Shown here: positions 1 through 64,000 of the stretch, piece after piece
How the letters are laid out: every line of letters begins with the position of its first letter
How positions within the stretch are numbered: the stretch's first letter is position 1
Origin: Haloactinospora alba
GTDB taxonomy: Bacteria; Actinomycetota; Actinomycetes; Streptosporangiales; Streptosporangiaceae
Assembly: GCF_006717075.1 (NCBI RefSeq)
Contig: NZ_VFQC01000001.1
Span: forward strand, 2,713,501-2,777,500
DNA: 64,000 nt
Direction: 5' to 3'
Translations under genes and position numbers: made by a program
The notes under the pieces: model-generated
Seen by the model: only the letters and a program-made list of their open reading frames with translations
Told to the model about the DNA's origin: nothing
Databases searched by the model: none

Positions 1-2478
1 CGACGGCGGCAACATCGCCGACTCCGGAAACACCATCCGCTCCACCTGGCAGGGCCTGGGCGAGGTGTATTCCGCTCCCGAATCCGGGCAGCTGCTGTCG
101 GCCGTGGACCGGGTCGCCGAGCTGGGTGACGACATCAGCGACGCCCTCACCTCGGTGGCCGATGCGCTGGTGACCTTCGCCGAGGAGGGCGGCAAGGCCA
201 AGAAGGAACTGGTGGCACTGCGGGGCGAGGCCCGCGACTTCCTGGAATCCATCGAAGCAGAGGGCGAGGACTGGAACAAGGATGAGGACGCGGTGGCCGA
301 GCACCGCGACCTGCGCGGCCGGATCAACGCGGCGATCGTGGCCTACCAAGAGGCCGAGCGCAAATGCGCCAACGCGATCACCAGCCTGTTCGCGGGCGGG
401 ACCACGTTCGTGGCCGGCAACGCGCAGGAGCCCACCCCCTGCCGGGCGGGTGAGCAGGTCTACGGGCTGGAGGAGATCCCCGAACAGGCGTCCATGCCCT
501 GGGGCGGGCCCCAAGCGGTGGACGCGCCCTTCTACGTCGACGCCGCCGCCGGAGCCCACGACCTGTGGTTGGGCAACGTCCGCGAGGCCGGCAGCATGCT
601 CGGCGTCCACCGCGACGGCGACTGGGGCGTGGAATCCGGCGGGGAGTGGCTGGCCAACGAGAAGGCCTACTGGTACGAGACGTATCAGTCCACAGCGGCA
701 CTGACCGGGCTCTACACCCCCCGCGACGCCACCTGGGGTGTGGACTCGGCCGGGGAGTGGGCGGCCAACGCCACCCGGGTGCGGGTGGAGATGGCCCATG
801 CCATGGTGCCCTGGAGGGAGTGGGACGAACGTCCCGGCTACGTCATCACCCAGGGCGGAGCCAACATCAGCACCGCCATCGGCGGGGCGGTGCTGGGCGC
901 CACGGGCGTGGGCGCCCCGGCCGGAGCCGCGCTGGCCTCCCGCGCGGGCCTCCCGCGCGGGCCTCCCGCGCGGGCCTGCAAGGGCTGCGGGGGCTGCGCG
1001 GCGCCCACCCGGAGGCGGGAGACCTGCCCGCCCGCCCCGACGCCAGCACCGGTGCGGAGCATGCCACCACACCCCAGGGCGATACACCCCGGTCCCGGCC
1101 CGATGCGCTGTCTGACCGGCAAGCATCCCCCGACGGGAGCGAGGACCCCACCGCGGAATACGTGCAGCGCATCATGGGCCAGCTCGACCTGGACTCCCAA
1201 CAAGTCGGACTCAAAGCCGCCCTGGACAAACACAAATCCCTGCAACACGAACTCGCCATGGCCGGCGGAGGCGGTAGCGGTCATATGCCCGATACCGGCC
1301 CCGGGATCGGAGACAGTCCTCAGGGAGCACAACCGGACACTCCCACACCGACGCGAGACACAGGTGCCGGTTCTCCCAGCAGCGGCGATAATGGCCATGG
1401 TCCTACCCGGGATGGCGGCGCATCATCCCCTATGGACGGTGGTTCCGGTGACGGGATAGGCAACCGTGGCCCTGGTTCCGTGGACCTCTCCCCGCGCACT
1501 GGCAGCGGGGACGGTTCCCAGAACGGTGGTAGCGGTGGTTCTTCCCACCACGAAGGAACAGGTACTGGGGACGGCCGAGACCACGGTTCGGGGCGTTCCT
1601 CTCCTGAGGAGACCGTCCGGCGGCAGGTGGAAAAAGCCAACACCGACCCGGAGTGGTTCGAGAAATACTACAAGAGCAACGGTCACCGGCGGGATACGGC
1701 TTTCCTCGACGAGAACGGCAACACTCTGCCCCAACTGACACGGGCCTCGGAGGGCGATCCCTGGATCTCCAAGGACACACTTCCGCCGCCGGAGAAGCCG
1801 GATTACCTCGGTGAGACCGAATACGGGGATCGGGACCATGCCTCACCCGGGCAGCGCGAGGAACTAGACCGGTTCGCCCAGGAGCGCCGCGAGGCAATCG
1901 ATAGGGCCAATGAGACGAAGAGCGATCTAAGGGAGAGCGAGAATAACCATCCTGAAGGGCTGAAGACGAAGGATGAGCACCCCACCGTCACCGAGAAGCG
2001 TCAAGAGTACGCATCGGCTCAGCATGACGCGACGAAGAAATCGGAAGCGTTCGGAGAGAAGGTCGCCGAACAAGCGGTTCTTGAACGCTATCCTGACGCG
2101 GAGAAGGTAGAGATACCGGACACCGCCCCCAAGAACGGAAACGACCAGTTCGACCAGATATGGAAAACTAAAGACGGAAAGTACATCGTCGTCGAGGCGA
2201 AGAGCGACGCTTCCACACCACTCGGTGAGCGCACGATCAAAAATGAAAACGGAGAGCCAAAACGAACATCACAAGGAACAAGAGAATATTTTGACGATAC
2301 ACTTGAAAAAATGAGAAACCGAGGTGCACGAGATACGAACAATAAAACCGAGCAAGACATAGCAAAGGAAATAGAAAGAGCAAGAAAGAAAGGAAAAATT
2401 GAATACGTAGAAATAAAAGGAAATCCAAAAAATGAAAAATATAATGGATACAAATATAAGAAATTCAATATAAATTAG
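1..2478 (+). pseudogene. Polymorphic toxin with REase-fold C-terminal nuclease, frame-broken; 5' end outside window
   Basis: The reading frame is open from base 2 with no clear start, so the N terminus lies upstream. The first ~310 codons are helical, like type VII-secreted polymorphic toxins, and contain two related motifs (DWGVESGGEW and TWGVDSAGEW). Near 950 the coding signal moves to another frame within a 13-bp tandem repeat. It then runs through a Gly/Ser/Asp-rich linker to a charged C-terminal domain with FDQIWKTKDGKYIVVEAKSD, an E-x-K core typical of PD-(D/E)xK (restriction-endonuclease-fold) nuclease toxins, plus the family feature QGTREYFDD. The last ~250 bases are much richer in A/T than the rest, as expected for an exchanged toxin tip. 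An Imm49 gene follows directly, fitting a toxin/immunity pair. Whether the frame break is real or an assembly collapse is unknown. Confidence 0.75.
936..977 (+). repeat. 13-bp tandem repeat, 3.2 copies, at the toxin frame break
   Basis: The unit CCTCCCGCGCGGG occurs three times in a row (936-948, 949-961, 962-974), followed by CCT. A 13-bp unit changes frame with every copy gained or lost. With three copies the upstream frame (codons starting at 3n+2) does not meet the downstream toxin frame (3n+1). One or four copies would join them. Confidence 0.9.
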
Positions 2479-2483
2479 GAGAC

Positions 2484-3386
2484 ATAATCAATATTTATAT
2501 ACCTCACCACGAAGAAAAAAATATCCCCGCATACAAAAAAAACGTAGAAAAAAATTACAATTTTTGCAAGGAGAGTTTCGAGGACCTTGAAGAGCACCCG
2601 AAGTCCATCAACTCAACTCTGAGTGAAACACTTCTGTACGCCCGCATGCGTACGGCGCTCGATCCGACCTCCCGCTATGTAGAGACCTGGGAGGCCTGGG
2701 TGGCGGCCATGCAGGTGTCCTACGCCCTGTTCGCCTCCTCGGTCTTCGAGGAGGGCTCCACGGTGACGTGCAGGATCGACCACGAGAACCGCACCCTCCC
2801 CACCACCGGCCCGCAGTACTACACCAACGCCAGCAACTGGATCACCGCCTTCTACCTGGCCACCATCTGCCGCGAAAAGGAGCGCAAACAGTGGCTGTGC
2901 CGGATCCCGGTGGAACTGCTGCGCCAGGCCGGACAAAGCGAAGGCACCGTCTACAACGAGCACATCTACCACTGGATCGGAGCTCTGCAGGCCTACACCC
3001 GCGGAAACGAGCAGAGCCGCCTCACAGACGAGCTGACCTCGGCCATCAAACTCTCCCACCCCGACCGCGCCCAGGTGGGTGACGCCGAGACCCTGAACAA
3101 GCGCGTCTTCCCCCCGATGGACCTGTTCCGCCTGTTCATCCAGCGCAAGATCACCGAGTTCAACGAGTCCCTCGCCAGTGCGCTACGGATGCACAAGGAG
3201 TACTTCACCGCCACCGAGGAACGCGCCGAGGACATCGACGGGGTGGTCGCCCTGGGGCCGTTGGCCATCGCCTGCATGGCCTACGACGCCGGCTACTGGG
3301 ACCCGGAATTCCAACTCGAGGTGGAGTCCGAGTACATGCCCAAGCACCTGCTCGAGCGCAGCTGGTACGGAGAGTTCCCCACCTGA
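2484..3386 (+). CDS. Imm49 family immunity protein
   Basis: This is the probable immunity protein neutralising the upstream nuclease toxin in the producer's cytoplasm. The Imm49 signature is clear: ETWEAWVAAMQVSYALFA, NWITAFYLATICR, YHWIGALQAYTR, VALGPLAIACMAYDAGYW and the ending PKHLLERSWYGEFPT. The first ATG (2646) begins inside the conserved domain. The frame stays open and family-like upstream (IPHHEEKNIPAYKK, then EDLEEHPKSINSTLSETLLYARM), and a GGAG motif sits at 2478-2481 overlapping the toxin stop. No ATG, GTG or TTG lies in that stretch, so I infer a non-standard ATA (2484), ATC (2487) or ATT (2493) start. The exact start is uncertain. The 5' third is AT-rich like the toxin tip and the remainder is GC-rich. 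Confidence 0.8.
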   Translation: MINIYIPHHEEKNIPAYKKNVEKNYNFCKESFEDLEEHPKSINSTLSETLLYARMRTALDPTSRYVETWEAWVAAMQVSYALFASSVFEEGSTVTCRIDHENRTLPTTGPQYYTNASNWITAFYLATICREKERKQWLCRIPVELLRQAGQSEGTVYNEHIYHWIGALQAYTRGNEQSRLTDELTSAIKLSHPDRAQVGDAETLNKRVFPPMDLFRLFIQRKITEFNESLASALRMHKEYFTATEERAEDIDGVVALGPLAIACMAYDAGYWDPEFQLEVESEYMPKHLLERSWYGEFPT

Positions 3387-3522
3387 GGCCGCACTCGCGC
3401 GCCGGACCACCCGTCGAGCTTGCCGTGAGTCACGTATCGCACTGTGCTGAAACGTGGTTTTCTGCGAGCGCGAGGCAGCAGGTTGCCACCTCTCCCGTAT
3501 CCCACGGGGTACCTTCGAACAT

Positions 3523-3546
3523 CTTGTACTGATACGTTGATACAAG
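3523..3546. promoter_or_regulatory. Candidate GntR operator
   Basis: Perfect inverted repeat CTTGTA, 12-base spacer, TACAAG, with TGATAC repeated directly inside and overlapping the right arm. It lies about 30 bp before the membrane-protein gene whose downstream partner is a small GntR regulator, so autoregulation is likely. This is inference from position and symmetry. Confidence 0.5.
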
Positions 3547-3573
3547 AGCAATACAAAAAGGATGGTGGGACCC

Positions 3574-4488
3574 ATGCCCGAGTGGACGGCGGTCGCCGTC
3601 GTGTTCTTCCTGATAACGATGTGCCTGTACCCGCGCACCGGCGAGTCCGGTCGGGTGACGGCGCAGAGGACGTCCCTGCGGCGGTTCCTCCGCAGTGCGG
3701 GACTGCCGCGTTCGGAAGGGGACGCCTGGCTCGCCGAGCGACTCGGCCGACGCGAGCGGGCCGCGGCGATCAGCTCACAGGTTCTGCTGGTGCTCGCCCT
3801 GGCCTGCGGCCTGGCAATACCGGCGCTGCGGGACTCCTCCTGGTGGGCTCTGGCCCTGATAGGCGCCGTCTGTACGGGCCGCGCCGTTGGGCCGCTCATC
3901 GCCGCACTGCGCCAGGCACGCGCGCCGCTGCCCACGGACGCTCCCCGGGTGGCGCGGACCGCCCGGCCGCACGTCGGCGACCATGTCGCCTGGCCCGAGC
4001 GGGCCATCAGCGCGGCCATGGCGCTGGCTCCCGCGGGGGTCACCGCAGTCGCGGCGGGGTGCGTACTCCTGGGGATGGCGGAACCGAGCACGATCGCCTG
4101 GAGCACGCTGGGCGTTCTCTCCGTGGCCGCCGTGGCGGTTCCGGTGCTGGTGTCCTACCTCGCCGCGCTGCTGGTGCACGCGCCCCGGCCCGCCACCTCG
4201 CAACAGAACCTGTTCTGGGAGGACGCACTGCGGGCGCGCACGCTGCGGGCACTCTACTGCCTGGGCGGCACGCTCGCGCTCTCCCTCGGCATGGGAGCGG
4301 CGATCGTGTTCGACTCCGCAGTGACCGGGGGGTGGCCCGAGAACCCCGTGCGCGGTGCCGCGATCGGGACAATGCTGGTGTTCCTGGTGCTGCTGCCCGT
4401 CTACTCCGGTCTGGCGGCGGGGGCCGCGCCGGGACAGCGCTTCCGCCAGCGGTTGTGGTCCTCCGGCCTGATGAAGGATGCCGCGTGA
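3574..4488 (+). CDS. Polytopic membrane protein paired with GntR regulator
   Basis: A 304-residue protein with about seven hydrophobic segments (roughly residues 3-20, 67-86, 91-113, 145-170, 177-203, 230-252 and 268-290). I recognise no transporter signature or ATPase motif. The ATG at 3574 is preferred over the one at 3562 because AAGGA and GGTGGGA lie just upstream of it. The stop overlaps the GTG of the GntR gene by 4 bp, so the two are translationally coupled. Small GntR regulators of the YtrA type usually control adjacent membrane or ABC genes, so this protein is probably the regulated target. Its substrate or role cannot be told from sequence. Confidence 0.7.
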   Translation: MPEWTAVAVVFFLITMCLYPRTGESGRVTAQRTSLRRFLRSAGLPRSEGDAWLAERLGRRERAAAISSQVLLVLALACGLAIPALRDSSWWALALIGAVCTGRAVGPLIAALRQARAPLPTDAPRVARTARPHVGDHVAWPERAISAAMALAPAGVTAVAAGCVLLGMAEPSTIAWSTLGVLSVAAVAVPVLVSYLAALLVHAPRPATSQQNLFWEDALRARTLRALYCLGGTLALSLGMGAAIVFDSAVTGGWPENPVRGAAIGTMLVFLVLLPVYSGLAAGAAPGQRFRQRLWSSGLMKDAA

Positions 4489-4907
4489 TCATCACGGTTG
4501 ACCCGCGTTCGTACCTTCCGCCGTTCGAGCAGGTGCGCGACCAGATCCGCGGCCGCGTCGGCACCGGGGAACTTCCGGTGGGGTCCCGGCTGCCGCCGGT
4601 GCGGCGGCTGGCCGCCGACCTGGGGGTGGCGCCCAACACGGTGGCGCGCGCCTACCGGGAGCTGGAGCGGGAGGGGGTGCTGGACGGCCGCGGCGCCCGG
4701 GGAACGTTCGTGGCGGCACCACCACAACAGCCGGAACGGACCGCCGAGCCGCCAGCGTCCGGCGAACCGGGAGGCGACGTGCGGAACTCCGTCCGTGACC
4801 TGGTGCGCCGCGCCCGCGATACCGGCATGGACCGCGCGGCCGTGCTGGCCCTGGTGAGCCGGGAGTGGGACGCGGCTTCGGTGACCGCCGGGGAGGAGCA
4901 CCGGTGA
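4485..4907 (+). CDS. GntR family transcriptional regulator (YtrA-like)
   Basis: A 140-residue protein starting at GTG and overlapping the previous stop (GTGA). Residues ~12-75 form a GntR winged helix: PPFEQVRDQIRGRVGTGELP, then LPPVRRLAADLGVAPNTVARAYRELEREGVL and GRGARGTFV. There is no large effector domain after it, only ~65 mostly helical residues, as in the short YtrA subfamily. It probably represses its own two-gene operon through the inverted repeat at 3523-3546. The ligand is unknown. Confidence 0.88.
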   Translation: MIITVDPRSYLPPFEQVRDQIRGRVGTGELPVGSRLPPVRRLAADLGVAPNTVARAYRELEREGVLDGRGARGTFVAAPPQQPERTAEPPASGEPGGDVRNSVRDLVRRARDTGMDRAAVLALVSREWDAASVTAGEEHR

Positions 4908-4940
4908 GCGAAGGCAGCACGGTTCACCGTTCGGTGCTCC

Positions 4941-5570
4941 CTACTCGTGGACGGCGCAGGTTCCCGGGTCGAACTCCGCGGCGGTGATCCGTTCCATGAG
5001 TGACCGCGCGTCCGGATAGGTCGGTTCTATCTGGCGGGCGAGGACCACCACCGCCACCGCACGGGCTCCCCTGCGTTTCAAACAGTGCGCGGCCGACTGG
5101 ACGCGGGCACCGGTGACCCACGTGTCGTCGATGAGGAGAACGTCGGCGTTCTCGATACGGTCCCCGACTTCCGCACCGCCGGGAAGGGTGAACAGCGCCG
5201 TGTCGAACTCCCGCTGGTTCGGTGCCGCCTCCGGGGTGAGGGCGAGGTCGATGCGTTCCAGCGGGATCTTGTGTGCGAGCAGGGATTGGAGGGGGTGGAT
5301 GGTGTCCGGTCGCCGCGTGCTGGGGACGAAGCAGACGTGGGAGAAGGAGGACACACCGGAGGCTCGTTTCACGCACGCCAGGTGCCGTTTGCAGAAGTCC
5401 CAGAAGAGCGCGAAGAGACGTTTCCGCATCTCGTCAGTGTCCGCGAGGGACTGCTTATACTTGGCGAGGTCGTCGGCGTGCTGGCCGTCTTTCGTGCGGT
5501 AGGTGATGGGCACGGCCGTGTCGGCGACGAGCACTCCCGCCCGCCCGCGCGGTCTTGTTGCAGGCGACAC
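4941..5570 (-). CDS. Phosphoribosyltransferase-like protein
   Basis: The C-terminal half has the PRPP-binding loop VLLIDDTWVTGA (residues ~144-155) and an upstream FVPSTRR motif, as in type I phosphoribosyltransferases related to ComF. No substrate can be assigned. The GTG start at 5570 has no convincing ribosome site. A better-supported start (ATG 5781 behind GGGAGGTG) lies in another frame and would join this protein if one copy of a CGGG repeat at 5536-5547 were absent, giving ...LCVACNKTARAGVLVADTAVP with a CxxC. The true N terminus is therefore uncertain and the gene may be 5'-disrupted. Confidence 0.7.
   Translation of the reverse strand: MSPATRPRGRAGVLVADTAVPITYRTKDGQHADDLAKYKQSLADTDEMRKRLFALFWDFCKRHLACVKRASGVSSFSHVCFVPSTRRPDTIHPLQSLLAHKIPLERIDLALTPEAAPNQREFDTALFTLPGGAEVGDRIENADVLLIDDTWVTGARVQSAAHCLKRRGARAVAVVVLARQIEPTYPDARSLMERITAAEFDPGTCAVHE
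5536..5547 (-). repeat. CGGG x3 tandem repeat at frame break
   Basis: Three copies of CCCG on the + strand. Removing one 4-bp copy fuses the tape-measure-like N terminus in frame with the phosphoribosyltransferase. Confidence 0.7.
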
Positions 5571-5781
5571 AGAGGATCGCGCCCGAGGCGGGACCGGCCG
5601 CGGCGGTCAGCGAGGTCAAGGCGCCAACGGCGGTGGTGATCGCCGTCATCTTGCCGACGTCGCCGACGCAGTCGAACCTGCTGATCAGGTTGTCGAGGCC
5701 GCGGGCGGCGCGCTTGACGCCCTCGTCGAACCTCTTCGAGTCGATTCCCAGCTTGACGAGCAAGCTTGCGACGGTGGCCAT
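5536..5781 (-). pseudogene. Phage tail tape-measure N-terminal fragment
   Basis: An ATG at 5781 follows the strong ribosome site GGGAGGTG. The product begins MATVASLLVKLGIDSKRF, and the next residues (DEGVKRAARGLDNL) continue the pattern. This is the typical opening of phage tail tape-measure proteins, which are normally many hundreds of residues long. After about 75 codons the frame runs into a CGGG tandem repeat and then into the phosphoribosyltransferase reading frame in a different phase. No other phage gene is visible nearby, so this is a relic or a chance fusion. Confidence 0.55.
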
Positions 5782-5863
5782 ACGGAAACACCTCCCGCAG
5801 GCGGTGGCGAATAGTTAGAATCACACCAGGAATAAACAGGACTTGCTCTGAGTAGAGGGAAAT

Positions 5864-7453
5864 ATGTCAGAGTTGAATATCAGGAAAGCTATCGACAAAA
5901 TCTCCCAAGGAGAGATTCGCATCCCTGCGTTTCAGCGCGGATTCATCTGGGACGAGAATCTTGTTGCCCATCTAATGGATAGCATCTACAAACAATACCC
6001 TTTTGGATCCATTATTTTATGGAGAACGAAAGAGCAACTAAAAACAGAAAGAGCTCTCGGAAATTTCAGACTCCCCGACATTGATCCTGACTATCCGATC
6101 GACTATGTACTTGACGGGCAGCAACGACTTACCTCGATATTTGGTGTATTTCAAACAGACATAGAACCTGATGTGCCTACGGAGTGGAATAAGATCTACT
6201 TCGACATGCAAGCTGACGAGAGTATGCAAGAATCCTATTTCTTTGCCTTGTATGATGATCAGGCTGACCCGCAGCGCTACTTTCCCATTGGGGCATTTTT
6301 TGACACCGTAAGGTATCGAAATGCGACTAAAAACCTGGAAAGCCGCGAAGCTGAACTTATCGATAAAGTTCAAGAGCGGTTTAAAGAAGCGACTATCCCG
6401 GTGCAGTCAATCGAAACCGATGACCGTGCGAAGGTGGCGATTGTCTTTGAACGCGTTAATAGGCTGGGGATTGAGCTTGATGTATTCCAGCTGCTCTCAG
6501 CTTGGACTTGGAGTGAAGACTTTGATCTGCGCACCAAGTTCGACGAACTGGCTGAGGAACTAGAACCATTCGGTTTTGGCGCTGTTGGCGAAGATACCAA
6601 TCTTCTCTTGCGTTGTTCCGCGGGGATCGTGTCAGGAAACCCAGCGCCTGAAGCTATCATGGGACTGAACGGAGCCATCGTACGTGAAAATTTTGAAAAA
6701 ATTGTCAACGGCATCCGTGGAGCCATTGACTTCGTCAGGAATAATATTGGCGTCGAAAAACTCAATAATCTTCCCTACCCGACACTTCTCATACCACTTT
6801 CCTACTTTTTTGCAGTAGAGGGCGAGAGACAGGTTGCAGTTAATGACGACCAACGAAAATCTCTACTGAAGTGGTTTTGGCGATCGTGCTTTTCTCGGCG
6901 ATTCAGTGCTGGTGTATTCACCAACCTTCGCCGCGACTTGGAAGAAGTCAAGAATCTGAAAATCCACGGAAATTCCGAGCTTTCCGAAATTCCATGCACA
7001 GTCGATTCCGAATTCTTCTCTGAAACCAGTTTCAGTATCCGTTCCGTAAACACGAAAACCTTCATCCTCATGCTTGCGCAACTTGACCCAATGAGTTTCG
7101 TTAGTGGAAATCGAGTCAACCTCAAAGAAGTACTAAAAGAGTATAATCGAAATGAATTCCACCATCTTTACCCTCAGAAGTTCTTGAAACACCTAGGGTT
7201 TTCCCCTCGACATATCAACCGACTAGCCAATTTCGCTTTTATGTCGCGAGCCGACAATCGAAAGCTCGGAGGGGACCGCCCGAGCATCTATAGGCAGTGG
7301 ATTCCTAGTAATTACCAAGAGATCATGAAAGCTTCCGCTGTCCCAGAGAGGGCGCTATTCGCTGACGATTACGAGGAGTTCATCGAGAAGCGATCTGAGA
7401 TGCTTGCCGAAATAGCGCACAACTTGCGGGACAATGGAATGGTTCGCTTGTAA
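5864..7453 (+). CDS. DUF262/DUF1524-like protein (GmrSD family)
   Basis: A 529-residue protein with a clear ribosome site (GAGGG) before ATG. The N-terminal DUF262 domain shows IRIPAFQRGFIWD (~18-30) and the DGQQR motif (~84-88) characteristic of GmrS-like ParB/sulfiredoxin-fold nucleotide-binding domains. The C terminus has FHHLYPQKFL (~429) and NRLANFAFMSRADNRKLGG, matching the HNH-type nuclease half (DUF1524). Known relatives are type IV restriction enzymes cutting glucosylated hydroxymethylcytosine DNA and related anti-phage proteins; which modification this one senses is unknown. Base composition is clearly more AT-rich than the flanks, and it sits between phage and IS debris, so it was probably acquired by transfer. 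A second family member is at 20817-23063. Confidence 0.85.
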   Translation: MSELNIRKAIDKISQGEIRIPAFQRGFIWDENLVAHLMDSIYKQYPFGSIILWRTKEQLKTERALGNFRLPDIDPDYPIDYVLDGQQRLTSIFGVFQTDIEPDVPTEWNKIYFDMQADESMQESYFFALYDDQADPQRYFPIGAFFDTVRYRNATKNLESREAELIDKVQERFKEATIPVQSIETDDRAKVAIVFERVNRLGIELDVFQLLSAWTWSEDFDLRTKFDELAEELEPFGFGAVGEDTNLLLRCSAGIVSGNPAPEAIMGLNGAIVRENFEKIVNGIRGAIDFVRNNIGVEKLNNLPYPTLLIPLSYFFAVEGERQVAVNDDQRKSLLKWFWRSCFSRRFSAGVFTNLRRDLEEVKNLKIHGNSELSEIPCTVDSEFFSETSFSIRSVNTKTFILMLAQLDPMSFVSGNRVNLKEVLKEYNRNEFHHLYPQKFLKHLGFSPRHINRLANFAFMSRADNRKLGGDRPSIYRQWIPSNYQEIMKASAVPERALFADDYEEFIEKRSEMLAEIAHNLRDNGMVRL

Positions 7454-7525
7454 TTCCGGTGTAAAGGTGATGCTTGTTCTGTATTTCCTGGATAGGCAAG
7501 GGGTGTGATGTCAGTTAACTTAAAG

Positions 7526-7620
7526 CTACTCATTCCCTCCCAATGCGGCATTGGCCTCCCGGATCGCCGCCCACATCTCTTCCTCGGACTGGTAGTCATC
7601 CCAGTGCGGCAGAAGCTTCT
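7526..7620 (-). pseudogene. 3' fragment of small gene cut by ISAs1-like element
   Basis: The minus-strand frame ends in EKLLPHWDDYQSEEEM and then WAAIREANAALGGNE before a TAG stop. The frame begins exactly at the inner edge of the insertion element. On the other side of the element the minus strand reads MFPRLRKTRET from an ATG near 9049, and the two pieces join in frame when the element is removed. The product would be a ~42-residue acidic protein I do not recognise. No target duplication is visible, so the reconstruction is tentative. Confidence 0.4.
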
Positions 7621-9015
7621 CAGGGTCAATGCACGGCCCCGAAGTTCTCGCGTTATGGCGGTGATGCGCTGATCCACGGTATCCGGTGCAGTTGCAGAGC
7701 TTTGTCCGGACCGGTGTGTGCGCGGCGCCTGGAAGCGAGGTTGGCCCACCCCGCGGCCGCAAGGGCCTGGCGGGCGATGTCGGCCAGGCACCCAGCACCA
7801 CCGGCAGCGCCCCGGTGCGGGCCCGGCGCGCGTCCTCATTCCAGGTCACGTCCCGGATGTGGTGAACGGCTTCGATGGGCCAATGCCGGCGCAGGCAGTC
7901 CGCGAGTTCGGCGGGCCGTGCCGATACGGCGGGTACGGCGCCCGATGAGCAGTACCTGGGCGGCGTGAGGAAAGCGATGCCCAGACCGTCGGTGGCCAGG
8001 ACCTTGATACGGCGCCGCTCGAAGCGGTCGCGGTTGCGCTGCCACCCCTCGTCGTGGGCTAGCCCACCTGCTTCCAGGGCAGGCCGGCCAGGCGCGCGTG
8101 CAGTGCGGCCCGGTTGGTCGTGACGTAGAAGAGGTAGTGCGCTGCGCGCCGGTGCAGGTAGGAAGCGTGGGCCCGCACGGTGTGCAGCGCGTCGGCCGTG
8201 ATCAGGCACCCGGCGAGGTCTTCGTCAGCCAGGCGGTCCGGGGCGCCGGTGAACGCCGCGGTCTCGGTGTGCTTGGCCCCGGTCGCCTGGACGGTGGTGA
8301 CCACCGCGTCGCTGTGGCGGGCCAGGTGGAACACCCCGGCGCGGGTGCCGTCACTGCGGCGCGAGCCGTGCATGGCCGTGCCGTCGGCGGCCAGGCAGGC
8401 CTGGCGCGGCCGACTCACGGGAGCGCTGCGCCAGCGGCGGTGCTCGCGTTCGGGCACGTCATCGAGGGTGCGCCCGGGGTTCTCACGGGGGACGGGGCCG
8501 GTGTGGGCGGCGATCGCCTCGGCGTGGGCGGTCCCGGCCGCCGCGAGGGTGTGGGGGGTCGAGGTCGGCCAGGAGGCCGGCGACGGTGCGCTCGGTGGGC
8601 ACCGGCACTCGGTCGGTGACGGGGTCGAAGCGCAGGCCCAGCCGTATCAGCAGGGTGTCATCGGCGCGGCGGGCCCATTCCACCGCGGCACTCGCCCAGA
8701 CGACCATGGCCAGCACTGCGGGCAGCGGGTAGCGGATGCCGTTCGGGGGTCGGGCACGGCGGCGAGGTGGTCGAGCAGGCCGGTGAGGGGTTCTTCTGCG
8801 GTGTCGGACGCAGCGCAGGCATGGGTGCGAGATGATGTGAGGGTGGGCATGGCGCTTTCATGGATCGTGTTGTCTCAGCAACTCCATGCTCCAACGGCGC
8901 CATGCCCGTTTTCTCATGCCGCGATTCGCTCATTCCACCCCACTCCGCTCGTTTCAGGCCTGCCGGCACACCCCAGACCCATCGCGAGAACTTCGTGTTC
9001 GTGCGAATCCGACTG
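7621..9015 (-). mobile_element. Degenerate ISAs1-family insertion sequence
   Basis: The ends share an imperfect inverted repeat: both begin CAG, contain GCACG and finish CGAAGTTCTCGCG (left copy from 7621, right copy ending 9015). The 1.4-kb interior holds the remains of an ISAs1-type transposase on the minus strand. No clear target-site duplication is seen, consistent with an old insertion. Confidence 0.7.
7650..8850 (-). pseudogene. ISAs1-family transposase, multiply frameshifted
   Basis: Family pieces appear in order but in different frames. The N-terminal LLDHLAAVPDPR is near 8770, RFDPVTDRVPVPTERTVAGLLADLDP near 8600, GCLITADALHTVRAHASYLHRRAAHYLF near 8150, and LRRHWPIEAVHHIRDVTWNEDARRARTG near 7850. 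At least two frameshifts separate them and the C terminus is eroded. The order matches the intact transposase at 25991-27106, but it is diverged and not a recent duplicate. Confidence 0.8.
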
Positions 9016-9064
9016 CAGTCTCGCGTGTTTTCCGCAATCGAGGAAACATGTTCCGAGGAGTACG

Positions 9065-9450
9065 ATGACATCCCCCAGAATCACCGCTGTCCTGCTGCTA
9101 CCTCCGAGGGGATTACTCCCTCAACCGCAACTACTCCTGAGCCCACACCGACATCATCATCGCCGACGGTTTCCGACTCCGAACTCATAGCTCAGTACGA
9201 AGAGCGTTGGCCAGGGGCCGAAGAGTTCTTGGAATCCGCCGAGGAGAACGGGTGGAATGACTACGCCGCCGTATACCACGACGACAACGGTGAGCGCTCC
9301 ATCATCGCTGAACGGCACAAGGCCCTCAGTGATAGCCTGGTCACCATCGAGTCTTACCGTGAAGCAGCGGATGACCCCACGGATCTCCGCCGGGTTATCG
9401 AGTCCGATATCAAAACTGAGGACGAACCCGGTATTGGGAGTGGAAGATGA
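9065..9450 (+). pseudogene. Secreted acidic protein with frameshift in the signal peptide
   Basis: A GAGGAG ribosome site at 9056-9061 precedes ATG 9065, which encodes MTSPRITAVLLL, the start of a signal peptide. Within ~40 bases the coding signal moves to another frame reading TPEPTPTSSSPTVSDSELIAQ, then YEERWPGAEEFLES and IESDIKTEDEPGIGSG up to the stop at 9450. A small indel has apparently shortened the hydrophobic core and broken the frame. The stop overlaps the next ATG (ATGA), so the two genes form an operon. I do not recognise the family. Confidence 0.55.
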
Positions 9451-9758
9451 ACTACCAAGCTGTCGAACTTCTCGCTCCTGACCTGCAAGACAAGGTTGAC
9501 GCCGCCGTTGACGCTCTGGAGAACGGATTCGCCGACGGTACCCACATCGTGGGTGAGGACATCCAACCTGGCACCTACACCGCCACGGCATCTTCTGGTA
9601 CCACCTTCAGCGATGCTTACTGGGACCGCGCATCCACCTCTGGTGACATCCTTGCTAATGACTTTGTCACCTCTGCACAGAGCGTCACAGTCACTATCTC
9701 TTCTTCCGACGGCCAGTTCACCAGCCGTGGTTTCGGGTTCTGGGAGCAATCCAGCTAA
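9447..9758 (+). CDS. Small hypothetical protein, beta-rich
   Basis: A 103-residue protein starting at an ATG that overlaps the upstream stop by 4 bp. The C-terminal ~70 residues read DGTHIVGEDIQPGTYTATA and continue in alternating, Thr/Ser-rich strands, like the short GxxxVGxDIxPGTY modules found in actinobacterial exported proteins. It has no signal peptide of its own, so it may work in the cytoplasm or be a split half of a longer protein with the upstream gene. Function unknown. Confidence 0.65.
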   Translation: MNYQAVELLAPDLQDKVDAAVDALENGFADGTHIVGEDIQPGTYTATASSGTTFSDAYWDRASTSGDILANDFVTSAQSVTVTISSSDGQFTSRGFGFWEQSS

Positions 9759-9854
9759 TAACGCCGTGATCTGACAGGGTGGCTTATTGGTGCCCTAGTC
9801 AAACGCTCCTGGTCGCTTTCGCGGCTCGGCAGGGACGATCTGCTGGCACTCGTT

Positions 9855-10080
9855 GAGGTTGGCGACTGTCCGGGGACTATCTCCGCGCTGAAGGAAGCCG
9901 GAGTGGAGCGCCCCCTGGACGAGCACCAAGTGCGGCGCTGGACCTCGTGGCGAGGCTGGAGCGTGCTGCCCATGCTCGCCTATGCCTTCCTGGCGGTGCT
10001 GCGTATTCAGGCGCGCGCCGTGAGCGGTGCTACCACGGAGATAGTCCCGCTGAGCTGCGTCGTCACATCAGACCCGGTCT
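9855..10080 (+). pseudogene. IS701-like transposase C-terminal remnant
   Basis: The frame reads LKEAGVERPLDEHQVRRWTS, then WRGWSVLPMLAYAFLAVLRIQAR, and later a eIVPLS-like motif. This matches the C-terminal LDxHQVRxxxxWxRHxxLAMLAxAFLAV region of IS701/IS4-type DDE transposases. No catalytic core is left, and no start or terminal repeats can be seen. Confidence 0.6.
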
Positions 10081-10308
10081 CATTCAGTCCATCACAGCGC
10101 CAAACTGTGCTCGAACCAACCTGATCACGACTTACGGCTGGAGCACTAGCGCGCAGTTGGATTACTAAATTTAATATCCCAGCGCACAAGAAAATATTTA
10201 CTTTCAGCTACTTTTACTACCCTATGTGGTTGAGTGATCCATGCTTAATTTATATGGTTTTCCCGCATCTGAAGATGCGATGGAACGAAGCAATATATTG
10301 GATGGAAA

Positions 10309-10686
10309 ATGAATAAAAAAGTAGGTGTATTTTTCGTTAACATCATTGCTGCTGTTGGTGTTCTCCTCACCGGCACGGCGGGCGCCCTCCTTGCCGGAAG
10401 CCCTGCGTATGCTAATTCCAGTAATGACCAGCCGGCAGAGGTTCGCCCCTACATATTCTGCGAAAACCCGGAAACGGGTGCCCCATGCGGACCCGAAGGG
10501 TACTCTCTCCATGCCCAGCTTAGAATGACAGAAAAAGATATAAGTGAGACTGAAGTCGAGAATACTATGTGGGATTATAGTGGCGTGGCGTACAAACAAT
10601 CCAACGGCAAGTGGCGCTATCCTGGGGATGATATCGTTGTAATAGCTAATGACAAAGGTTGGGTTGTAACAGTCTGGAGAACCTAG
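10309..10686 (+). CDS. Secreted DUF4258-like protein, probable toxin
   Basis: A 125-residue protein with a classic signal peptide: MNKK, a hydrophobic core to about residue 30 and cleavage near SPAYA|N. The mature part contains HAQLRMTEKDISETEVENT and, near the end, WRYPGDDIVVIANDKGWVVTVWR. This is the arrangement of DUF4258, a small RelE/BECR-like domain also found at the tips of polymorphic toxins. The gene directly downstream is a DUF2283 protein, the usual partner of DUF4258 genes. Both genes are AT-richer than the window. A long AT-rich leader (10,150-10,300) may hold the promoter. The toxin role is inferred from the pairing. Confidence 0.65.
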   Translation: MNKKVGVFFVNIIAAVGVLLTGTAGALLAGSPAYANSSNDQPAEVRPYIFCENPETGAPCGPEGYSLHAQLRMTEKDISETEVENTMWDYSGVAYKQSNGKWRYPGDDIVVIANDKGWVVTVWRT

Positions 10687-10691
10687 CAAAC

Positions 10692-10895
10692 ATGGAAAAC
10701 CCGGAAATAAGTCGCGACTCTTCGGTAAATGCTGCTTTTGTCAAATTTTCCGAAAAACAAGATGACGAGGGAATTGAATCATTCCCCATAGAACGAAGCA
10801 ATGGAGACGTCATCGCTCTCGTTCATTTTACCAATTCCGGAAAATTGTTCGGATTAGAGCTTTTAGAGGCTGATACGCAGCTTCCATTTTCTTGA
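10692..10895 (+). CDS. DUF2283-like protein, probable immunity/antitoxin
   Basis: A 67-residue protein beginning 5 bp after the DUF4258 gene; GGAGAA at 10675-10680 serves as ribosome site. It has the DUF2283 layout: an early NAAFVKFSEK strand, then IERSNGDVIALVHFTNSGKL and the closing FGLELLEAD, corresponding to the family's 'vDfdxxGxlvGIEiLxA'. It has no signal peptide, so it would stay inside the cell, which fits an immunity role towards the exported partner. An in-frame extension to 10659 is possible but lacks a ribosome site. Confidence 0.65.
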   Translation: MENPEISRDSSVNAAFVKFSEKQDDEGIESFPIERSNGDVIALVHFTNSGKLFGLELLEADTQLPFS

Positions 10896-10911
10896 GATTC
10901 GAACGTACTTT

Positions 10912-10960
10912 GGGCACCCGTCCGGAGTCTCGTGTGTCAGAGGCCCCCGGACGGGTGCCC
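10912..10960 (+). terminator. Hairpin terminator after DUF4258/DUF2283 pair
   Basis: Perfect 14-bp arms GGGCACCCGTCCGG (10912-10925) and CCGGACGGGTGCCC (10947-10960) with a 21-base loop, 17 bp after the stop. It has no U-tract, which is common in actinobacteria. Confidence 0.65.
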
Positions 10961-11019
10961 GCTGCAGGAAAGCCGGTGCACGAGGTGGTCTCCGAGACCA
11001 TCACCGAGACCACACAGCG

Positions 11020-11510
11020 CATCGTGCGGGTGCGCGCGAAACCTGGTCACCACGCCCGGACACTGAGGGGCAGCTGGCTTGGGCGTTGAGGGCGCCCTCC
11101 CGCACCGTGGGTAGACGCCGGTAGGGGGCGGTGAGCTGGCCTTGTTCCTCGGGCGTCAGGAGGTCCAGTAGGCGGCCGGTGGTCGTGCCGGCGGCCCGCG
11201 AGACCCCGGCTACCGTCACGCGGAAGTCGCCCTCGTCCAGGGATCGGCGGCTGGGGGCGTGCACCTGCGCCCATAGTTCGGCGTGGGGCCACAGCGCGTC
11301 GGGGGCTTGTGCGCCCAGGTGTTGCACGGTCTTGTCGTCCAGGACCACTTCGCGGTGGCCTTCCGTGGTGGCGCGCTGGGCCAGATCCATCAGTGCGGCG
11401 TCGCGTTCGCTCAACGGTTCCGAGGCGGGAGGGGGTAGCCGTGAGCCGCGGAATCCAGCGGGTAGGCCCAGTCCGCGGTCGGGATCGATCAGCTCGTTTA
11501 CCGGGACTAG
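11020..11510 (-). pseudogene. Lantibiotic dehydratase (LanB) internal/C-terminal fragment
   Basis: The minus-strand frame reads ALVPVNELIDPDRGLGLPAG, then SERDAALMDLAQRA, VVLDDKTVQHL, SRRSLDEGDFRVTVAGVSRA, AGTTTGRLLDLL and LPTVREGALNAQASCP. This is the glutamylation-domain region of lanthipeptide LanB dehydratases, which dehydrate Ser/Thr in precursor peptides. The 5' side stops exactly at an IS5-type element; coding signal is lost towards 11,000, so the rest of the gene is missing. It rejoins in frame with the fragment at 14910-15370. Confidence 0.75.
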
Positions 11511-11646
11511 GGCCTGTTTGGTAATTGGTGCGATCAGGGGAAAACGCACCGATCCGGTCACACCAGGCGTGTCACCCCGCACATAAGCGAAGCCTTCGGT
11601 AGACGAGTCAACGACCAAGAAGACCACACCCACCGAAGGCTTCACT

Positions 11647-12072
11647 GTGACCCTACCCGGCCCCGCACGCGGTGACCTCACCGACGCCCAATGGGCGCTG
11701 CTCGAACCACTCCTGCCCACCCCCGCCGCCGGCCGCCCACCCTCACGCTCCAAACGCCAACTGATCAACGGCATCCGCTGGCGGGTACGGGTCGGCGCTC
11801 CCTGGCGCGACGTGCCCGAACGCTACGGCCCCTGGCAAAGCGTCTATGACCTCTTCCGCCGCTGGACCCGCAACGGCACCTGGGCCCGGATCCTGACCGC
11901 CCTGCGCTCGCGGGCCGACGCGGCGGGGCTGATCACCTGGGACATCAACGTGGACTCCACCGCGGTGCGCGCCCACCAGCACGCCGCCGGGGCCGCGGAA
12001 AGGGGGAAGGCCGGGATCACGAAACGGTCGAGCCCGACGATCACGGGCTGGGCCGCTCACGCGGAGGGTTGA
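11647..12072 (+). CDS. IS5-family transposase, OrfA
   Basis: A 141-residue first half of the transposase: [34 protein letters not shown] and [18 protein letters not shown], which includes the first catalytic Asp (VDST). The last ~20 residues (after ERGKAG) are in the wrong frame for the family. The expected [14 protein letters not shown] sequence is in the -1 frame, so OrfAB is probably made by -1 frameshifting at the AAAGGGGG run near 12,000. Confidence 0.85.
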
Positions 12073-12524
12073 GCACGAAGATCCATCTGGCCTGCGAACA
12101 GGGACAAAAGCCGATGTCGGTGGTGGTCACCGCCGGGCAGCGGGGAGACGCACCGCAATTCGCACCGGTGGTGGAGGGCATCCGGGTGGCCGGACACCAG
12201 CGGAGCGGTCCCGCGCGCACCCGACCGGTGCGGGTGCGCGCGGATAAGGCCTACAGCTCGACGGAGATCCGTGCCTACCTGCGCAGACGCAAGATCAAGG
12301 CGACGATTCCCGAACCCGCGGACCGGGTGCGCAACCGCAAACGCACCGGGCATCGCGGGGGCCGCCCGCCGGGGTTCGACAAGGTCGATTATCGGGCCCG
12401 TCACGCGGTGGAGTGCGGGATCAACCGGCTCAAACGGCACCGGGCGGTGGCCACGCGCTATGACAAGCTCGCGCTTCGCTACGAGGCCACCATCCAGATC
12501 GCGGCCATCAACGAATGGCTCTGA
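12069..12524 (+). CDS. IS5-family transposase, OrfB
   Basis: A 151-residue second half starting at TTG that overlaps the OrfA stop. It contains [31 protein letters not shown] (second Asp), [23 protein letters not shown] (catalytic Glu) and a normal C terminus, so the enzyme looks complete once fused to OrfA by frameshifting. The true coding region of this half extends upstream in the same frame to about 12,000. Confidence 0.85.
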
Positions 12525-12540
12525 CTTCCCAAACAGGCCC

Positions 12541-13250
12541 TAGGTGTGATGTTCGGAGAGGTTGGGAACGCGCTCGGCGGGTGTTCGGCCGCCGATCCCG
12601 GTGTGGGGGCGATGGTAGTTGTACCAGTCCAGGAAAGCAGGATAAGCGGCCTGGCGCTCGGCCTCTGAGGCGTAGGGGCGGGTGTAGGCCCACTCCTGGG
12701 CCAGGGTCTGGTGGAAACGTTCGACCTTGCCGTTGGTTTGGGGCCGCCAGGGCCGGGTCCACCTCGGCGAGATCCCCAACTCCGAACAGATTTGGCGCCA
12801 GGTGGTCTTGGAGTAGGCCCAGGCGTTGTCGGTCAGCACTCGTTGCACGCGCACACCGTGGCCGTGGAACCAGGCCGCGGCCCGGCGCAGGAAGCCGGCG
12901 CAGGTCGCGGCCTTTTCGTCGGCCAGGATCTCCGAGTAGGCCAGGCGGGAGCGGTCGTCCAGGGCGGTGTGCAGGAAGGCGGTGCCCGCAGATGCCTTGT
13001 TGGGCCGGGCGGCGGCCCGGCCCAGGGCGCGCCATCCCCCGCCGTCGGGGATGCGTCCGAGCTTTTTGACGTCGACGTGGACCAGCTCGCCGGGGCGGTC
13101 GCGCTCGTAGCGGCGCACGGGCTCTGCGGTGGCCCGGTCGGTGGCGGCCAGGGGCGGCAGGCCGCGGCGGGCCAGGATGCGATGAGCGGTGGAGGCGGCC
13201 ACCCGGGTGCGGGTGGCCAGGCGTGCCGGTCCCAGGCGGTGTGGGGTGCC
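12541..13250 (-). pseudogene. IS481 transposase, C-terminal part
   Basis: The frame contains TAHRILARRGLPPL, the DDE core motifs ELVHVDVKKLGR (D), LTDNAWAYSKT (D) and RPQTNGKVERFHQTL (E), and WLDWYNYHRPH-like LDWYNYHRPHTGIGG. All three catalytic residues are present. The TAG stop is formed by the CTAG target site. The N-terminal helix-turn-helix part lies at 14530-14789, on the far side of the IS3 element. Confidence 0.85.
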
Positions 13251-13307
13251 TCGTGTTTTCCGGACAGAGTGCCAATACGATGGTTCTGAAAGGAAACGAG
13301 GGAAGCA

Positions 13308-13595
13308 TTGGGCAAGGCAAACGCATATTCGCCGGAGTTCCGTGATGAAGCGGTGAAACATGTCATCGAGAGCCAACGCTCTATCAACCGGGTTGCCAAC
13401 GAGCTCGGGATCAGCTCGGAAACACTACGGAACTGGGTGCGCAAATACAGGAAAGAAACTCCCGACGATGCACCGTCACTGGATACGACCGAGCGGGCCC
13501 GGCTGCGTGAACTGGAACGACTCAACCGCGAGAAGGACATGGAGATCGCTTTTTTGAAAAAAGCGGCCGCGTACTTCGCGAAGGATCGTCCGTAA
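13308..13595 (+). CDS. IS3-family transposase OrfA
   Basis: A 95-residue protein: YSPEFRDEAVKHVIES, then the helix-turn-helix RVANELGISSETLRNWVRKY, and a leucine-zipper-like RELERLNREKDMEIAFLKKAAAYF. It binds the IS ends and is the first half of the OrfAB fusion transposase. The A6G run at 13557-13563 in the last codons is a candidate -1 frameshift site, because the OrfB frame is open from there. Confidence 0.9.
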   Translation: MGKANAYSPEFRDEAVKHVIESQRSINRVANELGISSETLRNWVRKYRKETPDDAPSLDTTERARLRELERLNREKDMEIAFLKKAAAYFAKDRP

Positions 13596-13621
13596 GCGAC
13601 ATATACGAGTTCATCGAGACG

Positions 13622-14491
13622 ATGCGGTTCGATGAACACGCGGAGTACGCTTTCCCCGTTGATTTCATGTGTGCATGCGTGAACGTCTCCCGGTCGGGTT
13701 ACTACGAATGGCAGTCCCGGCCCGAATCCGCCACGTCTCAGCGCCGCCAACAGTTGCGGCTACTGATCCGCACCGCCGTAGACCACGCCGACGGCACCTA
13801 CGGCCACCGGCGGATCCGCGCCCAGCTGCAACGCTGGGGCGTTGCGGTGGGAGTGGAGCTGGTGCGTCTGTTGATGGGCGAGATGGGGCTGCATCCCTGC
13901 CAACCCCGCCCCCGGCGCAGCTCGCTGACCACACCAGCGGATACCGGTGCGATCCCCGACCTCGTGGGCCGCGACTTCACCGCACCCATGCCCAGTGTGA
14001 AACTCGTCGGGGATATCACCTATATCCCGACATGGAGCGGGTGGGTGTATCTGGCCACCGTCATTGATTGCTGCACGAAAGAAGTGGTTGGTTATGCGAT
14101 GGATGACAACTACCGGACTCCGCTGATCATCCGGGCTGTCGCTCATGCGACAGGCAAGGGAAAGGTTCGTGCGGGGGCGGTGTTCCATTCGGATCGGGGG
14201 AGTAATTACACGTCCCGGGAGTTCGGTGATTACCTTGCTTCGGTCGGGATGACACGGTCGGTGGGGCGAACCGGGATTTGTTTCGACAACGCGATGGCGG
14301 AATCATTTTTCGGGGTGTTGAAGAATGAGCGTGTGAACCAGATGGTGTATCCCACGCGAGAACGAGCACGACGGGACATTACACGATACATCGAGCACTG
14401 GTATAATCACAGGCGTCTTCATTCCGCACTGGGATACAACACTCCATCAGAGATCTATGCGGAACATGAGAAACAGCGCCTAGCTGCGTAA
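13622..14491 (+). CDS. IS3-family transposase OrfB (DDE integrase core)
   Basis: A 289-residue catalytic half: SRSGYYEWQSRP, TYGHRRIRAQL, then the rve core with LVGDITYIPTW (D), AVFHSDRGSNYTSREF (D) and GICFDNAMAESFFGVLKNE (E), ending EHWYNHRRLHSALGYNTPSE. All catalytic residues are present, so the element may be active. The OrfB frame extends upstream of ATG 13622 to the slippery site at 13557-13563, so the native product is the OrfAB fusion. Confidence 0.92.
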   Translation: MRFDEHAEYAFPVDFMCACVNVSRSGYYEWQSRPESATSQRRQQLRLLIRTAVDHADGTYGHRRIRAQLQRWGVAVGVELVRLLMGEMGLHPCQPRPRRSSLTTPADTGAIPDLVGRDFTAPMPSVKLVGDITYIPTWSGWVYLATVIDCCTKEVVGYAMDDNYRTPLIIRAVAHATGKGKVRAGAVFHSDRGSNYTSREFGDYLASVGMTRSVGRTGICFDNAMAESFFGVLKNERVNQMVYPTRERARRDITRYIEHWYNHRRLHSALGYNTPSEIYAEHEKQRLAA

Positions 14492-14529
14492 AATCACCGT
14501 CTCACTCCCTGTCCGGAATCAGCAAGGCC

Positions 14530-14789
14530 CCTCAGTGCTTGCGGCGCAGCCGGACCACGTCGTCTTCGGTCTCGGCGCTGGTGCGGCTGGGTTGGCGGTG
14601 CGGGCGGCTGGGCCGGTCGGCCATGCCGGTCTCGCCTTCGTCGCGGTAGCGGGCGGCCCATTTGTGGGCGGTCTTGGGGGCGACGTTGAAGCGTTCGGCG
14701 GCTTGGCGGCGGGTCCATCCGTCCTGGACGACGCATCGGGCGAGTCGCAGGCGCCCGGTGGGGGTCAGGGGGGCGTTACGGTGGGGCAC
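14530..14789 (-). pseudogene. IS481 transposase, N-terminal part
   Basis: From GTG 14789 the minus strand reads PHRNAPLTPTGRLRLARCVV, then the helix-turn-helix WTRRQAAERFNVAPKTAHKW and GETGMADRPSRPH. It stops after VVRLRRKH where the IS3 element begins. It is the missing N terminus of the fragment at 12541-13250; together they make ~320 residues, the normal IS481 length. Confidence 0.85.
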
Positions 14790-14909
14790 GAGGGCCTCCT
14801 GGAGCGTCGGTGCAGATCTCACAGTCCACACCGGAACCAGAAGGCCCTCTCTTCGTTCAAGGCCTTGCCAGGGCGTGTCGGGTGTTACCAACGTGCCGGA
14901 ACATCACAC

Positions 14910-15370
14910 CTAGGGCACCCATCCCGAAGCGTTCGCAGAACCGGCGGTGGTAGTCGCGCCACACCGCGTTTCCCTCAGGGGCGGGGTTCAGACGTGCCAG
15001 GACCGAGGCTGCGCTTTGGATCTCCCATGCCACCGTGCGCGGCAGTGTCATGTCGCTGTCCATCCGCAGCTCGACGGTGACCGTTGCGTGGTGGGAGGTC
15101 ACCCGGCGCAGGGCAACGCAGGCCTGGGCTCGGGCGCGATCACGGTCGGCGGGCTCCGCCTCGTCGTGACGGCGCAGGGCGCGTTGGGCGTTCTCCAGGT
15201 GGGCGAGAAGTGCGGCGGCTGGCGGGTATCGGTGGGCTCCGGCGCCGCGGGCCGCACTGATGACGTGGCCCAATGGTTCAGGGGCGTCCATGGGGGGATG
15301 CAGGTTGCTCAGCAGGATGATCGCCATTGCCAGATTGCCCTTGGATGCCCCTCTGCGTGCCCTTGCCGCG
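14910..15370 (-). pseudogene. Lantibiotic dehydratase (LanB) fragment upstream of the IS pile-up
   Basis: The minus strand reads YPPAAALLAHLENAQRALRR, VTVELRMDSDMTLPRTVAWE and WRDYHRRFCERFGMGAL, typical of the middle of the LanB glutamylation domain (compare 'DxxLPxxVAxE...WRDYHxRFxERYGxGALVPV'). It ends at CTAG (14910-14913). Removing the IS elements joins it in frame with the fragment ending at 11510, giving GMGALVPVNELIDP. The LanB N terminus is not visible beyond ~15,370, so the gene is also truncated at its 5' end. Confidence 0.75.
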
Positions 15371-15604
15371 TTATCTTGGCTCACCCTGCCATGAGTACCG
15401 CCATCGCACGTGTGGGAACCGGCGGCCATCCCAACGTGGCACGACGGTCCACCGCACCGCACCCGGTACTCATGTAGCCACCGCCACAACAGCGACACTG
15501 CCACCCCACCGGTATCCAGTGCCGTTCCCGGGAGGTACGCGTATGCGCGAACTGCTGCGGACCACAGTGAGCGCCGCGTACTGCGCATCCACCGGTTCTG
15601 GCAC

Positions 15605-15769
15605 TCAGACGCTCCGGGGGCGGTAGTAGGTGGCGCCCGCGACGACGAGTGCGATGAGTGCGGGAACGAAGTACGCCCCTATCGACAGTATGGCGACGGC
15701 GTTCGCTGCGAGGGCAGCGGCTATCGGCGCGGCAGTGAGCGCCGTCTTTATCACGGAAAGCCCTCTCAT
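15605..15769 (-). CDS. Small membrane peptide
   Basis: A 54-residue ORF beginning MRGLSVIKTALTAAPIAAAL and ending GATYYRPRSV, with one or two hydrophobic stretches (about 8-27 and 28-47). It is co-directional with the gene at 15842-16366, but a strong hairpin lies between them. The role is unknown; a small membrane accessory peptide of an integrative element is one possibility. Confidence 0.45.
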   Translation of the reverse strand: MRGLSVIKTALTAAPIAAALAANAVAILSIGAYFVPALIALVVAGATYYRPRSV

Positions 15770-15780
15770 CGCGATAGGGG

Positions 15781-15816
15781 AAGGCCACGTATCACGGGGC
15801 TCGGTTACGTGGCCTT
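15781..15816 (-). terminator. Hairpin between two minus-strand genes
   Basis: Perfect 11-bp arms AAGGCCACGTA (15781-15791) and TACGTGGCCTT (15806-15816). It lies 3' of the gene ending at 15842 and just 5' of the small peptide gene, so it could terminate the former or attenuate the latter. Confidence 0.55.
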
Positions 15817-15841
15817 CCGGGATCGGCGGGCCAACGCGGGG

Positions 15842-16366
15842 TCAGCCGGGGACTCCCAAGGCGTGGGCGAGCAGCACGATCAGGGTCACGACACAGGTGT
15901 AGGGCAGTGCTTCCACGGCGGCGAAGTACACCCAGGCTTGCCCTCCCGTGTCCCGCAGCAGACGACGCTTGAACCGTCGGTAGTGGCTGGGTACGCGCCG
16001 TGCGTGCCGGCGCCCGCGTGAGCGCGGGCGGGCCTCAGTGGCGGGGCGGTTCTCTCGCTGGGGCGCGCACGCGGGGGCACTGGCGGCGCTGCGGCTGAGT
16101 GGAGGGGGCGCCGGAACGTGGGGTGAAGGGGCTGGAGTGTTTCGGGCGGTGTGGTGGCGCATCCAGGCGGGGGCCTCGCCGTTGCGGCGCCGGTAGGCGA
16201 CGCGGGGGTTCCCGGAGTAGGGGTCGGGTTCGCTGGGGCGGCGGGGGTGGTGTCGTTGCTGGGTGGGAACGCGGCTGAACCGCTGCCCGTGGCGGGCTTT
16301 CAGGACGGCGCGTACCCGCTCGTTGGCGGGGGCGGGCGCACGGGTGGTTTCCGGGAGAGTCATCAT
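15842..16366 (-). CDS. Hypothetical basic protein with C-terminal membrane segment
   Basis: A 174-residue protein, Arg- and Pro-rich (residues ~20-130), with one C-terminal transmembrane helix (VYFAAVEALPYTCVVTLIVLLAHAL). This is a tail-anchored layout with a basic cytoplasmic part. I do not recognise a family. It is transcribed in the same direction as the downstream small membrane peptide and the upstream ATPase-like gene, 170 bp apart. Confidence 0.55.
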   Translation of the reverse strand: MMTLPETTRAPAPANERVRAVLKARHGQRFSRVPTQQRHHPRRPSEPDPYSGNPRVAYRRRNGEAPAWMRHHTARNTPAPSPHVPAPPPLSRSAASAPACAPQRENRPATEARPRSRGRRHARRVPSHYRRFKRRLLRDTGGQAWVYFAAVEALPYTCVVTLIVLLAHALGVPG

Positions 16367-16538
16367 GGTTCCTCTGTTCTGTGGCCGTCACCCGGGGCAG
16401 CGGCACGGGTTCTCGACACGCGCGGCGGGTTGGTGGGGAGGTTGGGAGCTTCCGGGCGGGAAGGAAGGCCCTCCCGCCCGGACGGGGGTGTGCGGACCGG
16501 GCTGGGTCCCTCTCCCCAGGGCGGGAGGTCTGCGGTGG

Positions 16539-17081
16539 TCAGGCGGCGGGCCAGGCGCTGCCGGTGAGGTCGTAGTCCAGGCAGAACCACACCCGCCGGA
16601 GGGTGGGGTGTGCGTTGTCGCCCCAGGCGGAGGCGAGCTGTTCCACCAGCGCCAGCCCGCGTCCGGACTCGGATTCCAACCGCTCGTGCGGGACGGCGGC
16701 GGCGAGATAGCGGGGCTCTCCTCCCGGTGTTCCGCCGTCGCGGCAGACCACCTCCATCCTGGAGGCGCCGCGCCGCACCTTGAGAGTGAACGTCCGGCCG
16801 GGTTCGCCCGACCGGGTGTGGGTGATGGCGTTGGCGGCCAGCTCCCCGCCCAGCAGTCGGAACAGGTAGCGGTACTCCTCGCTTTGGGCTGCGGCGCAGG
16901 TGTCCAGGAAGGCGCGTACCAGTGGCATCACCACCGGCGAACCGCGGAACGTGAACCGGCGGGCGCTGAAGTAGGGGCGGTCGGGGCTGCGGTTGAAGTA
17001 GTACTCGTGTCCGGCCGGGATCAGCAGATCCAGCGGGACCGTAGCCTCAGGCATCGGAGGGACGGGGGCCAACCGGGCCAT
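16539..17081 (-). CDS. Anti-sigma-factor-like ATP-binding protein (HATPase_c_2)
   Basis: A 180-residue GHKL ATPase of the RsbW/AbaA-associated type: N-box LLGGELAANAITHTRSG, a strand-rich middle (FTLKVRRGASRMEVVCRDGG) and G-boxes ESGRGLALVEQLASAWG. Such proteins bind anti-anti-sigma factors or DNA-binding partners in actinobacteria. It is divergent from an XRE regulator and DUF397 gene, the usual WhiJ/AbaA-type neighbourhood. The shared intergenic region holds a perfect inverted repeat (17234-17273). Confidence 0.85.
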   Translation of the reverse strand: MARLAPVPPMPEATVPLDLLIPAGHEYYFNRSPDRPYFSARRFTFRGSPVVMPLVRAFLDTCAAAQSEEYRYLFRLLGGELAANAITHTRSGEPGRTFTLKVRRGASRMEVVCRDGGTPGGEPRYLAAAVPHERLESESGRGLALVEQLASAWGDNAHPTLRRVWFCLDYDLTGSAWPAA

Positions 17082-17233
17082 GCGCGTGCTCCTCTACACA
17101 GGTCACGGGACGTTTGGGGAAGGAAGCCACCACCCGCCGATCACCCAGAGCAGCACAGGGCTGGGGGTGGGGCACGCCGTGGCCACGGGCACCCTTAGTA
17201 GCCTCATGACCACCATCTATACACAGAGTAAAA

Positions 17234-17273
17234 GTGGATGTCACTATAGGTCAATAGAAAAAGTGACATCCAC
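17234..17273. promoter_or_regulatory. Perfect 12-bp inverted repeat between divergent regulators
   Basis: Arms GTGGATGTCACT (17234-17245) and AGTGACATCCAC (17262-17273) separated by 16 bases, in a noticeably AT-rich stretch. It lies 29 bp before the XRE gene and ~150 bp before the ATPase gene. It is probably the XRE operator. Confidence 0.7.
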
Positions 17274-17301
17274 AACAGAGAGAGGGTTAAACTTTAGTCC
17301 C

Positions 17302-18165
17302 ATGCAACGCCCGCACAGCCCGTCCATACGACGCCGCAGGTTGTCCAGCGAACTCCGCAAAGCGCGCGACCAGGCCAAGCTCACCACCAACGAGGCAGCC
17401 AAGAACCTTGGATGGGCTCATGGCAAGTTGAGCAAGATCGAAAACGCGGAGACCCAGTCCGTGAAGTCCGGCGATCTGGACAAGATGCTCGATCTGTACA
17501 ACGTTGACGACGCCGAGCGCCGGGAAGCCATGCACCAGCTCGCTCGCCAGGCCAAGGAGCGCGGCTGGTGGGCCAAATATCGGGATGTCTTCGGCAAAGA
17601 CGCACTGCCTGACTGGGAGACAGAGGCGTCAATGATCCGGAGGTTCGAAGGGCTGACGATCCCCGGGTTACTCCAAACTCCGGAGTATGCGGCCGCAGTC
17701 TTTCGAGCTGGGCGGGCTGTCCCCGAGGCGGATATCCGGCGTCAGGTCGAGGCCCGCATGGCACGCCATGAGATCCTCAACCGTGTCAGACCTCCGCATA
17801 TGACAGCCGTACTGGACGAAAGCGTGCTTCAGCGGGTCATCGGGAGCCCTGAGGTCATGCACGAACAGCTTACGCACCTAAAGCATCTCGCCCTACGCCA
17901 CCACATCGACGTGCAGATACTCCCCCATAGCGCAGGAGCTCATCTAGCGCTGGCAGGACCGTTCACCATCTTGGACTTCCCCCAGGTCAAGGACCAGTCG
18001 ATCGTGCATGTAGAGACCGTGGCGAACGACCTCTTTCTGGAACATCCGGAGGAGCTGGAGCAATATAACCTAGCGTTCAGCAACGTACAGGGTGTAGCCC
18101 TGTCCACCGCCCTATCCGCTGATCTCATCGACAACCTACTGGCAGACTTGGAGAGCAAGCGATGA
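17302..18165 (+). CDS. XRE family regulator with DUF5753 (WhiJ-like)
   Basis: A 287-residue protein. Residues ~10-70 are a helix-turn-helix (RRRRLSSELRKARDQAKLTT, NEAAKNLGWAHGKLSKIEN). The rest is DUF5753: WWAKYRDVFGKDALPDWETE, GLTIPGLLQTPEYAAAVFRAGR, VLDESVLQRVIGSPEVMHEQ, and ends FSNVQGVALSTALSADLID. These regulators pair with DUF397 proteins and control development and antibiotic production in streptomycetes. The stop overlaps the DUF397 ATG by 4 bp. ATG 17302 is chosen because upstream in-frame sequence has no family similarity. Confidence 0.92.
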   Translation: MQRPHSPSIRRRRLSSELRKARDQAKLTTNEAAKNLGWAHGKLSKIENAETQSVKSGDLDKMLDLYNVDDAERREAMHQLARQAKERGWWAKYRDVFGKDALPDWETEASMIRRFEGLTIPGLLQTPEYAAAVFRAGRAVPEADIRRQVEARMARHEILNRVRPPHMTAVLDESVLQRVIGSPEVMHEQLTHLKHLALRHHIDVQILPHSAGAHLALAGPFTILDFPQVKDQSIVHVETVANDLFLEHPEELEQYNLAFSNVQGVALSTALSADLIDNLLADLESKR

Positions 18166-18413
18166 CCGCCGACATGGTGTTCTGGAAGAGCAGCTACAGC
18201 GCACAACGCCAAGAGTGCGTCGAAGTAGCGCACCTCCCAGTGAGCTTCCGGAAAAGCAGCTACAGCGCACAAGGACAGGACTGCGTCGAAGTCGGAGACC
18301 TTCCGTGCGGGGCGGCACTGCGCGACTCCAAGAACCCAGAGCACGGGCACTTCACCTTCCCCGCCGCCGAATGGAACGCCTTCCTCACCGAGGTGAAAAA
18401 CGCGGCGCTCTAG
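18162..18413 (+). CDS. DUF397 protein with duplicated N-terminal module
   Basis: An 83-residue protein coupled to the XRE gene (ATGA overlap). DUF397 normally has one W/FxKSSYSxxxxxCVEVA module. Here it is present twice: FWKSSYSAQRQECVEVAHLP and FRKSSYSAQGQDCVEVGDLP, followed by one C-terminal half (ALRDSKNPEHGHFTFPAAEW). The two modules are nearly identical at DNA level, so the duplication looks recent. The protein probably modulates the XRE partner. Confidence 0.92.
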   Translation: MTADMVFWKSSYSAQRQECVEVAHLPVSFRKSSYSAQGQDCVEVGDLPCGAALRDSKNPEHGHFTFPAAEWNAFLTEVKNAAL

Positions 18414-18450
18414 GAGACCATTCTCCTACTATTCTCTCGGAACCCTCTCC

Positions 18451-18490
18451 GCCCTTGTGTCTCACCACGCCAGACGCAAGGGCATTTTTT
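18451..18490 (+). terminator. Rho-independent terminator after DUF397
   Basis: Stem GCCCTTGTGTCT/AGACGCAAGGGC (one G-U pair), 9-base loop, then a run of six T at 18485-18490. Confidence 0.88.
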
Positions 18491-18637
18491 ACTATTAATA
18501 TCAGAAAATTGCATCATTCGGCAGAAACAGCGCACCATCGTCGAAGTTCCGGCAGCACCGGGAGCAAGCGCTGCCTATCCTGGGTGAGCGCACCTCCACA
18601 CTCCGCCGCCACACCCCCGGGTGGAAAGGAACGCCGC

Positions 18638-20731
18638 GTGCCCCAGCTCGCCATCGACAAGGACTTCCTCAGCCGCTACGCGAAACTGGACAAACCCGTC
18701 CGGAAGGCGGTGGAGGACACGCTGGAGAGGTTCAGCGACCTCCACCACGCCGGCCAGCACCTGGAGAAGGTCACCCAGGCGCGCGACCCCCGGGTGCGCA
18801 CCATCCGCGTCACCCGGGACTGGCGCGGGGTGGTGCTCGCCCCCGAGGAGGGCGACACCTACATGCTGGTGTCGGTGCTGCCGCACGACGAGGCCTACGA
18901 GTACGTCCGCAACCGCCGCTTCTCCGTCAACACCGCCCTGGGAGTGCTGGAGGTCCGGGACGAGGGGCGGATGGAGACCATGAGCCAGGTGCTGCAGCCG
19001 GTGGCGCAGGCCGCGCAGCAGCGGCTGTTCGACGGTTTCCGCGACCGGGACCTGCACGCCCTCGGCATCGACGAGCAGACGCTGACGATCGTGCGGCTGC
19101 TGGTGGAGGAGGAGCACCTGGACGCCATCCGGCCGATGATGCCGGCGTCCCAGCACAACGTGCTGGTGGCGCTCGCCTCCGGGATGAGCGTGGACGAGGC
19201 GTGGCACGAGGCCAGCCGGGACCTGGTCGACGAGGAACCGCCGGCCGACATCGACCCGAACGACCTGGGCGCGGCGATCCGCCGCACGCCCGACCGCGCC
19301 GCCGTCGTCGACGGCCCCGAGGAGCTGCGCGACATCCTGGAGCACCCGTTCGACGCGTGGCGGACCTTCCTGCACCCGCGCCAGCACCGCATCGCCTACC
19401 GCCCCTCCTACGGCGGACCGGTGATGGTCACCGGCGGCGCCGGAACCGGGAAGACCGTGACGGCGGTGCACCGGGCCGCGCACCTCGCCGGGCGCTACAC
19501 CCCGCCGGACGGCACCCCCATCCTGCTCACCACGTTCACCACGAGCCTGGCCGAGGCGCTGCGGCACCAGCTCGGCCTGCTGGTGCGGCCGCCGCTGGAC
19601 GAGCGGGTGGACGTGCGCAACATCGACAAGGTCGCCGTCGAGGTCGTGCGGGATGCGACCGGCGGCACGGTGGAGGTGCGGTCGGAACGCGAGCTGCTGT
19701 GGCTGTGGGAGGAGGCCGCGCGCGACACCGGCCTCACCGGGGCGTTCCTGTTCCAGGAGTGGGAGCACGTCATCCTCGCCCAGGACCTGGGGACCGAACG
19801 CGGCTACCTGCAGTGCCAACGGCGCGGGCGCGGCAGCAGGCTGGGGCAGCAGCAGCGGCGCGCCGTGTGGCAGGCGGTGCTGCGGGCCACCCGCCGCATG
19901 GCCGACGAGGGGTTGCGCACGTTCCCGCAGGTCGCCCAGGAGGCGGCCGCGATCCTGGAACGCGAGGGGCACCGCCCCTACCGGCACGTGCTCGTGGACG
20001 AGGCCCACGACCTGCACCCGGCCAAGTGGCGCCTGGTGCGCGCGCTCGCGCCGGAGGGCCCCGACGACCTGTTCGTCACCGGCGACCCGCACCAGCGGAT
20101 CTACGACCACCGGGTGTCGCTGGCGGCGCTGGGGATCAACGTCCGCGGGCGCAGCCACCGGCTCAGCGTGAGCTACCGCAGCACCCAGGAGATCCTCTCC
20201 TGGGCGGTGGGGGTGCTCGGGTCGGCTCCGGTGTCCGGGCTGGACGACCTGGAGGACCGGCTGGACGACTACAGTTCGCTGCTGCGCGGACGCAGGCCCG
20301 AGGTGGCGGCGTACGAGACGCGCGAGGCCGAGCTGGACGGGCTCGCCGCGCGGGTCGCCGAGTGGGTGGAGCACGGTGTCGAGCCGGATGCCGTCGGGGT
20401 GGCGGCGCGCACCAGGAGTGCGGCGGACAGCGTGCGCAAACGGCTGGCCGCCGCCGGTGTGGCGACGACGAAGCTGACCGGCTCCGGCGGGGTCCGGGTC
20501 GGAACCATGCACGGGATGAAGGGACTGGAGTTCCGGTGCGTGGCGGTGGTGGGCGTGGACGCCGGCCGGGTGCCGCTGGACCACCACCTCACCCCGCGTG
20601 AGGAGGACCCGGTGGCGCACGGGCACGACCTGCAGCGGGAGCGCAACCTGTTGTTCGTGGCCTGCACCCGGGCGCGGGACGCGCTGGCGGTGTCCTACAG
20701 CGGCGAGGCCAGCCCGTTCCTGCCGGGCTGA
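18638..20731 (+). CDS. UvrD-like helicase with RelE/ParE-like N-terminal domain
   Basis: A 697-residue protein starting at GTG behind AAAGGA. Residues ~1-95 resemble the RelE/ParE fold (KLDKPVRKAVEDTLERFSDL, then VRTIRVTRDWRGVVLAP, YMLVSVLPHDEAYEY). Then come the superfamily 1 helicase motifs: Walker A VTGGAGTGKT (~264-273), LVDEAHDLHP (~453), VTGDPHQRIYD, SVSYRSTQEIL, GTMHGMKGLEF and LLFVACTRARDAL. The role of this domain pairing is not established; relatives occur in defence islands. The gene runs convergently towards a GmrSD-like gene, 85 bp away. Confidence 0.88.
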   Translation: MPQLAIDKDFLSRYAKLDKPVRKAVEDTLERFSDLHHAGQHLEKVTQARDPRVRTIRVTRDWRGVVLAPEEGDTYMLVSVLPHDEAYEYVRNRRFSVNTALGVLEVRDEGRMETMSQVLQPVAQAAQQRLFDGFRDRDLHALGIDEQTLTIVRLLVEEEHLDAIRPMMPASQHNVLVALASGMSVDEAWHEASRDLVDEEPPADIDPNDLGAAIRRTPDRAAVVDGPEELRDILEHPFDAWRTFLHPRQHRIAYRPSYGGPVMVTGGAGTGKTVTAVHRAAHLAGRYTPPDGTPILLTTFTTSLAEALRHQLGLLVRPPLDERVDVRNIDKVAVEVVRDATGGTVEVRSERELLWLWEEAARDTGLTGAFLFQEWEHVILAQDLGTERGYLQCQRRGRGSRLGQQQRRAVWQAVLRATRRMADEGLRTFPQVAQEAAAILEREGHRPYRHVLVDEAHDLHPAKWRLVRALAPEGPDDLFVTGDPHQRIYDHRVSLAALGINVRGRSHRLSVSYRSTQEILSWAVGVLGSAPVSGLDDLEDRLDDYSSLLRGRRPEVAAYETREAELDGLAARVAEWVEHGVEPDAVGVAARTRSAADSVRKRLAAAGVATTKLTGSGGVRVGTMHGMKGLEFRCVAVVGVDAGRVPLDHHLTPREEDPVAHGHDLQRERNLLFVACTRARDALAVSYSGEASPFLPG

Positions 20732-20737
20732 ACCGCG

Positions 20738-20770
20738 CCCCGGCTCCCCGGCGTCCACCGGAAGCCGGGG
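20738..20770. terminator. Hairpin between convergent helicase and GmrSD genes
   Basis: Arms CCCCGGCT (20738-20745) and AGCCGGGG (20763-20770) in an 85-bp gap between converging genes. No U-tract is present. Confidence 0.5.
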
Positions 20771-20816
20771 ATTCCGACCGGTGGGAGGACCAGTCGGGTC
20801 GAGCGAGTCCGGCGGT

Positions 20817-23063
20817 TCACCGGAGCAGTGCCAGGCGCTGCCGGGCGCGCTCGAGCTGCTCGGTGGAGAACAGCGCGGTGAACTCCTGGTTCCGCAGCAC
20901 CACCGACTCCACCGTGAGGTCCAGCCGGTCGCGCTCCGCCAGCGCCACGAAGTCGTCGGACAGCTGGGGCGTGTCCAGCACGGTGCGGGCGGTGCCCAAC
21001 GCTCCGCGTTCCTCCAGCATCGCTGCCAACCGCCCCGGGTGGTGGCTCGTCTCCCGCGCGGCCTGTTCGCAGGCGGACTCCAGGGCTCCGTGGAACGCGG
21101 CCAGAACCTCCGCCTGGGGTGCCGCGCCACCGGGCAACGGTTCCTCCACCGGTTCCGCACCGTCCCCGCGGGCGAACTCCCGCAGCGCGTCCGCCGACGT
21201 GAAACAGCGGATACCGGCCCGTTCCAGCTCGGGAAGGTCGGCCTCCTCCGGGTCCAGCTCCAACACCACCGGGTCGCCCTGGCCGGTCTGCAGCCCGTCC
21301 GGCCAGTACGCCTCCGCGACGGCGATCGGGGCGCCGGTGCGGGGGTGGGCGATCTCCCGGTCCCGCTCGGGCTCGGCGTATCCCAGCTCGCGCAGCCCGG
21401 CGACGAGCTGGTCGAGCTGGACCACGCGCACGTCCCACGTCTCCGCGTCGTGGTCGGCCGGCACCGTACCCACCGGTTCCAACCGGGCCTCCGAACCAGC
21501 CGCGGAACCGTCGTGGAGGCTGTCGAGGAAGTCGTTGGCGGCCCTGGCCAGCATCCTGGTGCGCTCCGCCAGGAAGTGCTCGTAGGTCTCCAGCTCCCAC
21601 AGGCCGGGGTCGCGGGGGATCCACTGCGACTCCAGCACGCCGGGGTTGCGCTGCTCCACCTCGGGGAAGTACACGCTGGGCTGGCGTTTGCCGATACGGC
21701 CGTTGGAGTCCTGGGTGAGGAAGCAGAAGTTGGCGATCGCGTTCACCAGCCGGTGGGGGTAGCGCTCCCGCAGCTGGGCCTTCGGGAAGATGTGGTGCAC
21801 CTCCAAGCGGCTGTTGCGCCCCAGCATCTGGGCGTGCAGCGGCAGGCCGGAGTGGAAGTCCCGGGCAGAGCCCACCCGGGTCAGCAGGTACAGCAGCGGG
21901 TAGAACCGCGACCCCTTCGTGTGGCCCTCGAAGTCGCTGGCCCGCACCTGCAGCGTGCCGCCGCGCCACTCCCGCAGCTCGTCGGTCAGCCCGTCGATGC
22001 CGCCCTGTTCCACGACGGTGTAGTCCCGCGCCAGCGCGGTCTCGGTGGAACCGGTGTGACGGCCCCGCAGCGCCGCGTGGACGTACCAGAACAGCACCCG
22101 GTCCCGGTGGCGCGCGTCGGTGAAGTCCCCGCCGTTGAGGTGCAGCAGCCGGCACACCACCGGAACCGCGTAGCGCCCCATCAGCACCCGGTCGTGGTCC
22201 AGGCCGAGCCGACCCCCGACCGTGTCCAGGAACTTCCCGATGTAGTTCGCGGCCGCCTCCATCGCGCTCGCGAACCGCTCCGCGCTGATCCCCTCCAGGG
22301 AGCTGAACACGGCCTTGCCCGTGGCCACGGCGGTGACGCACCGCAGGAACCAGTCCAGGGTGAACTCCATCCCGGCCCGTTCCCACTGGTTGAGGTAGGA
22401 GCGCATGGTGTCGCGCGCCTCCGGCCAGTCCGAGCACACCTTCGCCAGGGCGAGGTCGCCCTTGGACAGCTTCGTGCCGCCGGAGTTGACCCGGTTGAAG
22501 ATGTCGACGACGACGTCCATCGTCATCTCCTCACCGGTGATCGGCTCCACGTGCAGGTCGCGGTCGCGGATGTTGTACAGCTGGGTGAGGCGGCGCTCCT
22601 CCTTACGGGAGAGGTCGTCCTCCAGCCGGTCGAGCGTCGCGTCCAACCCGTCGGTGAACAGCGCGGACACGTCGACCCAGCGGGGATCGTCGCGCATCTC
22701 GGAAGCTATGTAGAACTTGAACTCCTCGCTTCCCACGTGGAAGCAGAGGTCGGTGAACGCCGCGGGGTCGCCCTGGAAGAACGCGGGCGCCTTCCCGCGC
22801 ATGACGCCGTAGAGCGAGGTGATGCGCTGCTGGCCGTCCAGCAGCAGCGAACGCGTCCCCGTGCCGCTGCCGACGTTCCCCCGGGCCGCGGAGGAGTCCA
22901 CCTCGGTGTCCCACACCAGCAGCGATCCCACCGGGTAATTCCGGTACAGGGAGCCCATCAGGCTGCGGACCTGGTCCCGGTTCCACACGTAGCCGCGTTG
23001 GAACTCCGGCAGCAGCATGGCGCCGCTGTCGACGTAGTCGAGGATCGTGGAAAGCTTGCTCAT
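20817..23063 (-). CDS. DUF262/DUF1524 protein (GmrSD-like) with C-terminal extension
   Basis: A 748-residue protein. DUF262 features are MLLPEFQRGYVWNRDQV (~16-32), LLLDGQQRITSLYGV (~73-87) and the FNRVNSGGTKLSKGDLALAKV segment. The DUF1524 nuclease signature is LEVHHIFPKAQLRERYP (~418) with NAIANFCFLTQDSNGRIGKR. Beyond ~560 an extension of ~190 acidic residues has no recognised domain. GmrSD relatives restrict modified phage DNA. Unlike the copy at 5864-7453, its GC content matches the chromosome, suggesting longer residence. A defence role is inferred. Confidence 0.87.
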   Translation of the reverse strand: MSKLSTILDYVDSGAMLLPEFQRGYVWNRDQVRSLMGSLYRNYPVGSLLVWDTEVDSSAARGNVGSGTGTRSLLLDGQQRITSLYGVMRGKAPAFFQGDPAAFTDLCFHVGSEEFKFYIASEMRDDPRWVDVSALFTDGLDATLDRLEDDLSRKEERRLTQLYNIRDRDLHVEPITGEEMTMDVVVDIFNRVNSGGTKLSKGDLALAKVCSDWPEARDTMRSYLNQWERAGMEFTLDWFLRCVTAVATGKAVFSSLEGISAERFASAMEAAANYIGKFLDTVGGRLGLDHDRVLMGRYAVPVVCRLLHLNGGDFTDARHRDRVLFWYVHAALRGRHTGSTETALARDYTVVEQGGIDGLTDELREWRGGTLQVRASDFEGHTKGSRFYPLLYLLTRVGSARDFHSGLPLHAQMLGRNSRLEVHHIFPKAQLRERYPHRLVNAIANFCFLTQDSNGRIGKRQPSVYFPEVEQRNPGVLESQWIPRDPGLWELETYEHFLAERTRMLARAANDFLDSLHDGSAAGSEARLEPVGTVPADHDAETWDVRVVQLDQLVAGLRELGYAEPERDREIAHPRTGAPIAVAEAYWPDGLQTGQGDPVVLELDPEEADLPELERAGIRCFTSADALREFARGDGAEPVEEPLPGGAAPQAEVLAAFHGALESACEQAARETSHHPGRLAAMLEERGALGTARTVLDTPQLSDDFVALAERDRLDLTVESVVLRNQEFTALFSTEQLERARQRLALLR

Positions 23064-23256
23064 GCCCGCTCCAGGACGTTTCGGGGGGTCTGCGGCTCAC
23101 TCGGGGTCAGCGGCCGCCACCCTATTGTGTCCCGAACCGTCCCGGGGAATCGTCACGGAAATGGAGGTCACGCCCTCGGGAGATACACCGGAAAGGGCTG
23201 TTCCCACCGGGAATCGGTTCTCCGGGATGCTGTCCCGCGGACCCGCGTCCCCTTTC

Positions 23257-23664
23257 TCACTCGCCGGGGTCCTCCGGGGGTACGGTGCGCCCTGCCCGAA
23301 CCACGCCCGCGCACAGCACGAGGAGGTAGAGCGCGCTCGCCCCGAGGAACACGGCGGCCTGCGCCATACCGTTCCCGAGGAACAGCGGCGCCACCGTTCC
23401 CGCCGCCAGCACCACACTGGCGACCACGCACCAGGGAGCCGCCGCACGGTGCACGTGGTACCACGCCCGTTCGCTCGCCCTGGTACGGCTCGTCCTGATC
23501 CCGAGGAACGGGTTGGGCGCGAGGCGACCGGTGGCCCCCGCCCACGCCATGAGCACGGTGAGCGCGGCGGTGGCACCCAGCGCGAGGGTGACGGCCGCCA
23601 ACCCTCCGCCACCGAGCCGCGCCTGCGCGGGAAGCAGCAACACGTTCCCCGCCTCTGCCACCAC
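23257..23664 (-). CDS. SdpI family membrane protein
   Basis: A 135-residue protein with three hydrophobic segments. It has the SdpI-type sequence NPFLGIRTSRTRASERAWYHVHRAAAPW, where family members carry 'N..GIRTP.T..S...W...NR'. SdpI protects Bacillus from the SdpC toxin; most actinobacterial relatives are uncharacterised. GTG 23664 is the likely start. It has no operon partner. Confidence 0.75.
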   Translation of the reverse strand: MVAEAGNVLLLPAQARLGGGGLAAVTLALGATAALTVLMAWAGATGRLAPNPFLGIRTSRTRASERAWYHVHRAAAPWCVVASVVLAAGTVAPLFLGNGMAQAAVFLGASALYLLVLCAGVVRAGRTVPPEDPGE

Positions 23665-23966
23665 GGCAAACGACCTCCCGGGAACCGCCCTGGCGGTTCC
23701 GCACGACGAGCAGCGTTCCGCACGAACCTACAACGCCGCTGTCGTCCATGGCTCTCCCCCATGGGAGAACCCGCTCCGGTCTCCTGCGACCGGAGGAGGG
23801 CGAGGACGAGGAACAGTGCGTTCCGCGCGCGGCTCCCCCGTCCGCCGGCTCGGGAAGGACACGCGCGGGCGCGGTCCGCCGGCGGGTCCCGCACCGGGCC
23901 ACACACACGCAACTCCCGCCCCGGCTCATGGCGGAGCCGGAACGGGAGCGAAGCCGCCCTGCGGAA
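23665..23966. other. Intergenic region, no gene supported
   Basis: About 300 bp between two minus-strand genes. It contains a small perfect hairpin GGAACCGCC/GGCGGTTCC (23681-23700) just upstream of the SdpI-like gene; no convincing coding sequence on either strand. Confidence 0.5.
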
Positions 23967-25094
23967 CTACCCGGACAGGGACGGGTCGGAGAACCGCAGC
24001 AGCGCGCCGAGGCCGTCGCGCATGCGCGCCTTGTCCTCGGGCACGAACACGAAGTCCGCCGACGTTCCCACGGCGGCGCGGACCAGCGCGGCGTCGGCCC
24101 GTTCCCGCACCGGCCGCTCGGCACCGAGATCGCGCAGCTCCTGCTCGCTGGGGGCGAGCTGTTCCGGGGTGTCCCCGACCCACACCCGGGTCTCGGCCCA
24201 CGAGGTTCCCGGCGCCCACAGCAGCGTCTCCACCTGCCCGCGCTGCAGCGCGTACACCACCGGTTCCAGCCCTTCGACGGCGCGGTCGTCGTTGCCGCGC
24301 CCCTGCTCGTAGGAATCGGCGACGTCCTGCACCTGCTGGTCGGCGCGGTCGGCGAGGAGCCGGGAGAGCTCCGTGTTGATCCAGGTGTCCTCCTCGTCCG
24401 CCTCGGCGTCGCGACTGTCCGTCGCGGCCTCGACGACCTTGCCGCGCAACCCGTCCGGGAGCTGCTCGTGCACCTCCCGCTGGACGGGGGTCTCGCCCGC
24501 GAGCACGATCAGCTCCGTCTCGCCGTCCACCGTGAGCCGCCGGATCTCGGACACGACGCGTTTCGCGTTCTGCTTCACCTGCTCGTCCACGGCCCGCTGC
24601 ATCTGCTTGTGGTGCTCGCCGCCCTCGCGGGGCTTGTGTGTCGGGTGCTCGTCGCCCTCCACCCGGTAGTCGACGCGGGCCCCCTGCGCGTCCACCGAGT
24701 CGAGGTCGGCGCCGATACTGTCCACCACCGCCATCACGTAGGGCACGTGCTGGCCGCGGCGCTCCAGGTAGGGCACGGGATTGGGCAACGGCCCGAACCG
24801 CGCGCTGTAGTCCTGCGGCGGCCGCGACACCAGGATGTCGAACAGCACCTCACCGCCGGCGGCGAACAGCACCTGTCCGCGCGGTCCGGGGGTGCCGTCG
24901 TCGCGTCCGGCGGCACCGTCCAGGGCGCGCAGGGTCTCCTCGTCCGCGCCCTGCTCGGCCAGGTCGTCCCGGGCTTTGTCCCACCGCACCCGGATGGCGT
25001 GGTCGGCGTCCTCCGCGTCGCGGGAGACGTTGAGGTACACCGACGCCACCAGGTTGGAGGAGTCGTAGGCTGGCAGCAGAAAAGAAAGGTCCAT
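23967..25094 (-). CDS. Rv2629-type ribosome hibernation factor (baeRF/eRF1-like)
   Basis: A 375-residue protein with the layout of bacterial/archaeal eRF1-like (baeRF) proteins such as Mycobacterium Rv2629: N-terminal VASVYLNVSRDAEDADHAIRV, a middle ELIVLAGETPVQREVHEQLP, and a C-terminal release-factor-like domain (QRGQVETLLW...TSADFVFVPE). Recent family work links these to ribosome protection during dormancy. The usual partner is a stress-induced small protein; here a DUF2267 gene lies 144 bp upstream on the same strand. Confidence 0.75.
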   Translation of the reverse strand: MDLSFLLPAYDSSNLVASVYLNVSRDAEDADHAIRVRWDKARDDLAEQGADEETLRALDGAAGRDDGTPGPRGQVLFAAGGEVLFDILVSRPPQDYSARFGPLPNPVPYLERRGQHVPYVMAVVDSIGADLDSVDAQGARVDYRVEGDEHPTHKPREGGEHHKQMQRAVDEQVKQNAKRVVSEIRRLTVDGETELIVLAGETPVQREVHEQLPDGLRGKVVEAATDSRDAEADEEDTWINTELSRLLADRADQQVQDVADSYEQGRGNDDRAVEGLEPVVYALQRGQVETLLWAPGTSWAETRVWVGDTPEQLAPSEQELRDLGAERPVRERADAALVRAAVGTSADFVFVPEDKARMRDGLGALLRFSDPSLSG

Positions 25095-25237
25095 GGGAAG
25101 ACTCCGCCTTCTGATCGTGCGGGTCGCTGTCGTGGTGTTTCGCGCCCCGGCCTCCGGCGCCGTCGGGCCGGGGGGCTCCGTCCGGGAGAGGACACCGCGC
25201 TCTCCCCTCCCCCGCGCTGCCGCGTGTTCCGGCGGGC

Positions 25238-25657
25238 TCAGCCGCCGGCCTGGCTCCCGGAGGGGGCGAACAAGCGGGCCAGTTCCGGCGGCAGTTGGGC
25301 GATGGTGTCACTGCTCTGCCCCTCCGGGGCCCACTCGCGCAGGGTGCGCAGCACGCCCTGGGTCTTGCGTTCGACCTCGGACATGTCGACCGAGCCGATG
25401 CCGCCGCTGATCTGGTCGAGGAACGTGCGTTTGTCGAACGATTTCGCCTGCCTTGTTCCGGCCTCGATCGCGGAGTGCAGGTCCTCCGGGAGTCCCGCCG
25501 TGAGGTCGTCCATCTGCCCCGCGCTCACGCACTGGGCGAGGGCGGACAGGGTCGCGCGGGAAAGCTGGTCGGCTTCGGCCCGACTCTCCAGGCCGTTGTG
25601 CTCCTGTACGCGCGCGAGGAAGTTCTCCGTCGCGCTGTCCGTGTATCCCGGATGCAT
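25238..25657 (-). CDS. DUF2267 domain protein
   Basis: A 139-residue mostly helical protein, beginning MHPGYTDSATENFLARVQEH and containing RAEADQLSRATLSALAQCVS, AGQMDDLTAGLPEDL and FLDQISGGIG, which match the DUF2267 pattern. DUF2267 genes often neighbour stress-response genes; the role is unknown. The ATG at 25657 is preferred over the longer frame to 25723 because family similarity starts there and a G-rich ribosome site precedes it. Confidence 0.75.
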   Translation of the reverse strand: MHPGYTDSATENFLARVQEHNGLESRAEADQLSRATLSALAQCVSAGQMDDLTAGLPEDLHSAIEAGTRQAKSFDKRTFLDQISGGIGSVDMSEVERKTQGVLRTLREWAPEGQSSDTIAQLPPELARLFAPSGSQAGG

Positions 25658-25948
25658 CTCGTCGCCCCCGTTCCTATCGCCGAAAGTGACATCGAACCAG
25701 AGGGGAAACCACGCACCTCTCACCCTGGTACCGATGCGGCGACTTTAGCAACCAGAACGGGTATCACCCGCTGCCCGTGATGCGTTTCCGCAATTTACTG
25801 GACACACGAAAAACCTGATCAGCGAGCTATATACGAAGCATCGATCGCCTCAGGAGAGAAATTACACGCACCGGCACGAGATATTGCGTTTATTTGAGCG
25901 AGATATGCGCGTCCGTGCCCCCGGAAACGGTGCCGGGCGGGCGGTGAC

Positions 25949-27247
25949 CAGGGCTATTTCATTCTCGGGTGTGGCGGGTGTAGCTGCTGGTCAGGGGAGC
26001 CTGAGAAGGTCAAGGGGACGGGTGAAGCACTCGTAGCTCACCCATCGGTAGGCCGCGGGGATACTCGCGAACCCCAGCCCTGCCAGCACCCCGATCGCCA
26101 CATCGCGCAGCAGCGCCATGTTCTGCGGAGCGTTGCCTGTGCGCACCCGTGAGGCGTCCTCGCCCAAGCTCACATCGCGGATGTGGTGGCGGGCTTCGAT
26201 GCCCCAGTGCCCGCGCACCAGGCTCGCCAGTTCTGCGGCCGTGACGCTTTCGGCCGGCAGGCTCGTGACCAGGTAGGCGTAGCTGCGCCGGACTCTGCCC
26301 GTACAGGACTCGCGCACCCATCGATGAATACGCATCACCTGACGGGCGTGGGGAAATGCGATGCGCGGTGCGGTCAGCACCTTGGCGGTGCGCACCTCGA
26401 CTCGCCCGTGGGCGTGCTCACGGGCGGCCTCCAGCACCGGCGCCTGCGCCCAGGGCAGCGCTTTGGCCTGGGAAAGCAATGTGGGCTGGTTCGCCTTGAC
26501 TGTCAGCAGGTACTCAGCCCCGCCTGCGACGAGCCAGCGGGCAGTGCCGAGTTGGGTGTGCAGCGCATCGGCGCTGATCACACACCCCGTGATGTCGACG
26601 TCGGCCAGCAGGTCGGCCACGGCGGCCATCTCACTGGCCTTGTCGTCCACGCGGACCTGGGCGACGGTGCGTCCGGCCGGGGTCATCGCCTGGAGCAGAT
26701 GGGCGGCCGCAGCGGTGCGGGTGGCCGAGCCGCGCAGGCTCTTGCCGTCCATGACCAGCACCGCGATCTCCTCGGCGGTGTGGAGCCGGGTGAGCGTCTG
26801 CGGGTCCAGGGCGGTGAGGACGCGGCGGATCGTGGCGGGGCTGGGCGCCTGGCGGGTGCCCAGGGCGGGGTCGGTGATGCGGGCGCCGAGCCGGGCGAGG
26901 GTGTGCTGGGGCGCGTTGGCGGCCCACTGGCCGATCGCGGCCAGGCAGCGGGCGCCGGCCAGCACCGCGCACAAACCGGTGAGGATCACGCAGCTCAGCG
27001 GGTGGCGGCGTCCCCGCCGGTCGCGGGGATCACTGTCCTCGGCGGGCAGGATCGGCGTCGCGGACGCGGCCAGGGCGGACGAGGGCATGGCAGACTGAAG
27101 GCGCAACGGAGTCCCTTGGAAGTCAGAGATGTGAGAGTCCCTGCTCTTCTAGCGGGCTCCGTTGTCGTGTGTGCGGGCTTCTTCTGGATCGCTACAGGGC
27201 TGTGACCGGCTCCGCCATCATCCGCACCCGACTTTGAAACCGCCCTG
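25949..27247 (-). mobile_element. Intact ISAs1-family insertion sequence with 9-bp target duplication
   Basis: A 1,299-bp element. The inverted ends are CAGGGCtaTTTCAttcTCGGGTG (left) against CAGGGCggTTTCAaagTCGGGTG (right; lower case differs). Both flanks carry the same 9 bp, GGCGGTGAC (25940-25948 and 27248-27256), the duplication size expected for ISAs1. One full-length transposase is inside. Confidence 0.93.
25991..27106 (-). CDS. ISAs1-family transposase
   Basis: A 371-residue complete transposase: DRRGRRHPLSCVILTGLCAVLAGARCLAA, AIGQWAAN, LVMDGKSLRGS (first Asp), ITGCVISADALHTQ (second Asp), LLTVKANQPTLL, and HWGIEARHHIRDVSLGEDASRVRTGNAPQN (Glu region). A TTG start is chosen because AAGGGA lies 5 bp upstream; an ATG 18 bases downstream is the alternative. 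It catalyses DDE transposition of its element and appears intact. Confidence 0.92.
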   Translation of the reverse strand: MRLQSAMPSSALAASATPILPAEDSDPRDRRGRRHPLSCVILTGLCAVLAGARCLAAIGQWAANAPQHTLARLGARITDPALGTRQAPSPATIRRVLTALDPQTLTRLHTAEEIAVLVMDGKSLRGSATRTAAAAHLLQAMTPAGRTVAQVRVDDKASEMAAVADLLADVDITGCVISADALHTQLGTARWLVAGGAEYLLTVKANQPTLLSQAKALPWAQAPVLEAAREHAHGRVEVRTAKVLTAPRIAFPHARQVMRIHRWVRESCTGRVRRSYAYLVTSLPAESVTAAELASLVRGHWGIEARHHIRDVSLGEDASRVRTGNAPQNMALLRDVAIGVLAGLGFASIPAAYRWVSYECFTRPLDLLRLP

Positions 27248-27305
27248 GGCGGTGACGGCAGCGCGCGTGCCGGTCCGGCCAGCGACGACTGTAAGGTCGG
27301 GACTC

Positions 27306-28136
27306 GTGATTACCCCCATTCGCGACACCATCAGCGGTGCCGGCGACCTGTTGCGGGGCGCCGGTATCGTGCTGCGGCGGCCGAAACTGTTCCTGCTCGG
27401 GATGCTGCCGCCACTCGTCACGTCGTTCCTGTTCGTCGCGGCGCTGGTCGCGCTGCTGCTGTCCGTGTCCGACCTGGTCACATGGCTGACGCCCTTCGCC
27501 GCGGGGTGGGACCCCGCCTGGAGCGCCATGCTGCGCGTCGCGCTGGGCATCGCCGTCGTCGCCGGGGCGGTGTTCGTCATGGTGGTGGCGTTCTCCGGGG
27601 TGACCCTCGCCCTGGGCGCGCCGCTGTACGACAAGATCGCCGAGGAGGTGGACGACGAGCTGGGGAACGCTCCCCAGGAGTCCGACGAGGGCGTCGTCGG
27701 TTCGGTGCTGCGTTCCGTGCGGCAGTCCCTGGTTCTCGTCCTGATCTCGGCCGTGGTGGCGGTGGCGCTGTTCGCCGGCGGCTTCGTTCCCGTCCTCGGG
27801 CAGACCGTGATCCCGGTCGTCTCCGTGCTGTTCGGGAGCTGGCTGCTGGGCGCGGAACTCGTCGGTGCCGCCTTCGACCGTCGGGGCCTGCTGCGGCTGC
27901 GCGACCGTCAGCGGCACATGAGAGGCCGCAGGATGCGGGTTCTGGGGTTCGCCGTGCCCACCTACCTGATGCTGGCGGTGCCGTTCCTGGCGATCGTCGT
28001 GTTCCCGGCGGCCTCGGCCGGAGGAACCGTGCTGGCCCGGAACCTGGTGCCGCAGCCGCAACAGCAGCAACCCGTGCCGCCCCAACCACCCCAGCAGGGG
28101 GCTCCGCCACCGCCCCCGCCGGGCCACTGGCGTTAG
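27306..28136 (+). CDS. EI24/CysZ-like membrane protein
   Basis: A 276-residue protein with four to six membrane segments. It has the EI24/CysZ-family layout (GAGIVLRRPKLFLLGMLPPLV, ITLALGAPLYDKIAEEVDDE-like LALGAPLYDKIAEEVDDELG, and the late MRVLGFAVPTYLMLAVPFLAIVV). CysZ imports sulfate in E. coli; actinobacterial members are undefined. The C-terminal ~30 residues are a Pro/Gln-rich tail. GTG 27306 follows AAGG(TCG)GGA. The IS insertion ends only 58 bp upstream and may have displaced its promoter. Confidence 0.82.
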   Translation: MITPIRDTISGAGDLLRGAGIVLRRPKLFLLGMLPPLVTSFLFVAALVALLLSVSDLVTWLTPFAAGWDPAWSAMLRVALGIAVVAGAVFVMVVAFSGVTLALGAPLYDKIAEEVDDELGNAPQESDEGVVGSVLRSVRQSLVLVLISAVVAVALFAGGFVPVLGQTVIPVVSVLFGSWLLGAELVGAAFDRRGLLRLRDRQRHMRGRRMRVLGFAVPTYLMLAVPFLAIVVFPAASAGGTVLARNLVPQPQQQQPVPPQPPQQGAPPPPPPGHWR

Positions 28137-28145
28137 GACCTGTTC

Positions 28146-28186
28146 GGCGGGCGCTGTTCGTCACGAACGTCGCCCCAGCGCCCGCC
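28146..28186 (+). terminator. Hairpin after EI24/CysZ-like gene
   Basis: Arms GGCGGGCGCTG (28146-28156) and CAGCGCCCGCC (28176-28186). Its 5' part (CCTGTTCGGCGGGCGCTG) is identical to the one in the hairpin at 61360-61400. Confidence 0.6.
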
Positions 28187-28321
28187 TGGCGAGGCCGGAC
28201 AGGAGACAGAGCGGACCTCTGCCGACCCGCGGGAACGCTGCCGGGCGGACGCCCGCCGGGGCAGCGCGCACGCGTCCGCCGAACGGGCCGCCTGGACCAC
28301 GGCCCCGGGCCGAGGCAGCCG

Positions 28322-29437
28322 CTAGCGCAGCCCCGGCTTACGGTTCAGGGCGGTGCTGATCAGCCGGTCGATCAGCTCCGGGTACTCCAGGCCGGCGTTC
28401 GCCCACATCTGCGGGAAGGCCGAGCTCGGGGTGAACCCGGGCATGGTGTTGACCTCGTTGACGTACACACCGCCGTCGTCGCCGTAGAAGAAGTCCACGC
28501 GGGCCAGCCCCTCGCAGTCCACCGCGTCGAACGCCTTACCGGCCGTGCGGCGCAGTGTCTCGGTCACCTCGGCGGGCAGGTCCGCGGGGATGGTGAGGCT
28601 GCTCGTGGAGAGGTACTTGGCGTCGAAGTCGTAGAAGTCGAACCCGTCGGCGACGTGGATCTCGGCGGGCATGGACACGTCCGGCGGGCCGCCGTCCCGC
28701 GACTCCAGCACGCCGCACTCCACCTCCCGGCCGGGGATCGCGGCCTCCACGATGACCTTGGGATCGTGTGCCCGCGCCTCCTCCACCGCCCGGGCGACGG
28801 CGTCCGTGTCGGCGGCGTCCGGGACCCTGGTGATGCCGACGCTGCTGCCGGCGCGGGCGGGTTTCACGAACACGGTGGTGGCGAGGTCGGCGATGTCCTC
28901 CAGGACACGTTTGCGTTCCCGCTGCCACCGGCGGTTGGTGACCGCGACGTAGCCGCCGGTGGGGATGCCCTGCTCGGCCAGCAGGGCCTTCATGAAGACC
29001 TTGTCCATGGCGGCCGCGCTGGCGAACACGCCCGCGCCGGCGTAGCGCGCGCCCATCATCTCGAACAGGCCCTGGATGGTGCCGTCCTCACCGAAGGGGC
29101 CGTGCAGCAGCGGGAGCACCACGTCGACCTGGCCCATCCGGCGCGGCACCGCGCCCGGTTCGACCACCAGCAGCCCACTGGTGGAGTCGAACGGCAGCGC
29201 GAGCTCCTCGCCGGTGTGCTCCACCGCGGGGAGCTCTCCGTCCGTGATCGCCAGACGCCGCGGGTCGTCCGAGGTCAGCACCCAGTTGCCGTCCCGGGTG
29301 ATGCCGATGGGGACGACCTCGTAGCGGTCGGTGTCGATCGCGGACATCACGCTGCCCGCCGTGACGCACGAGATCTCGTGCTCGGAGCTGGAGCCGCCGA
29401 AGACGACGGCGACCCGGGTCTTTCGCTGCTCGGCCAT
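28322..29437 (-). CDS. ddl: D-alanine--D-alanine ligase
   Basis: A 371-residue ATP-grasp ligase making D-Ala-D-Ala for peptidoglycan precursors. Visible motifs are VAVVFGGSSSEHEISCVTAGSV near the N terminus, PLLHGPFGEDGTIQGLFE, MDKVFMKALLAEQGIPTGGY, VFVKPARAGSSVGITRV, and the metal-binding end RVDFFYGDDGGVYVNEVNTMPGFTPSS. The ATG at 29437 gives the normal family length. It lies 94 bp downstream of gpsA on the same strand, in the common actinobacterial order plsC-gpsA-ddl. Confidence 0.97.
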   Translation of the reverse strand: MAEQRKTRVAVVFGGSSSEHEISCVTAGSVMSAIDTDRYEVVPIGITRDGNWVLTSDDPRRLAITDGELPAVEHTGEELALPFDSTSGLLVVEPGAVPRRMGQVDVVLPLLHGPFGEDGTIQGLFEMMGARYAGAGVFASAAAMDKVFMKALLAEQGIPTGGYVAVTNRRWQRERKRVLEDIADLATTVFVKPARAGSSVGITRVPDAADTDAVARAVEEARAHDPKVIVEAAIPGREVECGVLESRDGGPPDVSMPAEIHVADGFDFYDFDAKYLSTSSLTIPADLPAEVTETLRRTAGKAFDAVDCEGLARVDFFYGDDGGVYVNEVNTMPGFTPSSAFPQMWANAGLEYPELIDRLISTALNRKPGLR

Positions 29438-29531
29438 GGCGCCCGACTCTACCTTTCCGGAACCGCTCCCCGTAACCGGTACACACCCGACACCACCGCA
29501 CCCGCTCGCGCGGCCGGGAACCACCACCGGC

Positions 29532-30542
29532 TCAGAGACCGTAGCGTTCGGGTTTGGCGCTGCGGGACATGAACGCCATCAGCGCCTGCGCGGGGGTGAA
29601 CTCGTTGCGCATCATGCCCACCACCGCCTCCGTGATCGGCATGTCCACACCGTTGGCGCGGGCCAGCGCGAGGATCGCCTCGGAGGACTTGACCCCCTCG
29701 GCCGTCTGCCGGGTCGCCGCGAGGACCTCGTCGGGGGTCATCCCCGAGCCGAGCTTCTCCCCGACGGTGCGGTTGCGGGAACGGGGCGAGCTGCACGTGG
29801 CCACCAGGTCGCCCATGCCGGCCAGTCCCGCCAGGGTGTGTTCGCTCGCTCCCAGCGCCACCGCCAGCCGGACGGTCTCCGCGAGCCCGCGGGTGATCAG
29901 GGAGGCCTTCGCGTTGTCGCCGAAGCCCATGCCGACCGCGACGCCGACCGCGAGCGCGATGACGTTCTTCACCGCGCCGCCGAGCTCCACCCCGACCAGG
30001 TCGGTACTGGTGTAGGGGCGGAAGTAGGAGGACTTGCACAGATGCTGCAGTTCCACCGCGGTCGGTTCGTGCGGGCAGGCCACCACGGCGGTCGCGGGTT
30101 GGCGTTCGGCGATCTCCCCGGCCAGGTTGGGTCCGGAGACGCACACGACCCGCTCCGGGGCGATGTCCAGCGTCTGGGAGATGACGTCACTCATCCGGCG
30201 CATGGTGCCGAGCTCGATGCCTTTCATCAGGCTGACCACGGCCGCGCCCTCGGGGATGTGCGCCCGCCACGCCGTGAGGTTGTCCCGCAGCGACTGGGAC
30301 GGCACCGCCAGCACCACGAACCGCGCCCCCTCCAGGGCGGCGACCGGGTCGGACGTCGCGGTGAGGTTCGGGTTCAGTTCCACCCCGGGAAAATAGTCCG
30401 GGTTCTCGTGGCGCTGGTTCACGGCGTCGACGACGTCGGCGCGCCGGCCGTACAGGCGCACGTCGGCGACCTGAGCGTCGGCGAGCACGTTCGCGAACGC
30501 CGTCCCCCACGAGCCGCTGCCGAGGACCGCGACCTTCGTCAT
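29532..30542 (-). CDS. gpsA: Glycerol-3-phosphate dehydrogenase [NAD(P)+]
   Basis: A 336-residue protein that reduces dihydroxyacetone phosphate to glycerol-3-phosphate for phospholipids. It shows the dinucleotide-binding VAVLGSGSWGTAFA at residues 4-17, VSLMKGIELGTMRRMS, GGAVKNVIALAVGVAVGMGFGDNAKASLITRGLAE with the catalytic Lys, and AEGVKSSEAI. ATG 30542 is preferred to the in-frame GTG at 30545. It begins 6 bp after the plsC stop, so it is in one operon and probably supplies the acyl acceptor for the neighbouring acyltransferase. Confidence 0.97.
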   Translation of the reverse strand: MTKVAVLGSGSWGTAFANVLADAQVADVRLYGRRADVVDAVNQRHENPDYFPGVELNPNLTATSDPVAALEGARFVVLAVPSQSLRDNLTAWRAHIPEGAAVVSLMKGIELGTMRRMSDVISQTLDIAPERVVCVSGPNLAGEIAERQPATAVVACPHEPTAVELQHLCKSSYFRPYTSTDLVGVELGGAVKNVIALAVGVAVGMGFGDNAKASLITRGLAETVRLAVALGASEHTLAGLAGMGDLVATCSSPRSRNRTVGEKLGSGMTPDEVLAATRQTAEGVKSSEAILALARANGVDMPITEAVVGMMRNEFTPAQALMAFMSRSAKPERYGL

Positions 30543-30548
30543 CACTCT

Positions 30549-31361
30549 CTACTCCCTGGTCCCAACGTCCGGTGCGGTGCCCTGCCCGCCGTTCTCGTCC
30601 CCGTCGGCGGAGACACCGCCCGTCCCCTCGGTGTCATGTTTGTCCCTGCGCGCCTGCTTCGGGTCGAAGGGGGCGGCGGGCGGTTCCTCCCCCCGGATAC
30701 CGGCCTGCAGCTGGGTCACCTGGCGCATGATGTCGGTGGTGGCGTCGCTCAGCACGGTGGCGGTCAGTGGCTGGTCGCGGTACCGCGACAGGTCCACGGG
30801 GGGTCCGGCGGCGATCCGGACGCGTTTGCGGGGGAAGGGGCGGAGCTTGGCCGTGCCGTAGGGCAGTAGGTCCTGCTCGCCCCAGTGCGCCAGCGGAACC
30901 ACGGGAACGCCGGCGGCGAGCGCCAGCCGCGCCACCCCGGTCTTGGCGACCATGGGCCACAGGTCCGGGTCGCGGGTGCAGGTGCCCTCGGGGTAGATGA
31001 TCACCGCGGAGCCGTCGCGCGCGAGGGCCTCCTCGGCGGCTTTCAGCGCTTTCACCGCGTCGGTGCTGCCGCGCTTCACCGGGATCTGTCCGGTCTTGTT
31101 GGCCACGCCGCGCACGACGGGGATGCGGAACACGGACTCCTTGGCGGTGAAGGTGGGCCAGCGCTTCCCCGCCACGTAGAGGAACTTCGCGATCGTCAGC
31201 GGGTCGGCCATGGACAGGTGGTTGGCGGCGATGATCACACCGCCCTCGCGGGGGATGTTCTCCGCCCCGTGCCATTCGGCCTTGGTCACCCCTCGCAGGA
31301 TCGGTCGGACGATGGTGGCCGTGAGGGTTTTCACCCACCGCGATTCCCGTTGCTGTGCCAC
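30549..31361 (-). CDS. plsC: 1-acyl-sn-glycerol-3-phosphate acyltransferase (PlsC family)
   Basis: A 270-residue PlsC/LPLAT protein. Acyltransferase motifs are NHLSMADP (the H-x4-D catalytic pair, ~48-53), the KRWPTFTAKESVFRIPVVRG region, and IIYPEGTCTRD (the EGT motif, ~120). It transfers acyl groups to lysophosphatidate at the membrane. The last ~50 residues are a charged, low-complexity tail. A GTG start is used because GGAGG lies 4-8 bp upstream. It heads the plsC-gpsA-ddl operon and is divergent from cofC. Confidence 0.93.
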   Translation of the reverse strand: MAQQRESRWVKTLTATIVRPILRGVTKAEWHGAENIPREGGVIIAANHLSMADPLTIAKFLYVAGKRWPTFTAKESVFRIPVVRGVANKTGQIPVKRGSTDAVKALKAAEEALARDGSAVIIYPEGTCTRDPDLWPMVAKTGVARLALAAGVPVVPLAHWGEQDLLPYGTAKLRPFPRKRVRIAAGPPVDLSRYRDQPLTATVLSDATTDIMRQVTQLQAGIRGEEPPAAPFDPKQARRDKHDTEGTGGVSADGDENGGQGTAPDVGTRE

Positions 31362-31641
31362 GATTCCTCCGAACTCGCCGGGCCGGCGCGTGTACGCGGG
31401 TAGTGGTGCCGGCGCGGCCGCCCCCGGGGAACTCGGCGGCCGTGCGCGGCCGGTCCAGTTTAGGGGGAAACGCAGGTCGTGCGTTTCGCCCGCCCCGGTT
31501 CGGGGGAGACGGCGGCTTCCGGGGTGCTGGGGTGGGGTGCCCCACCGGTCACGAGGGGCGCGGCGCGGCATAAGCACCAGCCGCCGCGGGTTGTACGTTC
31601 TGCCTGGCGTACGTGCCCGTGGGAGTGAAGGCGGTGTCTGG

Positions 31642-32274
31642 ATGGAACCGTGCTGGTCGCTGGTGGTGCCCGTGAAACGGCTGACGTGGGCCAAGTCCCG
31701 CCTGGCGGGGCTCACCGGCCCGCGACGCGCGGAGCTGGCACTGGCCATGGCCTGCGACACGGTGGCGGCGGCGCTGTCCTGCCCCAACGTGGCGGCGGTG
31801 TTCACCGTCACCGACGACGCCGATGCCGCCGAGGCCCTGCGGGAGGTGGGGTCGCGGGTGGTGACCGGGGAGCCCGGCACCGGGTTGAACGCCGCGCTGG
31901 TGCACGGTGCCGCGGAGGCGGCGCGACAGCGACCCGGGGACGGGGTGTGCGCGCTGAACGCGGACCTTCCGGCGCTGCGTCCGGGGGAGCTGGAGCGGGC
32001 ACTGGACGAGGCGGGGGGCGCGGGGCGCTCCTTCCTGCCGGACGCGCCCGGGGTGGGAACCACCCTGTACGCGGCGGCGCCGGGTGCGGGGTTCGCTCCC
32101 GGCTTCGGCGGGGCGTCGCGCCGGCGGCACAGTGCCAGCGGCGCGGTGGAGCTGCGTCACGAGGGGGTGGACACACTACGGCGGGACGTGGACACGCCCG
32201 CGGACCTGCGTGCGGCCGCCGCGCTGGGGCTCGGGCCGCACACCACCAAGCTCATGTCGCGGTTGGACCCGTGA
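31642..32274 (+). CDS. cofC: 2-phospho-L-lactate guanylyltransferase (coenzyme F420 synthesis)
   Basis: A 210-residue nucleotidyltransferase: SLVVPVKRLTWAKSRLAGLTGP at the N terminus (KSRL loop), MACDTVAAAL, VVTGEPGTGLNAALVHGA, VCALNADLPALRPGEL (the metal-binding NADLP) and TTLYAAAPGAGFAPGFGGASRRRH. It activates 2-phospholactate or phosphoenolpyruvate with GTP in the F420 route. The ATG at 31642 gives the standard length. It is divergent from plsC, as in many actinomycetes. Other F420 genes are not in the window. Confidence 0.92.
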   Translation: MEPCWSLVVPVKRLTWAKSRLAGLTGPRRAELALAMACDTVAAALSCPNVAAVFTVTDDADAAEALREVGSRVVTGEPGTGLNAALVHGAAEAARQRPGDGVCALNADLPALRPGELERALDEAGGAGRSFLPDAPGVGTTLYAAAPGAGFAPGFGGASRRRHSASGAVELRHEGVDTLRRDVDTPADLRAAAALGLGPHTTKLMSRLDP

Positions 32275-32294
32275 TCCGGGCCGGAGACAACGCT

Positions 32295-32322
32295 GCCCGG
32301 GGCTCGCGGTGGAGCCCCGGGC
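32295..32322. terminator. Bidirectional hairpin between cofC and hup
   Basis: Arms GCCCGGGGCTC and GAGCCCCGGGC with a 6-base loop, between converging genes. Confidence 0.7.
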
Positions 32323-32358
32323 AGGCGTGGTGGAGCGTTGCTCCCGCGTTGTCTTGAG

Positions 32359-32640
32359 TTATTCCTTGTCGCCGTTGACCAGGGCCTTGAAGTCAGCGCC
32401 GGGCCGGAACTTCGGGACGAATGTTCTCGGGACGTTGATCGTGGCCCCAGTGGCGGGGTTGCGCGCCGTGCGGGGGGCACGCTCGGTTTTCTCGAAGACG
32501 CCGAAGCCCGTGATGGCGACTTTGTCGCCGGAGGCCACCGTCTTCTGGATCGTCTCCAACACGGCATTCACTGCCTCGGTAGCGGACTTCTTGTCCCCCG
32601 TCCGCTCGGAGATCGCGTCAATCAACTCACGCTTGTTCAT
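32359..32640 (-). CDS. hup: Nucleoid-associated protein HU
   Basis: A 93-residue HU protein: MNKRELIDAISERTGDKKSA, TIQKTVASGDKVAITGFGVFE, and the DNA-binding arm RAPRTARNPATGATINVPRTFVPKFRPGADFK. It bends and compacts DNA as a dimer. AGGAACC lies just upstream of the ATG. It is the short HU of actinobacteria, without the Lys/Ala-rich tail of the sporulation-type HupS. Confidence 0.97.
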   Translation of the reverse strand: MNKRELIDAISERTGDKKSATEAVNAVLETIQKTVASGDKVAITGFGVFEKTERAPRTARNPATGATINVPRTFVPKFRPGADFKALVNGDKE

Positions 32641-32718
32641 AGGTTCCTCCGGTTCCCCCTTGCCCGCACGAAATTAGGGGACACGATACCGGTGACACAA
32701 ACACAAACGCCTGGGAAA

Positions 32719-32967
32719 TCAGGGTGTTGCGGCCTCATCACCCTGGTCAGGAAGCTCGTTGAGCATTCGGTCAAGGCGTTCTGAAGCGCGGACGGGGTCC
32801 CTTTTAACGGCTTCGGTGACCGTCAAAAGCCTACGAATAGTAGAAATTCGGGCGTCTTCTGGAAGCGCATTGGCACGTTGGTGCGCCTGCCGTAGTCGTT
32901 CTGCCAAATCTTCGTAAAATTCTGGTTGCTGGGGCCGTTCCGGCCCTACATGGTCGCGGGAAGCCAT
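32719..32967 (-). CDS. Small conserved protein overlapping leuD
   Basis: An 82-residue, charged, helical protein: [60 protein letters not shown]. It begins 22 bp inside the end of leuD in a different frame, so translation is probably coupled. The base composition is clearly lower in GC than leuD. I do not recognise a function; its position between leuD and hup suggests it belongs to the leuCD transcript. Confidence 0.6.
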
Positions 32968-33536
32968 GATTTCCGCTGTTCCTCGTAGGCGCTTATGGCA
33001 TCGGTCTGCCGCAGGGTCAACGCGATGTCGTCCAGGCCCTCCAACAGCCGCCAGCGGGTGTAGTCGTCCAGCTCGAAGGGTTCGGCGACGCCGGGGGCGC
33101 GCACCTCGCGCTCCTGGAGATCCACGGTAACCTCCGTGCTCGGGTCGGCCTCGACCGCCTCCCACAGCCGCTCGATCACCGCCTGCGGCAGTACCACGGC
33201 GAGCAGACCGCCCTTCAGGGCGTTCCCGCGGAAGATGTCGCCGAACCGGGGAGCCAGCACGGCCCGGAATCCGTAGTCCTGCAGCGCCCACACCGCGTGC
33301 TCGCGGGAGGAACCCGTCCCGAAGTCGGGACCGGCGATGAGCACCGTTGCCCGCGAGAACTCCGGCCTGTTCAGGACGAACTCCGGGTCGTTCGCCCGCC
33401 AGGCGGCGAACAGGCCGTCCTCGAAACCGGTGCGGCTCACCCGTTTCAGGTAGGAGGCGGGGATGATCTGGTCCGTGTCGACGTTGCTGTGCCGCAGCGG
33501 TACGGCGTTGCCGGTGTGGACGGTGAACTTCTCCAT
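32946..33536 (-). CDS. leuD: 3-isopropylmalate dehydratase small subunit
   Basis: A 196-residue small subunit of isopropylmalate isomerase: [63 protein letters not shown], and [14 protein letters not shown]. With LeuC it converts 2- to 3-isopropylmalate in leucine synthesis, and also citramalate in the isoleucine route started by CimA (54477-56114). It starts 39 bp after leuC. Confidence 0.97.
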
Positions 33537-33575
33537 GTCGGTACTACCCCTCGGTCGTGTCGGAAGCTGGTCTCG

Positions 33576-34973
33576 TCACAGGTCGTCGGGCGACGACAGG
33601 GTGCCGCGCACCGCCGTCGCCGCGGCGACGAGCGGGGACACCAGGTGGGTACGTCCGCCCTTGCCCTGCCGGCCCTCGAAGTTGCGGTTGGACGTGGAGG
33701 CGCTGCGTTCGCCCGGGGTGAGCTGGTCCGGGTTCATCCCCAGGCACATCGAGCAGCCGGCCTCGCGCCACTCCGCTCCCGCCGTGGTGAAGACCTCGCC
33801 CAGCCCCTCGGCGTTGGCCTGCTCCTTCACCCGCATGGAGCCGGGAACGACCAGCATCCGCACCCCCTCGGCCACGGTGTGGCCCCGGATGATCTCCGCG
33901 GCGGCGCGCAGGTCCTCGATGCGGCCGTTCGTGCACGACCCCAGGAACACCGTGTCCACCCCGATCTCGCGCATGGGGGTGCCGGGTTCCAGGTCCATGT
34001 AGGACAGCGCCTTCTCCGCGGCGGCGCGCTCGTCCGGGTCGGTGCAGCCGGCGGGGTCGGGAACGGACCCGTTGAGCGGTACGCCCTGGCCCGGGTTGGT
34101 GCCCCAGGTGACGAACGGGCTGAACTCGTCGGCGTCGAGCACCACCTCGGCGTCGAACTCGGCGTCCTCGTCGGTGCGCAGGCTCTCCCAGTGGGCGACG
34201 GCGGCGTCCCACTCCTCACCGGTGGGGGCGTGCTCCCGCCCGCGGATGTAGTCGAAGGTGGTCTCGTCCGGGGCGATCATCCCGGCACGGGCCCCCGCCT
34301 CGATCGACATGTTGCAGATGGTCATCCGCGCTTCCATGGACAGCGACCGGATGGCCTCACCGCGGTACTCGATGACGTAGCCCTGGCCGCCGCCGGTGCC
34401 GATCCTGGCGATGACGGCCAGGATGATGTCCTTGGAGGTGACGCCGGTGGGAAGGGTCCCGTTGACGGTGACCGCCATGGTCTTGAACGGGCTCATCGGC
34501 AGCGTCTGGGTGGCCAGGACGTGCTCCACCTGGCTCGTTCCGATACCGAAGGCCAGCGCGCCGAACGCGCCGTGGGTACTGGTGTGGCTGTCGCCGCAGA
34601 CCACGGTCAGCCCCGGCTGGGTCAGGCCGCGCTGCGGACCGACGACGTGCACGATCCCCTGGTCCCGGTCCCCCATCGGGAACAGCCGGACGCCGAACTC
34701 CTCGGCGTTGGCGCGCATCGTCTCGATCTGGGTACGGGACACCTGGTCGGCGATCGGGCCGGTGATGTTGTCGGTCGGGACGTTGTGGTCCTCGGTCGCG
34801 ACGGTGAGGTCGGGGCGGCGCACGCGGCGGCCGGCGAGCCGCAGCCCTTCGAACGCCTGGGGGCTGGTGACCTCGTGTACGAGGTGCAGGTCGATATACA
34901 GCAGGTCGGGCTCCCCTTCGGCACGTCGGACGACGTGCTCCTCCCATACCTTCTCCGCCATCGTCCGGCCCAT
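33576..34973 (-). CDS. leuC: 3-isopropylmalate dehydratase large subunit
   Basis: A 465-residue aconitase-family subunit. It has [71 protein letters not shown] (first cluster Cys), and [33 protein letters not shown] with the CxxC that completes the 4Fe-4S site. The ATG at 34973 follows GAGGAGG. It is transcribed away from the IclR-family gene, the usual NdgR arrangement, so NdgR control is expected. Confidence 0.97.
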
Positions 34974-35077
34974 GTGCGAACGCCTCCTCGGTTCTCGTTC
35001 CGCTACGGTCGCGCCCCGCTGGGGATGGCTGTCGTCCGCGCGGCTGCGGGCCGTCCCGGCTGGCCGCAGCCGACTTG

Positions 35078-35099
35078 CATCCCAAATAGCGAGACGGCA
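35078..35099. promoter_or_regulatory. Probable NdgR binding site between leuC and ndgR
   Basis: The 136-bp divergent gap contains CATCCCAAATAGCGAGACGG just before the ndgR start. It resembles sites reported upstream of leuC in Streptomyces, where NdgR binds AT-containing sequence near a 'GAGACG' motif. The assignment is from memory and position. Confidence 0.45.
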
Positions 35100-35109
35100 A
35101 TATCAAGTT

Positions 35110-35841
35110 ATGGACAACTCTAACCCATCCAGCGGCGGTGGTGTCGGCGTACTGGACAAAGCGATGTCCCTGTTGGACGCGTTGGAGTCGGGCCCGGCGT
35201 CCCTGGCCCAACTGGTGCGCACCACCGGGCTGGCCCGCCCGACCGTCCACCGGCTGGCGGTCGCGCTGGAGCACCACCGCATGGTGGACCGGGACAGTCA
35301 GGGCCGGTTCGTCCTCGGGCCGCGCCTGGGCGAACTGTCCATCGCCACCGGCGAGGACCGCCTGCTGGCCGTGGCGACCCCGGTGCTGGCGCAGCTGCGC
35401 GACCTCACCGGGGAGAGCGCCCAACTGTACCGGCGCCAGGGGGACGTGCGGGTGTGTGTGGCCGCGGCCGAACGCACCAGCGGTCTGCGGGACACGGTGC
35501 CTGTCGGTAGCGAGCTCCCGATGAGCGCCGGATCGGCGGCCCAGATCCTCCTGGCGTGGGAGGACGCCGAACGCATCCGGCGTTTCCTGCGCGGGGCGCG
35601 CTTCACCGCCGCCAGCCTCACCCAGGTCCGCCGACGCCGCTGGTCCCAGAGTGTGGGAGAACGCGAACAGGGGGTCGCCTCCGTGTCCGCTCCCATCTCC
35701 GGACCCGGCGGGCGCGTCATCGCCGCCGTCTCGGTATCCGGACCGATCGAACGCCTCACCCGCTCCCCCGGCCGGTTGCACGCCCAGGCGGTCACCGCCG
35801 CCGCGGAGAAGATCACCGAGGCCCTGCACAGCACCCCGTAA
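35110..35841 (+). CDS. ndgR: IclR family regulator NdgR (leucine/amino-acid metabolism)
   Basis: A 243-residue IclR regulator. The N-terminal winged helix is VLDKAMSLLDALESGPASLAQL with LARPTVHRLAVALEHHRMVDRD, followed by an effector domain LRDLTGESAQLYRRQGDVRVCVAAAERTSGLRDTVPVGSELPMSAGSAAQILLAW and SVSAPISGPGGRVIAAVSVSGP. In Streptomyces the orthologue divergent from leuCD regulates leucine genes. It starts at ATG 35110, which lacks a strong ribosome site (CAAGTT). It ends convergently with an ABC permease, with a hairpin between. Confidence 0.9.
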   Translation: MDNSNPSSGGGVGVLDKAMSLLDALESGPASLAQLVRTTGLARPTVHRLAVALEHHRMVDRDSQGRFVLGPRLGELSIATGEDRLLAVATPVLAQLRDLTGESAQLYRRQGDVRVCVAAAERTSGLRDTVPVGSELPMSAGSAAQILLAWEDAERIRRFLRGARFTAASLTQVRRRRWSQSVGEREQGVASVSAPISGPGGRVIAAVSVSGPIERLTRSPGRLHAQAVTAAAEKITEALHSTP

Positions 35842-35870
35842 CACCAGCCCCAGACCCCGAAGTAACAACC

Positions 35871-35900
35871 GTGGCCGGGTGTCCGAGAGCACCCGGCCAC
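35871..35900. terminator. Bidirectional hairpin between ndgR and ABC permease
   Basis: Perfect 11-bp arms GTGGCCGGGTG and CACCCGGCCAC with an 8-base loop between converging genes. Confidence 0.75.
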
Positions 35901-35920
35901 AGCGTGAGAGCTTCAGGACG

Positions 35921-38314
35921 TCAGCCCGTCAGCGCCTCCGAGGGCTCCGCACGGGCCGCCTGGCGGGCCGGCAGGGCGCTGGCGAGGACGCAGGCGCCCA
36001 CCGCCGCCACCACGACCAGCGCCAACCGCCCCCAGGACAGCTCCACCACCAGGCTGGCCTTGCCACCCACCACCGCGTCGATGCCGAGCAACCCGTAGGG
36101 CACGCCGATGACCACGCCGAGCAGGGCGCCCAACAGTGCCAGCGCGGCTCCCTCGAGGGCGAGAGTGGCCTGCAGCCGTCGACGGCGCAGCCCCAGTGCC
36201 CGCAGCAGCGCCGTCTCCCGCCTGCGTTCCAGCACGGACAGCCCCAGCGTGTTGGCCACCCCCACCACGGCGATCAGCACTGTCACCGCCAGCATGGCCA
36301 GCGCCAGGTTGAGGAGGATGTCCAGCACGTTGGCGATGTCGGTGCGCTCGCTCAGCGCACCCGAGACCGTGATGCCCAGGTCCTGGGCAGCGACGCGGTT
36401 CATCGCCGTGGACAGCGCGTCCCGGTCGGCGCCGTCCTGCGCCACTCCCCACACCGTTCCGGTCTCGGTGCCGAGGTCCATCCCCGCCAGCACCTTCCGG
36501 GCGACCACGGCCGTCTCCCCGGCGGACACGCTCGCCAGCTCGGAACCCGACACCCGGAACCGCCGGCTCTCCGCACCGACGGACACGCGCACGGTGTCAC
36601 TGTCCGCCGCCTCGAGCGCGGACATCCGATCCGGCGGGAGCAGCATCACGGGCGGATCGGCCGTGGCGTCGGCGAGCTGCTCCTCCCCGGCGGCCCGCGC
36701 CATCTCCGGCGAGGCACCGACGATCGTCGGGACCGGTTCCCCAGCGCCTCCGGCGGTGACCTCCACGTCAGCGGTGGTGACCGGCTCCACCCGGGTGAGG
36801 CCGTCGATGTCGCGCATCCGCGCGACGGTGTCGGGGGAGATGGAGCCGTCGGTGGCCTGGACACTGGCGTCCACCGGGTAGCGGCGGTCCAGGTCGGCGT
36901 CCACCGTCGCCTGCCCGCTGACCGCTGCCACGCTCAGTGCCGCGATGAGCGCCGTTCCCAGGACCAGGGCGGTCACGGTGGTGGCGGACCGGCGGGGGGC
37001 GCGGCGCAGGTTGGCTCCGGCGAGCTCCGCCGTCGTCCCCAACCGGGCCAGCAGCCCCACGGCGGACAGGGCGCCCCCTCCGACGGTGAGCGGCAGCGCG
37101 CCGGTGACACCCCCGGCCACGGCCAGGACCGCCCCCGCACCGACGGCCACCAGCCCCGCGACGTGACCGGGGGTAGCGGTCTCCTCCGCTGCGGCGTCCT
37201 GCAGCGCCTCAGCCGGGGCGACCGCCATCGCCCGGCGCGCGGGCAGCCACGCCGCGCACAGCGTGATGACCACCCCCGCGGCGACACAGGCGAGCAGAGC
37301 CAGCGGGTTGGCACGCATCCCCCCGCCGGCGAGCCCCATGAGGGTGGCACCGACGTAACCCAGCACGCTCCCGAGGACCAGCCCTAACAGGGAGCCCAGC
37401 CCACCCAGCATCCCGGCCTCGGTGAGCACGAGCGCGCGGACCTGGCGGCGGTGGGCACCGACCAGGCGGAGCAGGGCCGTCTGGCGCCGTCGCTGCGCCA
37501 ACAGGATGGTGAACGTGTTGGCGATGACCATCGCGGCGGCCAGAAGGGCCACGAAGGCGAAGGCCAGGATGATCGCCGTCATCTCCGTCGTGCCGCCGAC
37601 GAACTTGGTAGCGGCGGCATCGGCCTGGTCCGCGGCCGCCACGGCGCGGAACCCGGACCCGAGGGCGCTGTCGATGCCCTCGGCCACGCCCGGGATCTCC
37701 GTTCCTTCGGCCACCCGCACCAGCGCCTGTTGTGGTGCGGTGTCCCCGAAGAACGCGGCGGGAGCGTAGAACTGCATGTCCACCCCGGCCAGGGGCGTGA
37801 ATCCCAGGTCGGTGGCTCCGGTCACCGTGACGGTGCGGGTCTCCCCCGAGGGCAGCCGCATCTCGAGGGTGGAGCCGACGTCGAGCCCGGCGTCGGACAG
37901 TGCCGCGCTGTCCGCCATGACCTCGTCGGTTTCCTCCGGCCACGATCCCGAGGCGAGGTCGAACCAGCGCAGCTGGGGGTCAGCGGGGAGAGTGAGCGCT
38001 GTGGCGGTCAGCCGCTGCCCGCCGGTGCGGGCCTGCACCGTCCGCGCGTGGCTGGGGTTGGCACTGGCGACGTCGGGGCGCTTTCGCACGTGTTCCAACC
38101 ACTGGCCGGACGAGGGTTCCTCCGTCGCCTCCACGTAGACGTCCGCTCCGGTCAGCGGGGCTGCGGCCACCGAACGCAACCCGGCGGAGGAGGTGGAGCT
38201 GAACACGGCGGTCGCGGCGAGGAACCCGACGCCGAGAGTGACGGCCAGCACGATGGCGACCAACCGCGCCGGGTAGGCGCGCAGTTGCGCCCAGGAATCG
38301 GCGATCATCATCAC
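35921..38314 (-). CDS. ABC transporter permease, double FtsX/MacB type
   Basis: A 797-residue permease. A membrane anchor at ~15-35 precedes a MacB-like periplasmic region. A first FtsX domain (MTAIILAFAFVALLAAAMVIANTFTILLAQRRRQTALLRLVGAHRRQV, ~245-300) and a central membrane block follow. A second periplasmic region leads to the last FtsX domain (NILDILLNLALAMLAVTVLIAVVGVANTLGLSVLERRRETALLRALGLRRRRL). Such permeases usually export lipids, peptides or drugs or act on lipoproteins; the substrate is unknown. It overlaps the ATPase stop by 4 bp. Confidence 0.9.
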   Translation of the reverse strand: MMMIADSWAQLRAYPARLVAIVLAVTLGVGFLAATAVFSSTSSAGLRSVAAAPLTGADVYVEATEEPSSGQWLEHVRKRPDVASANPSHARTVQARTGGQRLTATALTLPADPQLRWFDLASGSWPEETDEVMADSAALSDAGLDVGSTLEMRLPSGETRTVTVTGATDLGFTPLAGVDMQFYAPAAFFGDTAPQQALVRVAEGTEIPGVAEGIDSALGSGFRAVAAADQADAAATKFVGGTTEMTAIILAFAFVALLAAAMVIANTFTILLAQRRRQTALLRLVGAHRRQVRALVLTEAGMLGGLGSLLGLVLGSVLGYVGATLMGLAGGGMRANPLALLACVAAGVVITLCAAWLPARRAMAVAPAEALQDAAAEETATPGHVAGLVAVGAGAVLAVAGGVTGALPLTVGGGALSAVGLLARLGTTAELAGANLRRAPRRSATTVTALVLGTALIAALSVAAVSGQATVDADLDRRYPVDASVQATDGSISPDTVARMRDIDGLTRVEPVTTADVEVTAGGAGEPVPTIVGASPEMARAAGEEQLADATADPPVMLLPPDRMSALEAADSDTVRVSVGAESRRFRVSGSELASVSAGETAVVARKVLAGMDLGTETGTVWGVAQDGADRDALSTAMNRVAAQDLGITVSGALSERTDIANVLDILLNLALAMLAVTVLIAVVGVANTLGLSVLERRRETALLRALGLRRRRLQATLALEGAALALLGALLGVVIGVPYGLLGIDAVVGGKASLVVELSWGRLALVVVAAVGACVLASALPARQAARAEPSEALTG

Positions 38315-39053
38315 GGCTCCAGTTTTGACAGCGCGGTCAGTACGGCATCGGCACTGGGGGAGTCGACCTGTTCGCGCACGGCACCGTCGGCGAGCAGCAC
38401 CACCCGGTCGGCGTAGCTGGCGGCGTGCGGGTCGTGGGTCACCATGACGATGGTCTGCCCCAGGTCGTCGCAGGCGGTGCGCAGGTGGGCCAGCAGGCTC
38501 CGGCCGGTGGAGATGTCCAGCGCGCCCGTGGGCTCGTCGGCGAACACCACCGCAGGGCGGCTCATCAACGCGCGCGCGATCGCCACCCGCTGCTGCTGCC
38601 CGCCGGAGAGCTGGGAGGGTTTGTGGCCGGTGCGGTCCTGCAGTCCGAGCTCGTGGACCAGCCGGTCCAGGTACTGGCGGTCGGGTTGTTCACGAGTTTC
38701 AGAGGGAGGAGGATGTTCTGTTCCGCCGTGTGTGTCGGCAGCAGGTTGAACGACTGGAACACGAACCCGATCCGGTCCCGGCGCAGGTCGGTGAGCCGCT
38801 GCTCGTCCATGTCGGTGATGTCCTCGCCCCCGAGCAGGATGCGGCCGCCCGTCGGCGTCGCCAACCCGGCCATGAGGTGCATCAGGGTGGTCTTTCCCGA
38901 CCCCGAGGGCCCCATGACGGCGGTGAACTCCCCGGTGGGGATGCGCAGCGACACATTGTCCACCGCGGTGACCTCCGCGGCTCCGGACCCGAATCTCTTG
39001 ACCAGGGAGTGCGTTTCCAGGGCGGGTTTCCACTCCCCGTTCCCGTCTTCCAT
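38311..39053 (-). pseudogene. ABC transporter ATP-binding protein (MacB/LolD-like), frameshifted
   Basis: From ATG 39053 (ribosome site AAAGGA) the frame gives HSLVKRFGSGAAEVTAVDNV, Walker A MGPSGSGKTTLMHLMAGL, and the Q-loop FVFQSFNLLPTHTAEQNILL. It breaks after PLKLVNNP. The rest of the protein continues in the next frame: PDRQYLDRLVHELGL, signature LSGGQQQRVAIARAL, Walker B AVVFADEPTGALD and H-loop VMVTHDP. One added base in the CCC run (GGG at 38683-38685 on the + strand) restores a normal protein, so this is either a very recent mutation or a sequencing error. It is coupled to the downstream permease. Confidence 0.85.
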
Positions 39054-39735
39054 CGGTTTCCTTTCCAGGGAATTCTCGTGTTCGCCGCGCCGAATACCCA
39101 TTCATTCCGCAGGAACCGGCCCGGCACCCATCGTCCTCTCGCGCGCGATTCGTGTGATCACCCCGATGGAGGGAATCCACGACCGACGAAAGTCGGTGCC
39201 GCGCGGTCTCCTCCCCGACGAAGGTCGAATTCCCGTATGCGTTGCGGAACACCCGCGGGGGAACGGAGCGGGACCCGAAAGCACCGCGCGCCGCTCTTCA
39301 CTCCAAAGAACCGGTGCGACTCGGACGGTGCCACCCGGAACTCCCGGAAATCCCCTCGTGAACGCCGCACGTGCGGCGTCACGCGCGGGAACACGAGTCA
39401 GGGGAGCCGGACACCCCGCAGCGCCCGGGGAAGCGGCCAACGGAGCCGCGCTCGCCCTCCGGACACAGGAGGAATTCCATAGCCTTCCGTACGGCGATGT
39501 ACCGCACACCGCTATGAAACACCGGACGTTGAACCATTCCGGATTCACTTCCGAAAACGAAGCACGGCCGCTCCGCTACCGACAACACGTTCGGCCCCGC
39601 GACGAACACCGCCATCACCGACACCGAAAAGCACCGGATAAAACCTCGCTCCTCAGGAGTGTTCGCGAGGATTTCCGGTTCACGTTCCGAACGTGCTGCT
39701 TCTGGAAGGGCCGCGCGACTGACCGGGAAACGGGG
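39054..39735. other. Long intergenic region, no gene supported
   Basis: About 680 bp between the ABC ATPase and the sugar dehydrogenase gene. Possible reading frames on both strands have no recognisable domain and no ribosome sites. The base composition is somewhat lower in GC than the flanks, so it may be decayed coding DNA or a long regulatory leader. Confidence 0.5.
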
Positions 39736-40887
39736 TCATTCCTGCAGGGGAACGGTGAGGATGCGGTCGTCGTTCTCCTCGGGCTGTCCGCGGCCGTCGC
39801 GGTTGCTCGTGGTGAGCCAGAGGCCCTCCCCGTCGGGGACCGCGTCGACGGTGCGCAACCGCCCGAACTCGGTGGCGTAGTGCTCCCGGGGTTCGCCCAG
39901 GGGATCGCCGCCGTCGCCGGTGATCGGCACCTCCCAGAGCCGCTGGCCGCGCAGCGCCGCGACCCACAGGCTCCCGCCGGCGATCGCCGCACCGCTGGGG
40001 GAGGCCTCCTCGGGGGTCCAGGTGAGCAGCGGGTCGGTGTAGTCGCCCCCACCACCGGTGCCTTCCACTTCGGGCCAGCCGTAGTTGTTCCCGGGCTCGA
40101 CCAGGTTGATCTCGTCCCAGGTGTCCTGCCCGAACTCGCTGGCGAACAGCCGGTCCTGGTCGTCCCAGGCCAGGCCCTGCACGTTGCGGTGGCCCTGACT
40201 GTGGACGAGGTCGCCCCCTGGGTTGCCGTCGGCCGGTTCGCCCTCCGGCGTCATCCGCAGGATCTTTCCGCCGAGCGAGTCCGGGTTCTGGGCGCGTTGC
40301 CCCTCGCCCGCGTCGCCGGTGGTCGCGTACAGCATGCCGTCCGGCCCGAACGCGAGCCGCCCGCCGTTGTGGAAACTCGCGCTGGGGATGCCGTCGACCA
40401 GTACCTCCTCGTCTCCCAGACCATCGTCGGGGTCGTAGCGCATCCGGGTGATGCGGTTGTCGGAACCGGTGGTGTAGTACACGTACACGTAGGGGCGCTC
40501 CCCGGCGTCCCGGGGCACGGCGAGCCCCAGCAGCCCGCCCTCGCCCCGGGCCTCGGCGTCGGTGACCGCGCCGACCTCGCGCGTGTCCCCCTCCGGGGTG
40601 ACGCGCAGGACCCTCCCGGAGTCGCGCTCGGTGACCAGGGCCGACCCGTCCGGTAGGAAGTCCATCCCCCACGGGACCTCCAGGTCGCTCGCCACGGCGC
40701 TGGGTTCGCCCGGTGGGGAACCGGTCCGGTCGTTCTCCCCCGGGCCGGTCCCCTCGTCGGAGGGAGCGCCGTTGCCGCACGCGCTGGTCACGGCGAGGGC
40801 CAGTGCCGCCGCGAGCGCGACTGGCCGCGCGCTCCGGGAGCGCCGCGGTTCCCGCGCGGCTGGGGTGGGACGAAGGATGGCACGCAT
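39736..40887 (-). CDS. PQQ-dependent sugar dehydrogenase-like lipoprotein
   Basis: A 383-residue protein. A lipoprotein signal is visible: basic N terminus, LAAALALAVTSAC with the lipobox Cys at ~35, then an acidic/Pro linker. The mature part is a six-bladed propeller of the glucose/sorbosone dehydrogenase family: LEVPWGMDFLPDGSALVTERDSGRVLRV, GGLLGLAVPRD, NRITRMRYDPDD, SFHNGGRLAFGPDGMLYATTGDAGE, HRNVQGLAWDDQDRLFASEFGQDTWDEIN and NNYGWPEVEG. It probably oxidises sugars outside the membrane; the cofactor and substrate are unproven. ATG 40887 is chosen because it gives a proper signal peptide. Confidence 0.88.
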   Translation of the reverse strand: MRAILRPTPAAREPRRSRSARPVALAAALALAVTSACGNGAPSDEGTGPGENDRTGSPPGEPSAVASDLEVPWGMDFLPDGSALVTERDSGRVLRVTPEGDTREVGAVTDAEARGEGGLLGLAVPRDAGERPYVYVYYTTGSDNRITRMRYDPDDGLGDEEVLVDGIPSASFHNGGRLAFGPDGMLYATTGDAGEGQRAQNPDSLGGKILRMTPEGEPADGNPGGDLVHSQGHRNVQGLAWDDQDRLFASEFGQDTWDEINLVEPGNNYGWPEVEGTGGGGDYTDPLLTWTPEEASPSGAAIAGGSLWVAALRGQRLWEVPITGDGGDPLGEPREHYATEFGRLRTVDAVPDGEGLWLTTSNRDGRGQPEENDDRILTVPLQE

Positions 40888-41012
40888 AACCCCGGTGTTC
40901 CCGGCGGGCCCGTTGCCCTCACTCCTCACTCGCGGGAGGGGCCGGGTGGCGCCCGCGTGGAAATTCGCCTCTCCCCCTATCCCATTAATGACACGTTGTT
41001 TAAGATGACAGC

Positions 41013-41843
41013 ATGTCTCACAATAATGTGACGGATACCACTGACATGGCGCGGTTCCGCGAGCTGCAGCAGCTCGCCTACAGCGCCGCGCAGTCGGTCG
41101 CCTCCACCCTCGAGCCGGGCGTCACCGAACGGGAGGCGGCCCGGCGCATCCGCGCGTGGCTGGAGGAGCGCGGCGTACAGGACTGGTTCCACACCCCGTT
41201 CGCCTGGTTCGGCGACCGCACCGCGTTCCGCGGGTTCCGGGTCCCGCTGCAGTTCTTCCCCGGCAACCGGCGCCTCGCGGAGGGCATGCCGTTCATCCTG
41301 GACTGCGCCCCGGTACGGGACGGTTACGTCGCCGACATCGGCTACGCCGGCTGCCTCGGCGACAACCCGGTGTTCGAGCGCCTCCTGGACGACCTGTGCG
41401 AACACCGCGAGCTGATCCTGCGCGAGGTGCGCCGCGGCCGGCCGTTGCGCGAGATCTACCAGGAGGTGGACGCGCTGATCCAACGCCGCGGCTACGACAA
41501 CCGCCACCAGGTCTACCCGGGCCGGGTCATCGCCCACCAGGTGACGAAGGTGCAGTCCCGGCTGCCCAACGCCGTCGTCGCCGGGTTCGGCATCCGGTCG
41601 CTGCAGACACTGTTCGGGGACCTGCTGGTGGAGCGCATGCACCACCGCTCCCCGCTGTGGGCCGACGGCGAGATCTCCCAACACCCCGCCACCCCCGGCA
41701 TGTGGGCGGTGGAACCCCACATCGGCTTCCGCGGCGTCGGGGTGAAGTTCGAGGAGATCCTCGTCGTCACCGAGGACGACGCGTACTGGCTGGACGACGA
41801 CCTGCCCCACGTCCGCCGCTGGAAGGGAGCCCTGGCCGCATGA
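41013..41843 (+). CDS. M24 family metallopeptidase-like protein
   Basis: A 276-residue pita-bread-fold protein: LAYSAAQSVASTLEPGVTER, AARRIRAWLEERG, MPFILDCAPVRDGYVADIGYAGCLGDNPVF, YPGRVIAHQVTKV and MWAVEPHIGFRGVGVKFEEILVVTEDDAYWL. The metal-binding Asp (DCAP, VADIG), His and Glu (AVEPH, KFEEI) are visible, so aminopeptidase or creatinase-type activity is possible. It starts a five-gene cluster; its stop overlaps the next ATG by 4 bp. A TCACA-ATAA-TGTGA palindrome lies over its first codons (41018-41031) and could be an operator of the cluster's TetR regulator. Confidence 0.85.
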   Translation: MSHNNVTDTTDMARFRELQQLAYSAAQSVASTLEPGVTEREAARRIRAWLEERGVQDWFHTPFAWFGDRTAFRGFRVPLQFFPGNRRLAEGMPFILDCAPVRDGYVADIGYAGCLGDNPVFERLLDDLCEHRELILREVRRGRPLREIYQEVDALIQRRGYDNRHQVYPGRVIAHQVTKVQSRLPNAVVAGFGIRSLQTLFGDLLVERMHHRSPLWADGEISQHPATPGMWAVEPHIGFRGVGVKFEEILVVTEDDAYWLDDDLPHVRRWKGALAA

Positions 41844-43612
41844 GCCCCACACCCTCCACCCCCGCCAACGGTGCGCACCGCCGCCGGGTCGCGACCTCCG
41901 ACGGTCTGCTGCTGTCGGTCTACACCCGAGGGGACCCGAACGCGCCCACCGTGCTGTGCGTGCACGGCTACCCGGACAACGCCACCGTCTGGGACGGCGT
42001 CGCCGCGCACCTGTCCGACCGCTACCACGTGGTCAGCTACGACGTGCGCGGGGCGGGGTCCTCCACCGCGCCCCGGCGGCGCCGCGGCTACGACATGGAA
42101 CTCCTCACCGACGACCTCGTGCGGGTCGCCGACGCGGTCAGCCCGGACCGGCCGCTGCACCTCCTGGCCCACGACTGGGGGTCGCTGCAGGCCTGGCACG
42201 CCGTCACCGAGCCCACCCACGCGGAGCGGTTCTCCTCCTACACCTCCGTCTCCGGCCCCTGCCTGGACCACCTCGCCCACTGGACCCGCTCCAACCTGAG
42301 CCCCCACCCGGCGAAGCTCGGGAAAGCACTCAACCAGGCCCTGCGTTCCGGCTACATCGGGTTCTTCCACACCCCGGTGCTGCCCGAGCTCGCCTGGCTC
42401 ACCGGCGTGGGAACACTCGGACTGTCCGGACTGGAGCGCCTGGTGGAGGGCAGCCCCTCGCGCGACGCCCACCGGTCCCGGCGCGGCATCCGGGACTACC
42501 TCAACGGGCTGAACCTCTACCGGGCCAACATCGGCAACCGGATGCGCCACCCGGAGGAGCGCCGCACCTCCGTGCCCGTGCAGGTGCTGGTTCCCTCCGG
42601 GGAGGTCTTCATGTCCGAGGAGGCCCAGGCGGCCGCCTCCGCATGGGTGCCGGACCTGCGCCTGCACCGCCTCAGCGGCGGACACTGGATGCCGCGCACC
42701 CGTCCCGGTGCGGTGGCGGAGCGGGTGACGAACCTCGTCACCGAGACCGAAGCCGGACACGCACCACGGAACAACGCCCTGCCCGGCACGCGGGCCTTCG
42801 CGGGCCAGCTCGCCGTCGTCACCGGCGCCGGGAGCGGCATCGGCCGCCACACCGCCTTCGAACTGGCCGAACAGGGAGCCCGGATCGTCGCCGTGGACGT
42901 GGACGCGCAGGCGGCCGCGCGCACCGCCGACCTCGCCGGCCTGCTCGGCCCCGGCGGGTACCACTACCAGTTGGACGTCTCCGACAGCTCGGCCATGGAG
43001 ACGTTCGCGGACTGGGTCCGCTCCGAGCTCGGCGTTCCCGACATCGTCGTCAACAACGCCGGCATCGGGACGGGCGGCGCCTTCGCGGACACCTCCCCCA
43101 CCGACTGGCAGCGCGCCATCGACGTCAACCTGTGGGGCGTCATCAACGGCTGCCGCTCCTTCGCCCCCATGATGACCGAACACGGCCGGGCCGGACGGAT
43201 CGTCAACACCGCCTCCGCCGCCGCCTACCTTCCCTCCCGGGCGTATCCGGCCTACGCCACGACCAAGGCGGCCGTGCTGATGCTCAGCCAGTGCCTGCGG
43301 GGCGAGCTCGCCGAGCACGGCATCCGCGTCACCGCCGTGTGCCCGGGTCTGGTCCACACCGGCATCATCGACAACACCACGCTCGCCGGCACCAGCGCTG
43401 AGCAGGGGTCGGCGGCCCGCAAACGACTGAACCGGCTGTACCAGCTGCGGGGTTACACCCCGGAGAAGGCGGCGCGGCGGATCACCCGGGCCATCCGGCG
43501 CGGCCCGGCCCTGCTTCCGGTCACCGGGGAGGCCCACGGCGGGCTGGCGCTGTCGCGGCTGACACCACACGTGCTGCGCGCCGCCGCGCGCGTCTCTCCC
43601 CCCATGGACTGA
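41840..43612 (+). CDS. EphD-like alpha/beta-hydrolase and short-chain dehydrogenase fusion
   Basis: A 590-residue two-domain protein. Residues ~20-300 are an alpha/beta hydrolase: VLCVHGYPDNATVWDGVAAHL, LLAHDWGSLQAWHAV (nucleophile Asp in HDWG, as in epoxide hydrolases), and the late His in LSGGHWMPR. Residues ~315-590 are an SDR: LAVVTGAGSGIGRHTAFELAEQG (NAD-binding), IVVNNAGIGTGG, NTASAAAYLPSRAYPAYATTKAA (Ser-Tyr-Lys triad) and ITAVCPGLVHT-like VTAVCPGLVHTGI. The same fusion and length occur in mycobacterial EphD. The substrate here is unknown; mycolates are not expected. Confidence 0.92.
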   Translation: MSPTPSTPANGAHRRRVATSDGLLLSVYTRGDPNAPTVLCVHGYPDNATVWDGVAAHLSDRYHVVSYDVRGAGSSTAPRRRRGYDMELLTDDLVRVADAVSPDRPLHLLAHDWGSLQAWHAVTEPTHAERFSSYTSVSGPCLDHLAHWTRSNLSPHPAKLGKALNQALRSGYIGFFHTPVLPELAWLTGVGTLGLSGLERLVEGSPSRDAHRSRRGIRDYLNGLNLYRANIGNRMRHPEERRTSVPVQVLVPSGEVFMSEEAQAAASAWVPDLRLHRLSGGHWMPRTRPGAVAERVTNLVTETEAGHAPRNNALPGTRAFAGQLAVVTGAGSGIGRHTAFELAEQGARIVAVDVDAQAAARTADLAGLLGPGGYHYQLDVSDSSAMETFADWVRSELGVPDIVVNNAGIGTGGAFADTSPTDWQRAIDVNLWGVINGCRSFAPMMTEHGRAGRIVNTASAAAYLPSRAYPAYATTKAAVLMLSQCLRGELAEHGIRVTAVCPGLVHTGIIDNTTLAGTSAEQGSAARKRLNRLYQLRGYTPEKAARRITRAIRRGPALLPVTGEAHGGLALSRLTPHVLRAAARVSPPMD

Positions 43613-43641
43613 CATCCCCCAGAGACGGGGGGTGCGTACTC

Positions 43642-44577
43642 TTGGCACCCGAGACCCCCGACACGGCCGGCGCCGCCGCGCCGCCGACGAGCCCGGCCCC
43701 GTCCCCCACCGGCGAGGGACCCGCCGAGGTGGACCTGACCCCGCGTGACGTGCGGTTCGACTGGTCAGCGACCGACCTGCACTGGATCCCCGGCCAACCG
43801 TTCGCCACCCACGTCATCAACGTGTTGCACCTGCTGCTGCCGGAGGGCGAGCGGTGGTTCGTCGCCGTGTTCAAGGAGGCGCTGCCCTACATCCGCGACG
43901 AACGGCTGCGGGAGGACGTCCTGGGCTTCATCGGCCAGGAGTCCACCCACGCCGAGGCGCACGCCGGCGTCCTCGACCACATGGACGCCCACGGCCTGGA
44001 CCCCACCCCCTACGTCAGCCAGGTGGCCTGGATGTTCCGCACACTGCTCGGCGACCGCGGCCTGACCGGGCAGGCCGCCGAGTCGTGGCTGATGGCCCGC
44101 CTCGCCCTCGTCGCCGGGATCGAACACATGACAGCGGTACTGGGCCAGTGGGTACTGGACGCCGGCGAGCTCGACCGGGCCGGGACCGACCCCACCATGC
44201 TGGACCTGCTGCGCTGGCACGGAGCCGAGGAGGTCGAGCACCGGTCGGTGGCCTTCGACCTGTACACCCACGTCGACGGCCGCTACAGCAGGCGCGTGGT
44301 CGCCTACGGCGCCGCCACCGCCGCCATGGCCTACCTGTGGGTGCGCGGGGTGCGGTTCCTCATGGCCAACGACCCGGCCCTGGGACGGCGAGCCAAACCA
44401 CGCTGGCGGGACATCCTGCGCACGGGACGCGCCGGGCTCACCCCGAGCCTGGGACACCTGGCCAGGGCGCTGCCCGGGTACCTCCGGCCCGGCTTCCACC
44501 CGTCGCAGGAAGGGTCCACCAGCCAGGCCGTGGCCTACCTCGCGATCTCACCGGCCGCCCGCGCCGCCCAGCACTGA
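43642..44577 (+). CDS. PF10118-type 'metal-dependent hydrolase', ferritin-like
   Basis: A 311-residue helical protein starting at TTG 43642. It has an N-terminal Pro/Ala-rich stretch, then FGQESTHAEAH-like FIGQESTHAEAHAGVLDHMDAHG, ALVAGIEHMTAVLGQWVLD and LRWHGAEEVEHRSVAFDLY. The spaced Glu and ExxH motifs (QESTHAEAH, IEHM, EEVEH) look like a di-metal site in a four-helix bundle. The annotated family name 'metal-dependent hydrolase' is untested; an oxygenase role served by the neighbouring reductase is an alternative. It lies 29 bp after the EphD-like gene. Confidence 0.8.
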   Translation: MAPETPDTAGAAAPPTSPAPSPTGEGPAEVDLTPRDVRFDWSATDLHWIPGQPFATHVINVLHLLLPEGERWFVAVFKEALPYIRDERLREDVLGFIGQESTHAEAHAGVLDHMDAHGLDPTPYVSQVAWMFRTLLGDRGLTGQAAESWLMARLALVAGIEHMTAVLGQWVLDAGELDRAGTDPTMLDLLRWHGAEEVEHRSVAFDLYTHVDGRYSRRVVAYGAATAAMAYLWVRGVRFLMANDPALGRRAKPRWRDILRTGRAGLTPSLGHLARALPGYLRPGFHPSQEGSTSQAVAYLAISPAARAAQH

Positions 44578-44612
44578 CCGTGGCCGCAACCAGTGACGTC
44601 GCGGAGCCGCAC

Positions 44613-45704
44613 ATGAAACACAGCGAAACCTACTACGCCGACCCGCCGTTCCCGCGGGACCTGGGGGGACGTCGGCGTCCCGACCGGTTCTGGACGGCCC
44701 TCAACCGGATCACCCCGGCCGTGGAGCGGCTGACCCGGCTCATCGGCCCGCCGCGTTCCACGCCACCCGCCACCACACTCGACCGCCGGGTGGTGGTGAC
44801 CCGGGTGGAGCACCCGGCCCGGGAGGTGGCGGCCCTGCACCTCACGGCCGCCGACGGGCGCCCGCTTCCACCGTGGGACCCGGGGTGCCACGTCGACGTG
44901 GTGCTGCCGTCCGGAACCATGCGGCAGTACTCGCTGACCGGCGACCCCGCCGACACGGGAAGCTACCGGATCGCGGTCCGCCGGCTGCCCGGCGGCCGCG
45001 GGTCCGGTGAGGTCCACGAGCTGCCACCGGGGCGGGAACTCACCGTCCGCGGCCCCCGCAACGCGTTCCCGTTCGCCCGGCTGCCCAGCTACGTGTTCCT
45101 CGCCGGTGGTATCGGGATCACCCCGATCCTGCCGATGGTCCACGCCGCCGAACGCGCCGGCGCCGACTACCGGCTGGTCTACACGGGCCGTTTCCGGGCG
45201 ACCATGCCGTTCCTCGACGAGCTCCCCGCCCCGCGAGGGGGCGGTTCGATCGAGGTGCGCACCGACGACACGCACGGTGTCGGCGACCCGGCCGCACTGT
45301 TGGGTACACCACCGGAGGGGACGGCGGTGTACTGCTGCGGTCCTCCGCCGCTGCTCGAGGGGGTGCGCGCGGCCCTGGAGGAACGCCCCGGTGTGGGTTT
45401 CCACTGGGAACGTTTCTCCGCCCCACCGGTCCGCGACGGCGTACCATTCGAGGTGGAACTCGCCCGGACCGGCAGGGTGTTGCAGGTTCCGGCCGACCGT
45501 ACCGTGTTGGAGACCATCCAGCGGGTGCTGCCGGACGTCGCCTACTCCTGCCGTCAGGGCTTCTGCAACACCTGCCGGGTGCCACTCCTGGCCGGCGAGG
45601 TCGAGCACCGTGGTAGTCCGACAGGCGGCGGGCCGGTGTCCGAGGGGACGGTCGCGATCTGCGTGTCCCGTTCCCGGGGCGGGCGACTGGTGCTGGACCT
45701 GTGA
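44613..45704 (+). CDS. Phthalate-dioxygenase-reductase-like FMN/2Fe-2S oxidoreductase
   Basis: A 363-residue electron-transfer protein. The flavin domain has MRQYSLTGDPADTGSYRIAVRRL (RxYSL motif) and EVHELPPGRELTVRGPRNAFPF. The NAD domain has VFLAGGIGITPILPMVHAAER, VYTGR and VYCCGPPPLLEGV. A C-terminal plant-type ferredoxin domain carries AYSCRQGFCNTCRVPLLAGEVEHRG, with the fourth Cys in VAICVSRS. It moves electrons from NADH through flavin to an oxygenase, most likely the upstream ferritin-like protein. ATG 44613 (GCGGAG upstream) is preferred; GTG 44580 is possible. Confidence 0.9.
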   Translation: MKHSETYYADPPFPRDLGGRRRPDRFWTALNRITPAVERLTRLIGPPRSTPPATTLDRRVVVTRVEHPAREVAALHLTAADGRPLPPWDPGCHVDVVLPSGTMRQYSLTGDPADTGSYRIAVRRLPGGRGSGEVHELPPGRELTVRGPRNAFPFARLPSYVFLAGGIGITPILPMVHAAERAGADYRLVYTGRFRATMPFLDELPAPRGGGSIEVRTDDTHGVGDPAALLGTPPEGTAVYCCGPPPLLEGVRAALEERPGVGFHWERFSAPPVRDGVPFEVELARTGRVLQVPADRTVLETIQRVLPDVAYSCRQGFCNTCRVPLLAGEVEHRGSPTGGGPVSEGTVAICVSRSRGGRLVLDL

Positions 45705-45793
45705 CGCCGCGTCCGGAGGGCACCGGCTGCCTCCCGCCGGCGGGAGGCAGCCACGCGGGCACCCGACCCGGATACGCGGAGGAACCAGCAGCC

Positions 45794-46471
45794 ATGGCCA
45801 TGCCCGAGTCCGAACCGTCCGGCCGCGGCGGCAGCGGGGAGGCGCGCCGCCCCCGCCGCATGCCGCCGCACCGGCGCCGGGAGGACCTCATCCGCACCGC
45901 CCTGGGACTGTTCGCCCGGTACTCGCCGGAGGAGATCACCCCGGAGCACATCGCCGAGGCCGCCGACGTCTCCCGCGCCCTGGTGTACCGGTACTTCCCC
46001 AACATGGCCGAGCTGCGCACGGCCGCGCTGCGCAGCGCGGTGGACGAACTGTCGCCGCTGCTCACCCCGCCCACCCACCTGGGGACACTGGACCAGCTCC
46101 GCACCTCGCTGCGGGCCTTCATCGACTTCACCGACCACTACGCCCCCGCCTACGTGGCGCTGCTGCGCAGCGGTTCCAAGGCCGCCACCGAGAGCGCCAC
46201 CTCCGTCATCGACGAGGTGCGCTCCCAGGTACTGCGGCTGCTGCTGGAGCGCTCCGGTATCGAGACGCCCTCGCCGCTTCTGGTACTGACCCTGCGGTGC
46301 TGGATCTCCACCGTGGAGTCCGCCCTGCTCATCTGGTTGGAGGAGCGGACCATGCCCAAGGATGAGCTGGAGGAGTGGCTACTGGACCAGCTGGTGGCGA
46401 TGGTCGGTGCCTCCGGTGTCGGTCCGGAGGAGACGCACGCGCTACGGGCCGCCGTCGGCGAGGACACGTGA
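45794..46471 (+). CDS. TetR family transcriptional regulator
   Basis: A 225-residue TetR protein: LIRTALGLFARYSPEEITPEHIAEAADVSRALVYRYFPNMAELRTAAL is the helix-turn-helix (~35-82), followed by a helical ligand domain ending LDQLVAMVGASG. ATG 45794 is preferred over GTG 45701 because GCGGAGGA lies 10 bp upstream. It closes the M24/EphD/PF10118/reductase cluster and probably represses it. The inducer is unknown. Confidence 0.88.
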   Translation: MAMPESEPSGRGGSGEARRPRRMPPHRRREDLIRTALGLFARYSPEEITPEHIAEAADVSRALVYRYFPNMAELRTAALRSAVDELSPLLTPPTHLGTLDQLRTSLRAFIDFTDHYAPAYVALLRSGSKAATESATSVIDEVRSQVLRLLLERSGIETPSPLLVLTLRCWISTVESALLIWLEERTMPKDELEEWLLDQLVAMVGASGVGPEETHALRAAVGEDT

Positions 46472-46521
46472 CCGGAAACCGTACCGGTGCCGCGTCCGCC
46501 CGGCGGTCCGGCCACCGGACG

Positions 46522-47259
46522 TCACGGGAGGTCGCAGTGGCTGGCCAGGCGCCGGGCCCAGGCCCGGTAGCCGCCGGAACCGGGATGGAACCCGTCGGCG
46601 GCGAACACTCCCGCCGTTGCGGTCAGGTCCGGGACGGGCACGTACACCGCCCCCGGGGCGTCTCCGGCGGCCCGGGAGACGGCCCGGTCCACGGCACGCG
46701 CCCGCAGGCCGAGCACCTGCCGCGTGGGCGCCGGGAGAGCCGGGAACCGGTGCAGCGGTGGTGTGCCACTGAGCAGGACACGGGTGTCGGGATGGTTCCG
46801 GCGCAGCTCGGTGAGGATGCGGGCCATGGTGGCCCGGACGGTCGCGAGCCGGGTCAGCCGCAGCGTGTCGTTGACGCCCGCCAGCACGACGGCGACGTCC
46901 GGCGGCGGCCCGTCCACAGCCGCCGGTAGGTGGCGGCGCTCCACCCCGCCGACGGTGGCACCGCTGCGCGCCACCACCCGCCACGCCACTCCGCGCCCGC
47001 TGCGCTCGGCGAGCGCGGCGGCCAGGTGGCCGGCGACACCGTCCCCGTGGTGGGACACCCCCACTCCCGCGGCCGTGGAGTCCCCCAGCACCAGCAGGTC
47101 GAGCGGCCGCCGCTCGGAGTCACCCGCCGCTTTCCCCCGCATGCCGCGGGCCTCCGGCAGTACCGGCGTGGTGGCACGCACCCGCATCCCCTGCGGGAGA
47201 AGCACCGGGACGGACGCCCACACCACCACCTGGGCGCAGCGCAGCAGCGCCGCGTTCAC
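46522..47259 (-). CDS. SGNH/GDSL hydrolase family protein
   Basis: A 245-residue esterase-like protein: LDLLVLGDSTAAGVGVSHHGDG (block I, Ser), RVVARSGATVGGV (block II Gly), VAVVLAGVNDTLRL (block III Asn) and VFAADGFHPGSGGYRAWARRL (block V Asp-His). The N terminus has one hydrophobic stretch (CAQVVVWASVPVLLPQG), so it may be membrane-anchored or exported. The substrate is unknown. It is a single gene, converging with the TetR gene. Confidence 0.88.
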   Translation of the reverse strand: MNAALLRCAQVVVWASVPVLLPQGMRVRATTPVLPEARGMRGKAAGDSERRPLDLLVLGDSTAAGVGVSHHGDGVAGHLAAALAERSGRGVAWRVVARSGATVGGVERRHLPAAVDGPPPDVAVVLAGVNDTLRLTRLATVRATMARILTELRRNHPDTRVLLSGTPPLHRFPALPAPTRQVLGLRARAVDRAVSRAAGDAPGAVYVPVPDLTATAGVFAADGFHPGSGGYRAWARRLASHCDLP

Positions 47260-47325
47260 GCCTCCTCCCGTCCGGACGGGTGGTGGCGGGAGCGCGGCTG
47301 TGCCGTGGTGCTGCCCTCCGCGGTC

Positions 47326-48373
47326 TCACGCATGGCCCTCCTCCGGCTCTGGGGCGACGAGCGGACGGTACACCGGGATTCCGGAGTGTTCCAGCTCCGC
47401 ACGCAACCGGAAGTAGGCGTCGCCGAACGGGTCCACGCCCCGGGCGGGCATCAGGCCCCGGCGGATGGTGACGTCGTGCGGGGCGAGCCGCGCCGCCCGT
47501 TCGTAGTGCCGTTCCGCCGGCCCGGAGTCGCCGCGGCGCGCGAGCTCGGCCGCGACCCGCGCGTGGGCGCGGGCGCGCTGTCCGCTGCTGTCGGGCCGGC
47601 GCAACCCGCCTCCGCCACCCGCGGGGGTGAGGCCCGGGTCGTCGTGGTGGACCCAGCGGCGCAGGGCGCGCAGGGAGTCCGCGGCGCTGAGCCCGTTGAG
47701 GGACCGGAAGAGGTCGGTGGCGACCTGGGTGTCCTGCGGTCGGGCGATGTTCCCCTCCTCGTCCACCCACACCACCGTGGGCACGTTGACGATATCGTAG
47801 GCCGCCGCCACCGCCCCGTGGATGTCGACCAGGGCGGGGTGGCTCGGTGCGGCCTCGGCGATCCACGGGCGCGCGTCCCCGACCGACGTCTCGACCGCCA
47901 CGCTGAGCACGGTGAGGCCGCTTCCGGAGAGCTCGCGGTGGCGCTGCTCCCAGGCCGGCAGGTCGTAGCGGCACCCGCACCAGGGAGCCCACATCACCAG
48001 GGCGACCTTGCGGCCGCGGTAGTCCCGCAACCGGTGGGTGATCCCGGCGGTGTCGGGCAGCTCGAGGATCGGGGGCGGCGCCCGTCGCTCCGGCGGGAGC
48101 GGGGTCGGGGACCGCGGCGAGCACGCCGTTGTCGGTGTCGGCGACCACGGTGTGGCGGAGGGTTTCGAGGAAGGCGACGAGGTCGAGGGAGCCGCCGTGT
48201 TCCATGCCGCGGGCCACGCTGTCGGGAACGCAGGCGTCACCGTGGCACCAGCCGTGGGACTGTCGGGTCCAGCCCAGCACCGGGGCGCTGGTGGGGACGA
48301 GCAGCCGGCCGGAGCTGCCGGTGTGTGCCTCCAGCGCGACCGTCCTGTCCGGGAGGAGCACCGTGATACGCAT
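47326..48373 (-). pseudogene. Thioredoxin-fold redoxin with C-terminal helical repeat, frameshifted
   Basis: From ATG 48373 the frame encodes MRITVLLPDRTVALEAHTGS, a domain with WCHGDACVPD, and then breaks near 48073. The next frame continues PPPILELPDTAGITHRLRDY, VALVMWAPWCGCRYDLPAWE (TlpA/ResA-like active site, here WCGC), VPTVVWVDEEGNIARPQDTQ and a TPR-like tail. Removing one base from the G5 run at 48071-48075 restores the frame. It is transcribed divergently from a MerR gene. The protein lacks a signal peptide, so a cytoplasmic redox role is likely if functional. Confidence 0.75.
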
Positions 48374-48388
48374 CCGACCCTTTCCTTT

Positions 48389-48428
48389 GGATAGTTTCAC
48401 TCTCTAATTTTGGAGAGTAGTACTATCC
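48389..48428. promoter_or_regulatory. 40-bp dyad between redoxin and MerR genes
   Basis: Nested symmetric arms share one centre: GGATAGT/ACTATCC (48389-48395, 48422-48428) and ACTCTC/GAGAGT (48399-48404, 48413-48418). This is the expected form of a MerR operator serving both divergent genes. Confidence 0.75.
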
Positions 48429-48454
48429 AATCCGAGGGGCAAGGGTGAGAGGCG

Positions 48455-49102
48455 ATGCGGATATCCGAACTGAGCGAGCGGAGCGGGGTTCCGGTCGCGA
48501 CCATCAAGTACTACCTGCGGGAGAACCTGCTCCCCCGGGGGGAGGCGACCTCGGCCACCCAGGCGCGCTACGGCGAGGAGCACCTGCGCCGACTGCGCCT
48601 CATCCGGGCGCTGGTGGAGACCGCCGAGGTACCGCTCGCCCGGATCCGGACGGTGCTGGAGGCGATGGACGACCCCGGCACGGACCTCCACCACCTTCTT
48701 GGAGCCACCCAGTACGCCTTCACCCCCCTGGCCGAGGCGCCGCCCGACGAGGGCGCCTGGGAGGAGGCGGCCGCGACCACCACGGGCCTCCTCGCCCAGC
48801 TGGGGTGGAACGTCACACCCCACTCCCCGGCCCGTCAGCAGCTGACCGCCGCCGTGGCGACACTCGCCCACCTCGGCCACCCGGTGGGAGCGGAGACACT
48901 GCGCGTCTACGCATCCGCCGCCCGCACCGCGGCGGAGCGCGACATCGCGACCGTCGACCCGGAAGCCTCCCGGGCGGAGACCGCCGAACACGTCGTCACG
49001 ATGACCGCACTCATGGAACAGGCCCTCCTCGGACTGCACCGCCTGGCGCAGGAGGATGCCTCGGCCCGCCGTTTCGGCTCCGGCGAGCACTCCGCGGAGT
49101 GA
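48455..49102 (+). CDS. MerR family transcriptional regulator
   Basis: A 215-residue MerR protein: MRISELSERSGVPVATIKYYLRENLLPRGEATSATQARYGEEHLRRL is the winged helix (1-48), followed by a coiled segment (VETAEVPLARIRTVLEAMDD) and a helical effector domain of ~130 residues with no Cys-based metal site. It is therefore unlikely to be a metal sensor; a redox or small-molecule signal is possible. It is divergent from the redoxin gene and shares its operator. Confidence 0.92.
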   Translation: MRISELSERSGVPVATIKYYLRENLLPRGEATSATQARYGEEHLRRLRLIRALVETAEVPLARIRTVLEAMDDPGTDLHHLLGATQYAFTPLAEAPPDEGAWEEAAATTTGLLAQLGWNVTPHSPARQQLTAAVATLAHLGHPVGAETLRVYASAARTAAERDIATVDPEASRAETAEHVVTMTALMEQALLGLHRLAQEDASARRFGSGEHSAE

Positions 49103-49149
49103 GCCGCGGGCCGGAGGCGGCGCACCGCCCCGGCCCGGTCGCGTCCCGG

Positions 49150-49608
49150 TCAGTCCAGGTCGGGCGGCTGGCTCCCGGTGGCGACCATCACCCGGTTGAA
49201 CAGGTTCATCACCCCGATCGTCGCGATGAGCGCGGCCAACTCCTCTGGCGGGTAGTGCTCGGCCGCCCGGGCGTAGACCCCGTCGGAGACCCCGCCCTCA
49301 CCGAGCCGGGTCACCTCGTCGGCCAGCGCCAGCGCCGCCTGCTCGGCCGGGGTGAAGTGGTTACGGGCCTCGTGCCACCCCGCCACGGTGAACAGCCGCC
49401 GCCGCTCCTCGCCCAGTTCGGCCGCGTCCCGGGCGTGCATGTCGATGCAGAAGGCGCACCCGTTCAGGTACGAGCAGCGCAGCTCCACCAGCTCCGCGAG
49501 GTTCTCGCCGAGCGTCCCGTGCAGCAGGCGCCGGGCTTCGCGCACCTTCCCCAGCACCTGGGGAAGCTCCGCCACCGCCGAGACCCGTTCGACCGCTTCC
49601 GCCGTCAT
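49150..49608 (-). CDS. AhpD-like carboxymuconolactone decarboxylase family protein
   Basis: A 152-residue protein: VELRCSYLNGCAFCIDMHARDAAELG contains the CxxC-x3-H peroxidase-type active site (CAFCIDMH). It is followed by AWHEARN-like VAGWHEARNHFTPAEQAALALADEVTRL and LIATIGVMNLFNRVMVATG. Such proteins act in alkylhydroperoxide defence. It converges with the MerR gene. CxxC and the following His are all present. Confidence 0.92.
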   Translation of the reverse strand: MTAEAVERVSAVAELPQVLGKVREARRLLHGTLGENLAELVELRCSYLNGCAFCIDMHARDAAELGEERRRLFTVAGWHEARNHFTPAEQAALALADEVTRLGEGGVSDGVYARAAEHYPPEELAALIATIGVMNLFNRVMVATGSQPPDLD

Positions 49609-49742
49609 AACAACCTCCGAACTGTCGGATCGCCGACCCGCCGGATCGGCCTGCCGACCTCACCGACCCGCCGCGGCTCCCCGGTGTGACAGCACGGTAG
49701 GGTGATCCGGCTCACGCGCTGGCGCGGACCCGCCGGAACACG

Positions 49743-49776
49743 AAAAAGCCCCCCGCCCCGTCCGGGGCGGAGGGCT
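49743..49776 (-). terminator. Rho-independent terminator of tRNA-Glu
   Basis: On the minus strand a strong GC stem (AGCCCTCCGCCCCG with its complement, one mismatch) is followed by TTTTT at 49743-49747. It lies a few bases after the tRNA 3' end. Confidence 0.85.
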
Positions 49777-49781
49777 CGAAG

Positions 49782-49854
49782 TACCCCTGAGCGGATTCGA
49801 ACCGCCGTTACCGCCTTGAGAGGGCGGCGTCCTAGGCCTCTAGACGACAGGGGC
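49782..49854 (-). tRNA. tRNA-Glu (CTC)
   Basis: A 73-nt cloverleaf on the minus strand starting GCCCCTG, with anticodon stem CCGCC/GGCGG around loop CTCTCAA (anticodon CTC), T-loop TTCGAAT and acceptor CAGGGGT. CCA is not encoded. Confidence 0.96.
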
Positions 49855-49911
49855 GCTGTGCCGGAACTGTGCGCGAACGAGCGGGGAGCTCCGGAGTGGA
49901 GCTGCCACTCA

Positions 49912-49940
49912 GCAAAAGAGCCCCCACGGCATGGGAGCTC
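49912..49940 (-). terminator. Rho-independent terminator between the tRNA-Glu genes
   Basis: The minus strand reads GAGCTCCC, a short loop, then GGGGGCTC followed by TTTT, 12 bp after the second tRNA-Glu. Confidence 0.75.
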
Positions 49941-49951
49941 TCAGCTGCACG

Positions 49952-50024
49952 TACCCCCGAGCGGATTCGAACCGCCGTTACCGCCTTGAGAGGGCGGCGT
50001 CCTAGGCCTCTAGACGACGGGGGC
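49952..50024 (-). tRNA. tRNA-Glu (CTC), second copy
   Basis: Same length and anticodon as the first copy. It differs only at one acceptor pair (GCCCCCG/CGGGGGT against GCCCCTG/CAGGGGT), a compensated change that keeps base pairing. Confidence 0.96.
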
Positions 50025-50079
50025 GCAATCCGAGCCGGTTTCCCGACTCCATGCGTTCCTGACCTATGGCAGAACGCTG

Positions 50080-50151
50080 CTGGGGTACCAGGACTCGAAC
50101 CTAGACTAACTGAACCAGAATCAGTCGTGCTGCCGCTTACACCATACCCCA
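50080..50151 (-). tRNA. tRNA-Gln (CTG)
   Basis: A 72-nt cloverleaf on the minus strand: acceptor TGGGGTA/TACCCCA, anticodon stem ACTGA/TCAGT around TTCTGGT (anticodon CTG), T-loop TTCGAGT. It lies upstream of both tRNA-Glu genes in one probable transcript after gltX. Confidence 0.95.
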
Positions 50152-50284
50152 GTGCTTGGGAGGGGCCTCTCTTTCGGGGGCCTTTCCCTCGGCGCAGGAA
50201 CAACTTTAGCGGACATCGCGGCAACGCGCGAACTGGAAACCAAGGGCGGCCCGAGCGGGACCCGGGCCGCCCCGGACAGCGGTG

Positions 50285-51745
50285 TCACTCCCCCGGCGAA
50301 GCGGGGGTGGCCGCCTCCTCCTCCCGGCGCAACCGGTCCAGTGCGCGACGCAGCCGCTCGCGGGTGCGCTCCCGGCCGAGCACCGCCAGGGACTCGAACA
50401 GCGGCAGGCCGACCGTGCGCCCCGTGACAGCGACCCGCACCGGCGCCTGCGCCTTGCCGAGCTTCAGTCCCAGCTCGGCCCCGACCTCCTCGAGGGCGGC
50501 CTTGAGCGCCTCCGGCTCCCAGGCGAGTTCCGCGTCGGCGAACCTGTCCAGCGTCGCGGACAGCATCGGTTCACCGATACCCGGTTTCATCGCCTTGCTC
50601 CAGCTCTTCTCGTCCTCGACCGGTTCGTCCAGGAACAGGAAGTCGACGTTGGCAACGATCTCGCTGAGCAGGGCCACCCGGGTCTGCGCCAGCGGCGCGA
50701 GATCGCGGAACGCGGCGTCGTCGTAGTTCTCCGCCGGCCACGGCGCGGACTCGCCGTGCAGCCACGGCTGGCACCGCCGCACGAACTCCTCGGTGCTCAG
50801 CGCCCGGATGTACTCGCCGTTGAACGCCCGCAGCTTCTTCTCGTCGAAGAAGGCACTGGAGCTGTTCACCTCGGAGATGTCGAACAGCTGCTCCATCTCC
50901 GACCACGGCATGATCTCCTGGTCGCCGCCCGGTGCCCAGCCCAGCAGCATCAGGTAGTTCACCATGGCCTCGGGGAGGTAACCCTCGTCGAGGAACCCCT
51001 CCAGGGAGACCTTGTCCCGACGCTTGGAGAGTTTCTGGCGCTTCTCGTTCACGATGACCGGCAGGTGCGCCCACACGGGCGGCTCGTGGCCCAACGCGCG
51101 CCACAGCAGCTGCTGCTTGGGGGTGTTGGACAGGTGCTCCTCGCCCCGGATGACGTGTGTGATCCGCATCTCGACGTCGTCGACCACGTTGGCCAGCACG
51201 AAGAGCGGGGAGCCGTCCGCGCGGGCGATGACGAAGTCCTCAATGGAACTGTGCGCGAACTCCACCCGGCCGCGTATCCGGTCGTCCACGACGGTCGGAC
51301 CGCCGTCGGGAACCCGGAACCGCAGCGCCCGGCCGGGGCCCGGTTCCAGCCCCCGGTCCCGGCAGAAACCGTCATAGCCCAGTTGCGGGTTGTCCTGGCG
51401 CTCGCGCACCTGTTCCCTGGTGCAGTCGCAGTAGTAGGCCCGCCCCTGCGTGTACAGCCACTCGGCGTGTTCCCGGTGCGCGGCGGCGTAGTCCGACTGG
51501 AAGTAGGGCCCCTCGAAGTGGGGGTCGTCCGTGTGGATGCCGAGCGCGGCCATGGCCTGGATGATCCCCTCGGTCCACTCGGGCCTGTTGCGCTGCACGT
51601 CGGTGTCCTCGATGCGCAGCACGAACCTGCCCTGAGGGTCCTGTCGGGCCAGGGCCCAGTTGAACAGCGCCGAGCGGGCGCTTCCGACATGGAAAAGCCC
51701 AGTGGGGGACGGGGCAAAACGGGTCCGAATCGAAGTCTCAGTCAC
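50285..51745 (-). CDS. gltX: Glutamate--tRNA ligase
   Basis: A 486-residue class I synthetase: [30 protein letters not shown] (HIGH-type HVGS), [17 protein letters not shown], the YYCDCTREQ zinc-like stretch, [14 protein letters not shown] and [13 protein letters not shown] (KMSKS equivalent KLSKR). It charges tRNA-Glu, and in many actinobacteria also tRNA-Gln before amidation. It is followed on the same strand by tRNA-Gln and two tRNA-Glu genes, so enzyme and substrates may be co-transcribed. Confidence 0.97.
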
Positions 51746-51974
51746 GCCCCCAAGGTACCGCCGCCAGGCCCCCTTCGACGGACGCTTGTCCTGCTAGGCG
51801 ACGTCCCAGCGCCAGCTCGGCGGCGTTCCCGCCAGTCGGCAGAGGAGCCGTCATCGGCCCTGCCGGCGCGGCGCTGGCCGCGCCGCGCACGGTCAACAGC
51901 ACCCGTCGGACAGGGCCCGGCGCCCGAACACGGGTCCCTCCGGCCCAGCAGCGGAGCCCGGCGCCCCGCCCCGG

Positions 51975-52772
51975 TCAGTCCCGGGTGGTGATCCGGTTGC
52001 TCAGCTCACCGACGCTCTGCACGCTCACCGTCACCTCCTGGCCGGGGGTGACCTGGCCGACCCCGGCCGGGGTGCCCGTGAGGACGACGTCCCCGGGAAG
52101 CAACGTCATGAAGGAGCTGATGTAGGAGACCAGCGCGGGGATGTCGTGGATCAGCCGCGAGGTGCGGTCGTCCTGGCGCACCTCCCCGTCGACCATGGTG
52201 GTCAGCCGCAGGTCGGAGGCTTCCTCCACGCTCAGCCCCGTCTCGATCCAGGGGCCGATCGGGCAGAAGGAGTCGAACCCCTTCGCCCGGGTCCACTGTT
52301 TGTCCCGCTGCTGCAGGTCCCGTGCCGTCACGTCGTTGGCGCAGGTGTATCCGAAGACGACCTCCGAGACCCGCTCCCGCGGCACCTCGCGGCACAGCCT
52401 CCCGATGACGACGGCCAGCTCGCCCTCGTAGTCCACCCGCTGTGAGATCTCCGGGTGGAACACCGGGTCGTCCGGCCCGGCCACGGCGGTGGACGGTTTC
52501 AGGAAGACCGCGGGTTCTGCGGTATCCTCCCCGGTGAGTTCCGACATCTCGGTGACGTGGTCGGCATAGTTCTTGCCGATACAGACGACCTTGCTCGGCA
52601 GGACCGGGCTGAGCAACCGTACGTCCTCCAGCTTCGCCCGTTCCCCGGCGAGTTGCACCTGCCCCAGCAGCGGATGTCCGCTGAGGCGGGAAACGTACTG
52701 CTGCCCGGCGTCCTCGGTGTCGATCAGGCCGAAACCGACCTCGTCCCCGGACGAGAATCTCGCGATGCGCAC
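51975..52772 (-). CDS. Fumarylacetoacetate hydrolase family protein
   Basis: A 265-residue FAH-family enzyme: KVVCIGKNYADHVTEMSE, EPAVFLKPSTAV, VDYEGELAVVIGRLCREV (metal ligands E-x-E), FGYTCANDVTARDLQQRDKQWTRAKGFDSFCPIGPWI and TLLPGDVVLTGTPAGVG. It probably acts on a small acylpyruvate or a related dicarboxylate. A GTG start gives the family length. It is just upstream of gltX in the same orientation, an arrangement common in actinomycetes. Confidence 0.92.
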   Translation of the reverse strand: MRIARFSSGDEVGFGLIDTEDAGQQYVSRLSGHPLLGQVQLAGERAKLEDVRLLSPVLPSKVVCIGKNYADHVTEMSELTGEDTAEPAVFLKPSTAVAGPDDPVFHPEISQRVDYEGELAVVIGRLCREVPRERVSEVVFGYTCANDVTARDLQQRDKQWTRAKGFDSFCPIGPWIETGLSVEEASDLRLTTMVDGEVRQDDRTSRLIHDIPALVSYISSFMTLLPGDVVLTGTPAGVGQVTPGQEVTVSVQSVGELSNRITTRD

Positions 52773-52979
52773 GACTGCCCTACCTTCGGGAATGCACGGA
52801 TACGTCCCTCCCGACGTTACCGAGGGCACGACCTGGGCAGCACCGTTACGACAGCACACGCACACCACACTCCCGCCAGGGGGCGACACCCGACGCGTCC
52901 ATCCGGACACGTTGTGCGACAGGAGCGTACCATCGCTGCTCACCGAACCTGGCCGACACGAGGGAAGGAAGGCCACGCC

Positions 52980-53759
52980 GTGCCCGGACCCGCACCGCAG
53001 CGCCGCCGACGACACCACCGCCGTTTCGCCCCCGCGGCCGTACTCGGGTCCGCGGTCCTCGCGGCGGGAACCGGGCTCGTGCTGGTGAACACGGACTCGC
53101 CGGAGCCGGAGGGTGCCACCTCCGCTCCGCCGTCGGCGGACGCCAACGGCGGCAAGGACGCGGCCAGTCCGCCCGCCGGTGAGGGGTCCGAGCCTCCGGT
53201 GCTGCTGCGTTCGGAGACCTCGGAGGTCACCGAGGGCAGCGGCGACCTCGCCGTGGTCGAGGGCAGCGGCGAGCCTCCGGGAGAGGGGCCGTACACGGAC
53301 TACCTGGTCGAGGTGGAGGAGGGGCTGCCCGGTGACGCCGGGGACTTCGCCGACGCCGTGGAGACGATCCTCAGCCACGAGCGGAGCTGGGGCGGGAACC
53401 GGGGCGAGGACCGGATGCGGCGTGTGGACTCCGGACCCGCCGACGTGCGGGTGGCGCTCGCGGCACCCGACACGGTCGACGAGCTGTGCGCCCCGCTGCA
53501 GACCAACGGCGAGGTCTCCTGCGCCCAGGACGGGCGCGCCATCATCAACCAGAACCGGTGGGTCAGCGGCGTCGAGCACTTCAACGGGGACCTGGAGACG
53601 TACCGCACCTATGTGATCAACCACGAGGTGGGCCACACCCTGGGGTACGGCCACGTCGACTGCCCGGGCGAGGGAGAGCGCGCGCCGGTGATGCAGCAGC
53701 AGACGCTGGGTCTCGACGGGTGCGAACCCAACGGGTGGGTGAACCCCGAGGCCGGTTAG
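52980..53759 (+). CDS. DUF3152 secreted metalloprotease-like protein
   Basis: A 259-residue protein. A basic N terminus and hydrophobic stretch (AAVLGSAVLAAGTGLVLV, ~18-36) form a membrane anchor or signal. A Pro/Ser/Glu-rich linker is next, then DUF3152: VETILSHERSWGG, RVALAAPDTVDELCAPLQT, AIINQNRWVSG and the zinc motif YVINHEVGHTLGYGHVDCPG (HExxHxxGxxH). Catalytic residues are all present, so extracytoplasmic zinc protease activity is likely. A GTG start follows GGAAGGAAGG. Confidence 0.9.
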   Translation: MPGPAPQRRRRHHRRFAPAAVLGSAVLAAGTGLVLVNTDSPEPEGATSAPPSADANGGKDAASPPAGEGSEPPVLLRSETSEVTEGSGDLAVVEGSGEPPGEGPYTDYLVEVEEGLPGDAGDFADAVETILSHERSWGGNRGEDRMRRVDSGPADVRVALAAPDTVDELCAPLQTNGEVSCAQDGRAIINQNRWVSGVEHFNGDLETYRTYVINHEVGHTLGYGHVDCPGEGERAPVMQQQTLGLDGCEPNGWVNPEAG

Positions 53760-53967
53760 GGCCTGTTCCACCGCGTGTCGCCCGGCACCGCCCGGCCGCG
53801 TTCGCACCGGTCGGCAGAGGGTTCGCTGCGCCTTCCCTCCCGGCCGCGCACGACGGACAGCCTCCGGACACGGGGCCCGGTATACGGACACCGCCTCGGG
53901 ATTGCCGGGGCTCCCGGCGGGGTAGTGGGAGACGCCGCTGGACGTTTCCGGAGACCGGGGAGGACGC

Positions 53968-54432
53968 ATGCCTGGCTCACCATCCGAGGGCCGGAATCGA
54001 CGTGACGGGGCGTCCCGGCGGAGGCTGCTGGGAGCCGCCGGGTGCGCCGCCGTCGCCGGGGCGCTGGCGGGCTGCGCGAGAGGCGGGGACGGCGGGGGCG
54101 ACGGCGGGAACGGCGGGCCGTCCGGAACAGGGGAGCCCACCGGCGGCACGAACCTCGGCAGCACCGACGACATCCCCACCGGCGGGGGGCGCGTTTACAG
54201 CGGCGAGAACGTCGTCGTGACGCGTCCGGACTCGGGGACCTTCCGGGCGTTCTCCGCCACGTGCACCCACGAGGGGTGCACTGTCGGCGGGATCTCCGAC
54301 GGCACCATCAACTGTCCGTGCCACGGCAGCCGGTTCGCGCTGGACGACGCCGCCGTGGTCGCCGGCCCGGCGTCGGAGCCGCTCCCCGAACGCGAGGTCA
54401 CCGTGCACGACGGAGAGATCTGGGTGGACTGA
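53968..54432 (+). CDS. Rieske 2Fe-2S protein with Tat/lipoprotein signal
   Basis: A 154-residue protein. The signal contains ASRRRLLGAAG (twin Arg) and LAGC, a lipobox, so it is probably Tat-exported and lipid-anchored. After a Gly-rich linker, the Rieske motifs CTHEGC (Cys and His) and CPCHGS (Cys and His) bind the cluster. It is a short stand-alone Rieske protein, as in actinobacterial electron-transfer lipoproteins, and not the bc1 type. Partner unknown. Confidence 0.92.
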   Translation: MPGSPSEGRNRRDGASRRRLLGAAGCAAVAGALAGCARGGDGGGDGGNGGPSGTGEPTGGTNLGSTDDIPTGGGRVYSGENVVVTRPDSGTFRAFSATCTHEGCTVGGISDGTINCPCHGSRFALDDAAVVAGPASEPLPEREVTVHDGEIWVD

Positions 54433-54476
54433 CCGGTTGCCGCCGCCCGCACCCGCCGTACGGGCGGCGGCCGGTC

Positions 54477-56114
54477 TCACAGGTGGGGGTAGCCCTGGCG
54501 GAGCAGCCCGTAGGTGATCGCCTGTTCCAGGGCCACCCAGGACGCGTCGATGACGTTCTCGCCCACACCGACGGTGGTCCAGTCGCTGTTTCCGTCGCTG
54601 AACGTCACCAGGATGCGGGTGACGGCGTCCGTGCCGGAGGTCCCCTCCAGGATCCGGACCTTGTAGTCGGTGAGTTCCAGCGCGCCCAGCGCGGTGTAGA
54701 CCCCCTCCATGGCGCTGCGCAGTGCCCGGTCCAGGGCGTTGACGGGTCCGTTTCCCTCCTCGGTGGCGATCACCCGCTCGTCCTTGACGTAGAGCTTCAC
54801 GGTCGCCTCGCTGAGGGGTTCCCCGGCGGATTCCTGGCCGGGTGCCGCCGTGTCCGCGGCCCGCGCGTCAGTCGCCGGTGCGGAGCGGCGCTCGGACAGC
54901 ACCCGCCACGACTCCGCCCGGAAGTAGCGCACCGGGGAGCCGAGTTCCTCACGCAGCAGCAGTTCCAGGGAGGCGTCGGCGGCCTCGAAGCTGTATCCGG
55001 ACTGTTCCAGGGACTTCACGCGCTCGGCGACCCGCCCCAGCAGCGCGCGGTCACAGGACAGGTCGAAGCCGAGCTCGCTGGCTTTCAGCTCGATCGAGGC
55101 CCGCCCGGCCATGTCGGAGACGAGCATGCGCATGTCGTTCCCGACCCGGGAGGGGTCGGTGTGCTGGTAGAGGTCCGGGTCGACCTTGATGGCCGAGGCG
55201 TGCAGCCCGGCCTTGTGCGCGAACGCCGACACGCCCACGTAGGGCTGGTGGGTGGCCGGCGGGATGTTCACGAGCTCCGCGACGGCTTGGGAGACCCGGG
55301 TCATCTCCGCCAGGCACCCCTCGGGCACCACCCTGCGGTCGTACTTCAGCTCCAGGGCTCCCACCACGGAGAAGAGGTTGGCGTTGCCCACGCGTTCCCC
55401 GTAGCCGTTGGCGGTGCACTGCACGTGGGTGGCGCCGGCGTCGACCGCGGCGAGGGTGTTGGCGACGGCGCACCCGCTGTCGTCCTGGGCGTGGATGCCG
55501 AGCCGGGCGCCGGTGTCGTTGCCGACCTCGGTGACGACGCGGGTGATGTCGGCGGGCAGCATCCCGCCGTTGGTGTCGCACAGCACGACCGCGTCCGCTC
55601 CGGCCCCGGCGGCGGTGCGCACCACGCTGCGGGCGTGGTCGGGGTCGTGGTGGTAGCCGTCGAAGAAGTGTTCGCAGTCCAGGAACACGCGTTGTCCGTG
55701 CTCGCGCAGGTAGCGGATCGTGTCGGCGATCATCGCCAGGTTCTCCTCCGGCGTGGTGCGCAGGGCGCGTTCCACGTGGCGGCTGTCGCTCTTGGCGACC
55801 AGGGTCACCACCGGCGCCCCGGAGTCACGCAGGGCGGTGACCTGCGGGTCGTCGGCGGGAGCGACGTCGGAGCGCCGGGTGGCGCCGAAGGCGGTGAGGC
55901 GCGCGTGCGTCAGGGGGAGCTCGTCGGCGGCGCGGCGGAAGAACTCCGTGTCCTTGGGGTTGGATCCGGGCCATCCGCCCTCGATGAAGCCCACCCCGAC
56001 GTCGTCCAGCAGGCGCGCGATGGCCAGCTTGTCTGCGACGGTGAGGTTGATGCCCTCGCGTTGGGCACCGTCGCGCAGTGTCGTGTCGAAGACGTGGAAA
56101 CTGTCGTCTGGCAT
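54477..56114 (-). CDS. cimA: Citramalate synthase
   Basis: A 545-residue homocitrate-synthase-family enzyme: HVFDTTLRDGAQREGINLTVADKLAIARLLDDVGVGFIEGGWPGSNPKD at the N terminus, VLCDTNGGMLPADI, GIHAQDDSGCAVANTLAAVDAGATHVQCTANGYGER, FAHKAGLHASAIKV, and a C-terminal LeuA-type regulatory domain (VKLYVKDERVIATEEGNGPVNALDRALR). It condenses pyruvate and acetyl-CoA to citramalate for isoleucine. ATG 56114 is used; a Ile-codon leader peptide and terminator precede it (56171-56262). Confidence 0.92.
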   Translation of the reverse strand: MPDDSFHVFDTTLRDGAQREGINLTVADKLAIARLLDDVGVGFIEGGWPGSNPKDTEFFRRAADELPLTHARLTAFGATRRSDVAPADDPQVTALRDSGAPVVTLVAKSDSRHVERALRTTPEENLAMIADTIRYLREHGQRVFLDCEHFFDGYHHDPDHARSVVRTAAGAGADAVVLCDTNGGMLPADITRVVTEVGNDTGARLGIHAQDDSGCAVANTLAAVDAGATHVQCTANGYGERVGNANLFSVVGALELKYDRRVVPEGCLAEMTRVSQAVAELVNIPPATHQPYVGVSAFAHKAGLHASAIKVDPDLYQHTDPSRVGNDMRMLVSDMAGRASIELKASELGFDLSCDRALLGRVAERVKSLEQSGYSFEAADASLELLLREELGSPVRYFRAESWRVLSERRSAPATDARAADTAAPGQESAGEPLSEATVKLYVKDERVIATEEGNGPVNALDRALRSAMEGVYTALGALELTDYKVRILEGTSGTDAVTRILVTFSDGNSDWTTVGVGENVIDASWVALEQAITYGLLRQGYPHL

Positions 56115-56170
56115 GGGTGGAACTCCCCGGGTGGATGCGGTTCTCGTCGTGGCCGCCCTGCCGGTCCAAT

Positions 56171-56200
56171 AAAAAAGACCCCTCGTGGACACGAGAGGTC
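56171..56200 (-). terminator. Terminator of the cimA leader
   Basis: Stem GACCTCTCGTG/CACGAGGGGTC (one mismatch) followed by TTTTTT. Confidence 0.85.
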
Positions 56201-56220
56201 GGCGCGCTGGCGGGGTCCGT

Positions 56221-56262
56221 TCAGCCAGCGCGCCTCGTAATAATGATCAGTGGAGACGGCAC
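56221..56262 (-). CDS. Putative cimA leader peptide (MPSPLIIITRRAG)
   Basis: A 13-codon ORF starting at GTG: Met-Pro-Ser-Pro-Leu-Ile-Ile-Ile-Thr-Arg-Arg-Ala-Gly-stop, using ATC-ATT-ATT for the Ile run. It lies ~107 bp before cimA, just ahead of the hairpins. Actinobacterial branched-chain leader peptides commonly have such a short run of the regulated amino acid followed by Arg-Arg. The ribosome site is weak, so the start is not certain. Confidence 0.6.
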   Translation of the reverse strand: MPSPLIIITRRAG

Positions 56263-56365
56263 ATTGTTCAGTGTGCCACACGGAACCGGCTGGCCACTGC
56301 CCTACCCGTGGACTCGTCCGGATGGGCGGGCCGTTTCCCGTGGCCAGCCGGTCGGTGCTGTCGGC

Positions 56366-57811
56366 TCACTGTGCCGCGGTGTCGCTGGTGGCCTGGCGGT
56401 TCCGTTTCCTGCCGAACACCAGCATCCCGGTGAGTACCGCCGCGACCAGGAGGATCGCCATGACGACCAGCATCGGGTACGGCCCGAACTGGACGATCAA
56501 CGGGATGGCGGCCGCGGTGACCAGTCCGCCGCCGAAGAACGGTTCCAGCAGGAGCTGTTTGTAACCGAACGCGGGGTAGGCGGGGGTGCGCAGTTCCGGG
56601 TCGGCGACGCGCATCAGGATCAGGCCGGTCGCGGTGACGCCCATCGACTGGCCGAAGTCGCCGATACCGCGCTCGAACCAGTAGTCCGGGAGCATGCGGG
56701 GGGCGAGCAGCACGAAGGCGCTGATACACCACACCACGCCGAGCACGGTCAGCAGCAGGAACGGGACGATGTTGGCCGCGATGACCTGCAGGGAGAGCGA
56801 CCCCAGGGCGGAGATCACCAGCATGTCCAGGGAGAAGCCCTGGATGCGTTCCACCATCTGCCGGTCGACGATCTCTCGCTTGTCGAACCGGTCGATGAGG
56901 AGCTGGAGGATGATGCCGCCGATCATGGCCAGGGGGAACAGGGGAACGTAGGCGAACAGTTCCAGCTGGTCGGCCCACAGCCAGGACTCCAGGTACTGCA
57001 GCGCCCAGAGGATGAGCTGGCCGATGAGCACGGCGATCGCGAGCACCCCGAAGTGCAGTGCGAGCGGTTCCACGGAGGAGGGGTGCACGGTCAGGGTCGC
57101 GGCGGCGCGCCGGTTCTCCTTCTCCACCAGGCCCATCTGCTCCGAGACCGAGGGGGAGGACCCGGCGCGGAGCTGGGTGCTCTTACCGCTGCGTACGCCC
57201 CAGTTGATCAGGATGATCCCGGCGATGATGCCGGTGAGCAGGCCGATGGTGGCCATGCCGAGGGCGAGGTCCTGGCCTTCGGGGAAGCCCACCTCCTCGA
57301 AGGTGTTCCCCAGGCCGCCGGCCGTGCCGTGGCCGCCCTCGAATCCGATCTCGATGAGCGCGCCGGTCAGTGGGGGCAGGCCGAAGACGGGGCCCAGGAC
57401 GAGGATGGCGAGCAGCAGGCCCAGGACGTACTGTCCGGCGCTGAGCGTGAAACCGAACGCGACCTGGGGGCCGGCGAGCCGTCCCGCTTCCCGTGGTTTG
57501 GGGATGCGTTTGCCCAGGAACATGCCGGCGAAGATGACCGAGATCAACAGGCCGGGAAGCGCACCCCAGACTTCCAGGATGTCCGCGCCGAAGAGGCCGT
57601 TCTCCGCGAGGGGCTCCGCCCAGTCGGCACCGGTCAGGCCCACCAGGCTGCCCAGGATGTCGGGCCCGAGGAGGAGGGCGATGCCGCCGCCGATGATGGA
57701 GCTGGGGAGGAAGAGGCGTTGGGTCAGTTTCCACTTGACTCGCACGAGCTTGGCGATCAGCAATAGTACGCCGAGAAGCAGCAGCGAGAAACCGATGATT
57801 TCAGGGGACAA
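56366..57811 (-). CDS. Sodium/glutamate symporter family protein (GltS-like)
   Basis: A 481-residue polytopic protein with about ten membrane segments. GltS-type motifs are LFLPSSIIGGGIALLLGP, a re-entrant FEGGHGTAGGLGNTFEEVGFPEGQDLALGMATIGLLTGIIAGI, and FGQSMGVTATGLILMRVADPE in the second half, matching the two inverted repeats of the family. It probably imports glutamate or a related acid with Na+. A central cytoplasmic loop (~205-245) is longer than in E. coli GltS. Confidence 0.88.
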   Translation of the reverse strand: MSPEIIGFSLLLLGVLLLIAKLVRVKWKLTQRLFLPSSIIGGGIALLLGPDILGSLVGLTGADWAEPLAENGLFGADILEVWGALPGLLISVIFAGMFLGKRIPKPREAGRLAGPQVAFGFTLSAGQYVLGLLLAILVLGPVFGLPPLTGALIEIGFEGGHGTAGGLGNTFEEVGFPEGQDLALGMATIGLLTGIIAGIILINWGVRSGKSTQLRAGSSPSVSEQMGLVEKENRRAAATLTVHPSSVEPLALHFGVLAIAVLIGQLILWALQYLESWLWADQLELFAYVPLFPLAMIGGIILQLLIDRFDKREIVDRQMVERIQGFSLDMLVISALGSLSLQVIAANIVPFLLLTVLGVVWCISAFVLLAPRMLPDYWFERGIGDFGQSMGVTATGLILMRVADPELRTPAYPAFGYKQLLLEPFFGGGLVTAAAIPLIVQFGPYPMLVVMAILLVAAVLTGMLVFGRKRNRQATSDTAAQ

Positions 57812-58054
57812 TGACTACCTTTCCACCGAACGGAGCGCCATCGGGCCAGCGCGTGCCGCACGGCCCCCGGGCGCCTTTGACCGGAGTGAGCTACATCGCA
57901 GCCTGCCTGCAGCGGCATCCTAGTCGCTGTGCGAACCTGAGAAGAACGTTCGAAAAGCGAAAAATGTCCAATCAAGGGATACTGAACAGGGGTAAGTGAC
58001 ATATGCCACTACCGGTCCCTCGACATTATTGGTTCGCCCCCGGGGCGGTCGCGC

Positions 58055-58093
58055 ACCGTTCCGGGCCGTGTCCCCTCACCGGCCCGGAACGGT
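58055..58093 (-). terminator. Hairpin after aldehyde dehydrogenase gene
   Basis: Perfect 13-bp arms ACCGTTCCGGGCC (58055-58067) and GGCCCGGAACGGT (58081-58093), directly 3' of the dehydrogenase stop on the minus strand. Confidence 0.75.
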
Positions 58094-58097
58094 CGTC

Positions 58098-59522
58098 TCA
58101 CAGCTGCACGCCGGTCAGTACCATCGTCCGCTCGTAGGTGAGGTCCTCCATCGCCGGACGCACCCCCTCCTTGCCCACACCGGACTTCTTCACCCCGCCG
58201 TAGGGCATCTGGTCCGCTCGGTAGGAGGGCACGTCACCGATGATCACACCTCCCACCTCGAGCTCCCGGTGCGCCCGGAACGCCACCTGGATGTCAGGGG
58301 TGAACACGCCCGCCTGCAGCCCGTAGTCGCTGTTGTTGACCTCGGCGAAGGCCTCGTCCACCCCGCTGACCCGGCGCACCGCCAGCACCGGGCCGAAGGC
58401 CTCCTCCCGCACCACGGCGGAGTCCGCGGGAGCGTCCGTGAGCACCGCCGGTGTGACGGAACCGCCCTCCCGTTCCCCGCCGGTGAGAAGACGGGCGCCG
58501 CCCCGCACGGCGTCCTCGATCCAGCCGGCCACCCGGGCGGCGGCGCCCTCGTCGATCAACGGCCCCACCTCGGTGGCGGGGTCGCGCGGGTCACCGGTGG
58601 GAAGCTCGGCGACCCGTTCCACCAGACGTTCGACGAACTCGTCGTGGACCTCGTCGGCGACGATCACCCGCTGCACGCCAATGCAGACCTGGCCCGCCTG
58701 GTTGTTCCCGAACAGGGCCACCCGGCGCGCCGCCCAGTCCAGGTCGGCCCCCGGAAGCACCACCGCGGCGGCGTTCCCGCCGAGCTCCAGCGTGACGTGC
58801 TTGTGCGGCGCCATCCGCTGCAGCTGCCAACCGAACTGCCCACCGGTGAACGAGACGACCGGCAGGCGCGGGTCGGTGATGAGCGGCTCCGCCCGCTCGT
58901 TGGGCATCGGCAGCACCGACACCATCCCGCGCGGGAGATCGGTCTCGGCGAGGATCTCCCCCAGCACGAGCGCGGTGAGCGGGGTCGCGGGAGCGGGTTT
59001 GAGCACGATGGGAGCGCCGACCGCGATCGCCGGGGCGACCTTGTGCGCCACGAGGTTCAGCGGGAAGTTGAACGGGGACATGCCCAGCACGGGCCCCTTG
59101 GGGACGCGGCGGATCATCGCCACCCGCCCCGTACCTCCCGGGTCGGTGTCCAGACGCTGCATCTCCCCGCTGTCCCGCCGGGCTTCCTCAGCGGCCAGCC
59201 GGAACACCGACACCGCGCGGCCGACCTCTCCTCGCGCCCACTTCACGGGTTTGCCGCTCTCCGCCGTGATGAGCGCGGCGATCTCCTCGGTGCGTTCGGT
59301 GAGCCGCCGCGAGACGTGCGCGAGCGCCTCGGCCCGCGCGTGGGCCGGCAGGGCAGCGGCCGTGGCGGCGACCGAGTCCGCCGCCGCCACCGCCTCCTCG
59401 ATCTGCGCGGCGGAGGGGACCGCCGCGGTACCCACGTTCCCGCCGGTGTAGGGGTCGGTCACTGTGATTTCCGTGTCGCCGGTGGCAGCAGCCCCGGCCA
59501 GCCAAAACGGGCGCGTATCCAT
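58098..59522 (-). CDS. Aldehyde dehydrogenase family protein
   Basis: A 474-residue NAD(P)-dependent dehydrogenase: GPVLGMSPFNFPLNLVAHKVAPAIAVGAPIVLKPAPATPL, VSFTGGQFGWQLQRMAP, VTLELGGNAAAVVLPGAD (catalytic Glu) and FGNNQAGQVCIGVQRVIV (catalytic Cys), EEAFGPVLAVRR, and PYGGVKKSGVGKEGVRPAMEDLT at the C terminus. The ATG at 59522 fits the family length. The substrate is unassigned. It is on its own strand between GltS and the divergent carboxypeptidase gene. Confidence 0.92.
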   Translation of the reverse strand: MDTRPFWLAGAAATGDTEITVTDPYTGGNVGTAAVPSAAQIEEAVAAADSVAATAAALPAHARAEALAHVSRRLTERTEEIAALITAESGKPVKWARGEVGRAVSVFRLAAEEARRDSGEMQRLDTDPGGTGRVAMIRRVPKGPVLGMSPFNFPLNLVAHKVAPAIAVGAPIVLKPAPATPLTALVLGEILAETDLPRGMVSVLPMPNERAEPLITDPRLPVVSFTGGQFGWQLQRMAPHKHVTLELGGNAAAVVLPGADLDWAARRVALFGNNQAGQVCIGVQRVIVADEVHDEFVERLVERVAELPTGDPRDPATEVGPLIDEGAAARVAGWIEDAVRGGARLLTGGEREGGSVTPAVLTDAPADSAVVREEAFGPVLAVRRVSGVDEAFAEVNNSDYGLQAGVFTPDIQVAFRAHRELEVGGVIIGDVPSYRADQMPYGGVKKSGVGKEGVRPAMEDLTYERTMVLTGVQL

Positions 59523-59775
59523 ACCGGGAACCGTAAACCCCCGCCCCCTCCCCTCGTTGTCCACGAAGGTGAACAACCCTACGCAGATACTCCTTATTGG
59601 AGATACCCGTGCGCAGGGACCGGCGACCCCCGCACAACCCCGGCGGTGGCGGGAAGGGGTGTCGGGCCGCGCGGACAACGGGAATAGCCGGTACGGACAT
59701 GTCCTGCTACCTTCCGGAACCAGAACCTGTGGCCCCGATCACATCCCAGCCCCGAGTGCGCAGGAAGGCCACCGC

Positions 59776-61362
59776 ATGCCGGACCACCCCCGCCCCCGCA
59801 CGATCGCACTGCCGGTGATCACCGCAGCCGCCCTCCTCACCGCCTCCGCCTCACCCGCCGCGGCCGCGACCGGGACCGCCGACGGCGTCACCGACCTCCG
59901 CTCCGACCTCGACGCCATCCTGGAGGACCCCGCTCTGGAAGAGGCGGTGTCGGGGGTCGTCGTACGCAGCCTCCGCGAGGACGACACCCTCTACCAGCGC
60001 CGCTCCGGCAAACCCCTCACCCCCGCCTCCAACACCAAACTCCTCACCTCGGCCGCAGCCATGGAGGTACTGGGTCCCGACCACACGTTCGACACCACGG
60101 TCACCGCTGAGCGCTCCCCCGACGACGGTCTGGTCAGGGGCGACATCCACCTCGTCGGCACCGGGGACCCCAGCCTCACCCGCGAGGCGTTCGCCGACCT
60201 CGCCTCCGACGTGGCCGACAGTGGCGTGACCGAGGTGAGCGGCGACCTCGTCGCCGACGACACGTGGTTCGACTCCCGCCGCCTCGCACCCGACTGGGAG
60301 GCCGCGGACGAGCCCTACTACTACGCCGCCCAGATCTCCGCGCTGACCGTGGCCGCCAACGACGACCTGGACACCGGCGTCGTCACCGCCACCGCCTCTC
60401 CCGGACCCGCCGAAGGCACACCGGTGGAGGTCGAGCTCGCCCCGCACACCCGGAACCTGACGTTGCGCAACACCGCCCGGACCGGGCCGCCCAGCGGGGA
60501 CCGCTCGCTGGACATCACCCGCCCCTCCGGCGGTAACACGTTCACCGCCTCCGGGGAGCTCCCGGCCGGCGGCGACAGGTTCTCCACCCTGCGTACCGTG
60601 CACGAACCCACCGAGCACGCCGCCCACCTGTTCGCCGAGGAGCTGGAACGGGAGGGGGTCACGGTGGACGGCGGCGTCGAGCGCGGCACCCGACCCGCCG
60701 AAACCACCGAACTCGCCCAGCGCGAGTCCGCACCGCTGCGGGAGCTGCTCACCCCGTTCCTCAAGCTCTCCAACAACGGACACGCCGAGATCCTGACCAA
60801 GACGATGGGGCGCGAGGCCGCCGGGGAGGGAAGCTGGGAGGCGGGCCTTCCCGTGATCGAGTCCGCGCTGTGGCGCCTCGGCGTCCCGCCCTCGGGAGTG
60901 AAGCTGCACGACGGCTCGGGCCTGTCCCGCACCAACAGACTCCCCGCCGCCACGACGGTCCACCTGCTCGAGGAACTGCGCGAGGAGCCCTGGTTCGACA
61001 CGTGGCGGGAGGCCCTCCCCCTCGCCGGGGACAACGACCGTATGACGGGTGGAACCCTCACCAACCGGATGCGCGACACTCCCGCCGCGGGAAACGTGCG
61101 GGCCAAAACCGGTACCCTGACCGGGGTAAGCGCGTTGTCGGGTTACGTGACCGGCGCTGACGGCGAACCGCTGGTGTTCGCGGTCCTCAACAACCAGGTC
61201 CCGTCCTCCGCGGCGCGGGACGCCCAGGACGCCATCGCGGTACGGCTGGCCACGTTCACCCGCGACGAACCCACCCCGGGTCCGGACACGGCGAGCGAAC
61301 GCGCACCCGTCCCCCGGCAGCCGCAGGACGGGCTGGAATGCACCTGGGCAGGAACCTGTTAG
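59776..61362 (+). CDS. dacB: D-alanyl-D-alanine carboxypeptidase/endopeptidase (PBP4, S13 family)
   Basis: A 528-residue S13-family penicillin-binding protein. It has a signal peptide (ALPVITAAALLTASASPAAAA). Active-site motifs are PASNTKLLTSAAAM (SxxK at ~85-88), LKLSNNGHAEIL (SxN at ~331) and VRAKTGTLTGVSALSGYV (KTG at ~444). It trims peptidoglycan stem peptides outside the membrane. Its DSG motif (KLHDGSGLSRTNR) is also normal. The stop codon lies inside a very strong hairpin. Confidence 0.93.
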   Translation: MPDHPRPRTIALPVITAAALLTASASPAAAATGTADGVTDLRSDLDAILEDPALEEAVSGVVVRSLREDDTLYQRRSGKPLTPASNTKLLTSAAAMEVLGPDHTFDTTVTAERSPDDGLVRGDIHLVGTGDPSLTREAFADLASDVADSGVTEVSGDLVADDTWFDSRRLAPDWEAADEPYYYAAQISALTVAANDDLDTGVVTATASPGPAEGTPVEVELAPHTRNLTLRNTARTGPPSGDRSLDITRPSGGNTFTASGELPAGGDRFSTLRTVHEPTEHAAHLFAEELEREGVTVDGGVERGTRPAETTELAQRESAPLRELLTPFLKLSNNGHAEILTKTMGREAAGEGSWEAGLPVIESALWRLGVPPSGVKLHDGSGLSRTNRLPAATTVHLLEELREEPWFDTWREALPLAGDNDRMTGGTLTNRMRDTPAAGNVRAKTGTLTGVSALSGYVTGADGEPLVFAVLNNQVPSSAARDAQDAIAVRLATFTRDEPTPGPDTASERAPVPRQPQDGLECTWAGTC

Positions 61363-61400
61363 GTCCTGTTCGGCGGGCGCTGCCCGCCGAACAGGACCTA
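61360..61400 (+). terminator. 19-bp perfect hairpin at the dacB stop codon
   Basis: Perfect arms TAGGTCCTGTTCGGCGGGC (61360-61378) and GCCCGCCGAACAGGACCTA (61382-61400) with a 3-base loop; the first TAG is the dacB stop. No U-tract. An 18-base part is identical to 28139-28156. Confidence 0.75.
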
Positions 61401-61560
61401 CCGCGAGGGACCGGGAGGACGGTGAGCGCGACCCGGCGTCCGAGGCGGGACCGGCGCCGCGGCGGCCGCCGGGGTGCGGTCTTGCCGTGGGCGGGCCGCG
61501 GCCATCGTCCCCCACCGCCGCCGGCCCCTCCGCGGGCTCGCCGCGAACTGGAGAGCAGGA

Positions 61561-63348
61561 GTGTCCCTCGTCTACCGCAGCATCGCCGCCGCCCCGCAGG
61601 GGCACGACGTCATCGCCTCGACGTCGGCTGTCCTCTCCTCGTGGCTGAGCCGGCGCGGCACGGCGGGGGCACGCGTGGACTTCTCCCGTTCGGGAGCCTA
61701 CGAGCTGAGCGGCCGCTCCCGGGCGACCGTGCTCCGGCACGACAACGGCGACGAGAAGGTCACGTTCCTGCGGCTCATCACCGAGTCCGACAAACCCGAA
61801 GGGGTGTGGCGCACCTCGGTCACCGCCGTGTCCGACCCGGGACGGCTCTCCGCCCCCCACCTCTGGGTGGACATGACAGCCGATCCCCGGGCGGAGCTGT
61901 CCGGCGCGGGCAGTGACCGCTTCGACGTCGCCGCTCCGGACGCGGTGCGGATGCTGCTCGAGGCGGTTCCCGCCTTCGACGGCGACCATCCGCTACCGGC
62001 GGAGCCCCGGATCGTGCGCGGCAGCGACCCCGCGGCCGTTCCGGAACTGCTCGCGGCGATCGGCGACCCGCGCCGCCGGCTGGCCGTCGTGGTCAGCGGC
62101 ACCCCCGCCGACATGACCGTCGCCGGATGGCGCGACACGATGGCCGGTGCGCTCAGCCGCTCGACCGGCATGTGCGCGGGTTTCGTATTGGACCGGGCCG
62201 CGCAGGCGCAGGTGGACGCGGCGCTGCCGCACGGTTTCGACGTCCCGCGCGGCGGCGTGCGCACCTTCCTTCCCGGAGTGGAGCTCCGGAAGAGCTCCGA
62301 CCAGCTGCGCCACCCCAGGATGAGCGCGCACACCCTGGACGACGCCCGCGAGGGCGGCCGGGTGCGTTCCTGGGTCGGGTTGGCGCTGTCCCGCTCCGTC
62401 CGGCACAACGCGGTGGACTCCCCCCTCCCACCGGAGCTGCGGGACGTTGACACCCTCCTCAACGAGGAGGAGATCGACGCGTTCGTCCACGGGGACACTC
62501 CCGGCTCCGCCGCGCGTCCCGCCCCGGTGACCCCGCCCGCCGCCGACCCGCAGACCGCGGAGACGATCGAGCTGCTGCGGCAGAGCCTCGCCGACCGGAC
62601 CGTGGAGTCCCGACGCCTCAACGCCGAGGCGAAACGCCTGAGCACCCACAACGCGGAACAGGCCACCGAGCGGGAGCGGCTGGCCGCCGAGCTCTCCGAG
62701 GTGACCGGGGAGCTCGACACGGCACGCGAGGAGCTGCACGCGCTTCGGCACGAACTCTCCTGGCTGCGGTCCCGCCTCCAGGAGGAGGGGATGTACCGGC
62801 TGGCGCGGGAAACACCCCCGCCCGAGGGCGCGCTGCGACCGCCGCGGACGGTGGAGGAGCTCCTGGAACGCATCACCGACGGTTCCGGCTTCCCGCACCT
62901 GTTCTTCACCATCACCGACCACGACACGGTCCGCGAGCTCACCGGGCACCGCAAGGAGAACCTGTGGGTGGCCCGCGCGTGGGAGGCTCTGCTGGCGCTG
63001 GACGACTACGCGCGCTACCAGCTGGACCATCCCGGCAACGGCCTCAGCCTGCACGACTACCTGCGGGAACCACCGGACGGCTACCGGGCCGTTCCGGTGC
63101 GACGGTTCGCCTCCCGGGAGAGCGACCACGTCCGCACCCGGGACAAGCTCAGCGGGAAGCGGGTGTTCCCCGTTCCCCGCGAGGTCGACCCCAGCGGCGA
63201 GGTCCCCATGTTCGCCCACATCAAGCTGGACACCGAGTACGGCGTCTGCCCCCGGCTGTACTTCTACCCGCACCTGGGGCCGCGCACCACCAACCGCGTC
63301 TACGTCGGCTACCTCGGACGGCACCTGCCCGTACAGCGCACCAACTGA
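61561..63348 (+). CDS. Hypothetical protein with central coiled coil
   Basis: A 595-residue protein starting at GTG, with GAGAGCAGGA just upstream. The first ~300 residues are mixed alpha/beta with no recognised domain (start SLVYRSIAAAPQGHDVIAST). Residues ~332-410 are a heptad-rich coiled coil (TVESRRLNAEAKRLSTHNAE, ELDTAREELHALRHELSWL). The last ~170 residues form another folded domain (VEELLERITDGSGFPHLFFT, FAHIKLDTEYGVCPRLYFYP). That C-terminal part resembles domains in some bacterial defence proteins, but I cannot name a family. It precedes a co-directional gene by 85 bp. Confidence 0.65.
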   Translation: MSLVYRSIAAAPQGHDVIASTSAVLSSWLSRRGTAGARVDFSRSGAYELSGRSRATVLRHDNGDEKVTFLRLITESDKPEGVWRTSVTAVSDPGRLSAPHLWVDMTADPRAELSGAGSDRFDVAAPDAVRMLLEAVPAFDGDHPLPAEPRIVRGSDPAAVPELLAAIGDPRRRLAVVVSGTPADMTVAGWRDTMAGALSRSTGMCAGFVLDRAAQAQVDAALPHGFDVPRGGVRTFLPGVELRKSSDQLRHPRMSAHTLDDAREGGRVRSWVGLALSRSVRHNAVDSPLPPELRDVDTLLNEEEIDAFVHGDTPGSAARPAPVTPPAADPQTAETIELLRQSLADRTVESRRLNAEAKRLSTHNAEQATERERLAAELSEVTGELDTAREELHALRHELSWLRSRLQEEGMYRLARETPPPEGALRPPRTVEELLERITDGSGFPHLFFTITDHDTVRELTGHRKENLWVARAWEALLALDDYARYQLDHPGNGLSLHDYLREPPDGYRAVPVRRFASRESDHVRTRDKLSGKRVFPVPREVDPSGEVPMFAHIKLDTEYGVCPRLYFYPHLGPRTTNRVYVGYLGRHLPVQRTN

Positions 63349-63433
63349 CCGCGGCGGCGAGTCCCCGGACCGCGCGGCAGCGGAGGAACGAGCGGCCGCT
63401 CCCGCCCCCGCCGAGCGCCTATCCTGGAAGCCG

Positions 63434-64000
63434 ATGGACACGGACACTCCGGCTCCCGCCGAGCCCGGCACGGTTCTGGAGCACCACTCGTGGCAGGAGC
63501 GGGAAGCCCACCACCACGAACGCGTGGACGCCCTGCTCGCCGGGCACCTGCACCGGCGCGAACGCGGCATCGCCCACCCGGTCGAGGACTTCCTGTTCAC
63601 CTACTACAGCCACAAACCCGCCCACCTGCGCCGCTGGCACCCCGGCCCGGGGGTGGTCCTGCTCGGCGACACCGCGCAGCAGCGCTTCCCCGGGCGCTGG
63701 TACACCACGACCACGGTCGACGACCCCGCGACCGGTGAACCCGCGACCGGTGCCACCCTGGACGTCGACGCGTTCCTCGCCGCCCGCGGCTCCACCGTGG
63801 ACTTCGTCGTCTCCCTCCTGGACGCGGTCGCCTCCCGTCCGCCCCACCTGGGGTGTTTCGGACTGCACGAGTGGGCGATGGTCTACAGGCTCGACCCGGA
63901 GCAGCTCCGGCACTCCCACGTCCCCCTCCGGCTCGGCTCGCAGGGCACCGACCAGGTCGTGGAGTCGCACCGGATCCGCTGCTCGCACTACGACGCGTTC
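63434..64000 (+). CDS. Putative 3-methyladenine DNA glycosylase-like protein, runs off the window
   Basis: The frame opens at ATG 63434 (MDTDTPAPAEPGTVLEHHSW) and remains open to the end. The sequence (QEREAHHHERVDALLAGHLH, PVEDFLFTYYSHKPAHLRRWHPG, LGCFGLHEWAMVYRL) resembles actinobacterial proteins annotated '3-methyladenine DNA glycosylase', a name that comes from database use and not from the classical AlkA/Tag/MPG motifs, none of which is visible here. The C terminus is outside the window. Confidence 0.6.
   Translation, partial: MDTDTPAPAEPGTVLEHHSWQEREAHHHERVDALLAGHLHRRERGIAHPVEDFLFTYYSHKPAHLRRWHPGPGVVLLGDTAQQRFPGRWYTTTTVDDPATGEPATGATLDVDAFLAARGSTVDFVVSLLDAVASRPPHLGCFGLHEWAMVYRLDPEQLRHSHVPLRLGSQGTDQVVESHRIRCSHYDAF

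Follow-up and report, generated by a model that had tools for sequence, protein, structure and literature searches.

Citramalate synthase, encoded by cimA, is the first committed enzyme of isoleucine synthesis by the citramalate route. In the 64,000-nucleotide stretch of the Haloactinospora alba genome analysed here (the window), cimA is preceded by a short open reading frame (ORF) with consecutive isoleucine codons, two hairpins and a run of thymines, which raises the question of whether the supply of isoleucine controls the gene by attenuation. The C-terminal domain of threonine dehydratase (PF00585) has no match in this genome, a result that fits citramalate as a main isoleucine route and is still compatible with a short-form IlvA.

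All leader elements lie on the minus strand (56262-56171), with coordinates, as first placed, read from the sequence. The order on this strand is TGTGGCACACT, 7 nt, and then GTG CCG TCT CCA CTG ATC ATT ATT ACG AGG CGC GCT GGC TGA. The leader ORF (MPSPLIIITRRAG; 56221..56262, stop included) begins with GTG rather than ATG (56262-56260), ends with TGA (56223-56221) and is kept before cimA in relatives. An extended -10-like promoter box (TGGCACACT; 56270..56278) stands 7 nt 5' of its start codon. The three consecutive isoleucine control codons of the ORF, ATC ATT ATT, occupy 56239..56247, and a run of three such codons in a short ORF turns up in 0.04% of dinucleotide shuffles of the leader region. 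Hairpin 1 has 11 bp and overlaps the last codons of the ORF, its 5' arm (GGCGCGCTGGC; 56224..56234) doubling as the RRAG codons and its 3' arm (GCCAGCGCGCC) lying at 56201..56211. Directly abutting it is the intrinsic terminator, a 10-bp stem with a GTCC loop (GACCTCTCGT-GTCC-ACGAGGGGTC; 56177..56200), followed by the T6 U-tract (56171..56176). Both hairpins are read from the sequence, the fold and compensatory changes. Thermodynamic folding of the 131-nt leader RNA gives -66.5 kcal/mol (z = -6.05), a value equalled by 0/200 shuffles. The original prediction of a leader peptide with three consecutive isoleucine codons ahead of cimA, followed by two hairpins and T6, is thus confirmed at these positions, on the minus strand, by sequence and fold. 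An Rfam scan of the window placed only tRNAs above the gathering threshold; no T-box, riboswitch or leader family gave a credible match at the cimA leader, and a known Rfam element was ruled out on that ground.

T6 is separated by 56 nt from the ATG of cimA (54477..56114, minus strand), which encodes a protein of 545 a.a. that matches the NCBIfam equivalog TIGR00977 with 602 bits against a cut-off of 450. The ATG at 56114 was taken as the start since relatives begin at the same site. The likely Shine-Dalgarno sequence of cimA, GGGGAG (56123..56128, minus strand), falls outside the predicted leader structure. On the other side, a gene for a polytopic membrane protein of 481 a.a. (56366-57811, minus strand) ends approximately 100 nt before the leader. 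By eye the protein resembles GltS; Pfam and NCBIfam searches gave no match at E 1e-3. Its gene is placed between cimA and an aldehyde dehydrogenase gene. In a Thermobifida locus (L006), an aminotransferase class IV gene is found upstream of cimA instead of the membrane protein.

If the isoleucine codons matter, they should be kept in front of cimA, and the original prediction had staked itself on their conservation. Upstream regions of cimA were gathered from 210 loci of the class Actinomycetes and searched for a short ORF with at least 2 consecutive isoleucine codons, with dinucleotide shuffles and the reverse strand as controls. Such an ORF is present in 178/210 regions, whereas shuffles contain one in a few per cent of cases. 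By group, the counts are 41/41 for the Nocardiopsidaceae group (1.1 in shuffles), 67/73 for the Streptomycetaceae (1.0), 32/36 for the other members of the same GTDB family (1.3), and 38/60 for the other families of the class (1.5). The reverse strand yielded 2-8 such ORFs per group. The codons are therefore kept before cimA across many families, and the leader arrangement recurs in the Nocardiopsidaceae, in Streptomyces, in Streptosporangiaceae-like genera and in many other families. A chance origin is excluded, above all because the isoleucine ORF is kept upstream of cimA. By eye, the leader peptides include MPSQVIIIVRRAG, MFYGLLIIGRRAG, MLSFAMIIGSRRAGPQ, MTFCLIIP and MNVSIISP, as well as a form with a single isoleucine, MSYRLITH.

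The part of the peptide downstream of the isoleucine codons varies among relatives in both frame and sequence. For instance, Micromonosporaceae-like leaders read ATT ATT CCG TAG, with the stop straight after the isoleucine codons, and nevertheless retain the nucleotides AGGCGCGCCGGC, which are coding in other lineages and non-coding in these; some Streptomyces translate the same nucleotides in a different frame (MLATTMIIGSSAPVRSGH). The last isoleucine codon is 4, 5 or 8 nt from the hairpin 1 arm in 135/159 measured leaders. In Streptomyces, where long multi-branched loops defeat automatic detection of hairpin 1, the leaders were judged from the ORFs and by eye. On this comparative evidence, the conserved features are the RNA structure and isoleucine codons held at a set position ahead of hairpin 1, rather than the end of the peptide.

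Some loci carry cimA without the leader. Members of one family (f17; L160, L162-L165) lack an isoleucine leader, and two of them (L162 and L165) share a different conserved stretch upstream of cimA, with a possible arginine-rich ORF (MVGRWRRTRPRRA...). The leader is also missing from L188, L192, L204, L207 and L209; in the last four, cimA directly follows the apparent end of ilvE (by eye), and control may reside upstream of ilvE.

Both hairpins show strong covariation. In an alignment of 30 diverse cimA leaders (A1), two-sided changes affect 12/20 base pairs, with 69 such cells where shuffles give 19.1 +/- 4.6, and pairing falls from 96% to 39-52% when the partners are slid. The GCGC/GCGC base of hairpin 1 is invariant and its interior varies freely with pairing retained. 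At most a few nucleotides separate hairpin 1 from the terminator in the A1 leaders, and an intrinsic terminator with a T-run is found in nearly all lineages.

An antiterminator was sought by pairing and folding. When the footprint of a stalled ribosome was masked, the terminator was still the predicted fold in every lineage tried, by equilibrium folding that is blind to co-transcriptional folding. A 2:3 mini-hairpin (GCG..CGC) did not outdo shuffles in minimum free energy (mean z about 0). Pairing of the hairpin-1 sequence with the 5' strand of the terminator was also no better than shuffles, and pairing with the 3' strand gave a mild signal in the Nocardiopsidaceae only; this candidate was dropped because the signal was not consistent across lineages. 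Two further pairings were rejected by eye: GGAC of the hairpin-1 loop with GTCC of the terminator loop, present in Nocardiopsidaceae and Streptosporangiaceae and lost in other families, and an extension of hairpin 1 that pairs ACGAG with CTCGT in the window and is not retained in relatives. As predicted, then, the two hairpins are not mutually exclusive, and a conventional 2:3 antiterminator switch is not to be taken for granted. Either the folding tests miss a co-transcriptional structure, or hairpin 1 itself sets the efficiency of termination.

Most of the isoleucine codons in the leaders are the very rare ATT. In a like-for-like set (L001-L080), isoleucine is encoded by ATT in 126/155 leader codons versus 3/1448 codons of the cimA genes, and at least one ATT is present in 173/176 cimA leaders. 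The ilvB and leuS leaders described below (L277-L295) carry rare GTA (Val) and CTT (Leu) codons at the fixed control position (by eye). From these sequences, the use of rare synonyms as control codons seems to be general in the leader family. A second shared feature is the promoter-like box: the pattern TGnYAnnnT lies 6-10 nt, mostly 6-7 nt, before the in-frame start of 143/176 cimA leaders, as opposed to 3/1731 other ATG or GTG codons in the same regions. From this placement, the leader transcript is predicted to be leaderless or almost so, and leaderless translation has been reported for S. lividans leaders (PMC8079986) and a leaderless ilvBNC leader noted in C. glutamicum (PMC11857589). A transcription start downstream of 56171, which would leave the leader untranscribed, is argued against by the box just upstream of the leader ORF.

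The most telling comparison comes from other genes. A covariance model (R1) was built on hairpin 1 and the terminator of 25 cimA leaders, with the isoleucine codons left out. R1 has a match in 200/297 genomes of the class, and the best matches lie just upstream of cimA where they were compared with cimA coordinates, which was done for part of the matches. Among the regions upstream of cimA, it matches 37/40 within the GTDB family and 46/60 from other families, counts that represent coverage rather than independent validation, as the training sequences are among the leaders studied; all 46 matched regions of other families have at least one in-frame isoleucine codon just before hairpin 1 (46/46, by eye). 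R1 also matches before ilvB, where the leaders carry Val/Leu/Ile codons (MRFGILVLH, MTSLLVVLELRAG, MRTRILVLGKRVG), before leuS, where they carry leucine runs (MRGLLLLTGPR, MRAVRLLLSEPR), and before leuA (MTNLLLT or MSQNLLLT), the downstream genes being named from their translations, without HMMs. Matches before ilvB, leuA and leuS are also present in other classes of the phylum. Ile-Ile occurs in 0/25 ilvB, leuS and leuA leaders versus 176/176 cimA leaders, the latter set having been selected on Ile-Ile. The control codons, as read from these leaders, track the downstream gene while the hairpins stay constant.

In the source genome, the cimA leader is the sole strong match to R1 (78 bits). The genome's own ilvB (C1:780564) has a leader, MQSNSLILVPGRRAAS, with a hairpin and a terminator (G000, L213:1336-1442), which is a weak R1 match of 20.9 bits. 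Elsewhere, the hairpin pair occurs with the isoleucine-run leaders MFALVIIM and MFTPRIII at L263 (G318:C37) and L264 (G245:C6), at about 120-330 on the reverse strand, before a gene that is not cimA; its product of approximately 90-100 a.a. is ACT-domain-like by eye, and the one of the two ORFs that was searched had no Pfam match at E 1e-3. The two genomes belong to one Micromonosporaceae-like genus, and the gene is possibly a second one under isoleucine control. In other classes of the phylum, R1 matches at L302 and L310 precede an isocitrate-lyase-like gene (by eye), with candidate leaders that end in GFVGSA and GFVAIA.

Because of the conservation, the covariation, the codon swap, the rare ATT codons and the promoter-like box, attenuation is the best explanation, and the cimA leader is very probably an isoleucine-responsive, ribosome-mediated transcription attenuator. 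At the level of sequence it has a short ORF whose isoleucine codons, specifying the regulating amino acid, are conserved in frame; a predicted, covarying terminator (stem-loop and T6) between this ORF and cimA; and codons that match the product of the downstream gene (Ile for cimA, Val/Leu/Ile for ilvB, Leu for leuS and leuA). It can also be placed with the ilvB and leuS leaders, as one covariance model built from cimA leaders also recovers ilvB, leuS and leuA leaders and as its predicted start is leaderless, near a -10 box (143/176 vs. 3/1731). The isoleucine-dependent attenuation proposed in the original prediction gains support from the codon conservation and from the codon matching before ilvB, leuS and leuA.

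For the cimA leader we infer the following course of translation, stalling, termination and read-through. RNA polymerase would start at or near the leader start codon, and a ribosome would load on the (nearly) leaderless mRNA and translate MPSPLIII. With ample Ile-tRNA, the ribosome would clear the isoleucine codons, reach the stop and depart; hairpin 1 and the abutting terminator would then form, and most transcripts would end at T6 (56176-56171). Under a shortage of charged Ile-tRNA, the ribosome would stall on ATC-ATT-ATT, its footprint or leading edge overlapping the 5' arm of hairpin 1, and this stalling would alter folding around the terminator and lead to polymerase read-through into cimA. 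Among published experiments, changing LVVI to AAAA in the M. tuberculosis ilvB1 leader abolishes induction (PMC13236596), and terminator mutations raise expression of C. glutamicum ilvBNC (PMC11857589). These results support the principle of attenuation by analogy, whereas the S. coelicolor ilvB result stands against it: codon changes there had no effect on regulation, at least in the account of Craster (1999) given in PMC1262725.

How the stall would reach the terminator can be framed in another way. The cimA, ilvB and leuS leaders could be one RNA family without a dedicated antiterminator, in which hairpin 1, abutting the terminator, sets termination efficiency (e.g., as a pause or termination-promoting hairpin) and a stalled ribosome denies its 5' arm; we consider this tentative and rather unlikely. 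A regulated leader that senses something other than Ile-tRNA, with a protein or ligand binding hairpin 1 and the peptide incidental, is very improbable. It would account for the strong conservation of hairpin 1 with its invariant GCGC/GCGC base, for the failure of the pairing and fold tests to find an antiterminator and for the ineffective codon changes in S. coelicolor ilvB, as far as these are reported (PMC1262725), but the codons change with the downstream gene and the hairpins do not, rare ATT is enriched in the leaders, induction is lost when the M. tuberculosis ilvB1 codons are mutated (PMC13236596), and the interior of hairpin 1 varies freely with pairing kept, unlike a ligand pocket. 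Translation-coupled control, in which stalling alters access to the cimA Shine-Dalgarno sequence or mRNA decay and no termination occurs, is scarcely credible: a terminator-free mode of action at the Shine-Dalgarno region has been proposed for the LEU elements that precede leuA in actinobacteria (PMC1262725), but nearly all lineages have the intrinsic terminator with its T-run, and the cimA Shine-Dalgarno sequence lies outside the predicted structure. Least probable of all is that the hairpins are the ordinary 3' terminator of the 481-a.a. gene and the isoleucine ORF an accident, for although that gene shares the leader's strand and ends some 100 nt before the leader, where an intrinsic terminator would be ordinary, the reading is rejected because the element stays with cimA as the neighbor changes (aminotransferase class IV in L006), a promoter-like box lies between the gene and the leader, the isoleucine codons, hairpin 1 and their spacing are all conserved, and the element recurs before ilvB, leuS and leuA with its codons exchanged.

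Attenuation of cimA would have close relatives. In the actinobacterial ilvB (ilvBNC/ilvBHC) attenuators of Corynebacterium, Mycobacterium and Streptomyces, as predicted for the cimA leader, a short leaderless ORF contains codons for branched-chain amino acids, a hairpin follows these control codons immediately, and an intrinsic terminator comes before a biosynthetic gene. The cimA-built R1 recovers ilvB leaders in many genomes, including the S. lividans ilvL peptide MRTRILVLGKRVG (PMC8079986), found in L294. The cimA leader differs in its gene and in its isoleucine-only control codons. In addition, C. glutamicum ilvBNC has an antiterminator overlap at a GCC boundary (PMC11857589), whereas none like it was found in the cimA leader. 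The leuS attenuator of Streptomyces and relatives (leuL2, MRAVRLLLSEPR), whose peptide R1 recovered exactly as published (L295), has the same hairpin pair and fixed codon position, with leucine codons and leuS in place of isoleucine codons and cimA. Proteobacterial attenuators (trp, his, ilvGMEDA, thr) likewise have end-product codons, a stop near hairpin 1 and a terminator before the first gene; in contrast, the cimA leader has a predicted leaderless start and no recognisable 2:3 antiterminator.

Earlier surveys covered this ground. A 2005 survey of Actinobacteria, with Streptomyces and Thermobifida genomes included, described leaders for trp, cys, ilvB, leuA, leuS and trpS, not for cimA (PMC1262725); a 2021 reannotation of S. 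lividans gives eight leaders, cimA not among them (PMC8079986); and a 2024 search of 50 bacterial genomes found an ilvB uORF in Corynebacterium and leaves cimA unmentioned. The author of the original prediction was aware of no cimA attenuator, and a full-text search of open-licence PMC papers (main texts) likewise found no earlier description. As far as these papers show, the cimA leader is an undescribed, widespread addition to the known kind of actinobacterial leader attenuator represented by ilvB, leuS and leuA.

Mutational results disagree within this group, and the codon swap among these sister leaders gives comparative evidence of unusual clarity for attenuation that is specific to the codon. 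The lack of a recognised antiterminator leaves a concrete gap that can be tested. The cimA leader is a practical target for engineering isoleucine-derived products. For the organisms themselves, these sequences suggest that the citramalate route has a control point specific to isoleucine, common to Streptomyces and to a large part of the class Actinomycetes, and the actinobacteria that carry the leader probably turn cimA on when isoleucine is short.
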